Virus record (IMG/VR): IMGVR_UViG_3300034073_002842
Span: 1 to 40,299 of that record
Source of the DNA: a virus
Length of the DNA: 40,299 nucleotides
Reading direction: 5' to 3' (one strand)
Shown here: positions 1 through 40,299 of the stretch, piece by piece
How the letters are laid out: every line of letters begins with the position of its first letter
Numbering within the stretch: the first letter of the stretch is position 1
The notes under the pieces: model-generated
Seen by the model: only the letters and a program-made list of their open reading frames with translations
Databases searched by the model: none
What the model was told of the DNA's origin: nothing
Position numbers and translations under genes: made by a program

Positions 1-47
1 GCTCGCGGACCCGCACCCGTCGGGGTCCCAGGAGGACCCAAGGCCGT

Positions 48-74
48 GGGGGGGGTGGGGTGGGGGGTGGGGGG
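48..74 (+). repeat. G-quadruplex-forming G tract (G8-T-G4-T-G6-T-G6)
   Basis: Four runs of 8, 4, 6 and 6 guanines are separated by single T residues. This is the pattern of a very stable parallel G-quadruplex on the plus strand. It is followed by three tandem GGTTGC hexamers at 89-106. The tract lies just beyond the stop codon of the minor-tail-Z-like gene. I see no gene in 1-108 that can be supported, although one minus-strand frame at 1-45 reads as a short collagen-like Gly-Pro-Pro stretch that could belong to a truncated fibre gene. Confidence 0.7.
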
Positions 75-108
75 TGCGGTGCGGGGGTGGTTGCGGTTGC
101 GGTTGCGA

Positions 109-672
109 TCAGCCCCGCGCGCGGCCGTAGCCCCTGCCCATGGCCCCCAGGGCGCGCAGGATCCCTGTCTGCAGCGCATCCTCGATGCGCAGCTCAGTGC
201 GTGCCTGCAAGGCAGGAGACCACTTCCCTCCCACGTAGATGGCGTGGATGGATGGGCCATGGATGACATCGAGGGGCATGCGCTCGGGCCCCCTACGCCG
301 GAAGGGCAAGCCCTTGGCCAGGAAGCCCGATCGGACGACGGTGCGCTGTCCCCGGTAGATGCTGAGGGAGAGCCCCTTGCGCACCTCCTTGGGCTTGAAC
401 TGCATGGCCGTGATGGGCTTGCGGGAGGTGCGGATGACAGCGGTCTGGCCGTCATCGCGGAACTGGGCCTGGGAGACGTCCTGCTTGATGCGTGCTGCGG
501 AGAGGCTGTAGCGCTGGCCGATGGACTTGGCCAGGGTGGTTCGGCCTGCCCTGGCGGCGTCACGGACGCCAGCGCGGATGGCCTTGGGCACGTCCAGGGC
601 GGAGAGCTTGGCCAGGGTCTGGGAGAGCTCCTCGTCCCCGAGAAGCTTGGCGGAGATGTCGATCTGAGCCAT
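109..672 (-). CDS. Minor tail protein Z-like (tail completion) protein
   Basis: This 187-residue protein resembles the prophage minor tail protein Z family (lambda gpZ type), whose members act at the head-proximal end of the tail during tail completion and joining. The recognisable part is the middle: an N-terminal helical region, then ITAMQFKPKEVRKGLS, then a basic beta-rich segment (YRGQRTVVRSGF) and a short GPS/IYVGGKW motif near residue 145. The ATG start at 672 follows a GGAGG sequence. The length fits the family. The gene is oddly placed: it stands alone downstream of the replication genes, separated from the main tail cluster by the window edge. If the genome is circular, it would be transcribed into the late block that starts at the right edge. 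Confidence 0.75.
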   Translation of the reverse strand: MAQIDISAKLLGDEELSQTLAKLSALDVPKAIRAGVRDAARAGRTTLAKSIGQRYSLSAARIKQDVSQAQFRDDGQTAVIRTSRKPITAMQFKPKEVRKGLSLSIYRGQRTVVRSGFLAKGLPFRRRGPERMPLDVIHGPSIHAIYVGGKWSPALQARTELRIEDALQTGILRALGAMGRGYGRARG

Positions 673-715
673 GGGGCGAGGCCTCCGGTGGGATCAGTCT
701 GGCTGGCCTTGAGCC

Positions 716-1029
716 CTCACGCTTCTCACGGTCTTCTCACGGTCGGCGTGAGACGCGAAAGTCAGTGGTGGCCTGGGGTCTGGGGGCCTTCTCACACTCT
801 CACACCTTTTTTCAGAAAGACAGTTACATAGGAGGGGTCCCCCCTTCCCCCCTTACACACACATTCCCCTTCTCTATGGGGGGCTCTCTCCCGGCGGAAA
901 GCGTGAGAACGTGAGAGAGGCCCAAACCCCTTGTGCAGGAAGGGATTCGGGCCTCACGGGTTTCTCACGGTCGGGGGGTTTCTCACGGTGGATCGGCCCG
1001 ATCGACGGCATCAAGGGGCACTCTCACGG
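716..1029. repeat. Iteron-like cluster of CTCACGG/CTCACAC repeats (candidate origin)
   Basis: The gene-free stretch 673-982 and the first bases of the primase gene carry nine CTCAC copies on the plus strand (starting near 716, 725, 736, 791, 799, 953, 964, 982 and 1023) and three inverted GTGAG copies (748, 903, 911). Two copies of CTTCTCACGGT sit exactly 11 bp apart at 722-743, and two of TCTCACGGT 18 bp apart at 963-989. Between them lies a T-rich, low-complexity segment (804-880). Clustered direct and inverted short repeats beside a primase gene are typical of phage and plasmid replication origins. That role is inferred. A regulator-binding region is the main alternative. Confidence 0.6.
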
Positions 1030-3526
1030 CTCGCGAGGTGGTGCCCGCGCCTTTGAAGTAGATCGAGCCCGCCTTGGCCGCTCCAGGCAGTCGCGTGAGG
1101 ACGGTGGGCCAGCAATTCGACCATGGCGTGTCGGCCAGGATGCGGCCGATGGCCTCGGCGTTGTTCGAGATCAGCACCGCGTTGCCGTCGGGTCGAATGC
1201 CATGGCGGCCGAGGGTGGAATGGGCCAGATCGGCGCAGACGTGGAAGTCGTGCTCGCGATGCAGGGCGAGGTCGACGAGCTCCCCGATCGATCGGGTGAG
1301 CACCTTCTCGGCCTCGACGCGGAGCTGGTGCTGGAGGATGCGCTGGATGCAGCGCCGCTCGTCGGGGATCTCGACGGCCTGGCTGTAGGGCTCCCAGTCG
1401 TTGGATTCGATCAGCTGACGGGCCTGGTCGGCGGTGGCCGGTTCGGAGCTGTGGAGGGACCATGCGCCGGCGAGGAGGGTGCCGTACTGGTCCCCCAGAC
1501 GCTGGGAGTCGAACCGCTCGGCCGCGGCCCGGGCGAAGACGCGGATCGAGGCGCGAATGGCCGGGATGAGGGCCACGGTGCGGGCCTGGAGGCGGCGGCC
1601 GATGTCATCGGAGACGTAGCGGTCGAGATCGCGGTCGAGGGCCTCCCAGTGGGACAGGCGCTCGGCCTTGGGGATCTCGGCGGGGTTGCGGAGGGTGAGC
1701 TGCGCGAACCGGCTCTTGTCGGCGCCCTGACGCAGGGCGGTGGCGATCGACGAGAGCAGGAACATGGAGCGGATCGAGTACCGCTGCGTGTCACCTTCGG
1801 GTGAGCCCTTCAGGGTGTGGGCCCGGCTCTCGGATGATGCGACTCGAGCGAGGCCGAGGATGGCCTGCATGCGCGCCTGATCGGGCTTCTCGTTGGATTC
1901 GGCCTCGTCGAACACGACGGGAAGGGCATCGGCGCGAAGCGCCTGGCGGATGCCGGGCTCGGTGGTGTTGCCCGCGACCACCAAGGCGAGATCACCCAGG
2001 AGGGGGGTGACGTAGCGATCGAGGATCGCGGACTTCCCTGAGCCGGCGCCGGCGGTCAGCCAGGCGTGCGGCCGCCAGTCGAGGGCGCCGCAGACAGGCG
2101 CAAGGGTGACCCAGCCAGCGAGGAGCAAGCCGGATGCGGGCACCTCCCAGTGGAAGCGCTGTGCGATGAGGGCGAGGATCAAGGCCTCGTCATCGGAGAG
2201 CGGCTCAGCGCCGGTGGGGCCCTGGAGTGAGCTCAGGCGCTGGTAGAGGTAGGAGCTGCCTGCCAGGCGGTCGCAGACGGTCTGCTCGATGCCGTCGACG
2301 ATGAGGCGATCGCCGAGGTGGAGCACGGAGCGGTTGCGATCCCACCATGCGCCGCGGCCGCGGATCCGATCGGGGCAGTAGACGCCGATGCGGGCCTGCT
2401 GCTCGAAGAGATCGGATGCTGCGGCGGTCCAGTTGGGGCCGCCGCGGCCGCCTGGGTGAGCGGACTCCCAGTAGGCCAGTGGAGCGAGTGCGCAGAGGTT
2501 GGTGCCGGAATGGGAGGAGCGCGAGAGGCGCATCACCTGGCCGGTGCGGTGTGGCTGGTAGTAGTAGGCGTCGTTGTCGAAGCCGAGGCAGGTGAAGTAG
2601 GCGGAGGTGGCTCGGATCGGATCGGGCGCTGGTGCTGAAGCAGGTGCAGCAGCAGGGGTGGGCTCAGGCTCGGGCTCAGGCTCGGGCAGCTCGATGGGCT
2701 TGATGTGGTCGCGGACGTAGGCGAGGGCCTCGTCGGGAGACCATGAGGCGTCGGCGATGTCCCAACCATCCGGGAATGCCGGATCGTTGGCGATGGCCTT
2801 GAGGGTGCAGCCGAGGCCGAGGAGCTTGCGGCCGAGCTCCGCCATGGCCTGGCGGCCTGGGTCGTCGTTGTCGGGCCAGAGGGTGACGTGCCGGCCCCGA
2901 AGGGGGCTCCAGTCGGCCTTGCCGATGGCGTTGCAGCCGGACGGCCAGGTGACGACCACGACGTGATCACCCAGGAGACGCGCGGCGGCATCGGCTGCCT
3001 TCTCGCCCTCGACGATCAGCACGCGGGCATCAGGGCGGGCCTGCAGCTGCGCAAGGTTCAGCAGCGGCCGAGGTGCGGGGGGCGCCTTCCAGCGCCAGGC
3101 GTCACCATCCCACCAGAGGGGGCGGATCTTCTTGCCCGGGAACCGGCAGACCAGGAAGGTGCTCGAGTAGCGCCAGACCGATTCCGCGCCGGCGGTGGGC
3201 GGCTCGCTGGCGGGGCGCTGTGGGGTGGACGGGACGCCGAGGAAGGCCTCGATGCGCTGAGCGGCGGTCGGGAAGTCCCAGCCGGTGCGACGCATGAGCA
3301 GGTCCATGCCGGAGCCGGCCCCGCCGTGCTGATCGCGACCGCCGCAGCGGTTGCAGAACCAGGAGCCGGAGCCGTCCTGATCGTCGAAGCGGTAGCGGTC
3401 CTCTCCCCCGCAGAGGGGGCAAGGCTGATGGCGATCGGTGAGCTGCTGCTGCGTGAGGCCAGCCAGCGAGCCGAGGATGGCGGGCCAGTGGCCGGCCGCC
3501 AGGTCGGTTACACGGGTACGGCTCAT
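983..3526 (-). CDS. Bifunctional DNA primase-helicase
   Basis: This 847-residue replication protein combines primase and helicase parts. A CHC2-type zinc-binding site has Cys36, Cys39, Cys58 and Cys61 (CPLCGG and FCNRCGG). A Toprim-like domain follows, with VLIVEGEKAADA near 169-180 and LWPDNDDPGR near 216-225. An acidic-proline then alanine-proline linker (about 281-303) is encoded by short tandem repeats near 2655-2690. The C-terminal half is a P-loop ATPase with Walker A AGAGSGKS (492-499) and Walker B PVVFDEAE (536-543). I chose the ATG at 3526, which overlaps the upstream stop as ATGA, over the longer frame open to 3661. It presumably primes and unwinds phage DNA at a nearby origin, together with the helicase and nuclease upstream. 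Confidence 0.9.
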   Translation of the reverse strand: MSRTRVTDLAAGHWPAILGSLAGLTQQQLTDRHQPCPLCGGEDRYRFDDQDGSGSWFCNRCGGRDQHGGAGSGMDLLMRRTGWDFPTAAQRIEAFLGVPSTPQRPASEPPTAGAESVWRYSSTFLVCRFPGKKIRPLWWDGDAWRWKAPPAPRPLLNLAQLQARPDARVLIVEGEKAADAAARLLGDHVVVVTWPSGCNAIGKADWSPLRGRHVTLWPDNDDPGRQAMAELGRKLLGLGCTLKAIANDPAFPDGWDIADASWSPDEALAYVRDHIKPIELPEPEPEPEPTPAAAPASAPAPDPIRATSAYFTCLGFDNDAYYYQPHRTGQVMRLSRSSHSGTNLCALAPLAYWESAHPGGRGGPNWTAAASDLFEQQARIGVYCPDRIRGRGAWWDRNRSVLHLGDRLIVDGIEQTVCDRLAGSSYLYQRLSSLQGPTGAEPLSDDEALILALIAQRFHWEVPASGLLLAGWVTLAPVCGALDWRPHAWLTAGAGSGKSAILDRYVTPLLGDLALVVAGNTTEPGIRQALRADALPVVFDEAESNEKPDQARMQAILGLARVASSESRAHTLKGSPEGDTQRYSIRSMFLLSSIATALRQGADKSRFAQLTLRNPAEIPKAERLSHWEALDRDLDRYVSDDIGRRLQARTVALIPAIRASIRVFARAAAERFDSQRLGDQYGTLLAGAWSLHSSEPATADQARQLIESNDWEPYSQAVEIPDERRCIQRILQHQLRVEAEKVLTRSIGELVDLALHREHDFHVCADLAHSTLGRHGIRPDGNAVLISNNAEAIGRILADTPWSNCWPTVLTRLPGAAKAGSIYFKGAGTTSRAVRVPLDAVDRADPP

Positions 3527-3768
3527 TCGGCGGGCGTGACGGTGCGAGCGGCGCGGCGGTAGAGCTGGCGGCATTGGCGCACGGTGGCCTCGGTGGCGTG
3601 CCACGACCAGCCGCGGTGGCGGATCTGGATCTCGGCCCAGTGCTCGGGCTTCTCGGCCCAACGCAGCACCAGCTCGTCGGAGCTGGGGTCGCAGTGCCAG
3701 GCGTCGCGGTAGAGGCCCCGCAGGCGATGCAGGGCAGTCTCGGGGGAAATGGTCACGAGGGAGAGCAA
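3523..3768 (-). CDS. Small hypothetical protein upstream of primase
   Basis: This 81-residue protein is rich in Trp and Arg, with no recognised domain. It has WAEKPEHWAEIQIRHRGW in its centre and a basic C-terminus. Its stop overlaps the primase start by four bases (ATGA), so the two are probably co-translated. The position between the VRR-NUC gene and the primase suggests an accessory replication role, but nothing in the sequence proves it. Confidence 0.65.
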   Translation of the reverse strand: MLSLVTISPETALHRLRGLYRDAWHCDPSSDELVLRWAEKPEHWAEIQIRHRGWSWHATEATVRQCRQLYRRAARTVTPAE

Positions 3769-3828
3769 GCTGTGCTCCCCGACGCTACGGGCGCAGCAGG
3801 CAGCTGGAAGCTGCGGCGCAAGGTTTCG

Positions 3829-4182
3829 TTACAGACGAAGGATGGAGAGAGCGTCGGGAACGGAGCGCGCGACGCCGGCCAGGCCGCCGGCCTGCTGCAC
3901 GAGGTTGATGAAGGCCTGCTGCTGATCGGTGAGGCGGCCGCCGTCCTTGACCTCGACGGCAGCGAACAGGGCGACACGCTGCCCCACCATGTCGGGCGTA
4001 ACGACGACGGTGCGGAAGCCGATGAGGTCGCTGGAGCCGGGGCAGAGGCCGTAGGTGACGAGCTGGCCCTGGGCATCCTTGAGGGCGCCGACGTTGTTTC
4101 GCCAGAGGCGTGCGGGGCCGGAGCCGGCCGCCAGCTGGATGTCGGCCTGGACCTTGCGTTCATCAGAACGGCCTCTGGGCAT
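3829..4182 (-). CDS. VRR-NUC domain nuclease
   Basis: This 117-residue protein has the layout of phage-encoded VRR-NUC nucleases, a PD-(D/E)XK-fold family proposed to act on branched or structured DNA. Visible motifs are a basic LWRNNVGALKD segment, a glycine-rich GSSDLIG (the Asp of the active site), AAVEVKDGGRLT (the E-x-K pair) with a following Q, and a C-terminal GGLAGVARSVPDAL helix typical of the family. It overlaps the helicase gene end by 20 bp. In phages these genes usually sit between a helicase and a primase, exactly as here. A short inverted repeat (TTCGT/ACGAA) covers the stop codon. Confidence 0.85.
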   Translation of the reverse strand: MPRGRSDERKVQADIQLAAGSGPARLWRNNVGALKDAQGQLVTYGLCPGSSDLIGFRTVVVTPDMVGQRVALFAAVEVKDGGRLTDQQQAFINLVQQAGGLAGVARSVPDALSILRL

Positions 4183-5560
4183 GGTGCTGTCCCCGTGCGG
4201 CGAGCATGTGGTTGACCCATCCTGGCTTGTAGCCCCGATCGCGGGCGATGGCTTCGAGTTCCTCTCGAGTGCGGGCCCGGACCACCTCGCGGCGCTCCTG
4301 GCGGCGCACTTCAGCGGCGGTGAGCTCGCGCAGGTCGCCCTCGATCGTCACCAGCTCGCGGCGGGCCTGCTCGACGACGTGGCCGCACTCGGGGCATGGG
4401 TTGGCGGTGGAAGGGATGGCGGAGAAGCAGCTGGGGCAGATGCGGATCGGGATGGCGTCACTGGCGGCCCGCTTGCGCTTGGGCCGGCCTTCGAGGCTCC
4501 AGTCGCGTGCGTCGGTCGGCAAGCCATGCCTCAACGTGTTCCCCACGTGGTCGTTGATCACCGCGTGAGCCTTGCCGGGGCATGGCCTGAGCACGCGGCC
4601 GACCTGCTGCAGGTGCAGGCCCAGGCTGTCTGTGGGCCTGAGGAGGATGGCGCCTGTAACCGACGGAATGTCAGTGCCCTCTGAAATGATGTCGCAGGAC
4701 GTGAGGACCTTGATCACGCCAGCGCCGAGGTCTGCGATGGTGCGCCGGCGCACGCCGCGATCCATGGAGCCGTCAAGAGTGGCAGCCGGGATGCCCTGAT
4801 CGTTGAAGGCCTGGGCGACGGCCTCGGCGTGGGCCACTGAGCAGCAGAACGCGATTGCCGTGCCGTTGTGATGCTCGGCGATGGTGCGCCTGTAGTGGGA
4901 GACGGCATCCCCCATGGCCTGCCCCTGGCGGAGGATGTCGTCGGCGTCGTGCCGGCCCTTCTTCGAGTCGAACCGCTTCACGCCCGACAGGTCGATGCTC
5001 GGAGGCGCGAACACGCGGGCCGGCACCAGGAAGCCCTCACCGGTGAGCCAGGCGGCATCGGGGCCCGTCACCATGGCGGAGAACTGATCACCCAGGCCGC
5101 GGCCGTCGAGGCGCTCCGGGGTTGCAGTGACTCCCAGCACTCGAGCCCGGGGCATGGCGGCCAGCACCTTGGCCCAGGTGCCGGCGACGGCATGGTGCGC
5201 CTCGTCAACGATCAGCAGCTGGAAGAAGTCGGGCGGCAGCTGGTGCAGCCTGCGGGCCAAGGTCTGCACAGATGCGACCTGGACGCCCTGGCGGAGGCCC
5301 TGCCGGTAGCCAGCGGCAATGATGCCGTGGTTGCAGCCGATAGCGTGGAGTGATCGGGAGGCCTGATCCACCAGCTCCTGCCGGTGCACGAGGATGGCGA
5401 CCCTATTGCCCTTGATGGCCGCCTTCTCGGCGATGTGGACGAACGTGTAGGTCTTGCCGCCGCCGGTGGGCAGGACGAACAGCACAGCGCGATGGCCGTC
5501 CATGAAGGCCCCGCGGATCTCGTGCACGCCGGTGGCCTGGAAGGGTCGAAGAGAGACCAT
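4163..5560 (-). CDS. DEAH-box superfamily 2 helicase
   Basis: This 465-residue ATP-dependent helicase is of the type III restriction/RecG-like SF2 group common in phages. Visible motifs are a Q-like RPFQ near the N-terminus, motif I LPTGGGKT (30-37), motif II DEAH (119-122), motif III TATPERLDG, and motif VI QQVGRVLRP. After the helicase core come two CxxC pairs (CPSC and CPEC, about residues 375-393) that probably bind zinc. The C-terminus is charged. It is the first gene of the leftward replication operon, transcribed away from the divergent control region at 5561-5757. It is probably used in replication fork opening or recombination together with the VRR-NUC protein. Confidence 0.9.
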   Translation of the reverse strand: MVSLRPFQATGVHEIRGAFMDGHRAVLFVLPTGGGKTYTFVHIAEKAAIKGNRVAILVHRQELVDQASRSLHAIGCNHGIIAAGYRQGLRQGVQVASVQTLARRLHQLPPDFFQLLIVDEAHHAVAGTWAKVLAAMPRARVLGVTATPERLDGRGLGDQFSAMVTGPDAAWLTGEGFLVPARVFAPPSIDLSGVKRFDSKKGRHDADDILRQGQAMGDAVSHYRRTIAEHHNGTAIAFCCSVAHAEAVAQAFNDQGIPAATLDGSMDRGVRRRTIADLGAGVIKVLTSCDIISEGTDIPSVTGAILLRPTDSLGLHLQQVGRVLRPCPGKAHAVINDHVGNTLRHGLPTDARDWSLEGRPKRKRAASDAIPIRICPSCFSAIPSTANPCPECGHVVEQARRELVTIEGDLRELTAAEVRRQERREVVRARTREELEAIARDRGYKPGWVNHMLAARGQHHAQRPF

Positions 5561-5757
5561 GTGGAAGTCGACAGGCTGGGGGTTGACAGTGATGTGAGAG
5601 TGCCGGATTCTCCCGTGAAATCAAGGCGATGCGCAAGTATGTGAAGGTATGTGAAAGGATGTTCCGGGATGAAGCGGGAAGCCTGTAGGGTCGAAGACGA
5701 CCCCCGCAATTCACAGGGTATGAACCGACCGCACGGCCGCCGCACGGAGGTGGCCTG
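5561..5757. promoter_or_regulatory. Divergent control region between replication and recombination operons
   Basis: This 197-bp gap separates the leftward helicase gene from the rightward nuclease gene. It contains TTGACA (5583-5588) with a 17-bp spacer to GATTCT (5606-5611), two direct copies of GTATGTGAA (5637-5645 and 5647-5655, 10 bp apart), and a TAGGGT hexamer (5686-5691) that could be a -10 box. The location and the helically phased repeat suggest an operator that controls both operons. Transcription start positions cannot be fixed from the sequence. Confidence 0.5.
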
Positions 5758-6570
5758 ATGCCCTCCCAGCTGCAGCACCACCCCGGCCTGACCAACGAGG
5801 CCTACCACCACCTCAAGGCCGTCTCGCCCAGCCAGATCAAGGTGCTCGGACGCAGCCCCCTGCACTACTACGACCAGTTCCTGGCGGAGGACCGCGAGAA
5901 GAAGCCGCCCACCGACGCCATGCTCAAGGGCACGGCGCTGCACACTGCGGTGCTGGAGCCCGAGCTGTGGGACAGCACCATTGCGGTGCCGAAGCACAGC
6001 TTCGATCGCCGGACGAAGGCCGGCAAGGAAATGGCAGCCGAGTTCGAGCGCGAGAGCGCCGGCAAGATCGTGCTGAGCCCCGAGGATGCCGAGGAGGTGC
6101 GCCGGATGGCCGACGCCGTGCGGAAGCACCCGGCCGCCAGCTTCTTGCTCGACCTGCCCGGCCGGCGGGAGGCCAGTTACACGTGGACGGATCCGACCAC
6201 CGGCCTGGAGTGCAAGACCAGGCCTGACTGGCATTCGGAGGATCGGCGCATCGTGGTCGACGTGAAGACGTGCCGCGACGCCAGCAGGGTCGAGTTCGCC
6301 AAGGCCATCGCGAACCTGGATTATCACGTCCAGGCGGCGTGGAACCAGGGCGCACTCGAGGCGGAGCAGTTCATCACCATCGCGGTGGAGAGCGCACGGC
6401 CCTATGCCGTGGCGGTCTACCCCGCCAGCGGGGCGATGATCGCCGCCGGGCAGCGCCGGATCGAGTCAGCCATGCACCTGCTGGCTGAATGCCACGCCAG
6501 CGGCAACTGGCCTGGCTACGGCGACCTGGTGCAGGAGCCCATCGAACTGCCGGCCTGGTGCCGTGACTGA
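5758..6570 (+). CDS. RecE-like PD-(D/E)XK exonuclease (DUF3799 type)
   Basis: This 270-residue protein belongs to the PD-(D/E)XK exonuclease group represented by the RecE C-terminal domain. Motifs seen are GTALHTAVLEPE (about 59-69), the catalytic block with Asp157 (KTRPDWH), Asp168 and Lys170 (VVDVKT), and YHVQAAW followed by a Q/G pair that matches the last family motif. Such enzymes resect double-stranded DNA 5' to 3' and hand the 3' strand to a RecT-type annealing protein, which is encoded 183 bp downstream. The ATG follows GGAGGTGG. It is the first gene of the rightward early operon. Confidence 0.85.
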   Translation: MPSQLQHHPGLTNEAYHHLKAVSPSQIKVLGRSPLHYYDQFLAEDREKKPPTDAMLKGTALHTAVLEPELWDSTIAVPKHSFDRRTKAGKEMAAEFERESAGKIVLSPEDAEEVRRMADAVRKHPAASFLLDLPGRREASYTWTDPTTGLECKTRPDWHSEDRRIVVDVKTCRDASRVEFAKAIANLDYHVQAAWNQGALEAEQFITIAVESARPYAVAVYPASGAMIAAGQRRIESAMHLLAECHASGNWPGYGDLVQEPIELPAWCRD

Positions 6571-6757
6571 GGGGCGCCTGCTCACCTACCAGCAGCTGCT
6601 CCGGCTGCACCGTGAGGCATTCGCTGACGGCGGCCGCACGGTGCTCCAGATGCTCCGCGTCACTGCGAAGCAATACGACGAGGCTCGCATGCCTCACCCC
6701 ACCCTCGACCAGATCGCGGATCAGATCGAGGCCATTCTCAACGAACGCTATCCATGA
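6563..6757 (+). CDS. Small hypothetical protein between RecE-like and RecT
   Basis: This 64-residue, mostly helical protein starts at a GTG that overlaps the nuclease end by 8 bp. Its stop overlaps the recT start (ATGA). No family is recognised. Its tight placement inside the recombination pair suggests co-expression, and possibly an accessory role. Confidence 0.65.
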   Translation: MTEGRLLTYQQLLRLHREAFADGGRTVLQMLRVTAKQYDEARMPHPTLDQIADQIEAILNERYP

Positions 6758-7524
6758 CCGACACTGCGATCACGACCACGACCCAGCAGCCGAGCCCTGG
6801 CGCGCTGGACTTCCTCCACAACGGCGCAGCCCTCGACCACCGGTATCGGCTGGCGAAGGCCTTCAGCATGAGCGGCATGGTGCCCGCTCACTTCCAGGGC
6901 AAGCCCGAGGCATGCCTGGTCGCCATGCTCTACGCCGAGCAGCTGGGGGAGCATCCGATGCTGCTGTTCCAGGAGATCAGCGTGATCAACGGGCGGCCGA
7001 ACACGTCGGCGCGGTTCGCCATCGCCCGCGCCAACAAGTCGGGCCTGCTGCAGGGCCCGATCACGTGGACGGCGAAGGGCCAGGGCGAAGCGCTGGAGGT
7101 AACGGCCTCTGCGACGCTGCGCGACACCGGCGAGGTGATCAGCGCCACGGTGACTATGCGTGAGGCGATCGCCGACAACTGGGTGAAGAACCCGAAGTAC
7201 AAGTCGATCCCCGGCCAGATGCTGCGGTGGCGATCGGCCACGCGGCTGATCAACCTCTACATGCCGGAGGTGCTGTTCGGCCTGGGCGTGCGCGAAGAGG
7301 TCGAGCAGGTGACCGTTCGAGAGGCAGCACCTGCACAAGCAACTGGCGCCAGCGTGGTGGCCGATCTGAACCGACAGATTGCGGCCAGCGCAACCTCTGC
7401 GGAGTCATCGCCCGATTCTGGCAAGGCTCAGCCTATCCAGGAACCTGAACAACATGATCAGGATGCTCAGGTTGACAGTGAACTCATCGAACCGGAGGTG
7501 GTCGATGCTCACAACCCGTTTTGA
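6754..7524 (+). CDS. RecT-family single-strand annealing protein
   Basis: This 256-residue protein matches the RecT family of phage annealing proteins. The N-terminal part has AKAFSMSGMVPAHFQGKP, which is typical of RecT variants in which the protein is called with its partner nuclease. The family core follows (AMLYAEQLGEHPM, ARANKSGLLQG). The conserved segment NPKYKSIPGQMLRWRSATRL lies near 147-166, with a YMPEVLFGL continuation. The C-terminal 60 residues are low-complexity and acidic, as often seen. It promotes annealing of 3' single strands produced by the upstream nuclease, giving RecA-independent recombination during replication. Confidence 0.9.
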   Translation: MTDTAITTTTQQPSPGALDFLHNGAALDHRYRLAKAFSMSGMVPAHFQGKPEACLVAMLYAEQLGEHPMLLFQEISVINGRPNTSARFAIARANKSGLLQGPITWTAKGQGEALEVTASATLRDTGEVISATVTMREAIADNWVKNPKYKSIPGQMLRWRSATRLINLYMPEVLFGLGVREEVEQVTVREAAPAQATGASVVADLNRQIAASATSAESSPDSGKAQPIQEPEQHDQDAQVDSELIEPEVVDAHNPF

Positions 7525-7539
7525 GTTGGAGTGAAGCCT

Positions 7540-7746
7540 ATGGGTGACAAGGAGTTTCTTACATCGAAGGAGCTGTCAGACCGCTGGCGGCTCAGTGATC
7601 AGACGTTGGCCAACTGGCGGTATGCGGGCAAGGGCCCGCCATTCATCCGTGTTGGCGCACGGGTGCTGTATCCCATCAACGGGATACAGGCATTCGAGCA
7701 GCTGCATCAGCAGCAATCCGTTTCAAACATTCAGCAGACCCAATGA
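7540..7746 (+). CDS. Excisionase/AlpA-like helix-turn-helix protein
   Basis: This 68-residue protein contains a winged HTH of the excisionase family (HTH_17): LTSKELSDRWRLSDQTLANW, then GKGPPFIRVGARVLYP. It could be a recombination directionality factor for the integrase, or a transcription regulator of the early operon. I prefer the ATG at 7540 because a TTGGAG ribosome site lies 8 bp upstream; a GTG at 7531 is the alternative. Its stop overlaps the SSB start (ATGA). It lies 9 kb from the integrase, which is far for an excisionase. Confidence 0.8.
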   Translation: MGDKEFLTSKELSDRWRLSDQTLANWRYAGKGPPFIRVGARVLYPINGIQAFEQLHQQQSVSNIQQTQ

Positions 7747-8252
7747 ACGACCCCATCGCAACACTGCTCCGCGCGAGCCAGCATCAGTTCATCGGCAACC
7801 TTGGCCGTGATCCTGAGACTCGGTTCCTGGACAGCGGCAAGTCCGTGACCAACGTGAACATCGGCATCGCGCACCTTGCCGACCGCGAGCAAACCGACTG
7901 GATCAAGCTCGAAGTATGGGGTGAGGAGGGCCAGGCATTTGCTGACCAGTGCCGCAAGGGCTCGAAGGTCCATGTGATCGGGCGGGTGAAGACCGACCGC
8001 TGGACGAACAGGAACACCGGCGAAGAGCAGATGATGCTGTGCTGCCGTGTGGAGCAGTGGAAGCTGATGCCAACCGCTGGAGCGCCTGCCCCCGCGGCAC
8101 CGGCACCAGCCCCGGCGGCTCCTGCTGCGCAGCCACCGCACCTGGCTGCGGCCGGCTGGGCACCCAACCCAGCGAACGGCACAGTGGCAGCACCGCGGCC
8201 GGTGCAGCAGCCGGCGCAGCCGCAGTGGCAGGAGAGCGACATCCCGTTCTGA
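7743..8252 (+). CDS. ssb: Single-stranded DNA-binding protein
   Basis: This 169-residue SSB has an N-terminal OB fold with the family signature NLGRDPETRFL near 19-29, DWIKLEVWGEEGQ and VHVIGRVKTDRW. An Ala/Pro-rich flexible linker follows (about 110-150). The typical acidic-hydrophobic tip ESDIPF recruits replication and repair partners. It coats the single strands generated by the nuclease and helicase. The start overlaps the HTH gene by four bases. Confidence 0.93.
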   Translation: MNDPIATLLRASQHQFIGNLGRDPETRFLDSGKSVTNVNIGIAHLADREQTDWIKLEVWGEEGQAFADQCRKGSKVHVIGRVKTDRWTNRNTGEEQMMLCCRVEQWKLMPTAGAPAPAAPAPAPAAPAAQPPHLAAAGWAPNPANGTVAAPRPVQQPAQPQWQESDIPF

Positions 8253-8284
8253 GGCCCGGGCACACCCCGGATCAGCGCGTTACA

Positions 8285-8328
8285 GATTGTGACAGCCGCT
8301 GGTCTGGGGTGCTGGCCGCTCGGATGAT
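8285..8328 (+). promoter_or_regulatory. Promoter-like element copy A (GATTGTGAC ... GATGAT)
   Basis: In the 105-bp gap after ssb, GATTGTGAC (8285-8293) is followed 38 nt later by GATGAT (8323-8328). Four further copies of the same arrangement occur at 12783, 16376, 18122 and 18725, each upstream of a small gene. The 3' hexamer would be an xATxxT -10 box. There is no good -35, so the upstream block may bind an activator. Confidence 0.5.
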
Positions 8329-8357
8329 GGCCTCAGGCAACCACCGCCACCAACCCA

Positions 8358-8588
8358 ATGGACATCTGCACGAGCACCTACTACCGCGAGCACGCCCGCC
8401 AGCCGCGCGGCCGCGGCAGCTGGGCCTTCTGCCCTTGGAGCAAGCAGAACGCTCACGACTACCTGGAGCACACGATCTTCAGCCCTGGGGGCATGACGTT
8501 TACCGAGGCGAAGCGTTGGGCACGCCAGCACGCCAGCGACCCCAGCTCGCCGCTGGCCGGCGTCCGCACTGTCGCCGTGATGCCCTAA
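8358..8588 (+). CDS. Small hypothetical protein
   Basis: This 76-residue protein of unknown function starts about 30 bp after promoter-like copy A. It contains SWAFCPWSKQ and GGMTFTEAKRWARQH, the second an amphipathic helix. Composition and codon use match the neighbouring phage genes. It may be separately expressed, because a 105-bp gap precedes it in an otherwise packed operon. Confidence 0.6.
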   Translation: MDICTSTYYREHARQPRGRGSWAFCPWSKQNAHDYLEHTIFSPGGMTFTEAKRWARQHASDPSSPLAGVRTVAVMP

Positions 8589-8620
8589 GCGGCACTCTCG
8601 ATCCCATCGCTCTCACCACC

Positions 8621-8794
8621 ATGTTGTTCAGAGTCGAATACCGCGACCGCAAGCCCTTTGGAGACGTGATCGGCCGCGGCCTGTTCATCGAGGCCGACAG
8701 CCTGGAGCAGGCCTTCCGCCTTGCCCAGGAACGCTGCCGCGCAGACGAAGAGATCGAGTCGGTGCGCCGCTTCGCTCGCGGAGAGGCGGCGTGA
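8621..8794 (+). CDS. Small hypothetical protein
   Basis: This 57-residue protein (MLFRVEYRDR...) has an N-terminal beta-like segment and an acidic helical C-terminus (SLEQAFRLAQERC). It ends in a TGATG overlap with the next start. The family is unknown. The intact frame, the coupling and the phage-like composition support it as a gene. Confidence 0.55.
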   Translation: MLFRVEYRDRKPFGDVIGRGLFIEADSLEQAFRLAQERCRADEEIESVRRFARGEAA

Positions 8795-9066
8795 TGGCAC
8801 CGCTCGTCATCTACCAGTCACCCGCCAACGCCAACACGCCGGGCGCGGGCTGGACGATCACCCAAGACCCGACTTTCAGTCGCAATCCCAACCTCGTGCG
8901 GTTCCACCGCAGCAACGGCCAGCGCAAGCTGCTCGATCAGATCGCCGAGTGGAATCCCTACTCGCAAGCCTGGACAGCCAGTCGCTGGATGCCGAAGCCG
9001 CCGACCGTGCCGCAGTGGCTGATCGACAAGGTGGTGGCCCACATGAGCTTCGAGGATCGGGTCTGA
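8794..9066 (+). CDS. Hypothetical protein
   Basis: This 90-residue protein of unknown function contains GWTITQDPTF and LIDKVVAHMSFEDRV. The ATG at 8794 overlaps the preceding stop by one base (TGATG), and its own stop overlaps the methyltransferase start in the same way. A GTG three bases earlier is an alternative start. Confidence 0.6.
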   Translation: MAPLVIYQSPANANTPGAGWTITQDPTFSRNPNLVRFHRSNGQRKLLDQIAEWNPYSQAWTASRWMPKPPTVPQWLIDKVVAHMSFEDRV

Positions 9067-10505
9067 TGTTCAACCCCGACTTCTACCCCACCCCGGAGCT
9101 GGTGGCGGTCACCATGCTCGACCCGCTCGATCTCCGCGGCCGCACCGTGGTGGAGCCGAGCGCAGGCAGCGGCAACCTGGTGCAGGCGGCCTTGGAGCGC
9201 GGCGCCGCCGAGGTGTTGGCTGTGGAGCCCGAGCCGAAGCTGCGGGCGATCCTGGCCGCCATCCCCAGCAGCAGGCTGATCGGCAGCGACTGGCTGCAGG
9301 TCACATCCGACCAGATCAGCCATGCCGATGTGATCTGCATGAACCCGCCCTTCTCGGCGGACGAGCGGCACATCCTGCACGCCTGGGCCATCGCCCCGGC
9401 CGGCTGCGAGATCGTCGCCCTCTGCAACTGGGCCACGATCGACGACAGCCGCTACGGGTTCCGCGCCAGCCGGGAGCTGCGCACGCTGATCGGCTCCTAC
9501 GGCACCAGCCTGAACCTGGGCTCGGTGTTCACCGATGCCGAGCGCACCACCGACTGCGAGATCGGCCTGGTGCGGTTGACGAAGCCCGGCCAACGTGTAA
9601 CCGGCGCTGATGAGTTCGAGGGGTTCTTCCTGGGGCCCGACGACATCGAGGCCCAAGGCGAGGGGATCATCCCCTACCGCCGAAGCCGCGACCTGGTGAA
9701 CCGCTACGTGGAGGCCTGCCGGATCTTCGACGAGCAGCTGGCGGCCGGCGTGCGGCTGAAGGCCCAGGTCGACGGCATCTACAAGGGCGAGCTGGGCATG
9801 CAGATCACGATGGAGGGTTGCGCCGCCACCCGGAACCGCTTCCGCAAGGAGCTCCAGAAGAGCTTCTGGAAGAGCGTGATCGACGAGATGCTGCCAAGGG
9901 AGAAGGCCACCAGCCAGCTGCAGGGCGACATCAACCGGTTCGTGGAGCAGCAGGTCACGGTGCCGTTCACCGAGCGGAACCTGTTCCGCATGCTCCAGAT
10001 CATCGCCGGCACCACCGACCAGCGGATCGACCGCGCGGTGGAGGCAGCGTTCGACGAGCTGACGAAGCACACGAAGGAGAACCGCTGGCAGGTGGAGGGC
10101 TGGGCTACCAACAGCCAGTACCTGTTCAACCAGAAGTTCATCGTCCCCTACCTGGCGGAGCCGGACTGGAGCGGCGGCACGGTGAGCCTGAAGACGTGGC
10201 AGGGCAACATGCCGCGCATCCGCGACCTGATCAAGGCGCTCTGCTACATCACCGGCCGCCCCTATGCCGAGGTGGAAGATCCCGCCTGCGGCCTGAACCG
10301 GCTGGAGGCCGGCGTGTGGCACGACTGGGGGTTCTTCGAGTTCAAGGTCTACAAGAAAGGCACCGCGCACTTCCGCTTTAAGAATTGCGACGACTGGGCG
10401 GCATTGAACGCCCGGGTGGCCAGGATCAAGGGGCTGGTGCTGCCGGAGAAACTCCGGCGCAAGCCCCGCGCACGCCGCTCCACTACCACGGAGGCTCATG
10501 CCTGA
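9066..10505 (+). CDS. DNA adenine-type methyltransferase with DUF4942-like C-terminus
   Basis: This 479-residue protein has an N-terminal Rossmann-type methyltransferase domain. The S-adenosylmethionine motif is VVEPSAGSGNL (28-38), and the catalytic NPPF motif (93-96) is typical of N6-adenine and N4-cytosine DNA methylases. The C-terminal half (about 200-479) resembles DUF4942, with YNQKF-like and the diagnostic WHDWGFFEFKVYKKGTAHF near residue 420. Phages use such orphan methylases to protect their DNA from host restriction. No partner endonuclease is seen. The start overlaps the previous stop (TGATG). The target sequence cannot be read from the protein. Confidence 0.85.
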   Translation: MFNPDFYPTPELVAVTMLDPLDLRGRTVVEPSAGSGNLVQAALERGAAEVLAVEPEPKLRAILAAIPSSRLIGSDWLQVTSDQISHADVICMNPPFSADERHILHAWAIAPAGCEIVALCNWATIDDSRYGFRASRELRTLIGSYGTSLNLGSVFTDAERTTDCEIGLVRLTKPGQRVTGADEFEGFFLGPDDIEAQGEGIIPYRRSRDLVNRYVEACRIFDEQLAAGVRLKAQVDGIYKGELGMQITMEGCAATRNRFRKELQKSFWKSVIDEMLPREKATSQLQGDINRFVEQQVTVPFTERNLFRMLQIIAGTTDQRIDRAVEAAFDELTKHTKENRWQVEGWATNSQYLFNQKFIVPYLAEPDWSGGTVSLKTWQGNMPRIRDLIKALCYITGRPYAEVEDPACGLNRLEAGVWHDWGFFEFKVYKKGTAHFRFKNCDDWAALNARVARIKGLVLPEKLRRKPRARRSTTTEAHA

Positions 10506-10692
10506 TCACAATCCCTGCGCCCGCCTCGCGGCGGTGCTGCAGGCCCGCCACGTGCCCAACCCGGAGCAAGTGGCGCTGCTGGCCGCCGAGCACATCGCCG
10601 CCGAGCTGGCCCAGCGGTACGGCTACTCCGACCGCGCCGAGTGGCTCAATGCCTCAGTCGACCTCTACCGCGCACGCATCTCCGACTCATGA
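10498..10692 (+). CDS. Small hypothetical protein
   Basis: This 64-residue, Ala-rich helical protein (LLAAEHIAAELAQRYGY) overlaps the methyltransferase end by 8 bp and the next gene start by 4 bp. No family is recognised. Confidence 0.6.
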   Translation: MPDHNPCARLAAVLQARHVPNPEQVALLAAEHIAAELAQRYGYSDRAEWLNASVDLYRARISDS

Positions 10693-10829
10693 CCGACCTG
10701 CCCATCCGTCGCATCGCCGCCGGCCTGGTGGTGTTCATCACCGCCGTGCTGGTGGTGATCGCTCCCGCTGTCCGCGAGGCCAGCTGTCACCCGCTCGACT
10801 CCTGGTACAACTGCCGCCACATCCGATGA
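10689..10829 (+). CDS. Small single-span membrane protein
   Basis: This 46-residue protein has one predicted membrane helix (IAAGLVVFITAVLVVIAPAV, residues 9-28). A short positively charged N-terminus precedes it and two Cys residues follow in the tail (CHPLDSWYNC). ATGA overlaps at both ends tie it to its neighbours. The charge pattern suggests the C-terminus faces the periplasm. The function is unknown. Confidence 0.55.
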   Translation: MTDLPIRRIAAGLVVFITAVLVVIAPAVREASCHPLDSWYNCRHIR

Positions 10830-11035
10830 GCCCGACCCGCTACGGCCTCCAACGTGCGCGTGGCTGGCTCGGCCCGATCACACCAGACGGCGTGCAGCTC
10901 ATGCCATCGCCCGACCAGGCATGGACGACGACATCACTCGATGATGCGATCGAGCATGCCTTCACCCTGCGCGCCTGCTACGGCATGTCGGCCGAGGTGC
11001 GCGCCATCCGTCCCATCACCCACGACGACGAATGA
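10826..11035 (+). CDS. Small hypothetical protein
   Basis: This 69-residue protein of unknown function has GWLGPITPDGVQLMPS near the N-terminus and DDAIEHAFTLRACYGMS in the centre. It is translationally coupled at both ends by ATGA overlaps. Confidence 0.55.
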   Translation: MSPTRYGLQRARGWLGPITPDGVQLMPSPDQAWTTTSLDDAIEHAFTLRACYGMSAEVRAIRPITHDDE

Positions 11036-11247
11036 GAAAGCCCCGTGAACTGGCCGCCCAGCCGTGGCGGTTCATCCCCGGTGACCTGGCCTACGTCCGC
11101 GGCTGGCGCCAGGACCTCACCGGCCAGGTGCAGATCATCGGACAGATCGCCGGCGGTGCGCTGCCGCACTACGAAGCGATCGACAACGCCGGCACGACCT
11201 GGCGCATCTCACAGCTCGAACTGTCCTCCCGCCCAATCAACCTCTGA
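11032..11247 (+). CDS. Small hypothetical protein, SH3-like
   Basis: This 71-residue protein has a beta-rich pattern: GDLAYVRGWRQ, GQVQIIGQIAGG, and TWRISQLEL at the end. The spacing recalls small SH3-like barrels found in phage accessory genes, but I cannot assign a family. It overlaps its neighbours by 4 bp and 1 bp. Confidence 0.55.
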   Translation: MRKPRELAAQPWRFIPGDLAYVRGWRQDLTGQVQIIGQIAGGALPHYEAIDNAGTTWRISQLELSSRPINL

Positions 11248-11759
11248 TGGCCATCCTCGTTGACTGGCAGATCGCCAACCGTTGCCGCAATGGTCTGGTG
11301 ACGCCGTTTGATCCTGACCTGGTGAACCCTGCGAGCCTCGATCTCCGGCTCGGTGACACCCTGCTGATAGAGAGCGTGGAGGGGCCTGAGCTGAAGGCCT
11401 ACCCACTCAGCCAGCACAGCCAGGAGGAACCGTACTGGCTCCGGCCCGGCCAGTTCGTCCTGGCGTGCACCATGGAGCAGGTGAGCCTCACGGCTGACAT
11501 CGGCGCGCAGTTCCTGCTGAAGTCCAGCCGCGCCAGGGAGGGATTGAACCACCTCATGGCCGGCTGGATCGATCCCGGCTTCCGCGGGGCCCTCACCTTG
11601 GAGCTGCACAACGTGCGCCAGCTGCAGGCGCAGGCGCTGTGGCCTGGAATGCGGATCGGCCAGCTGATCGTCCACTACCTGGCCAGCCAGCCGGGTCGCT
11701 CGTATGCCGAGACCGGCCGCTACGTGGGGGACACCACCGTGCAGGAGAGCAGGGGATGA
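11247..11759 (+). CDS. dcd: dCTP deaminase
   Basis: This 170-residue enzyme of the dCTP deaminase/dUTPase superfamily matches dCTP deaminases throughout. It has SLDLRLGDTL near 30-39, FVLACTMEQV, the active-site block KSSRAREGLN, and AGWIDPGFRGALTLELHN (whose Glu in TLEL is the catalytic acid position), then PGMRIGQLIV. Deamination of dCTP yields dUTP, feeding dTTP synthesis for phage replication. The start overlaps the preceding stop (TGATG). No dUTPase or thymidylate synthase gene is seen in the window. Confidence 0.85.
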   Translation: MAILVDWQIANRCRNGLVTPFDPDLVNPASLDLRLGDTLLIESVEGPELKAYPLSQHSQEEPYWLRPGQFVLACTMEQVSLTADIGAQFLLKSSRAREGLNHLMAGWIDPGFRGALTLELHNVRQLQAQALWPGMRIGQLIVHYLASQPGRSYAETGRYVGDTTVQESRG

Positions 11760-12004
11760 GCGACGACCTGGTGAACCACCCCAAGCACTACACGGCGGGG
11801 CGGCATGAGGCGATCGAGGTGATCGAGGATGCGGTCGCCGCGGCGCCTGATGTGGTGGCGGCCGGCTGCCACTGGCAGGCGCTGAAGTACCTGCTAAGGC
11901 TCTGGTTCAAGGGTGAACCGCTGCAGGATGCCAAGAAGGCCAGGTGGTATCTGGACCGGCTGATCAGCAGGCTCGAGGCGCCTGTCCCGTCTGCTGACGG
12001 ATGA
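11756..12004 (+). CDS. DUF3310 protein (phage nucleotide kinase-like family)
   Basis: This 82-residue protein has the DUF3310 signature: VNHPKHYTAGRHEAIEVIED at the N-terminus, then HWQALKYLLR and DAKKARWYLDRLI. Family members are widespread in phages and are often labelled nucleotide kinase-like, but no reaction has been firmly shown as far as I know. It starts in an ATGA overlap with dcd, which fits a role in nucleotide metabolism. Its last 40 bp are overlapped by the antisense NblA-like gene. Confidence 0.85.
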   Translation: MSDDLVNHPKHYTAGRHEAIEVIEDAVAAAPDVVAAGCHWQALKYLLRLWFKGEPLQDAKKARWYLDRLISRLEAPVPSADG

Positions 12005-12146
12005 GCCAGAGGTTCGCCGCCCGCTGGCTGTGCCATGCGGAGAGCAACTGCTGGCAGAGGGAGCGCAGGGCTGTGATGTCGTCCGCGGCGTCGATGGTCC
12101 TGCGCATCCGCTCAAGCTCGAACTGCTGTGCGGTGGTGAGCTCCAT
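11964..12146 (-). CDS. NblA-like small protein (phycobilisome degradation adaptor family, tentative)
   Basis: This 60-residue, two-helix protein is encoded opposite to all its neighbours. It begins MELTTAQQFELERMRR and continues with LRSLCQQLLSAWHSQRAA and LWLIRQQ. The length, the L-(T/S)-x-x-Q-x-F start and the helical register resemble NblA, the cyanobacterial adaptor that targets phycobiliproteins to the Clp protease. NblA genes are known from some freshwater cyanophages. The match is by eye and partial: the C-terminal MIRENMY-like block of NblA is not clear. A plus-strand frame at 12001-12174 also stays open, but it has shadow-like Ser/Cys/Arg composition. There is no strong ribosome site. 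Confidence 0.5.
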   Translation of the reverse strand: MELTTAQQFELERMRRTIDAADDITALRSLCQQLLSAWHSQRAANLWLIRQQTGQAPRAC

Positions 12147-12180
12147 CGGCGTGCAGCATCTGAACCAACGGTAGGACCAC

Positions 12181-12780
12181 ATGAAGAAGCCACGATGGAG
12201 TGAGGCAGAACTGACGCGGCTGGAGTTCCTGGCCGGCGAGATGCCGCTGCCCTTGCTGTGCCAGAGCTACAACACCTGGGCGCTGAAGAACGGATACCCG
12301 CAGCGGGCGAAGTTCGCGGTGCGGAACCGGCTGCAACGCGGCGGGCTTTCCACCTTCGCGGATGGTGTGTACCTGAGCCGCGACGAGGTGGCCAGGCTGA
12401 CCGGCGCGAGCAAGGTGCGGATCACGCGGATCATCCGGGACCGTGAGCCACGGCTGGCGCGGAGTGGCTACCGCACGTTCGTGCATCGCGGCGACCTGGC
12501 GGCAGCAGCACGCGAGCATCCTGAGGACTGGTACGGAGTGGGCCGTGATGGGCTGTTCCTGCTGTTCGAGGATCCGGAGCTGGCCGAGGAGGTGGCGGCG
12601 CGTGCGGTGCGGCCTCCGTGGTCTGCGGGCCGGCGTGCGGTGAGGTGCCTGATCACGGGCAGGGTGTACGGCTCGACCAGGGCGGCAGCGCAGGCAGCAA
12701 GCTGCGGTGACAGCACGGTGCGGCGGTGTGCGGAGAGCGGCCGTGCGACGAGCTGGGGTCAGCGGTGGGAATGGGCATGA
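12181..12780 (+). CDS. Multi-domain HTH DNA-binding protein (NUMOD1-like C-terminus)
   Basis: This 199-residue protein appears to have three small DNA-binding units. The first is an N-terminal SANT/Myb-like helix set (RWSEAELTRLEFLAGEMPL). The second is a central HTH (LSRDEVARLTGASKVRITRI, about 66-85) followed by a wing and RTFVHRGDLAAAAREHPEDW. The third is a C-terminal NUMOD1-like repeat (VRCLITGRVYGSTRAAAQAA, then STVRRCAESGRATSWGQRW). NUMOD1 domains occur in homing endonucleases, but no nuclease motif is seen here, so it is more likely a regulator or decoy. AGGA precedes the ATG. It ends in an ATGA overlap. Confidence 0.7.
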   Translation: MKKPRWSEAELTRLEFLAGEMPLPLLCQSYNTWALKNGYPQRAKFAVRNRLQRGGLSTFADGVYLSRDEVARLTGASKVRITRIIRDREPRLARSGYRTFVHRGDLAAAAREHPEDWYGVGRDGLFLLFEDPELAEEVAARAVRPPWSAGRRAVRCLITGRVYGSTRAAAQAASCGDSTVRRCAESGRATSWGQRWEWA

Positions 12781-13082
12781 AGGATTGTTACAGCCTCTGG
12801 TGTGAGGTGGGCGGCCGGCTGCATGATGTGTGCATCGGGGCGCCGCCCCGGTTCAACTTCGACCGGCCTCGCAGCCGGCCCCTGGAAATGGACATCAAAG
12901 CAACCGGCAACGGATTCAGCAGCACTGAAGTGCAGTTCACTGCAGTCAGTGAGGCCGGCAAAGCTGCGATGGCCAAGGTCGGGGGCTTTGCCTGCATCGG
13001 AATGAGCATCCGCAAGAGCCATGTCGGCCAGATGCTCGACGTGCTTTCGGATCAGGGCGTCAGCATTGAATGGGTCGCCTGA
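12777..13082 (+). CDS. Small hypothetical protein
   Basis: This 101-residue protein of unknown function has SSTEVQFTAVSEAGKAAM and FACIGMSIRKSHVGQML in its C-terminal half. The start at 12777 overlaps the upstream stop (ATGA). However, promoter-like copy B lies at 12783-12827, inside this frame, so an internal ATG at 12889 (MDIKATGNG) giving 64 residues is a real alternative. The N-terminal 37 residues are less protein-like (Cys/Arg/Pro rich), which favours the shorter form. Confidence 0.6.
   Translation: MKDCYSLWCEVGGRLHDVCIGAPPRFNFDRPRSRPLEMDIKATGNGFSSTEVQFTAVSEAGKAAMAKVGGFACIGMSIRKSHVGQMLDVLSDQGVSIEWVA
12783..12827 (+). promoter_or_regulatory. Promoter-like element copy B (GATTGTTAC ... 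CATGAT)
   Basis: GATTGTTAC (12783-12791) is followed 39 nt later by CATGAT (12822-12827). Shortly after comes TGCATCGGGG, which also follows copy C at 16376. It would drive the downstream gene from 12889. Confidence 0.45.
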
Positions 13083-13136
13083 CCCACCACGGCCCGCCGG
13101 GGCCTACCCGGCAACCACTTCACCCCGTAGTGAGCC

Positions 13137-13748
13137 ATGCCCACTGGATACACGGCTGACATCAAAGACGGAATCAGCTTTGAGACCTACGCTATGAATT
13201 GCGCGCGTGCTTTTGGCGCGTGCATAACGTTGCGCGATGAGCCATCAGGCGGCGATCGGATTCCTGATGTGTTTGAGGCAAGCGATTACCACCAGCGTGC
13301 TGCAGACAAGGCGCGCGCCGAGCTACACGCATTGCTTGCGATGACCCCTGATGATCATCGCCAGGCTGCCGCAAAGGCATGGGAAGAAGCCGAAGCGACA
13401 CGCCTTCGGATACTTGAAGACAGGCGCAGGATTCGCACAGCATACGAAACCATGCTTGAAAGGGTGAACGCATGGAATCCGCCAACGCCAGACCATGTTG
13501 AGCTTCATTGCTTCATGCGCACTCAAATTGAGCAAAGCATCGAGTTCGACTGTGATGTGAGTCACTGGCTCACACCTGCACCGCGACCTGATGCAAGCAC
13601 ATGGGTGGCAGATGAAGCTCAAAGGATAAATCGCAATATCGAGTATCACGAAGAGCAGCACGCCCAGGAACTTCAGCGCGCTGCAGATCGCACGGCATGG
13701 GTTCAGTCGTTGCGGTCTTCACTGCTCGCGCAACAGGAGGCTGCATGA
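13137..13748 (+). CDS. Conserved phage hypothetical protein with coiled coil
   Basis: This 203-residue protein begins with the widely shared phage motif MPTGYTADIKDGISFETYAM, followed by CARAFGACITLRDEP. A long charged helical region (about 65-150) probably forms a coiled coil. A conserved ESI(E/R)FDC-like segment (QSIEFDCDVS) lies near residue 140, and an AWVQSLR tail ends it. I recognise the family as common in phage early regions, but no function is established. The gene is visibly richer in A and T than its neighbours, suggesting separate acquisition. A 54-bp gap precedes it. Confidence 0.8.
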   Translation: MPTGYTADIKDGISFETYAMNCARAFGACITLRDEPSGGDRIPDVFEASDYHQRAADKARAELHALLAMTPDDHRQAAAKAWEEAEATRLRILEDRRRIRTAYETMLERVNAWNPPTPDHVELHCFMRTQIEQSIEFDCDVSHWLTPAPRPDASTWVADEAQRINRNIEYHEEQHAQELQRAADRTAWVQSLRSSLLAQQEAA

Positions 13749-13924
13749 ACCCCACCCTTCGCTTCCCCCTGGTGCCCGACCTGTATCAGGTCACGATGCG
13801 CCACGGCGCCCGGCTGATCCGGCGTGAGGTCGAGGCCGTCACGGCCTACGCCGCGCTGCTGGCCGTCCGGGCCCAGCTGCCGACCGCGCAGCTCGTCTCG
13901 ATCCGCATGCCGGGGGACTGGTGA
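13745..13924 (+). CDS. Small hypothetical protein
   Basis: This 59-residue protein (MNPTLRFPLV...) has the central helix EVEAVTAYAALLAVRAQ and a basic middle. It overlaps its neighbours at ATGA and GTGA. The family is unknown. Confidence 0.6.
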   Translation: MNPTLRFPLVPDLYQVTMRHGARLIRREVEAVTAYAALLAVRAQLPTAQLVSIRMPGDW

Positions 13925-14097
13925 CCACCACCGACCACCCGCTGGCGCTGCCCGACAGCCAGGCCTGCCAGGTCGGCGTCATGCTGGAGCGCGAGCGGAT
14001 CCTCACCCTGCTCGATCACCGGATTCAGCAGCAGCCCTACCAGCGGCTGCGCCTGGTGCTGGAGCGCTTCCGCGACGACATCACCGACGCCCCATGA
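13921..14097 (+). CDS. Small hypothetical protein
   Basis: This 58-residue protein starts at GTG in a GTGA overlap and ends in an ATGA overlap. It has CQVGVMLERERILTLLDHRI and a further charged helix (RLRLVLERFRDD). This resembles short helical phage proteins of unknown role. Confidence 0.55.
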   Translation: MTTTDHPLALPDSQACQVGVMLERERILTLLDHRIQQQPYQRLRLVLERFRDDITDAP

Positions 14098-14294
14098 TGA
14101 GCGACCTGCACCGCCTGGCCAGCTTCGGCCCGGCCCCGTTCTCGATCAGCGCCACATCGCTCACCGATCACTGGGGCTGCACCATTGCCGAGGCCGTGAC
14201 CCGCCTGGATCAGCTCGCTGCCGACGGCTGGCTGAACTACTGGCAGGGCTACGGCGCCTTCACCATCACCCGATTGGAGATCCCCTGTGACTGA
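14094..14294 (+). CDS. Small winged-helix-like hypothetical protein
   Basis: This 66-residue protein has a possible winged-helix layout: SATSLTDHWGCTIAEAVTRL is the recognition-type helix pair and DGWLNYWQGYGAFTITRLE the wing. It may bind DNA and act as a small regulator. That is inferred from the pattern only. Its neighbours overlap at both ends, by 4 and 8 bp. Confidence 0.55.
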   Translation: MMSDLHRLASFGPAPFSISATSLTDHWGCTIAEAVTRLDQLAADGWLNYWQGYGAFTITRLEIPCD

Positions 14295-14442
14295 AGCAAT
14301 GACCGCCGGCCTCGCGATGGCGTGGGGCTTCCTGATGGGTGCCGCCTGGCACAGCTGGATGGAACAGAACCGCCGCGCGCGTCGCATGCCGTGGAGCATG
14401 GACAACGTGCGCAGCATCAACGACCGGAAGGTGAAGCGATGA
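14287..14442 (+). CDS. Small membrane-associated protein
   Basis: This 51-residue protein starts at GTG 14287. It has a short hydrophobic segment (AGLAMAWGFLMGAAW) followed by a basic tail (RRARRMPW). It overlaps the next gene by ATGA. The function is unknown. Confidence 0.5.
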   Translation: MTEAMTAGLAMAWGFLMGAAWHSWMEQNRRARRMPWSMDNVRSINDRKVKR

Positions 14443-14648
14443 GCGACCGTGAGCTGATCGCCCGCCTGGCTCATGCGCTGCGAGTGCAGCTCGATGGCGT
14501 GAACCTCTACTCCGAGCTGCTGGCTGAGGCTGACGCCCTGCTGGCACGTGAACGCGACCCTGACTGGCGCCGCAGCTTCACCCACGAGAACACCAGGCGA
14601 CCCGAAGGCCCACCGCCACTCAAGCTCCGCCGGGAGGTGGGGCGATGA
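14439..14648 (+). CDS. Small hypothetical protein
   Basis: This 69-residue protein has an N-terminal amphipathic helical half (ELIARLAHALRVQLDG, then ELLAEADALLARE) and a basic, Pro-rich tail. It is coupled to its neighbours by ATGA overlaps. The family is unknown. Confidence 0.55.
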   Translation: MSDRELIARLAHALRVQLDGVNLYSELLAEADALLARERDPDWRRSFTHENTRRPEGPPPLKLRREVGR

Positions 14649-15139
14649 GCGACCGACTGCGCGAGCTGTTCGATCAGCACGCCGACGATAAAACTTATGG
14701 ATACGGCACAGAGTTGTGCATGACCCGGGAAGCGTTCGAGGCTGCCGCCCGCGCCCTGCTGGCCGAGGCCCAGCCCGTAAGCACGCCCGAGCGAATCGCA
14801 TCCATCGCAGCTCAGGCGCTGGAATGCGCCCTTGCGTGGGAACCGGACGCCAGGTTGATAGGCAACGTTCGCGCTGAGGATATTGCCGACCTGTGCAGCG
14901 CCGTCATCGCCGGCTTACGCCCTGCGCCGGAGCCGGTCAGCGTGGCCGAGCGGCTGCCCACGGCGCAGGATTGCACCAAGGAAGGTGAGGTCTGGGTTGC
15001 AGTGCCCGGATTCAGCGGCTATGGCTGGGATCCTCACAGATACGTTCTGCGTCCATTGTCCGATTGGGACATGAATCGGCGTAGTCGCTGGCTGCCCCAC
15101 TGGGCGCTGCCGGTGCCGCAGGAGCAGGCCGATGGCTGA
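14645..15139 (+). CDS. DUF551-like hypothetical protein
   Basis: This 164-residue protein has an N-terminal helical part (FEAAARALLAEAQPV), as seen in many composite phage early proteins. Its C-terminal block resembles DUF551: SVAERLPTAQDCTKEGEVW, then RSRWLPHWALPVP. In DUF551 the W-x-P-x-x-W-x-P-L-P-like ending is typical. No function is known. It overlaps the next start by 8 bp. Confidence 0.65.
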   Translation: MSDRLRELFDQHADDKTYGYGTELCMTREAFEAAARALLAEAQPVSTPERIASIAAQALECALAWEPDARLIGNVRAEDIADLCSAVIAGLRPAPEPVSVAERLPTAQDCTKEGEVWVAVPGFSGYGWDPHRYVLRPLSDWDMNRRSRWLPHWALPVPQEQADG

Positions 15140-15311
15140 CCCCACGCACCCCGCCCAGCTGGCCGCCGACATCCGCACGGCAGTGGACTCCACCTGGATC
15201 CATCAGCCCGTGGTCGCCGCCCTGCTGGAGCTGGCCTCGATCATGGAGCGCCAGCGCATCATCTCCGCTGACGTGCGGGCCATCGCTAACGAACTGAGCC
15301 GCTATCCATGA
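15132..15311 (+). CDS. Small hypothetical protein
   Basis: This 59-residue, mostly helical protein (MADPTHPAQLAADIRTAV...) starts in the sequence CAGGCCGATGGCTGACC. The same junction recurs at the 15916 start, so the two gene starts may share a duplicated boundary. It ends in an ATGA overlap. Confidence 0.55.
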   Translation: MADPTHPAQLAADIRTAVDSTWIHQPVVAALLELASIMERQRIISADVRAIANELSRYP

Positions 15312-15454
15312 TCGCCTTCACCATCACCTCCGACCACGGCCGCATCGGGCCGCTGTGGTGGGTCAACTCAGTGCGCAACTGTGGTGGCCAGACTCGTCTA
15401 TGGGGCACCTTCGGCTTCGGCCGCAGCGTTCGATTCATGCTTGAGGTTGACTGA
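15308..15454 (+). CDS. Small hypothetical protein
   Basis: This 48-residue, beta-rich protein (IAFTITSDHG, PLWWVNSVRNCGG, LWGTFGFGRSVRFML) starts in an ATGA overlap and ends in TGATG. No family is recognised. Confidence 0.5.
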   Translation: MIAFTITSDHGRIGPLWWVNSVRNCGGQTRLWGTFGFGRSVRFMLEVD

Positions 15455-15711
15455 TGACTGACTCCGCTATTTCACGCGTCGCGCAAAAGGTGCTTGATGC
15501 TTACGGAGCTGAGTTGCTCAGGTCTGATAAGCCGCTCATTCAGTGCCACCCTCTAGCCGCCGCCCTCCGCGCTGCTGCGGATCAGGTGGTGCCGGTTGAG
15601 CTGCATCCTCAGATCTACGAAGACTGCTGCCAGTATTCCGACGTGCAAACCCGCGCTGGTATCCGCGCCGCACTCCTCGCCATCGCCGCCGAGCTGGAGG
15701 GGCAGCTGTGA
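15454..15711 (+). CDS. Small hypothetical protein
   Basis: This 85-residue protein has SRVAQKVLDAYGAELL and HPLAAALRAAADQVVP. The tail IRAALLAIAAELEG is the pattern of phage proteins that carry a C-terminal repeated LLAIAAEL helix. The function is unknown. It overlaps its neighbours by 1 and 4 bp. Confidence 0.6.
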   Translation: MTDSAISRVAQKVLDAYGAELLRSDKPLIQCHPLAAALRAAADQVVPVELHPQIYEDCCQYSDVQTRAGIRAALLAIAAELEGQL

Positions 15712-15923
15712 CCCCTGCCACCAAAGCGATCATGGCGGCATTCCGGGAGCGGCACGCCGAGACCCTGCGCCCTGGCCCGATGCACGACCACTGGCCAGAG
15801 GCCTGCATGGCTGCGGCATTGACGGCGCTGGCGGTGCGGATCAAGGGCGCCCCGGGAATTCGCCAGGACGTGCTCGACATAGTGAACGAGCTGGAGCGGA
15901 TCGTGGGGCAGGCCGATGGCTGA
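15708..15923 (+). CDS. Small hypothetical protein
   Basis: This 71-residue, helical, acidic-ended protein starts at a GTG inside a GTGA overlap. It ends with an 8-bp overlap. It contains HDHWPEACMAAALTALAVR. The family is unknown. Confidence 0.55.
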   Translation: MTPATKAIMAAFRERHAETLRPGPMHDHWPEACMAAALTALAVRIKGAPGIRQDVLDIVNELERIVGQADG

Positions 15924-16101
15924 CCACCTCGTGATCGACGCCAGCCGCCACCCGTCGCAGATCCGCTGCCTGCATTGCGGGTTCGCTCAGGATCTGCAGC
16001 TGCCCATGGCGATCCGCGAGCTGGTGGCCCTGGAGCGGCGGATCAACGCCGAGCACAGGGGATGCAAGCCGCGGCGAATGGAGCAGCGGGCCGACAGCTG
16101 A
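15916..16101 (+). CDS. Small zinc-ribbon-like hypothetical protein
   Basis: This 61-residue protein has a possible metal site made of CLHCG (Cys18 and Cys21) and EHRGC near residues 46-50. A helix lies between the two. It is the last gene of the rightward early operon, 60 bp before the transcription terminator. The role is unknown. Confidence 0.6.
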   Translation: MADHLVIDASRHPSQIRCLHCGFAQDLQLPMAIRELVALERRINAEHRGCKPRRMEQRADS

Positions 16102-16162
16102 GGCGTCTGTGGGAACTGTGTGGGAACGCCTGGCGCGCGGTAGGCTGTCCCCGGGATGTTCA

Positions 16163-16195
16163 AGCCCCGTAAGCCATTGGCCTGCGGGGCTTTTT
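16163..16195 (+). terminator. Rho-independent terminator of the early operon
   Basis: AAGCCCCG and CGGGGCTT flank a loop, with further pairing between GGCC bases inside. The hairpin is followed by TTTTT (16191-16195) and lies 60 bp after the last early gene. It is the natural end point of rightward transcription before attP. Confidence 0.8.
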
Positions 16196-16201
16196 CTTGG
16201 A

Positions 16202-16276
16202 TGCGGGGGCAGGATTTGAACCTGCGACCTTCAGGTTATGAGCATGACGCTCCGGGCTACCGTGGGATCCCGCCGC
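16202..16276 (-). tRNA. tRNA-Met(CAT)-like sequence, probably the attP core rather than a working tRNA
   Basis: On the minus strand the 3' part reads as a good tRNA. The anticodon loop CTCATAA contains the anticodon CAT. The T arm is GCAGG-TTCAAAT-CCTGC, followed by CCCCGCA as the acceptor 3' strand. The 5' half folds poorly: the acceptor and anticodon stems each have a mismatch, position 8 is not U and the D stem is weak. This is expected if the phage carries only the 3' identity block that restores a host tRNA-Met gene on integration. A tRNA finder may report it with a low score. Confidence 0.5.
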
Positions 16277-16375
16277 ATCACTGAGCCTTGATTTCCCTGG
16301 GACTGGACTACCGGCCGTTCCCGGTGTATCCCTCCGCTTCCCGGCGATCTGTGGGAACGGTGTGGGAATGTTACG

Positions 16376-16420
16376 AGTTGTTGCGAGCGCATGGCGGGGT
16401 CAGGCGGTGGGATCGATGAT
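16376..16420 (+). promoter_or_regulatory. Promoter-like element copy C (AGTTGTTGC ... GATGAT)
   Basis: A degenerate form of the block, AGTTGTTGC (16376-16384), is followed 39 nt later by GATGAT (16415-16420) and then TGCATCGGGG, as in copy B. It would start transcription of the gene at 16463 and of the integrase. Confidence 0.4.
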
Positions 16421-16462
16421 CGTTGCATCGGGGGCCACGGCTCCCATCACTCGCTGACCGCC

Positions 16463-16999
16463 ATGACCATCCCCTCCGGTTATCCCACACCAGCACAGAT
16501 CGAAGCGCTCACAGCCAGCTTCCTGCGGATTGGCCGCGCTGCTCATGAGGTAGCAGACAGCATTGTCGATGCCTTCGCTGCCGCTGCCCGCCAGCTGGAG
16601 TGGAAGCGCGCCGAGGCCCGTCGCGAGGCGCAGTGGCACCGCCAGCAGGAGAAGAACATCCTTCGCCAGCAGCTCGATCGCGACACCACCTACTTCGGCC
16701 GCAAGCGCCGCGCGCGCCGTGCCAGGGGGCGGCGGATCGATGGCAGGTGGAACCCTCCCTACTTCGGCGGCCGAATCTGGCTGGCCAGCGCAAGGTCGAG
16801 CTTCAGAAGCCATCCCCTGCCGAAGGTGATGATGCTCGACGAGGTCGACAGCTTCCCGACTGGAGATTTGACGGTCGAGCGGTGGGCCGGTGCTCAACGC
16901 CTTATGCGGTCCCATTGCGCAGATGCAGATCGCTTCCTGGATCCGTCGCTGGGCCAGCCGTGGGAGGGCACCGATGAAGCTGACCAAGACCGCCGTTGA
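16463..16999 (+). CDS. Basic coiled-coil protein between attP and integrase
   Basis: This 178-residue protein of unknown family has an Arg/Gln-rich helical centre (EWKRAEARREAQWHRQQEKN) and then a strongly basic patch (GRKRRARRARGRR). The C-terminal part is less ordered. I chose the ATG at 16463 because the longer frame from 16391 would cover promoter-like copy C. The gene overlaps the integrase by 26 bp. Its position between attP and the integrase, and its basic character, make it a candidate directionality factor or DNA-bending partner, but no HTH is visible. Confidence 0.65.
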   Translation: MTIPSGYPTPAQIEALTASFLRIGRAAHEVADSIVDAFAAAARQLEWKRAEARREAQWHRQQEKNILRQQLDRDTTYFGRKRRARRARGRRIDGRWNPPYFGGRIWLASARSSFRSHPLPKVMMLDEVDSFPTGDLTVERWAGAQRLMRSHCADADRFLDPSLGQPWEGTDEADQDRR

Positions 17000-18119
17000 T
17001 CGCGCCATCCCCCGCCTCCGCCGGTACCGCCTCAACGACTCCCTAGTGCCCGGCCTCTGCCTGCTGGTGCTCCCCTCGGGCCAGCGCACCTACTACCTGC
17101 GCCACCGCGTCGACGGGGCGCAGCGCGAGCTGAAGCTGGGCACACCGGCGGAGCTCTCCCCCGACCAGGCGCGCGAGCTGGCCCGTGCCGCCCTCGCGCG
17201 CGTGCGCGCCGGAGGTGATCCGGCGGCGGAGCGCCGGGCCGCCAGGGAGGTCCCGACGATCGAGGCCCTCGCCGCCCGCCACCTGCAGGCCCACGCCAGC
17301 CGGAAGCGGAGCGGCCGGAACGACGAGATCCTCTGGCGGCGGCATCTGCTGCCGGCCTTCGCGCGCGTGCGCGTGGGCGCCCTCACCCGCGAGCAGGTGC
17401 GCGAGTGGCATGCCTGCCATCCACAGCCGGCGACCGCCAACCGGGCCCTGGAGGTGCTTGGGGTGGCGATGGGGCTGGCTGAGGAGTGGGGCTGGCGGCC
17501 GGCGGGCAGCAACCCGGCCCGGGGGGTGAAGGCGCACCCGGAGCGGCAGCGGCGGCGGTACGCCAGCCCGGACGAGCTGGCCCGGCTGCGTGCTGCGATG
17601 CAGCGATGGGAGGCGGCGGGCCCGCTGGCGATCCGCTGGCGGTTCGTCCAGCTGGTGCGCCTGCTGCTGCTCACCGGTGCCCGGCTGCGCGAGGTGATGA
17701 ACGCCCAGTGGTCGGAGATCGACTGGAACCGAGGCGTGCTGCGGGTGCCAGCCGAGCGCGGCAAGACCGGGGCCAGCGAGGTGCGGCTGAGCGATCGGGC
17801 GGTGGCGGTGCTGCGTGGCATGGAGGCCGCGGCCGGCGGCAGCCGGTGGGTGGTGCCGGGCGAGACGGGCGACCGCCCGCTGGTGGGCTACCGGCGGATG
17901 TGGCTGGCGCTCCTCGAGGAGGCGGGGGTGGCTGACCTGCGGGTGCACGACCTGCGGCACACGTTCGCGTCCTACAGCCTGAGCGGCGGCCAGACGCTGG
18001 GCACGGTCGGGCAGCTGCTGGGGCACCGGAGCACGCAGACCACCAGCCGGTATGCCCACCTGGTGGATGACGCGGCGCGGGCGGCGGTGGAGCGGGTGAG
18101 CGACGACCTGGGGGTGTGA
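16974..18119 (+). CDS. int: Tyrosine recombinase integrase
   Basis: This 381-residue site-specific integrase has an N-terminal arm-binding segment of the DUF4102 type (YYLRHRVDGAQRELKLG, LSPDQARELA), then a core-binding SAM-like domain (about 95-180). The C-terminal catalytic domain has Arg237 (LTGARLRE), Lys264 (GKTG), His325 and Arg328 (HDLRHTF), His351 (LLGHRST) and the nucleophile Tyr360 (SRYAH). All catalytic residues are present. GGGAGG lies just before the chosen ATG, while the frame is open further upstream. It would recombine the adjacent attP with a host tRNA-Met gene, making the phage temperate. Confidence 0.95.
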   Translation: MKLTKTAVDRAIPRLRRYRLNDSLVPGLCLLVLPSGQRTYYLRHRVDGAQRELKLGTPAELSPDQARELARAALARVRAGGDPAAERRAAREVPTIEALAARHLQAHASRKRSGRNDEILWRRHLLPAFARVRVGALTREQVREWHACHPQPATANRALEVLGVAMGLAEEWGWRPAGSNPARGVKAHPERQRRRYASPDELARLRAAMQRWEAAGPLAIRWRFVQLVRLLLLTGARLREVMNAQWSEIDWNRGVLRVPAERGKTGASEVRLSDRAVAVLRGMEAAAGGSRWVVPGETGDRPLVGYRRMWLALLEEAGVADLRVHDLRHTFASYSLSGGQTLGTVGQLLGHRSTQTTSRYAHLVDDAARAAVERVSDDLGV

Positions 18120-18121
18120 CG

Positions 18122-18166
18122 GATTGTGACGACCTGCGGCACTCGACCGTCAGCGGTGCGCATGAT
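18122..18166 (+). promoter_or_regulatory. Promoter-like element copy D (GATTGTGAC ... CATGAT)
   Basis: GATTGTGAC (18122-18130) starts directly after the integrase stop. CATGAT (18161-18166) follows 39 nt later, 24 bp before the next ATG. The arrangement matches copies A, B, C and E. Confidence 0.5.
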
Positions 18167-18189
18167 GGCGGAGCCACGCACCCCCACCC

Positions 18190-18381
18190 ATGGGCGTCAT
18201 CGCCGACACGCTTCGCGCTTCCCTCCGGGAACTGGCCGAGGCCGACGCGCGGCTCTACCGCGGGCTCGCCACCGAGCTGGCCGCACCGGCTGCCCGGCCG
18301 GCGCTCCCCGCGGACGAGATCGCGGCCGCCATCGCGCTCCTTGAGGCGCACGGCTACACGGTCACCCCTCCGCGCGGGTGA
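18190..18381 (+). CDS. Small hypothetical protein
   Basis: This 63-residue protein has two helices (TLRASLRELAEADARLYRGL and ADEIAAAIALLEAHGY) joined by an Ala/Pro linker. It is expressed separately from the integrase if copy D is a promoter. No family is recognised. Confidence 0.6.
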   Translation: MGVIADTLRASLRELAEADARLYRGLATELAAPAARPALPADEIAAAIALLEAHGYTVTPPRG

Positions 18382-18390
18382 CCGCTCCAC

Positions 18391-18406
18391 GCCCCCGCAA
18401 GGGGGC
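18391..18406 (+). terminator. GNRA-loop hairpin, possible weak terminator
   Basis: GCCCCC-GCAA-GGGGGC is a perfect 6-bp GC stem with a GCAA tetraloop, lying 10 bp after a stop codon. There is no T tract, so it may stabilise RNA ends or attenuate rather than terminate. Confidence 0.4.
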
Positions 18407-18427
18407 TCACATCACCACCACCACGCC

Positions 18428-18754
18428 ATGACCAGTCCACGAGCCGCTGAGTTCCAGCGGCAGAAGGCCCGCGCCTCGATGAAGCGCTACCGCATGCGCA
18501 AGGCGGGCCTGCTGCCGCCGCTGCCCATCTGCCCCAGCTGCGGGGCGAAGTGCACCACCGATCGGTGGCTGCCGCTGTGCTCCATCTGCGCCCGGCGGCG
18601 TGGGCATGATCCCAGCCGCAACCAGCTGCGCGCGCGCAAGCACGAGCCCCGCCAGCGGCGCCTGGCCGCCGAGCAGATCCTGGCGGAGCTGCGCGCTGAG
18701 GCCAGAGCCGAGCAGTCTGTGAAGGATTGTGACAGCCCACCGGCTGCCGGCTGA
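18428..18754 (+). CDS. Zinc-ribbon hypothetical protein
   Basis: This 108-residue basic protein has two CxxC pairs (CPSCGAKC and CSIC, about residues 38-60) that should bind zinc. Arg-rich helices flank them (QKARASMKRYRMRK, RARKHEPRQRRLAAEQIL). It is probably nucleic-acid binding. The end of the gene contains promoter-like copy E, whose sequence is read in frame as VKDCDS. The family is unknown. Confidence 0.65.
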   Translation: MTSPRAAEFQRQKARASMKRYRMRKAGLLPPLPICPSCGAKCTTDRWLPLCSICARRRGHDPSRNQLRARKHEPRQRRLAAEQILAELRAEARAEQSVKDCDSPPAAG

Positions 18755-18769
18755 TCCGGTCGGTACGGT
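18725..18769 (+). promoter_or_regulatory. Promoter-like element copy E (GATTGTGAC ... TACGGT)
   Basis: GATTGTGACAGCC (18725-18737) is identical over 13 bases to copy A. TACGGT (18764-18769) lies exactly 39 nt after its start, and ACATCGG follows, as in copies B and C. It would drive the gene at 18824. Confidence 0.5.
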
Positions 18770-18823
18770 GAGCACATCGGCAGGCCGAGCGCGCCGCCGC
18801 CCCACCACATTGCATTTCCTCCG

Positions 18824-19012
18824 ATGACCATCACCTCCGCCCTGGCCCTGCTGCTGGCCCTCCTGCTGCTTCCTCTCCTGGTCGTGCTCTGGCTCACCGA
18901 GTCACGCGAGCAGCGCGCCCGCCGGTGGCGCCGTGACGGCCTCACTCAGCAGGCCATCGCCGACCGCCTGGGCTGCAGCCGCACCACGGTCCGCCGCCTG
19001 CTGGCGGCCTGA
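18824..19012 (+). CDS. Membrane-anchored helix-turn-helix protein
   Basis: This 62-residue protein joins one strongly hydrophobic N-terminal helix (LALLLALLLLPLLVVLWL, about residues 7-24) to a resolvase/transposase-type HTH (DGLTQQAIADRLGCSRTTVR, about 38-57). The Arg-rich stretch between them would place the HTH in the cytoplasm. A DNA-binding helix tethered to the membrane in such a small protein is unusual. It could sense membrane state, or anchor DNA. Copy E would be its promoter. Confidence 0.65.
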   Translation: MTITSALALLLALLLLPLLVVLWLTESREQRARRWRRDGLTQQAIADRLGCSRTTVRRLLAA

Positions 19013-19041
19013 GGCCCCACCCGCCCACTCGCACCCACGCC

Positions 19042-19236
19042 ATGTACCCCAGCATCCCGACCATCGATCAGCTGCTCCGCAGCCACTGCACGGGCAGCGG
19101 CTTCTGCCAGTGGCCCGTCCAGGGCGGCGCCATCACGATCAGCCGCGACGAGCTGCGCCAGCACCTCGAAGAGGCCTACGACCCACACGACCCGAGCTGG
19201 CCGGTGTTCGTCGACATCCCCGAGGCTGATGCCTAG
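19042..19236 (+). CDS. Small hypothetical protein
   Basis: This 64-residue protein contains CTGSGFCQWPVQ and AITISRDELRQHLEEAYD. Its composition is typical of the phage. It is the last rightward gene before the central terminator. No family is recognised. Confidence 0.6.
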   Translation: MYPSIPTIDQLLRSHCTGSGFCQWPVQGGAITISRDELRQHLEEAYDPHDPSWPVFVDIPEADA

Positions 19237-19258
19237 ACTGATGACGGTTGGTTGCCTT

Positions 19259-19293
19259 GTCCCCCCGGGGTGCTGCTGCTCGGGGGGACTTTT
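19259..19293 (+). terminator. Strong rho-independent terminator between converging operons
   Basis: GTCCCCCCG (19259-19267) pairs perfectly with CGGGGGGAC (19281-19289) around a 13-nt loop, followed by TTTT. It ends rightward transcription just before the stop of the leftward endolysin gene. The stem may also slow leftward transcription, although no T tract follows on that side. Confidence 0.85.
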
Positions 19294-19736
19294 CATGCGC
19301 GCGGCCAGAGCTCTCGCGGATCCTTGCCGGTCGCCATCATCCGGCTCAGCCGTTCAGCGCGGCCGCCGACCTGCTTCGCCCACTTCGAGTCGAGCATCAT
19401 CGTGGCCGCCTGCTGGTACTGCCGGCTCTGCATGGCGCCCAGCGTGCGCCGGAACTCCAGCAGGCCGGCGATCCCCATGTTGAAGGCCATGTCGACCACG
19501 ACCCGCTGACGCACCTCGTCCATCTCGCCCACCCAGGGCAGGGCCGCCAGCACCTGGCGCTCGATCGCGCCGATGTCGTTGGCCAGCAGCATCGCCGATT
19601 CCTCGGCGGTGATGCCACGGTCCTCCAGGTTGCGGCCGATGCCGATCGTCAGCTTGCCGGCGGTGCAGCGGTAGGGCTTGAGGCGCTCCCCCTCGTGGAG
19701 GCGGAGCTGCCTCACCATCGCGTCACGGTTCACCAT
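19293..19736 (-). CDS. GH24 endolysin (T4-type lysozyme)
   Basis: This 147-residue muramidase of glycoside hydrolase family 24 cleaves peptidoglycan between MurNAc and GlcNAc at lysis. The catalytic block is HEGERLKPYRCTAGKLTIGI, with Glu15, Cys24 (in the place of the T4 Asp) and Thr30, followed by GRNLEDRGIT. The length is typical. There is no signal peptide, so a holin must release it. It is the last gene of the leftward late operon, after the holin-like and C39-like genes. Confidence 0.93.
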   Translation of the reverse strand: MVNRDAMVRQLRLHEGERLKPYRCTAGKLTIGIGRNLEDRGITAEESAMLLANDIGAIERQVLAALPWVGEMDEVRQRVVVDMAFNMGIAGLLEFRRTLGAMQSRQYQQAATMMLDSKWAKQVGGRAERLSRMMATGKDPRELWPRA

Positions 19737-19739
19737 CGA

Positions 19740-19940
19740 TCAGCGCTTCGCCAGCGGGAACACGATGCCGGCGAGGATCTCCAGGGCACGGTAGGCCTGG
19801 CGGATCATCACGCCCGCGGCGCCGGCGGCCTCGTCGTCCTTCGGCGTCGGGGTCAGGTTCACGATCAGCACGGCGGTGGCGTGCGCCGAGAGGGCGATCT
19901 CGAACAGCTCGCGGCGGTGGTCGATCAGGTAGTTCAGCAT
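19740..19940 (-). CDS. Lysis-associated small protein, holin candidate
   Basis: This 66-residue protein begins MLNYLIDHRRELFEIALSAH, followed by the recurring phage motif VNLTPTPKDDEA and a second helical segment (ALEILAGIVFPLAK). Similar proteins lie next to lysozymes in many phages and prophages, but membrane segments are weak. I chose the ATG at 19940 because of a strong AAGGAGG site. A holin or endolysin-partner role is inferred from position. Confidence 0.6.
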   Translation of the reverse strand: MLNYLIDHRRELFEIALSAHATAVLIVNLTPTPKDDEAAGAAGVMIRQAYRALEILAGIVFPLAKR

Positions 19941-19950
19941 GGTTCCTCCT

Positions 19951-20664
19951 TCAAGGTTGAGCAATGATGGCCCAGCCGGTGCCGGGCCCCTCGACCATCC
20001 AGCGACGGCCGAGGTTCTGGCGGCTGTATCTGAGGCGGGCGCCCCAGTTGTTCAGGTAGCGGCCGGCCACCAGGTCCAGGTCGCCGAACGGGTCGTGCAC
20101 CGTGATGGCGTTGGGGTCGTAGCCGATGGCGGTGATCCAGTGGCCGCCGCCGGAGGGTGCCGACGCCGGGCCCTTGTGCAGGATGCCGATCGGCACCGGG
20201 ATGCCCGCATCGATCTGCTCCTCGAGCTCGCTCCAGTCCGCGTCCTTCACCAGGCGCGCCGTGACGCCGAACGACTGCAAGGCCTTGAGCTGCGCGTCTG
20301 GGTCGGTGGTGTCGCCGTAGCGCAGCACGCGGCCCAGGTAGGCGTCGTCGGCATTGGGCCCCTGCAGGGTGCCCGGCCGGATCGTCTCCAGCAGCATGGC
20401 GCAGGCGGAGCTGAAGCACATGCGGAGCGCGTGCTCGGTCTCGCTGTCCCGCTGGCTGTAGTACGGCACCTGGAGGGGGTTCGTCAGCGTGCGCGGCTTC
20501 GCCTGCTTCCCGTCGGCCTGCCAGGTCTTGTAGTGCTCGGAGTCGCGCTTCTTCAGGCTGGCGGGCACCTTCTCCCAGAACTGCAGCACCGCCGCCCGCT
20601 GACGGGGGAGCCCCTTCCAGTGCTCGAAGAACGGGATCGGGTCGGTGATCAGGTTGTCGCTCAT
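19951..20664 (-). CDS. C39-like cysteine peptidase
   Basis: This 237-residue protein is of the peptidase C39-like (papain-fold) group. It has PLQVPYYSQRDSE at about 62-74, the nucleophile region CFSSACAML, a GGGHWITAIGYD block with the His, and HDPFGD with the Asp. In phage lysis modules such proteins probably cut peptide cross-links in peptidoglycan, or act on host proteins. It is coupled to the upstream holin-like gene by ATGA and overlaps no part of the 19940 start. Confidence 0.8.
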   Translation of the reverse strand: MSDNLITDPIPFFEHWKGLPRQRAAVLQFWEKVPASLKKRDSEHYKTWQADGKQAKPRTLTNPLQVPYYSQRDSETEHALRMCFSSACAMLLETIRPGTLQGPNADDAYLGRVLRYGDTTDPDAQLKALQSFGVTARLVKDADWSELEEQIDAGIPVPIGILHKGPASAPSGGGHWITAIGYDPNAITVHDPFGDLDLVAGRYLNNWGARLRYSRQNLGRRWMVEGPGTGWAIIAQP

Positions 20665-20918
20665 CGCGTGTGCTCGACGCGAGCTGGCCCGAACTCTAGG
20701 CGCGGCCCGGCCATCGTCACCAGCAGCGGCATCACGATCGAGACCACCACTGCGATGATCACGCCCTGGGCGATGCGCTTCTCCGCCTGGTTCAGCCGGC
20801 GGAATGCCTCGATGATGTCGGATCGGTTGTTTGCCATCGTCTCGTGGATGGCATCGAGCTTGCCCTCCAGGTGGCCGATGGCGCGCAGGATGTCGCCATG
20901 ATTCACGTCCTCGGGCAT
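20661..20918 (-). CDS. Holin-like protein with coiled coil and C-terminal membrane helix
   Basis: This 85-residue protein has an N-terminal helical part (DILRAIGHLEGKLDAIHETM, then EAFRRLNQAEKRIAQG) that should form a coiled coil. One membrane helix follows (VIIAVVVSIVMPLLVTMAG, about 53-71). The layout resembles XhlA-type hemolysin/holin partners. Together with the 19740 gene and the endolysin it would make a lysis cassette. Confidence 0.7.
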   Translation of the reverse strand: MPEDVNHGDILRAIGHLEGKLDAIHETMANNRSDIIEAFRRLNQAEKRIAQGVIIAVVVSIVMPLLVTMAGPRLEFGPARVEHTR

Positions 20919-20943
20919 GCGTCTACGATCCCCCTTCGCCAGG

Positions 20944-22776
20944 CTACTTCAGCCGCCAATACTCAGGCGTGCGGCCGTAGGTGCTGGTGTAGCTGCCTTC
21001 GCCAGCTGCCCAGCTGAAACTGGCCCGGCTGCTGCTGTTGCTGATGATCGTCCGCCCGTCGTTGCCCACCACGCCGATGTGCGGATAGGGCGGGTTGCCG
21101 TTGTCGCGCATGATCGCGATGGCGCCCGGCTCCGGTCCGCTGAGCAACGTGCCGGCGCCAGCCGCCAGCGAGGCCCGTGCCGTCGGAACGTAGGTGCTGC
21201 CGCCCCATGGTGGCGTCACCCCCGCGCGTCGCAGCACACGGTTCACGGCCCAGAGGCAGGCGTTGTTCCCGCCCGATGGCCCCCCGCTGGTGTTCATGCC
21301 CCGGGCCGACTCCGCAGCGCCGGCGATCACCTGCGCCTTCTCGCTCGGCGGCAGGCCGTTGTTCCGCCCGCGCGGCCCGTCCGATCCCGACGCCCAGTCG
21401 TTGTTCTCGTCGCCCAGGGTGCCGGCCTCCACGCGGGTGCGGAACCCGGAGCCGTCGACGGTGTGCGTCACCCGGCGGATGTTCCATGACCCGTCGACCT
21501 CAGGCCGGAACCCGGACAGGGTGATGGTGCCCTCGGCGTTCAGATCCGGCCGGCCGGCCATCTCCAGGTCGATGCTCACCTCGCCCGAGCGGAGGGACTG
21601 CAGGCGGCTGGAGGCGGCCGCCTCGGCATCGGCCTGGGTGCGGAACACCTGCCGCTCCTCGTAGGCCGGCGCGGGGCCCGCCTGGCCCTGCGTCACGACC
21701 TTCTCGGTGTTGGTGGTGCGATCGATCCAGCGCGCCTTCACCTGGCCGTAGGCGCCGCGGTTCTTCAGGCGCGCGCTCCACCTGCTGCACTCGTTCTCCG
21801 CCACGGTGAACGAGCCGCCGATCGCCATCGAGGCCGGCTGCGCTGCAGCGGTGCCGGCGCCAGCCTGCGCCGCCTTCAGGTAGCCCTTGTAGGCGCCGGA
21901 GGTGTAGGTGCTCCAAGCGCCGAAGCCCTGCTGCTGCCAGATCGCGCGGGCCGCCCTGGCGTTGGTCGCCGGATCGAACAGTGCCTCGTTGCTGCTGATG
22001 CCCAGCTGCGCCCGCCGGGCCGGGCCCATGCTGCCGAGCATGTTGATCTGCCAGAGGCCGTAGCTGTTGTCAGGCGGTCTGGGGTTGTGGGCCCTCGCAT
22101 TGCCGCTGCTCTCCGCCATGGCGATGGCGCCCATGGTGATCGCGTCCTGCCCGCTGAAGCCGGCCTGTCGCGCCAGGCCCACGGCCTGCGCTGCGCTCAC
22201 CCGGCCCGCACCAGTCGGCGCCGGGCTAGCGACGCCACTGCCCCTGGGCGCCAGCACCAGCGCGCCGTCGGCCGGCTTCGCGGTCACCTTGTATCGCTCC
22301 GCCAAGCGGGTGAGGAACGCCTGGTCGCTCTCGTTCGTCTGGTCCTCGTGCTTGATCTGCGCTGCGCCAGCGTTCTGGATCTCGACCAGCCGCAGGCCGT
22401 TCGTGGTGGCGATCTGCTGCGCCACCTCCCGCAGGGTGGTGTCGTGCCAGCTCTTGGTGCGCAGCTCCCGCAGCAGCTCCGGCGCGGTGTTGGCGGCCGT
22501 GGCCTTGATCGTCATCACCCGCGGCCCGCCGGTCACCTCCACCTCGTCGACGGCGTAGGCGCCGACGTAGACCGGCCGGTCGTAGCCCAGGTAGAGCCGC
22601 AGCCAGGTTCCGCTGGCCGGCACCTGCAGCAGGCGGTCGCGATCGTCCAGCCGGATCTCCAGCGCGTCCGACTTCTGGCCGGCCTCGTCCGTGACGGTGA
22701 GGCGGTCGAGCCGGTCGCTGATCTGCGCCGTGATGTCGGCGCCATCGGCTTCGATGCGGAAGGCGGGTGTGCTCAT
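20944..22776 (-). CDS. D: Tail hub protein gpD fused to a lysozyme-type and a CHAP-type domain
   Basis: This 610-residue protein is the P2 gpD-like (late control D) hub that joins tube, baseplate and spike. The hub fold is seen at about 1-180 (FRIEADGADIT, DRDRLLQVPASGTWLRLYLG, SDQAFLTRLAERYKV) and continues around 320-470. Two additions are unusual. A soluble transglycosylase/lysozyme-like domain at about 196-305 has a likely catalytic Glu222 in AIAMAESSGN and a NSYGLWQIN motif. A CHAP-like endopeptidase domain lies at about 502-610, with Cys507 (NNACLWAVN) and His566 (YPHIGVVG). P2 gpD is about 387 residues, so this form is much longer. The enzymes would open peptidoglycan during DNA entry. 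Confidence 0.88.
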   Translation of the reverse strand: MSTPAFRIEADGADITAQISDRLDRLTVTDEAGQKSDALEIRLDDRDRLLQVPASGTWLRLYLGYDRPVYVGAYAVDEVEVTGGPRVMTIKATAANTAPELLRELRTKSWHDTTLREVAQQIATTNGLRLVEIQNAGAAQIKHEDQTNESDQAFLTRLAERYKVTAKPADGALVLAPRGSGVASPAPTGAGRVSAAQAVGLARQAGFSGQDAITMGAIAMAESSGNARAHNPRPPDNSYGLWQINMLGSMGPARRAQLGISSNEALFDPATNARAARAIWQQQGFGAWSTYTSGAYKGYLKAAQAGAGTAAAQPASMAIGGSFTVAENECSRWSARLKNRGAYGQVKARWIDRTTNTEKVVTQGQAGPAPAYEERQVFRTQADAEAAASSRLQSLRSGEVSIDLEMAGRPDLNAEGTITLSGFRPEVDGSWNIRRVTHTVDGSGFRTRVEAGTLGDENNDWASGSDGPRGRNNGLPPSEKAQVIAGAAESARGMNTSGGPSGGNNACLWAVNRVLRRAGVTPPWGGSTYVPTARASLAAGAGTLLSGPEPGAIAIMRDNGNPPYPHIGVVGNDGRTIISNSSSRASFSWAAGEGSYTSTYGRTPEYWRLK

Positions 22777-22988
22777 CAGCCGTCCCAGATCCGCAGCGTC
22801 TCGGTGGACTCTGGCGCAGGGAGATCAGGCAGCAGGAGCTCCAGGCCCGCCGGCAGGATCGGCGCGATGTCCGCCAGGCCGGGGTTGATCTGCAACACCG
22901 CCTCGACGGTCTGCTGCGTGCGGCCGTAGAACCGCCAGCAGATGTCGTCCACCATGTCGAACTGCCGGGTGACGTAGAGCTGGCTCAT
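22776..22988 (-). CDS. X: Tail protein gpX (LysM-like)
   Basis: This 70-residue protein matches P2 gpX: YVTRQFDMVDDICWRFYG, VEAVLQINPGLAD, LPAGLELLLPDL, a single LysM-like fold. It probably sits at the tail tip or tube terminus, between the tape measure and hub. It is coupled by overlaps to gpU (ATGA) and gpD (TGATG). Confidence 0.88.
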   Translation of the reverse strand: MSQLYVTRQFDMVDDICWRFYGRTQQTVEAVLQINPGLADIAPILPAGLELLLPDLPAPESTETLRIWDG

Positions 22989-23911
22989 GGGCGGATCACC
23001 TGACGCACGGCCTCAGTGATGCGAGGGTCGACATCCAGCATGGTCCCGATTGTCGAAGCATCGCGCACCAGGTTGGCCAGCGCGGCGCCGCCCTGGGCCC
23101 CACCGCCGAGCGTCTGGAGCATGGCGGTGGTGGCGGGCCGCAGTGCATCGAGCGCGACCGCGATGGTGGGCGCTGCGCGGCCTTGGAGCATCTGCTGGCC
23201 CAGCTGCGCGGCATTGATGCCCAGCTGCGCCCAGACGCTCTGCTGCGCGCCAGAGAGGTTGCTGAGGCCGAACGCATTCAGCGCGGCGCCCACGTAGTCC
23301 CGGTTGGCGATCGAGGCGGTGATGGCCCCGATCTGGCCGAGCTGCAGGCCCGCGCCTCGCGCTGCATTGCCGGCGGTGCTGGTCGCCCAGTCGAGCGCCT
23401 TGAACGCCGAGCCTGCGCCGGTCTGCGCGGTGACGCCGTTCAGCGCCTGCTGCACCGTGCTGACTGCCGAGGGGTTGCTGGTCGCGCTGGTGCTGCTCGG
23501 GCTGGCGGCCTGCCCGGGGCGATCCTCGCCGTAGCGAACCAGGCTGAGGGTGAACCCGACCTTGCGGGCGCCGCCGCCGGGTGCGAACACCGCCTGCCCC
23601 TCGCGCACGCGCGTGAGGGCCCAGCGGCCGTAGACCTTGCCCAGGCCATCCGACAGCATCTGCGGCTGGCCCGTTGCCGCCAGCGTGCGCAGCGTCTCCA
23701 GCGTGGACTGGCGGCCCGTCAGGCCGGGGTAGAGAGTGCCCTCCAGGGTGATCTCCTGGCGGCCGGGGCCGATGAACTGCGCCGCCGGCTCGCGGCTGAT
23801 CCGATCGATCAGCTCCCAGCGGTACTCCGCATCCCGGTCGAGGGTCTGCGGCGCACCGTTCGGGAGGTCGAACTGGAACGAGCCGAGCTGGAACAGGGGA
23901 CGAGCGGCCAT
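22985..23911 (-). CDS. U: Tail protein gpU-like with long C-terminal extension
   Basis: The N-terminal 130 residues match the P2 gpU family: PLFQLGSFQFDLPNGAPQT, RWELIDRISREPAAQFIGPG, LEGTLYPGLTG, GRWALTRV. The remaining ~175 residues are Ala/Ser/Gly-rich and helical, and are not part of standard gpU (about 160 residues). The gene lies between the tape measure and gpX, as in P2. The extension could add contacts to the long hub protein. Its function is unknown. Confidence 0.85.
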   Translation of the reverse strand: MAARPLFQLGSFQFDLPNGAPQTLDRDAEYRWELIDRISREPAAQFIGPGRQEITLEGTLYPGLTGRQSTLETLRTLAATGQPQMLSDGLGKVYGRWALTRVREGQAVFAPGGGARKVGFTLSLVRYGEDRPGQAASPSSTSATSNPSAVSTVQQALNGVTAQTGAGSAFKALDWATSTAGNAARGAGLQLGQIGAITASIANRDYVGAALNAFGLSNLSGAQQSVWAQLGINAAQLGQQMLQGRAAPTIAVALDALRPATTAMLQTLGGGAQGGAALANLVRDASTIGTMLDVDPRITEAVRQVIRP

Positions 23912-23916
23912 GGTGA

Positions 23917-26208
23917 TCAGTCGCTGAGCAGGGTGCGATGCGCGGCCTCGAGCTCGCGCTGGATGTCGGCAAAGGCCAGGCGAACCTGATCGCGGATGCC
24001 TTGCGCATCACCGCCGGCAGCGTGGATCGTGACCGGCGCATGCACCGTGATCGATCGTGCAGCCGCTGAGGGAGCGGGGGCAGCCGGCGCCTGGGGGGCG
24101 ATCACAGCAGCAGGCGCAGGCGCCGCCATGAGGGACGCCAGCGCGGCTGCAGTGACGGGCCGGGCGATCTTGGGGATGATCGCCCCATCCATGCCGGGCA
24201 CGAACAGCTCCCGCCGCCGCTCGCCCACCACGTAGGGGTTGCCTGCGCGGACGGTGCCGCCATTGGCGCGGCCCGGTGGGGTGACCGGCAGCGATGGCGC
24301 CGCGGGTGCGGGCGCCGAGTCTCCACCGCCGACGATGCCACGGATCCGGGCCCATGCCCCGCTCACCCAGCCGAACAGGCCTGCGGCCTTGGCCTTCAGC
24401 CCGTCGATGATGCCGGTGATGATCCGCTGCCCGATGTTGCCCTCCTGGAACATGCGGATGATCGCGGCCGGGATGGGGAACATCACGCTCAGCACCTTGG
24501 GCGCCCAGGCGCGGATCACGCCGAGCGCCTGGTTGAACATGCCGCCGATCCACTCGGTGAACCTGCCCCACTTCTCGACGATGCCCTGCCATGCACGGCC
24601 GGCGGCTTCCTTCACCTTGTCCCAGTGCTTCACCAGCAGGAAGATGCCAACGCCGATGCCGGCGATCAGCGCGATCCACGGCAGCAGGGGCAGCATGGCG
24701 GCGCCGAACGCAGTGCCGAGGGTGCCGATCGCAGGTAGCCAGCCGGCGATGAGCCCGCCCACGTTCATCGCCACCACTGCAGCCTTCGCCGCGATGAAGG
24801 CGGTCTTCAGGGTGCCGATCGCGGTGATCACCCCAGCGATCACCGGCAGGGCGATCACCAGCCCAGCCAGTGCACCACCGACCAGGACGATGCCGGTGAC
24901 GAGGCCCTGGTTCTGCTGAGCGAACTCGGCGAAGCGGACGAGCACCGGGCCGATGGCCTTCATGATGGCGTTCAGGCTCGGCAGGATCGCGGTCCCGATG
25001 CTGATGCCGAGGGCGTTCACGCCGTTGCGGAAGATGGTCGCCTGCGCTGAGGCGGTGCCCATCTGGTTGGCGAACTCCTTCTGCATCGAGCCGGCAAACG
25101 CCGACTTCTCCCGCACCAGGTCGAACGCCTGGTCGACCAGCTTCAGGTTGGTCAGCAGCGGCATGATCGCCGACTTGCTCTCCTCGCCGAACAGGGCGCC
25201 AGCGATGCTGACCTGCTGCTCCTTCGGCAGCTTGGTCATGCGCTCGAGGACGCTCTTGATCGTCGCCTCCGGCGCGGTCTGCATCCCCTTGGCCAGCTCC
25301 TCGGAAATCTCGATCGCGGCCTTCTTCGCCTCCTTCTTCGCGGCGCCCTTCCCGCGCTTCAGCGTGTCCGCCATGTCCTCCCCGCTGAACAGGGTGGCGA
25401 GCGCAAAGGTCTGGTTCTGCGTGGCCTGGCTGCCCTTGGTGAGGGCGTTCAGGAAGTTCTTCAGGCCGGTGGCGGCCACCTCCGCCGGCGTGCCGCTGGC
25501 CAGGAACGCGGCGCCCATCCCCGCCACCTGCTCGGAGGTGAGGCCGGCGGCCTTGCCGATGGCGCCGATCCGGCGCGTCACCTCGGTCAGGTCGGCGGCG
25601 TTCACCGTGCCTTGGAACTTGTCCGAGAGGTAGTTGATGGCGTCGCCCAGGCTCTCGACCTGCGGCTGCGTGAGGCCCATTGAGGCCCGCAGCGCCACCA
25701 TTGCGTCGCCGGCCTGCTCTGCCGTCATCTGGAACGCCACGCCCATTCGCGCTGCCGCGCGCGTGAACGGGATGATCTCGTCCTCGGCGTAGCCAGCGAA
25801 GCCGGCGGATGCTGCGATCTGGCTCAGCTGCGCCGCGGTGTACGGCAGCTCGGTGGACAGCTTGATCAGCTGGTTGCTGAACCGCTTCAGGCCTTGCTCG
25901 CCCTCCTTGAAGTCGATGGCCTTCTTCACGTCGGCCATGCTCTTGTCGAACTCCATCGCGGCCTTCACCGACAGGCCGATGGCGCCAGCGAATGCCGTTG
26001 CCCCGATCGTTGCCTGCTGCCAGAGGGCCGAGTCGAAGACGTTCTTGAAGCTCTTGCGGCTGGCGGTCGCCGCGTCGTTCATCGTCCGCGAGACGTTGCG
26101 GCCGAACGTCGACACCTGCATCTGCGCGCTGCGCACCGATGCAGCGAGAGAAGCGGCAACCTTGCCGCCGATCTCGACTGTGACCTTGCTGATGCCGCCC
26201 TGGATCAT
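23917..26208 (-). CDS. T: Tail tape measure protein
   Basis: This 763-residue protein has the TP901-type tape measure core at about 100-260 (LSTELPYTAAQLSQIAASAG, AGDAMVALRASMGLTQPQVE, GTPAEVAATGLKNFLNAL). Hydrophobic segments follow (GIVLVGGALAGLVIALPVIA, about 430-460, and IALIAGIGVGIFLL) that may insert into the host membrane. The C-terminal part has GGTVRAGNPYVVGERRRELF. By the usual rule of about 1.5 Angstrom per residue the tail would be roughly 110 nm. The start overlaps the E' stop. Confidence 0.93.
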   Translation of the reverse strand: MIQGGISKVTVEIGGKVAASLAASVRSAQMQVSTFGRNVSRTMNDAATASRKSFKNVFDSALWQQATIGATAFAGAIGLSVKAAMEFDKSMADVKKAIDFKEGEQGLKRFSNQLIKLSTELPYTAAQLSQIAASAGFAGYAEDEIIPFTRAAARMGVAFQMTAEQAGDAMVALRASMGLTQPQVESLGDAINYLSDKFQGTVNAADLTEVTRRIGAIGKAAGLTSEQVAGMGAAFLASGTPAEVAATGLKNFLNALTKGSQATQNQTFALATLFSGEDMADTLKRGKGAAKKEAKKAAIEISEELAKGMQTAPEATIKSVLERMTKLPKEQQVSIAGALFGEESKSAIMPLLTNLKLVDQAFDLVREKSAFAGSMQKEFANQMGTASAQATIFRNGVNALGISIGTAILPSLNAIMKAIGPVLVRFAEFAQQNQGLVTGIVLVGGALAGLVIALPVIAGVITAIGTLKTAFIAAKAAVVAMNVGGLIAGWLPAIGTLGTAFGAAMLPLLPWIALIAGIGVGIFLLVKHWDKVKEAAGRAWQGIVEKWGRFTEWIGGMFNQALGVIRAWAPKVLSVMFPIPAAIIRMFQEGNIGQRIITGIIDGLKAKAAGLFGWVSGAWARIRGIVGGGDSAPAPAAPSLPVTPPGRANGGTVRAGNPYVVGERRRELFVPGMDGAIIPKIARPVTAAALASLMAAPAPAAVIAPQAPAAPAPSAAARSITVHAPVTIHAAGGDAQGIRDQVRLAFADIQRELEAAHRTLLSD

Positions 26209-26369
26209 GGCTTCGTCTGGTTCAGTTCATTCTGGAACTCGATTGCCTCGGTCACCCATGACCAGAACTCGTCGAGGTCGAGCTCCAGGATGTCAGCCAG
26301 GCCCCAGGTCGTCGCCTTGGACAGCGCGATGACCGCGCGCCTCAGCTCCGACTCTGAGGCCTGGCCCCC
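26205..26369 (-). CDS. Tail assembly chaperone E' frame, expressed by -1 frameshift from E
   Basis: The -1 frame relative to gene E stays open from a G-run (five G on the minus strand, 26365-26369, in A-AGG-GGG-CC context) to a TGA at 26205-26207 overlapping the tape measure start. It encodes about 53 residues, ending ILELDLDEFWSWVTEAIEF and a short acidic tail. P2 makes gpE+E' by a -1 frameshift at the same place, immediately upstream of the tape measure gene, and the composition here is protein-like. The slip would give a fused protein from 26623 to 26205. Confidence 0.7.
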   Translation of the reverse strand, partial: GGQASESELRRAVIALSKATTWGLADILELDLDEFWSWVTEAIEFQNELNQTKP

Positions 26370-26623
26370 TTGAAAGCCGCGTATTGCGACTCCAGCTTGC
26401 CGAGGTCTGAAGCGTCCAGCTCCAGCAGGTCGTCGATCGTCACCTCACACAGCGAGGCGAGCAGGAAGAGGGTCTTGTCTGCATCGTCGCCGCTGTGCTT
26501 CGTGAACGCCACCTCGTCCCGCACCTTCGGCCGGCGCATGGTGAGGTGCTGCACCTCCACGCCGGAGATCGTGACGGGAAACTCCAGGTTGACCTTGACG
26601 ACTGGACGCTTGTCGATTGCCAT
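26342..26623 (-). CDS. E: Tail assembly chaperone gpE-like
   Basis: This 93-residue protein has VKVNLEFPVTISGVEVQHLT, RRPKVRDEVAF, LASLCEVTIDDLLELDASD and a final LGKLESQYAAF. This is the pattern of gpE-type tail assembly chaperones, which bind the tape measure protein before assembly. The order tube-E-E'-T fits P2. A slippery run near its 3' end gives access to the E' frame. Confidence 0.85.
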   Translation of the reverse strand: MAIDKRPVVKVNLEFPVTISGVEVQHLTMRRPKVRDEVAFTKHSGDDADKTLFLLASLCEVTIDDLLELDASDLGKLESQYAAFKGARPQSRS

Positions 26624-26626
26624 CTA

Positions 26627-27133
26627 TCAGACCCCGATCGCGGAACGGATGGTGGCGAGCTGGTCCACGCCGTCGATGCGGCGCACCATGTTGATCTTGT
26701 CGATCTCGACCAGCTCACGGCCGCCGATGGTCAGCTTGAAGTAGCGCAGACCCACGGTGAAGGTGGGGCTGGTCATGTCGCCAGCCTTCCAGTCGCCGGG
26801 CTCCAGCTGCTTCACGCCGCCGGTCATGTTCACCACCACCGCAACGGCATCCTCCCCATCGCGGCGCATGGCGCCACGGGCGGTGAGCTGCTTGTCGGCG
26901 GCGGCCAGGCCGTAGAGGGCCACCATGTCCGGGTTGTATTCGTAGAGGCTGAACGAGGCCTCCAGCTTCTCCATGCCCATGTCGTGCTCGACGGGGGCAT
27001 CCATGCCGCCGGCGCGCACCTCCTCCATGGCCACCGTGAGGGTGGGCAGGGTGAGGGTGTCGATAGTGCCGGCGAGGCCGCGGCCGTCGACGAACAGGCT
27101 GAAGTTCTTCAGGATGCGGGGGATCTGGGCCAT
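26627..27133 (-). CDS. FII: Major tail tube protein FII
   Basis: This 168-residue protein matches the P2 FII family of contractile tail tubes: IPRILKNFSLFVDGRGLAGT, LTLPTLTVAMEEVRAGGMDA, EASFSLYEYNPDMVALYG and RYFKLTIGGRELVEIDKINM. It polymerises into the inner tube around the tape measure. It lies just downstream of the sheath gene, as expected. Confidence 0.93.
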   Translation of the reverse strand: MAQIPRILKNFSLFVDGRGLAGTIDTLTLPTLTVAMEEVRAGGMDAPVEHDMGMEKLEASFSLYEYNPDMVALYGLAAADKQLTARGAMRRDGEDAVAVVVNMTGGVKQLEPGDWKAGDMTSPTFTVGLRYFKLTIGGRELVEIDKINMVRRIDGVDQLATIRSAIGV

Positions 27134-27165
27134 GGGTCAGTCCGGTGGGTGTGCAGTGGACGGGA

Positions 27166-28584
27166 TCAGCGGAACAGGTCGACCACGTAGGTGTTGACCA
27201 GGTGGCTGCGGAACGTGACCCGCTCGGCGGGATAGGGAGGCGTGAACTCGAAGTCGAACGTGACGTTGCCGTTGGCGATGTCCGTCGGGGTGTTGAGCTC
27301 GGGATCCACCCACACGTCGCCACCGAGGATGGCGCCGCGGGCCTTGAGGCTGCGGAGGTAGCCCCGCACCGACTCCATCACCTCCTCGAGGTAGGTGGCG
27401 GTGATGCAGCGATCGACGGCCCAGAGGTGGCCGCGCAGGATCGACTCGTTGATCATGTCGGCGGTGCGCCGCACGCTGAGGAAGGCGTACTTCGGATCGC
27501 TGCTCAGGGTGCGGTTGCCCCACAGCCTGAAGCCGTCCTCGCGGATGATGGTCGCCACCTTCCGCTCGTTCAGCAGGTTGGCCCGGGAGGTGGTGTCGCC
27601 CAGGGTAAAGTCGATCGCGCGCGCGGTGCCGGTGATGCCGGCGATCTCGTTGTTCGAGGGGCTCCACCAGAACCCGCGCTCGTTGTCGACCCGGTTGATC
27701 AGGCCAGCCACTGCAGGCGAGGCCGGAATCGAGGTGGTGTTGGACAGCACCCAGGGATCGATCAGGTAGACGCGATCGGAGCCGAAGTCATCGGCCACCT
27801 GGATGGCCGCGGCGTCGGTGGTGTTGGGGCCGTCGGCGATCACCACCGCGCGCATGCGCTGCGCGATGCCCAGCAGCTCCGCCACGACCCGGTTCCGCAC
27901 GGTGCCGCGGTTCGCGGTGCCGGCCACAGCCTGCACGCCGCCGCTCGGCGGTGCGCCGATCGTCACGGTCGGGTTACTGGTGTAACCCTGGCCAGGGTTG
28001 GTGATCTGGATCGAGACCACCTTGCCGGCGTTGGCGCCGGTGCCCAGCACCGCCACGGCGGTGGCCTGGATGCCGCCGGCTGCAGGGGCTGCGATGGTCA
28101 CGGCCGGGGCGGTGGTGTAGCCGCTGCCCTGGGTGGTGACCGGGATGCTCAGGATGCCATTCGCGTGGCGCTGGTGCGTGAAGCCCGGAGCGATCAGCAC
28201 CTTGGGAGCGAAGCCCACGGCGTTCTCGGCAGCGAGGAACGCCTGGACGCCTTCATAGGCGCCGGTGCTGACGTTCACCCCGCCGACCACGTTGGTCATC
28301 GTGGCCTCGTCATCGGCGCCGGCCGCGATGCGGATGATGACCACCACGGCGCCGGCCTGGTCGTAGATCAGATCGAGCGCCGACGGCAGGGTGCCGCCAC
28401 TGCCGAGGCTCGCCCACTCGCTGCGAGTGGTGACGAGCACGGGGGTGTTGAGCGGGAACGCGCCGGCGTCCGCATCGGGCGCCGTGCCGACAATGCCGAC
28501 CACCGAGGATCGGATGGTCTGGATCGGGCGGGCTCCAGTGTCGATCTGGAGCACCTCCACGCCGTGGAGAAAGCTGGTGGTCAT
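27166..28584 (-). CDS. FI: Contractile tail sheath protein FI with inserted repeat domain
   Basis: This 472-residue protein is a P2-type tail sheath. The N-terminus is FLHGVEVLQIDTGARPI, followed by VVGIVGTAP. The C-terminal part has RTADMINESILRGHLWAVD, VRGYLRSLKARGAILGGDVW and a final ERVTFRSHLVNTYVVDLF. In the middle (about 150-220) two copies of a GxGYTxxPxVTI repeat are inserted: GSGYTTAPAVTIAAP and GQGYTSNPTVTIGAP. This repeat recurs in exposed phage domains and probably decorates the sheath surface. A TAGAAT hexamer (28610-28615, minus) and GGGAGG lie upstream. Confidence 0.93.
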   Translation of the reverse strand: MTTSFLHGVEVLQIDTGARPIQTIRSSVVGIVGTAPDADAGAFPLNTPVLVTTRSEWASLGSGGTLPSALDLIYDQAGAVVVIIRIAAGADDEATMTNVVGGVNVSTGAYEGVQAFLAAENAVGFAPKVLIAPGFTHQRHANGILSIPVTTQGSGYTTAPAVTIAAPAAGGIQATAVAVLGTGANAGKVVSIQITNPGQGYTSNPTVTIGAPPSGGVQAVAGTANRGTVRNRVVAELLGIAQRMRAVVIADGPNTTDAAAIQVADDFGSDRVYLIDPWVLSNTTSIPASPAVAGLINRVDNERGFWWSPSNNEIAGITGTARAIDFTLGDTTSRANLLNERKVATIIREDGFRLWGNRTLSSDPKYAFLSVRRTADMINESILRGHLWAVDRCITATYLEEVMESVRGYLRSLKARGAILGGDVWVDPELNTPTDIANGNVTFDFEFTPPYPAERVTFRSHLVNTYVVDLFR

Positions 28585-28626
28585 GGGTGAGGGTCCTCCC
28601 TGCAGGGTGATTCTACGAGCAGCGGC

Positions 28627-30054
28627 CTAGAGCTCTGCATCGAGCCAGGCGCGGTAGCCGGTGACGTAGGCCGAGTTGCTGCCCGCCGTCGCTTGCAGGA
28701 TGCAGGATCCTCCGTTAGGCGTCAGCCTGCCGATGAAGTTCTGGGAGTTGTTGAAGTTCGCCTGCGTTGTGTACGGATCGGCGACCAGAACGCTGGCAGT
28801 GGGTGTTTTGCGCATCGCCTGCCAGAACAGTGACGTTTCCAGGTATTGGCCGGCGAACGAGGCGTAGAAGTGCATGTTGAACGGCACCCACTGACCGAAG
28901 GGCAGGCACAGCTGCCGCTCAAAGTCTCGCGGCCTGCTCTCGAATGGCGTTGCGATCGGGCCCACCTCCAGCTGCACGTTCGCGAGGTCCACCTGGTAGA
29001 CCGCGTTGGATGGCAGCACGAAGTCGAGGCCCAGCCAGTCATCCTCGTTAGTGCCGAGGGTGGCGCCCGACGCGATGGCGGGCAGCGTCAAGGTGAACGT
29101 GAAGAGGGTCCACTGGGTGTCGAGCCCGATGTTGGTGGCGACTGAGGTAAAGACCGCGCTCGACGGGCTGCCGCCGGTGCCGAAATACTGCAGCAGCTGG
29201 ATGGCGGGCAGCGACAGCAGGCCACCAGCTCGGGCCAGGAAAGAGAGCGTGACCTGACGACCTGCCAGGGTCGTCACGCGGGGGATCTTCTGCAGCAGCG
29301 ACGTGAACGTGCCGCCGCTGCCGGCGGTGGTCTGCTGATACCGCAGGAACCATTGCTGCCCGGAGGTGATTGGCTGGCCAGCCAGCGCCAGCGGCGGCTG
29401 CCACAGCTCACCGACCGGGTTGTGAACCTGGCGCGAGACCGTGCGCGCGGCGCCGGTGCCGTCGTAGCTGAGCACCCACCGATCCGCCAGGTAGGTCGGG
29501 TTGCTGGGATTGGTGAACGACGTGCCTCGCTGCCACACGCTGAACGATCCATTAATCAGCACGTTGCGCAGGCCGCCCAGCGCGCCGCCGTTCAGGTTCG
29601 GCAGCCGAGGCGTTCCGGTGAACACCGGGCTGGCCAGCGGGGCGTAGGTCGAGGCCGCGGTGGACGCCTTGAGGTAGGCCTGGGCGATCACCCAGGCCGT
29701 GGTCGCCAGCTGCGTGGTGTTGGTGTCGGGCGCAGCGGTCGGGGCCGTGGGTGTGCCGGTGAGCGAGGGGCTTGCGAGTGGAGCCTTGAGCGCCAGGGCG
29801 TTGATGACCGTCGCGCTGAAGTTGGGGTCGTTCCCCATCGCAGCCGCGAGCTCGTTCAGCGTGTCGAGCGCGCCGGGTGCGCTGTTGATCAGGTTGGCCA
29901 GCAGCTGATCGACCTCGGCCCTGGTGTAGCGCGCGAAGATGTCGGCATCGATCGCCTGCAGCGCAGCGCGCAGCCGCACCACGTCCTCGCTCAGCAGGTT
30001 CGCTGCGTTCGGCAGCTGGTAGCTGCGGTTCGCTGTGCGGTCGTCGATCGGCAT
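28627..30054 (-). CDS. Tail fibre protein
   Basis: This 475-residue receptor-binding fibre has an N-terminal part with the classic fibre segment INSAPGALDTLNELAAAM followed by DPNFSATVINALALKAPL. Two SPxFTGTP-type repeats come next (ASPSLTGTP, ASPVFTGTP). The C-terminal region (about 160-440) is of carbohydrate-binding type, with LINGSFSVWQRGTSF near residue 165 and VDLANVQLEVGPIATPFE. It lies just before the sheath gene, at the position of P2 G/H fibres. No chaperone gene follows directly. Confidence 0.88.
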   Translation of the reverse strand: MPIDDRTANRSYQLPNAANLLSEDVVRLRAALQAIDADIFARYTRAEVDQLLANLINSAPGALDTLNELAAAMGNDPNFSATVINALALKAPLASPSLTGTPTAPTAAPDTNTTQLATTAWVIAQAYLKASTAASTYAPLASPVFTGTPRLPNLNGGALGGLRNVLINGSFSVWQRGTSFTNPSNPTYLADRWVLSYDGTGAARTVSRQVHNPVGELWQPPLALAGQPITSGQQWFLRYQQTTAGSGGTFTSLLQKIPRVTTLAGRQVTLSFLARAGGLLSLPAIQLLQYFGTGGSPSSAVFTSVATNIGLDTQWTLFTFTLTLPAIASGATLGTNEDDWLGLDFVLPSNAVYQVDLANVQLEVGPIATPFESRPRDFERQLCLPFGQWVPFNMHFYASFAGQYLETSLFWQAMRKTPTASVLVADPYTTQANFNNSQNFIGRLTPNGGSCILQATAGSNSAYVTGYRAWLDAEL

Positions 30055-30055
30055 G

Positions 30056-31501
30056 TCAGATCACCACGAGGCGGAGCTGGCGCAGCTGCGGCCGCGCAGC
30101 GGCAGAGCCGGACAGGGTGAGTCTCGCGCGAGTGGTCGTGCCGCCGGCAGCGAAGTTGGCCACGGTGTAGACCTGCTCCACCCAGCCATCGCCCACTGCG
30201 GAGCTGCTGGTCAGGCTGACGGTCTGCCAGGTGTTGTCCGCCTTCTGGAACTCGACCGTGACGCTGGAGCCACCGGGCAGCAAGGCCTCGAAGGTGCAGG
30301 ACACGCGCGCGCCCGCGGCGCACGGGATCGCCCGGGTCACATAGTCGGCGGTCTCCTGGATGTCCCCGTAGAGGGCCTGTGTGCCGGCGAACAGGGTCGG
30401 GCTTTGGGTCGCGGTGCCGCGCAGGATCGCCGACAGGGTGAGCGGGACGTTGATCGCCTCCGCCAGCGCGATGCGGGCGTTCTCTGCCCCGCGGATCTCG
30501 CTGCCATCCGGCCGGGTGAAGATGAACTCCACGTCGGTGGCGGCGCCGACGCGCTCCACACCGGCCAGCGCCACGAGGTCGGTGACGTTGGGGATGTTCA
30601 GCAGGATCGTGCCCGTCGCCGGTGATGCAGGATGCGGCCCACCGAAGGCGCCGATCGGGATGCGGAACACGGTGGGCGAGACCACCGTGGCGACAGTGAA
30701 GGTGCCGTTCAGCTCAGCAGGCGTGGCGCCGGAGATCACTGCATTGCCGCCCACCGCCAGGCCGTGAGGCTGATCGGTGGTCGCCTGCCAGACGTTGTCG
30801 CTCTGCCGCACCAGCTGGGTGATCACCGCCGCCCGGATCGTTCCCAGGTTCACGGTGCGGGTGGTGGCGGTGAACGCCGCGCCGTACATGCGGAACGCCA
30901 GGTCGGCCTCCTGCACCGGCGTCCAGCTCGATGCGTTGCTGCTCTTCAGCAGCGTGCCGATCGTGTACGGCTGGGAGGTGACGAACTGGTTCGCGGTGGC
31001 GTCGAACTTCCCGAGCTCCGCCAGGCCCACCGCGTGGGTGGCGTCATCGGTCAGCAGCACCATGGCGTATTCGACCCCGGCCTCCAGGTAGACCGGCCGG
31101 GTCAGGGTCACCTTGTTCCAGCCGCCGGTGGTGATCGCGCTTCCCTGCAGCACGCCTTCGGCCAGGGTCACAGCGTTGGGGAGGCCCAGCTCCGTCTCGC
31201 GGATCTCCAGGATCACCTTGTTCGAGCTGCTGCCCTTGGCGGTGAACCAGAAGTCGATCGCCGTGAGGTGCCTGCCCTGGTCCAGCCGGAAGGTCTGCGC
31301 CAGCGGATCCCAGAAGCGGGTCTCGATGGTGGTCAGCTGCCGCTGGGCGCGGGTGAGGATCGTGCCCTCCCCGATGAACCGGGCGGCGCCGAAGCTGCCC
31401 TGGCTACCGGTGAAGGCAACCCGTTTCGAGCCGACCGGGACGTTGGCCGGAATCGTGATCGTGCCAGTGATCTGGCCTGCAGAGTTGGCGGTGAGGGGCA
31501 T
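30056..31501 (-). CDS. C-terminal part of DUF4815-type tail protein (second reading segment)
   Basis: This 481-residue segment starts MPLTANSAGQITGT. It continues with FWDPLAQTFRLDQGRHLTA, a C-terminal jelly-roll-like section and an ending LRQLRLVV. It lies in the same frame as the preceding 648-residue protein, from which a single TGA separates it (31505-31507). In relatives that I know, these two parts form one long polypeptide of about 1100 residues. No ribosome binding site precedes the ATG, so it may be made by readthrough, by re-initiation, or not at all. Confidence 0.75.
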   Translation of the reverse strand: MPLTANSAGQITGTITIPANVPVGSKRVAFTGSQGSFGAARFIGEGTILTRAQRQLTTIETRFWDPLAQTFRLDQGRHLTAIDFWFTAKGSSSNKVILEIRETELGLPNAVTLAEGVLQGSAITTGGWNKVTLTRPVYLEAGVEYAMVLLTDDATHAVGLAELGKFDATANQFVTSQPYTIGTLLKSSNASSWTPVQEADLAFRMYGAAFTATTRTVNLGTIRAAVITQLVRQSDNVWQATTDQPHGLAVGGNAVISGATPAELNGTFTVATVVSPTVFRIPIGAFGGPHPASPATGTILLNIPNVTDLVALAGVERVGAATDVEFIFTRPDGSEIRGAENARIALAEAINVPLTLSAILRGTATQSPTLFAGTQALYGDIQETADYVTRAIPCAAGARVSCTFEALLPGGSSVTVEFQKADNTWQTVSLTSSSAVGDGWVEQVYTVANFAAGGTTTRARLTLSGSAAARPQLRQLRLVVI

Positions 31502-31504
31502 GGA

Positions 31505-33451
31505 TCAGGCCGGGGTGACGTTGATGCCGTCGAACAGCACCTGAGAGAGGGTCTCGCCAGGGTCGAACCCGTCGACGGTGAACGAGATCGTGATCTGCCG
31601 GAGGAACTGCGCCGGCCGCTGGCTTTCGCTCAGCAGCTCCGTGCGGGTGGTGCTGCTCACTCCAGCGATGGAGAAGGACCGCGCGGAGCCCAGCCGGGTC
31701 AGCACCTGCTGTGTCGCGGGCGATGTCCAGATGGTCTGCACGTCCGTGAACCGGTCGACCGACGGATTCAGGGTGACGGCAGCCGGGATCGGATCGAACG
31801 CCTGGTAGGGGTTGATCGGGCTGCTGCCGGTGCGGCGCGTCTGCTCCAGGATGACCTGCTCAGTGAACTGCAGCATCCAGCTCTGGCCGTTGTTGGTCGG
31901 CGCCTGGAAGGTGCGCGGTGCGATCGGCAGCTGCAGCACGCCGTCTGCGATGGCGGCGGTCTGGGTGATGCCCTGGTCGCGAAGGTCATCGTCGATGAAC
32001 GGGTCGACGAAGACGCCGCGCTTGCTGCTCGGCTCCCGGCTGCTCACGTCGCTCTTCAGCCGCTCAACCGCCACCAGGTCGAACAGGTCGATGATCAGCG
32101 ACCGCATGCGCTCCAGCTGGTCGAACGGGATCGCGCGGATGCCGTCATTGCTGACCACTGGGGTGAGCCCCCACCGCTGCTCGATCGTGGCCAGGCTGAG
32201 CAGGTTGCTGGGCACCGCAGGCGGCAGGGCCACGAAGCGGCTGCTGACGCCCTTCACTCGCTGGAAACCGCCGTCGCGGTCCATGCACAGCCGATCGAAT
32301 CGTGGCAGCTTCCACCGGTAGTCGGTGAGCACGATCGAGCCATTCACGGCGCCGGTCACCGTGAAGCTGCCGGCCTGGAGGTTCACGGCCGATGGCGTGA
32401 CGGGGCCCAGGTAGCGGTAGGTGATCGAGTAGGTGGAGCCGGACGCAGGCTCTGCGCCGGCCGGGCTCCAGTCCACCTTGTCGCCGTTCAGGAAGTAGTC
32501 GGTCGTGGCGGTGTAGGTGGTGCCGCCCTGGGTGATGCTCTGGATCGAGAGCACCGACACGTCGGGCAGCGTGTCCTGGCCGCCGCTGGTGCCGTGGGTG
32601 ATCGTGACGGTCTTCTCCCGCTGGATCACCACCTCCAGGATGGACTCCACCGGGAACCGGTTGAGCTGGATGGTGGCGCTGCCACCGGTGGCGCCGGTGA
32701 AGGTGTCGGGCTCCGAGTCGACCGTCTCCAGGTCGGGATCCTCGGCGTAGGTGAGGCGCGTGGCGGCCGGCTTGTCCACCTTGTAGCCGTAGACGTTGCC
32801 GACGCCATCGCGCACGGTGAAGGCGTTCACGCCAGCGGCCAGGCCGAGCGCCGTGACGCTCAGGCCCGAGACGATGTAGCCGCCGTTGCTCTCCCGGTCG
32901 TAGCGCGCCAGCGCCTCGCTGAACGCATCACCGGCACCGGCGCCGCTCTGGTTCAGCAAGGCGCCATCGATCACCACCCAGACGGGGTAGAACTCGCCAG
33001 TGCTGCCATCGCCCTCGCGGCCCCAGGTGGGGGTGACGCGCAGTCGGCCGGCGCCGGGCTCGTTGTAGTTGCGGGTGCCGGTTGCCGGGTCTCGCAGCGC
33101 TGCGTTCTGAACCTCCGTGATCTCTTCCAGCAGGAGGTAGACGCCGACGCGCACCAGGCCAGTGGTCGGGATCGTGAACGAGCGCGCGGGCACGTCGCGC
33201 ACGGCCCCGCGCAGGTAGATCAGGGACTGCGGGCAGGTGATGGCGCCGGTGATCTGATCGATCCCTGGCGGGGTGCCGCTGATCACCGAGCCGTCGCGCC
33301 AGATCGAGTCACCGATCCGCTTCAAGCGGTCGATCACCGTGCTCTGGACCTCGTTCAGCTCCGCGGACTGCAGGCCCTTGCCAGCGCGGAACAGGAGCTC
33401 GTCGTAGCGATCCGACGGCGTGAAGCGGTTGTAGTAGCCAGGCAGCGTCAT
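31505..33451 (-). CDS. DUF4815 tail/baseplate protein, N-terminal part
   Basis: This 648-residue protein has the DUF4815 pattern: LPGYYNRFTPSDRYDELLFR, GKGLQSAELNEVQS, an IDGSVISG-like DGSVISGTPPGI, and many phage-structural beta repeats. It ends SQVLFDGINVTPA. DUF4815 proteins occur in phage tail modules and are thought to be structural parts of the baseplate or fibre. The protein stops at a TGA in the same frame as the next segment. A one-base change (for example to GGA, giving PAGSMPL) would join the two. Confidence 0.8.
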   Translation of the reverse strand: MTLPGYYNRFTPSDRYDELLFRAGKGLQSAELNEVQSTVIDRLKRIGDSIWRDGSVISGTPPGIDQITGAITCPQSLIYLRGAVRDVPARSFTIPTTGLVRVGVYLLLEEITEVQNAALRDPATGTRNYNEPGAGRLRVTPTWGREGDGSTGEFYPVWVVIDGALLNQSGAGAGDAFSEALARYDRESNGGYIVSGLSVTALGLAAGVNAFTVRDGVGNVYGYKVDKPAATRLTYAEDPDLETVDSEPDTFTGATGGSATIQLNRFPVESILEVVIQREKTVTITHGTSGGQDTLPDVSVLSIQSITQGGTTYTATTDYFLNGDKVDWSPAGAEPASGSTYSITYRYLGPVTPSAVNLQAGSFTVTGAVNGSIVLTDYRWKLPRFDRLCMDRDGGFQRVKGVSSRFVALPPAVPSNLLSLATIEQRWGLTPVVSNDGIRAIPFDQLERMRSLIIDLFDLVAVERLKSDVSSREPSSKRGVFVDPFIDDDLRDQGITQTAAIADGVLQLPIAPRTFQAPTNNGQSWMLQFTEQVILEQTRRTGSSPINPYQAFDPIPAAVTLNPSVDRFTDVQTIWTSPATQQVLTRLGSARSFSIAGVSSTTRTELLSESQRPAQFLRQITISFTVDGFDPGETLSQVLFDGINVTPA

Positions 33452-33939
33452 CAGAACAGCACCACGTACTCGAACAGCTGACGGGTGGTCACCTCGCGCA
33501 CGATAGGCGGGCGCCGCTCCAGGACCAGCATGGTGCCCTGCTGGGCGACCTGTGCTGGGGTGAGGTAGAACTGACCGCTCGGCACACCGGCGGCGGCCAC
33601 CGTGTCGAGGAAGATTCCCAGCTCGCGGATCGTGCTGCCGACGCCTTCCTCAAACTCGAAGTGGAACTTGAAGTAGAGAGCCCGGGTCGGCGAGGCTGAG
33701 ATGCTGAAGCGCCCCTCGGGCACGCTGATCGCGCCAGCTGGATCGGCGACACAGAACTCCACCTGAGTGGCCTTGCGTCGCGCAACCTCTGCCACCAACG
33801 CCGAGGCGTCGCCGGGCGGCGAGGGCGGGTTGCTGCCCCATGCTGGGTCTCCAGACCCCCACGCCAGGTGATGAGCGGTGCGAGCCTTGATCGCCGTGGC
33901 GATGCCGATGCGGCCGCTCGTGGTCAATACTGCAGCCAT
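33451..33939 (-). CDS. Tail fibre-associated hypothetical protein
   Basis: This 162-residue protein has the pattern of tail-fibre N-terminal proteins: LTTSGRIGIATAIKARTAHH, LAWGSGDPAWG, FHFEFEEGVGSTIRELGIFLD and RQLFEYVVLF. Such proteins are found next to DUF4815 genes. Its start overlaps nothing upstream. A 74-bp gap separates it from gpI and holds a promoter candidate. Its stop overlaps the DUF4815 start (TGATG). Confidence 0.75.
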   Translation of the reverse strand: MAAVLTTSGRIGIATAIKARTAHHLAWGSGDPAWGSNPPSPPGDASALVAEVARRKATQVEFCVADPAGAISVPEGRFSISASPTRALYFKFHFEFEEGVGSTIRELGIFLDTVAAAGVPSGQFYLTPAQVAQQGTMLVLERRPPIVREVTTRQLFEYVVLF

Positions 33940-33960
33940 GTGCGCCAGGCTCCTGGGTCG

Positions 33961-33990
33961 AGTATAGGCCGAGGGGAGGGATCAGATGAA
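33961..33990 (-). promoter_or_regulatory. Candidate late internal promoter
   Basis: On the minus strand TTCATC (33985-33990) and TATACT (33961-33966) are separated by 18 bp. TATACT differs from the -10 consensus at one position, while TTCATC is a weak -35. CAGGAG lies downstream before the 33939 start. The box sits in one of the few gaps of the tail operon. Confidence 0.4.
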
Positions 33991-34013
33991 CGCTGCGGAC
34001 GGGTGCTAGGAGG

Positions 34014-35534
34014 TCAGGTGTTCGGATACGGGCCGGTGGGAACCACAAGCGGCAGAGCGTGCCCAACGGTGTAGACGAGATCATCAATCCGCCCACCGAA
34101 ACCATAGGTAGACCCGGTGGTGTAGTTGCCGATGATGGTCTTGCGGCCCGAGAATCCAGGGTTGTAGTTGTAGTTGAAAGTGTCGGCGACTGTCGTGGCC
34201 GATGGCACTCCATCCACTGCCATTTTGATCACGCCGTTCTCGCGCACCAGTTGGACATGGTGCCAGGCGTTGAACGTGATCGGCGAAGAGTAGGTCAATC
34301 CGGCTGCGAAGTTGACCCATTGCAGGTCGAACGTTGTCGCGTTCACGTACTGCCCAAACAGCCTGCCGGCCATCCCCGGGCTGCCGGATGGGAGCTGGAT
34401 GATCGTTTCGACGATGCCCAGCGATCCCGGCACGTAGATCCAGGCCGCGATCGTAAAGTCCCCAGTTCCCGGCGCCAGCAGCGGATGATCGAACGCAATC
34501 GCATGGCCGGTGTAACCGAACTCCGCCGGTGGCCAGCTGAAGCGCGCGGATCCCGTCCCCCACTTCACGAAGTCATCGACGATCCGCGCCGCTCCGTAGA
34601 CCTCTGCGGTCAGCGTGTTCGTCTGCGCATCGTTCACGAACAGCGTTGAGCCGTTGGCGCCGTCCATGTGCAGGACCAGCGCGGCGGGGGGCGTGCTCGT
34701 TTCCGTTCCCATGCCGCTGAACACCAGCACGTTGGGCGTGGGCCATGACTGATCGAGCCAGTCGAACCATTCCCACGTCTGCCCCTCGTACACAGCGCTC
34801 AGGCCAATGGTCTCGGTGAGCAGTCCCGGCAGGTTGAGCAGATGCCATTCCTCATCCAGCAGGGAATGATCCAGGCGGAACACGTCGTCCGCGATGACCA
34901 GCGCCCCAGCGCATGCGGTGTGCGCTTGCGACACGGTGGCGCTGCCATCCACCAGGGCGGAGAGCGCCTGGCCGTAACTGATCTGCGGCCAGTCCGGCCG
35001 CGGCCGCACGCCGCTGTGATCCGACAGCATGCCGCCATCCGACAGCAGGCTGTCGTCCAGCACGAACCGGCGGAAGTCGTAGACCGCGTAGATGCGCTGC
35101 AGCCGGGAGCGTACCGGCGCGCTGATCCGCGCCACGCCCACGATGTCGTTGATGATCGCCTCGCCCTGCGTCGCAGCAGGCAGGCCGATCTGAAACTCGG
35201 ACCAGCGGTAGCTGCCGCCCTCGCTTTCGTCGATCGTGCCCTGCAGGCCAATCCAGCCCAGGGCAATCGCGATCGACTCCGGCGTCCCACGGATGCGCTG
35301 CCACAGCACGCCCTCGGCCACGGCCCGCCGCTGATCGTTGCCGAGGTACGGCAGGATCTCGCCCAGGCCGTACTCGTAGATCAGCCACGGCACCACGCTG
35401 TCGGGGATGTCGACGCGCTTCGCGGTGCGGATGACCGGGACCGGGCCGCCGGCCCGTTGCAGGCTGGAGACCGTGCGGGAAACGTCGCGCTCGAACTGCG
35501 TGGAGTTGGGCGGCAGCAGGTCGAACCGGCTCAT
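34014..35534 (-). CDS. I: Baseplate protein gpI with C-terminal LamG-like domain
   Basis: This 506-residue protein starts as P2 gpI: LLPPNSTQFERDVSRTVSSL, DIPDSVVPWLIYEYGL, RAVAEGVLWQRIRGTPESIA (about 70-95). It continues with extra sequence, and then from about 285 to 506 carries a concanavalin/LamG-like domain: LVLHMDGANGSTLFVN, DFTIAAWIYV, WHHVQLVRENGVIKMAVDG. P2 gpI is only about 176 residues. The added lectin-like domain suggests that the tail tip binds a glycan. It is coupled to gpJ by an ATGA overlap. Confidence 0.85.
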   Translation of the reverse strand: MSRFDLLPPNSTQFERDVSRTVSSLQRAGGPVPVIRTAKRVDIPDSVVPWLIYEYGLGEILPYLGNDQRRAVAEGVLWQRIRGTPESIAIALGWIGLQGTIDESEGGSYRWSEFQIGLPAATQGEAIINDIVGVARISAPVRSRLQRIYAVYDFRRFVLDDSLLSDGGMLSDHSGVRPRPDWPQISYGQALSALVDGSATVSQAHTACAGALVIADDVFRLDHSLLDEEWHLLNLPGLLTETIGLSAVYEGQTWEWFDWLDQSWPTPNVLVFSGMGTETSTPPAALVLHMDGANGSTLFVNDAQTNTLTAEVYGAARIVDDFVKWGTGSARFSWPPAEFGYTGHAIAFDHPLLAPGTGDFTIAAWIYVPGSLGIVETIIQLPSGSPGMAGRLFGQYVNATTFDLQWVNFAAGLTYSSPITFNAWHHVQLVRENGVIKMAVDGVPSATTVADTFNYNYNPGFSGRKTIIGNYTTGSTYGFGGRIDDLVYTVGHALPLVVPTGPYPNT

Positions 35535-36370
35535 CGATCACGCCCTGCCATGGTGAGCGTGATCGCTCCCAGCGCCGGGGCCTGACTGGGCCCGCACACC
35601 ACGTCGGCCGCCGGTGCGCTCAGGACCACGCGCTGCACGCCGGCCGGGTGCAGCTGGGCGATCAGCCACGATCGCGTCACGTCCCAGCCCAGACCCGACG
35701 CTGCGGTGAACGCCGCGGCCAGGGTGGCCTGGAGGTTGTTGAACACCTCGATCGGGGTGTCAGGGTAGAGGTAGACCTGGGCCGTCACGGGCACCGTGAT
35801 GATCGTGGCTCCGGCCACCGTCACCGTGTCCGTGATGACCCGCACCGCGTCATCCTGCAGCGTGTCGTCCACCAGGCTGAGCAGCTGGCTGGTGGGCGTG
35901 CCGTTGCCCTGGGTCGAGAGGATGCTGACCAGCACCTCGCCCGGGGCGGGGCTGGAGACGGCGGCATCACGCACCAGCTCGCTGGCGCTCAGCGCCTGGT
36001 AGCGGTACCAGGCGGCGCCGCCGGCGGTGCTGCTGCCCATGATCCGCTCGATCACCCGCAGCCGCAGCGCCTCATCCCCCTCATCGGTCAGCCGCGTCAC
36101 GCCGTAGAACGCCGCCAGGTTGTCCAGGTCCCCGGCCATGGCGTAGCGCAGCAGGGTGGCCTGCAAGGCGTCGTTGATTCGCTGCCGCAAGATCAGCTCG
36201 CGCGCGGCCATTACTTCCAGCAGCTTCACGCCGGGATCCGACTCGAGGATCTCCGTGTAGCTGGGGTCGCGCGCCTGCAGGTCTGCGAGCAGGTCCGCCA
36301 GGATCGTTTCGTAGTCCAGCGGCTCGATGATCTCGGGCGCCGGGATGGAGCTGAAGTCGATGGTCGCCAT
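35531..36370 (-). CDS. J: Baseplate assembly protein gpJ
   Basis: This 279-residue wedge protein matches the P2 gpJ/Mu gp47 family: EPLDYETILADLLADLQARD, LESDPGVKLLEVMAARELIL, LLRYAMAGDLDNLAAFYGVT, EALRLRVIERIMGSSTAGG and ALSASELVRDAAV. It assembles the baseplate periphery with gpW and gpI. Neighbouring start and stop codons overlap (gpW by 1, gpI by 4 bp). Confidence 0.93.
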   Translation of the reverse strand: MATIDFSSIPAPEIIEPLDYETILADLLADLQARDPSYTEILESDPGVKLLEVMAARELILRQRINDALQATLLRYAMAGDLDNLAAFYGVTRLTDEGDEALRLRVIERIMGSSTAGGAAWYRYQALSASELVRDAAVSSPAPGEVLVSILSTQGNGTPTSQLLSLVDDTLQDDAVRVITDTVTVAGATIITVPVTAQVYLYPDTPIEVFNNLQATLAAAFTAASGLGWDVTRSWLIAQLHPAGVQRVVLSAPAADVVCGPSQAPALGAITLTMAGRDR

Positions 36371-36708
36371 CAGATCACCAGCCCCTCCAGGGTGACGCGC
36401 TCGCCGTTGAGCAGGTAGTACCCGACCAGGCTAAGGGTGATCTGCCCCTCGGCCGTGACGGAATCGATGTTGACCTGCTCCAGGCGCAGGCGCGGCTCCC
36501 AGCGATCGAGCGCCTCGGCGGTGGCCGCCACCAGATCCGCCACGAGGGACTGGTTCACCGGCCGGTCGACGAGCCGCGGCAGCCGGGAGCCGTAGTCCCG
36601 CCGGTGCACGCGGGTGCCGACGGGCGTGGACAGGATGTCCTCGATCGACTGCCGCAGGTGATCGAAGCCGGCCAGGGCTTCCCCGGTGCGGCGGTTCATG
36701 CCGGCCAT
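36370..36708 (-). CDS. W: Baseplate protein gpW (T4 gp25-like)
   Basis: This 112-residue protein matches the gpW/gp25 lysozyme-like baseplate family: HLRQSIEDILSTPVGTRVHR, RDYGSRLPRLVDRPVNQSLV and WEPRLRLEQVNID. It forms the wedge that triggers sheath contraction. It overlaps the PAAR gene by one base. Confidence 0.92.
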   Translation of the reverse strand: MAGMNRRTGEALAGFDHLRQSIEDILSTPVGTRVHRRDYGSRLPRLVDRPVNQSLVADLVAATAEALDRWEPRLRLEQVNIDSVTAEGQITLSLVGYYLLNGERVTLEGLVI

Positions 36709-36965
36709 CAGTTCACCTCCACGTCAGGGCTGCCGCCGAGCAGCGTGGCGCCGCAGGCGGTGGTGTCACCCACTCTGGCGACCCGGCGGCCGTTGGCGTA
36801 GGTGTCGGGGCTGCCGGAGGCGATCGGGTTGGGCCCGTGCTCCAGGCAGTCGTAGGTGTCGCCGATGCGAGCCACCCCGATGCCGTTGGCCTTCACGTCA
36901 CCGCTCGCGGTCACCACCGTGCCGCCGTGGGAGCCAGGATCGCCGAGGCGGATGACGTGTGGCAT
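36708..36965 (-). CDS. PAAR-domain spike-tip protein
   Basis: This 85-residue protein has the repeated PAAR motifs: IRLGDPGSHGGTVVTASGDV, IGVARIGDTYDCLEHG, SGSPDTYANGRRVARVGDTT and a Cys in TACGATLLGGSPDV. PAAR proteins bind a metal and sharpen the central spike of contractile tails. Here the gene lies between gpV and gpW, where P2 has no gene, so the phage has a separate spike tip. Confidence 0.93.
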   Translation of the reverse strand: MPHVIRLGDPGSHGGTVVTASGDVKANGIGVARIGDTYDCLEHGPNPIASGSPDTYANGRRVARVGDTTACGATLLGGSPDVEVN

Positions 36966-36970
36966 GGAGC

Positions 36971-37513
36971 TCAGGGGTTCAGGTGGATGGGGCCGCCCTG
37001 GATCGTGGTCGACTCGGCCGTTACCGACACCGTGTCAGCCTCCAGAGTGACGGCTTGGGCCTTGATCAGCACGGTGCCGCTGGACCCCGTGGCGTCGACC
37101 GTGAGGGTGTTGCTGTCGCGGTCGTACTCGACCACCGTGCCGTCGCCGTAGGTGCGGCGGTGCAGGCCTGCGCGGTCGCCGTTGGCGTTGCCGTCGCTGA
37201 ACAGGCCAGGGATGGCCACGCCGGCCCCGAGCTCGCCCGACGGGGCCAGCAGCAGCACCACCTCATCCACCTCCGGCGGATCCCACACCACGTCACCGCC
37301 CGCGCGCGGGGTGAACCATGGCACCCAGTCGGACAGGATCTCCCCGTTCTGGAGCTCGACGCGCAGCGCCGGGAACCCAGCAGTCTCGCCGCTGTAGTCC
37401 ACCTCGCGGACCACGCCGTAGCGAGCCACGTTGGCCAGGCGGCGCGCGTGGTCCGTCGCCTCGGGCGAACCGATGCCAGAGGTGTGGCGATCAGACCGCA
37501 GCAGGCTGAGCAT
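36971..37513 (-). CDS. V: Baseplate spike protein gpV
   Basis: This 180-residue protein matches P2 gpV/Mu gp45: YGVVREVDYSGETAGFPALR, VEL..GEILSDWVPWFT, GELGAGVAIPGLFSDGN, GTVVEYDRDSNTLTVD and a beta-helix-like end with VTLEADTVSVTAESTTIQGG. It forms the trimeric spike that carries the PAAR tip. It overlaps the connector-like gene end by 23 bp. Confidence 0.92.
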   Translation of the reverse strand: MLSLLRSDRHTSGIGSPEATDHARRLANVARYGVVREVDYSGETAGFPALRVELQNGEILSDWVPWFTPRAGGDVVWDPPEVDEVVLLLAPSGELGAGVAIPGLFSDGNANGDRAGLHRRTYGDGTVVEYDRDSNTLTVDATGSSGTVLIKAQAVTLEADTVSVTAESTTIQGGPIHLNP

Positions 37514-37832
37514 GGGAGCGCCAGAGGTAGCGGATCACGAGGGGGATGTCGGCCGCGGCCGGCGGCTCGTCCTGGTGCTCCTCGAGCAGCAGGAGATGGG
37601 CGGCCAGCAGCAGCACGCCGTGCCGGATCGGGTGGGGCGCAGCATCACCGATCGGGTGGCCGATGAACGCCTCTGCAGCCTGCTGCGAGAGATCCAGCAC
37701 CTGCTCCAGCTGGGCGGGTTCCGCATCGGCCGCGCCGTCGGTCAGGAAGGCCGCCAGGGCGGCGGTGTTGATCGGGAGATCCTGCGGCGCTGCGGCCTTG
37801 GCTGGCGTGCGCTTGCGACGTGTGGTGGCCAT
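37491..37832 (-). CDS. gp6-like head-tail connector protein
   Basis: This 113-residue protein has a long helical hydrophobic pattern after a basic N-terminus: NTAALAAFLTDGAADAEPAQ, QVLDLSQQAAEAFIGHPIG, HGVLLLAAHLLLLEEHQD and PLVIRYLWRS. This resembles gp6-type connectors (HK97/SPP1 group), which sit between portal and tail. I chose the ATG at 37832, which overlaps the upstream stop (TGATG). Its location in front of gpV is unusual for a connector, since these lie near capsid genes. Confidence 0.7.
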   Translation of the reverse strand: MATTRRKRTPAKAAAPQDLPINTAALAAFLTDGAADAEPAQLEQVLDLSQQAAEAFIGHPIGDAAPHPIRHGVLLLAAHLLLLEEHQDEPPAAADIPLVIRYLWRSHAQPAAV

Positions 37833-38428
37833 CAGTTGATCTGCTCTCCGTCTGAGATGAAGGTAGCCCCTGGGATGGGGCATGCCGTGCCGGTGTTGCC
37901 ACCCGGGCAGCCCGGAGTCACCTGCCCGCCTGGGTAGGCACCGGACCGCAGGATGTCATCCAGGCTGGGATCCACATAGGGGTCGCTGCAGTCGCGGTAG
38001 GGGGTGGTGTAGTCCACCTGGTAGCGGAGGGTCGTGGCGCCAGTGGTCAGGCCGCCCTCGAACTCCGGCGGGTCGGAGGCGGTGTCCAGCAGCAAGGCGT
38101 CGCTCGACTCGAATCCGGGGATGACCCAGGACTGGAGAGCGGTCTCGACCGCATCGGCCAGGCCGTCCAGGGTGGCGTCGATGTCGTCGAAGCTCTGGGC
38201 CACGCAGACCACCGAGACGATGCAGCTCCGCTCCTCGAACCCGTTCCAGCCGGAGCTGGATCTGGCGATGACCTTCTCGGGCTCGCGCGTGTGCACGACG
38301 ATCGCGGGCAGGTCCTGCTCCTCCAGGCTCATCAGCCGGCCGGAATAGGCGCGCCCCTGGACCGCCGGCACCGCGGCCTGGAGGCGGGCGACGATCGCGT
38401 TGCGGAGCGGGGTGCGGCGGCTGGTCAT
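37832..38428 (-). CDS. Tail terminator/completion-like protein
   Basis: This 198-residue protein has the pattern of phage tail terminators (Mu gp37/lambda gpU-like fold): TPLRNAIVARLQAAVPAVQG, DLPAIVVHTREPEKV, CIVSVVCVAQSFDDIDATLD, LADAVETALQSWVIPG, TLRYQVDYTTPY. A further ~45 residues (rich in Gly and Cys, CPGGNTGTACPIPG) form an extra tail. It should cap the tube at the head end. The start overlaps the adhesin stop by one base. Confidence 0.7.
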   Translation of the reverse strand: MTSRRTPLRNAIVARLQAAVPAVQGRAYSGRLMSLEEQDLPAIVVHTREPEKVIARSSSGWNGFEERSCIVSVVCVAQSFDDIDATLDGLADAVETALQSWVIPGFESSDALLLDTASDPPEFEGGLTTGATTLRYQVDYTTPYRDCSDPYVDPSLDDILRSGAYPGGQVTPGCPGGNTGTACPIPGATFISDGEQIN

Positions 38429-39198
38429 CAGACGTAGGGCGGTGATGTCTTGTACGGGTGCCCCGCAGGTAGGCTGCCGGTCAGGCCCCACTTGTGGGCA
38501 AGGTAGCCCTCAACCCGCTGACGAACAGCGTCCGATGGCTGACTCGGCAGGCAGACGACTTCGCCAATGTCAACCGCTCCAAAGCCGCCGCCATCTGTTC
38601 TCTGCGCACCAAACACCAACGGAGTAGATGCAAGATTAGTGGTGGATTGAGATGAATTCGTCGTTGCTGTGTCGCCATTGGCCCTAAGGCTGACAATGCT
38701 TCCGCTTTGCTCGTACTCGTAGATGTAAAATGAACTTGTGGGCGTACCAGATAAAGTTGTTGAGCTGCTATCGCAAAGCAGGAGCATTAGGCGATTTGCC
38801 GTGCTGGAACTGGTAAAAAAGATGTACCTGTTGTTATTGGTTGCAAGTTCCTGCCCTGCCAGTGTTGAGTCACCCGTAAGATTCCTGTTTCTTGCAACAA
38901 CGTACATCGCAAGGGCTCTTGTGGTGAAGAACGCCGATGCGGTCTGCAGCCTGTCGTCCGTACCGTCAAACCTGACAGCCGGAAGCCCATTGAGAATGTT
39001 GGATGGATACGTTGGGCGAAATGATGCCGTGGACTGGCTCACGTTTCGGCCATTGCCGCTCTTGTCGTTCCACTGAGACACGGCGCTACTGACGGTCGTG
39101 ATCGTTGCGGCATCCGCAGCATCAAGCCACAGCGCAGTCGTGATCTGCGCAGGGGTCCATGGTGTCTGCCCCACCTTCCGCCTTGGAACGATCAACAT
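38428..39198 (-). CDS. LamG-like adhesin / accessory fibre protein
   Basis: This 256-residue protein has a LamG/concanavalin-like jelly-roll: ALWLDAADAATITTVSSAVS, QWNDKSGNGRNVSQS, NGLPAVRFDGTDDRLQT, FYIYEYEQSGSIVSLRANG. It ends with RVEGYLAHKWGLTGSLP, a helix typical of this family. The segment is poorer in GC than the flanking genes. I chose the ATG at 39198, preceded by GGGAGG; the longer frame from 39249 is less likely. It probably binds surface sugars of the host. The different composition suggests acquisition from another genome. Confidence 0.82.
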   Translation of the reverse strand: MLIVPRRKVGQTPWTPAQITTALWLDAADAATITTVSSAVSQWNDKSGNGRNVSQSTASFRPTYPSNILNGLPAVRFDGTDDRLQTASAFFTTRALAMYVVARNRNLTGDSTLAGQELATNNNRYIFFTSSSTANRLMLLLCDSSSTTLSGTPTSSFYIYEYEQSGSIVSLRANGDTATTNSSQSTTNLASTPLVFGAQRTDGGGFGAVDIGEVVCLPSQPSDAVRQRVEGYLAHKWGLTGSLPAGHPYKTSPPYV

Positions 39199-39235
39199 CC
39201 GATTGCCTCCCGCATAGGGCCCGCGTCTCCACTCA

Positions 39236-39847
39236 TCACGACAGCTCATTCACCCAGCCGGCAGACAGATCGAACGGTTCGCCCGCCTGGATCTGGGCCC
39301 GCAGTTCCGCCGCACGCTCGATGTTGGTGTAGCCAGCGGCCACGAGCGACTGATGCCGCTGCAGCAGGTCGATCATGGTGGCCGTTGCCGTGCCCTCCTG
39401 GTCACGCCTGATGGCCTCTGCCAGCAGCACGGCCAGCATCGGATCCTCATTCGAGGGATAGAGCCGAGCGTTGGCTTGCAGCCGGGCGGCCTCCACCTGG
39501 TTCAGCAGTTCCTCCACCGGCCGGCGCTTCACCTCCAGCGTTTCCTCCCATGTGCCCACCGGGCCGCCAGCCTTTGGGTTGGGGTAGTCCACAGGGCTCC
39601 ACTTGGCCTCCTCGTAGAAGATCGCCGGGTCGTACTCGCGCACCTGCGGTTCGCCCTTCAGGTAGAACCGGATCTGGGTGCCGTCGTAGGGCAGGCCGAA
39701 CAGGTTGGGCCACCGCGCACCGCTTGGATTGGTCGGCACATCGCCGCGCACCGGCACGAACAGATCGACGCTCTGCCCCTCGCGAGGCCCCGGCTCGTCG
39801 TAGTAGCGCACGCCGGTGTCGGGGTTGGTCTTGATGGTGTCGGTCAT
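39236..39847 (-). CDS. Fibre-associated hypothetical protein
   Basis: This 203-residue protein of unknown family has a tail-like N-terminal part (NPDTGVRYYDEPGPREGQSV, WPNLFGLPYDGTQIRFYLKG), EVKRRPVEELLNQVEAARLQ and then a helical end (EAIRRDQEGTATATMIDLLQ, AELRAQIQAGEPFDL). The position directly after a fibre gene suggests a fibre assembly partner. The sequence does not prove this. The start lies 3 bp after the fibre stop. Confidence 0.65.
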   Translation of the reverse strand: MTDTIKTNPDTGVRYYDEPGPREGQSVDLFVPVRGDVPTNPSGARWPNLFGLPYDGTQIRFYLKGEPQVREYDPAIFYEEAKWSPVDYPNPKAGGPVGTWEETLEVKRRPVEELLNQVEAARLQANARLYPSNEDPMLAVLLAEAIRRDQEGTATATMIDLLQRHQSLVAAGYTNIERAAELRAQIQAGEPFDLSAGWVNELS

Positions 39848-39849
39848 GG

Positions 39850-40299
39850 TCAGACGGGGGAGCGGGTGAAGATGAACTGTGCGAAGAGGCCCTGGGCGCC
39901 AGTGCCGACGCCCACCAGATCAACGCCGATCCGGTCGCCGGCCGTGAATGTCGGGCTGGCGATCAGCGAGGCGCTGGCGTCCACCAGGCTGGCGCTGGCG
40001 GCCAGCGTGGCGTTACCGGTCAGCACCGACGTCTTCACGCCGGCGGCGGTGCGCTTGTAGGCGTTGAAGGTGGTGCTGCTGCTGCCGGTGTTGTCGATGT
40101 GGCTGCCGAAGCGCACAGCCGTCAGCGTGAAGTTGCCAGAAGGCACCGGCACCGGGATCTCCTCGTAGTTGGTGCCGGCGGTCGCGGTCTCGCCCTTGTT
40201 GCTGATCTTCAGCACCAGGCCGTCACCGATGGTCGACAGGCTGATGGTCTTCGTGCCGGCGTCGTAGTTGAGCGGACTCGAGGCGGCCGCCACGCCATC
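39850..40299 (-). CDS. C-terminal part of a tail fibre (cut by the window edge)
   Basis: The frame is open to the window end, so the gene starts outside. The visible 149 residues read VAAASSPLNYDAGTKTISLS, the familiar fibre trunk motif that follows collagen-like repeats, followed by a beta-rich head with FTLTAVRFGSHI, TTFNAYKRTAAGVKTSVLT, FTAGDRIGVDLVGVGTGAQG and LFAQFIFTRSPV. The GTG at 40293 is not the natural start. A glycine-rich trunk is expected on the missing side. Confidence 0.75.
   Translation of the reverse strand, partial: DGVAAASSPLNYDAGTKTISLSTIGDGLVLKISNKGETATAGTNYEEIPVPVPSGNFTLTAVRFGSHIDNTGSSSTTFNAYKRTAAGVKTSVLTGNATLAASASLVDASASLIASPTFTAGDRIGVDLVGVGTGAQGLFAQFIFTRSPV

Follow-up and report, generated by a model that had tools for sequence, protein, structure and literature searches.

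NblA is the small protein by which cyanobacteria get their light-harvesting antennae degraded, and in Anabaena NblA the residues Leu51 and Lys53 matter for phycobilisome binding. Phage-borne nblA is already known from two settings, namely the Microcystis phages Ma-LMM01 and MaMV-DC, where it is thought to aid infection, and marine cyanophages, including the T4-like phages S-TIM5 and S-SCSM1, whose genes have been reported as nblA (PMC9602691, after Nadel et al. 2019). With respect to picocyanobacteria, Synechococcus CS-601 has been described as lacking nblA (PMC6337551) and WH8102 as having a divergent nblA gene (PMC7439483).

The locus described here lies in an IMG/VR virus record that is linear, 40,299 bp long, and of 67.8% GC, analyzed over its whole length and hereafter called the window. 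In this case a temperate-type phage with a contractile tail carries a member of a divergent NblA-like family, which recurs in several other phages, antisense and confined to a single slot among the tail genes. The findings in hosts may be the more important ones, the family having been found in most of the sampled Cyanobiaceae genomes, in up to seven copies, several of them with NtcA-type motifs.

The antisense gene and its phage

The features needed for the argument are as follows (window coordinates).
11247–11759, plus strand: dCTP deaminase gene, part of the early block
11756–12004, plus strand: nucleotide-kinase-like gene, flanking the insert on the left and overlapping the NblA-like gene 3′ end to 3′ end
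11964–12146, minus strand: NblA-like gene, 60 residues; predicted helices at residues 5–20 and 24–53
11978–12181, no strand assigned: insert, almost wholly the NblA-like gene; absent in three sister phages (L138, L139, and L140)
12181–12780, plus strand: gene of unknown function, flanking the insert on the right; a 96%-identical counterpart occurs in L138, a phage with no NblA-like gene
16890–18119, plus strand: integrase gene; an 81%-identical fragment occurs in a Cyanobiaceae genome
27166–28584, minus strand: contractile tail sheath gene, which marks the phage type

A codon-usage-based caller placed every gene that it called between 5758 and 19236 on the plus strand, in keeping with an earlier note on this DNA that had described the small gene as the sole minus-strand gene of a plus-strand block. 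The block contains exonuclease, RecT, dCTP deaminase, nucleotide-kinase-like, and integrase genes; three longer minus-strand ORFs inside it gave no meaningful PHROG match. From ~19.3 kb onward the genes are on the minus strand, the tail sheath gene among them. Because integrase and tail sheath genes are present, the phage is taken to be contractile-tailed and probably temperate, as the note had proposed, with the small gene antisense within its early block. The contrast that had been drawn with lytic nblA-carrying cyanophages is softer than claimed, because Ma-LMM01 also carries lysogeny-type genes (PMC5584929).

The 60-residue ORF (11964–12146, minus strand) reads MELTTAQQFELERMRRTIDAADDITALRSLCQQLLSAWHSQRAANLWLIRQQTGQAPRAC, with position, length, and motifs as first described, and is a real, conserved gene, not a chance frame. 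Scans retrieved homologues 39–67% identical to it in 21 other viral contigs and 8 genome contigs, the latter all cyanobacterial ("Cyanobacteria" bins included) and mostly labeled Cyanobium/Synechococcaceae. The dN/dS ratios—0.15–0.28 between the window gene and its relatives, and about 0–0.29 within closer pairs—indicate that the family is under purifying selection. The competing plus-strand frame at 12001–12174, conservation of which had been named as an observation that would count against the NblA reading, was ruled out: it gave no match in a PHROG search, and the antisense frames are interrupted by stops in several homologues.

In the three sister phages, the kinase gene runs directly into the counterpart of the gene at 12181. 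Relative to them, the window has 204 bp extra (11978–12181), nearly all of which is the NblA-like gene, that is, a single-gene antisense insertion of the kind seen in phage morons, where one opposite-strand gene stands between genes that adjoin in sister phages. Separately, three pieces of 40–50 bp (13076–13118, 14918–14964, and 15088–15140), 89–100% identical in the sister phages, were observed to be reordered there, and lie among less conserved genes.

Antisense carriage as a single gene recurs, since the family gene occupies one shared slot, again antisense, in the minus-strand tail operons of at least eight other phage contigs (L002, L005, L006, L008, L011, L012, L015, and L018), and since L153 and L174, phages with a related sheath, carry divergent relatives. 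In the tail slot, the gene has on one side a gene of ~144 aa, itself adjacent to a very long gene of the tape-measure kind, and on the other side, in most of these phages, a ~282-aa tail-protein-like gene, the functions of these neighbors being judged from size and gene order. Of the 22 virus records searched, three contain a tyrosine integrase, and by their sheaths these three are all related to the window phage; no such integrase was found in the tail-slot phages, a negative result limited by fragmentary records. A tree of 46 short proteins was too weakly resolved to count the phage acquisitions.

Relation to NblA

The Pfam NblA model (PF04485), with a curated cut-off of 25 bits, finds nothing in the window, so that the window protein is no NblA member by that cut-off; host members of the family reach up to about 23 bits. 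Furthermore, sequence searches of Pfam, NCBIfam, and the PDB returned no usable family name. A relation was found by the profile comparison that the earlier note had proposed. With hhalign, a widened family profile was aligned in full-length register with a profile of 56 diverse NblA sequences, giving P values of 4.6e-6 to 8.9e-6 (each for a single comparison), probabilities of 83–87%, and scores of 28.8–30.0, far above the 8.5 of a reversed profile and the maximum of 18.7 among 500 column-shuffled profiles, with the confident part being mainly helix 1. Narrow family profiles reached probabilities of 16–20%, and the 83–87% was obtained with paralogues added.

Host genomes point the same way. 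The Pfam NblA model exceeds its cut-off in only 1 of 201 Cyanobiaceae genomes, and 30 of the 70 listed, mostly sub-threshold matches in these genomes are genes of the NblA-like family (0.005 expected); matches coincided with the family likewise in 4 of 8 genomes. In addition, bridging host paralogues in L256–258 (TSLSLESNFELERIKRSIDAMDDLELLKHLAKQ) are matched by both the family and the NblA profiles. Thus, remote homology of the family to NblA, as a divergent subfamily, appears highly probable from profile evidence, and the resemblance claimed in the earlier note stands as distant kinship, not as a Pfam-level match.

NblA (PF04485; PDB 1ojh, 2q8v, 2qdo, and 3cs5) and the window protein are alike in length (about 60 residues), in a predicted short helix followed by a long one, and in an N-terminal L-[ST]-x-x-Q-x-F signature, whereas helix 2 has diverged (AW....W.MRQ in the family versus LY.QM.....LLKH in NblA). 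The near-invariant Arg50 of the family aligns with Lys53 of Anabaena NblA, a correspondence that offers a lead for phycobilisome binding. For the window protein, AlphaFold2 predicted a two-helix hairpin (helices at residues 5–20 and 24–53; mean pLDDT 82.8), agreeing with the two-helix protein first supposed, and this model fits the helix-loop-helix published for NblA (PMC7966870). A Foldseek search of the PDB was uninformative and did not pick NblA; among viral models, Foldseek matched C7F495 (75 aa; E 0.009, probability 1.00) and a single protein of an uncultured phage (E 8e-4).

Among phage proteins, the sole PHROG match of the window protein is a weak one (E 0.06) to phrog_27081, which is matched by an S-TIM5 protein at 4.6e-32 and an S-SCSM1 protein at 4.1e-25. 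The family profile finds S-SCSM1 ORF237 (E 2e-11, 38 bits) and the S-TIM5 gene (E 3e-12, 42.7 bits; the nblA-like gene of this phage being chosen here by that profile), which places these genes in the same family by profile. The window protein shares 27% identity with the S-SCSM1 protein and resembles Cyanobium chromosomal copies more closely; unlike the two marine T4-like phages, its carrier is a temperate-type phage, probably of freshwater picocyanobacteria. The nblA genes of Ma-LMM01 and MaMV-DC match canonical NblA (about 40% identity), but the window gene does not.

The family in picocyanobacteria and the phage host

Following the suggestion that cyanobacterial genomes be searched for homologues, a profile of 16 members found the family in 142 of the 201 sampled Cyanobiaceae genomes, with up to 7 copies in one genome. 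The main chromosomal copy lies between genes for an ABC-F-type ATPase and a Deg/HtrA-type protease (neighbors identified by eye). Some paralogues occur near a urea/branched-chain-type ABC transporter set (L097, 3664–3846), near a pst-like set (L115, 3420–3647; a motif-based name, Pfam showing only general transporter domains), near ZnuA-type metal uptake genes (L104 and L105), and next to a gene resembling ribonucleotide reductase; possibly, each host paralogue serves one nutrient stress.

At 76–92 nt upstream of the core start, perfect NtcA boxes (GTAN8TAC) precede family genes belonging to four host paralogue groups (L078, L099, L102, L103, L104, L108, L111, and L116). Within 105 distinct upstream regions of 300 nt each, 17 perfect boxes were found, 14 of them in this band, compared with 2 of 236 control ORFs; overall, one box occurs per 16 kb. 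Since the 14 sites include those of close relatives, it is the four groups that count as independent evidence. In many further main copies, a box with one mismatch occupies the same place, with TAGCNT following about 21 nt on. The motifs and the transporter neighbors together fit nutrient-stress control of the host copies, and the host family looks to be switched on by nitrogen starvation.

Unlike NblA, the family also extends to Prochlorococcus-like genomes (L235–L255; 1.3–1.9 Mb, GC 0.36–0.46), each with one divergent member; Prochlorococcus is said to lack both nblA and phycobilisomes. In L238, L241, and L245, the family domain is part of a fusion protein whose C-terminal portion is another domain with the ending ...FSSYDEAHTVLERYYADLS..EDEREYYDIVE. 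Another kind of NblA-like protein is encoded at 3092–3388 (minus strand) of L259, a phage-like contig in a Cyanobiaceae genome; it matches the NblA profile at E 1.4e-7 and gives no match to the family of the window gene.

A picocyanobacterial host, probably a freshwater one, is quite likely for the phage, because the genome scans that were run detected the family in no organisms other than cyanobacteria, and because a Cyanobiaceae genome contig has regions resembling the window. On that contig, integrase and endolysin regions are about 80% identical to the window (81% for the integrase fragment), with the caveat that genome bins can be contaminated. The earlier note had expected the gene to identify a phycobilisome-containing cyanobacterium: family distribution and the integrase fragment support the picocyanobacterium, but the gene alone is no proof of phycobilisomes, because Prochlorococcus-like genomes carry a divergent member. 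Host assignment from the tail genes failed, as the sheath is closest, among annotated records, to those of Pseudomonas, Enterobacter, and Xanthomonas phages, and no homologue was found in 300 Cyanobiaceae genomes. A degenerate tRNA-Met-like stretch not far from the integrase gene (16186–16258, minus strand; not called by ARAGORN) was considered as an attP or host marker and dropped. It is closer to alphaproteobacterial tRNA-Met than to Cyanobiaceae sequences, which, like the sheath resemblance, is a caveat to the host assignment.

Proposed role and alternatives

Most likely, the window gene came from a host, encodes a Clp adaptor of the NblA type, and is carried by the phage as a moron, as judged from sequence relationships. 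The family would be native to picocyanobacteria (Cyanobium/Synechococcus), and a temperate contractile-tailed phage would have acquired one member as a single-gene antisense insertion. Its product would pair up like NblA and tether phycobilisome proteins to the ClpC chaperone, leading to degradation of the antenna, which could free amino acids or lower light input, either during infection or in the lysogen. Within this scheme, Clp-adaptor-type action is fairly probable, and the phycobilisome is slightly favored as the target; the explanation as a whole, from divergent picocyanobacterial family member to antenna degradation, is modestly favored. We infer phycobilisome degradation by the window protein, and the earlier interpretation seems largely right but overstated.

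Alternatively, the protein may be a member of the NblA superfamily that acts elsewhere, either delivering some other substrate to Clp or serving as a small regulator of nutrient stress, and that phages recruited for a purpose other than degrading the antenna. The divergent members in Prochlorococcus-like genomes, which argue against a purely phycobilisome role, would suit this explanation, as would the presence in one genome of as many as 7 paralogues, some of which neighbor transporter genes of urea, phosphate, or metal type or the ribonucleotide-reductase-like gene and not phycobilisome genes. However, the NblA-type signature and the NtcA-type motifs fit the known role of nblA, and related cyanophage genes have been published as nblA (PMC9602691), and another target is the less probable explanation.

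It is very improbable that the family has no kinship with NblA and that the helix 1 likeness (LTxxQQFELE) arose by convergence in a short helical hairpin: the missing Pfam match of the window protein, the low probabilities from narrow profiles, and the generic two-helix fold speak for convergence, but the broader profiles score far above shuffled controls, Pfam NblA matches concentrate on this family beyond expectation, and bridging paralogues exist. Least probable of all is that the gene was inserted recently as a passenger and does nothing for the phage, which would agree with the absence of the gene from the three compared sister phages, the lack of a promoter or terminator consensus, and the tail-to-tail overlap with the kinase gene, but not with an intact frame, dN/dS of 0.15–0.28 against relatives, or retention of the same family antisense in many other phages.

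On the preferred reading, namely an NblA-type adaptor carried as a moron, a broader picture can be put forward tentatively: picocyanobacteria may possess multi-copy NblA-type adaptors wired to nutrient regulons (NtcA for nitrogen, and possibly others for phosphate and metals), and unrelated phages may repeatedly capture a family member in the form of an antisense cassette, with which they would dismantle the antenna during infection or lysogeny. If true, this would contrast with the descriptions of picocyanobacteria as having no nblA or one divergent copy. The breadth of the host family makes it directly testable how picocyanobacteria, which are abundant, lose their phycobilisomes when starved and whether phages take advantage of this.

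As for control of the phage copies, the promoter and terminator that phage morons have of their own were sought for the window gene with negative outcome: 11700–12700 showed no sigma-70-type promoter or terminator consensus, in a scan that cyanobacterial promoters may not fit, and no NtcA box was found upstream of the window copy. The assertion that the gene has its own control thus found no backing in these searches, although its position on the opposite strand makes it plausible. Upstream of other phage NblA-like genes, at a distance of ~45 nt, lies a palindrome absent from the window, TTTCCGGGAAA or TTTCCGGAAA (L006 2345, L007 61, L008 5953, L013 5956, L014 1011, and L016 3802), which is possibly an operator.
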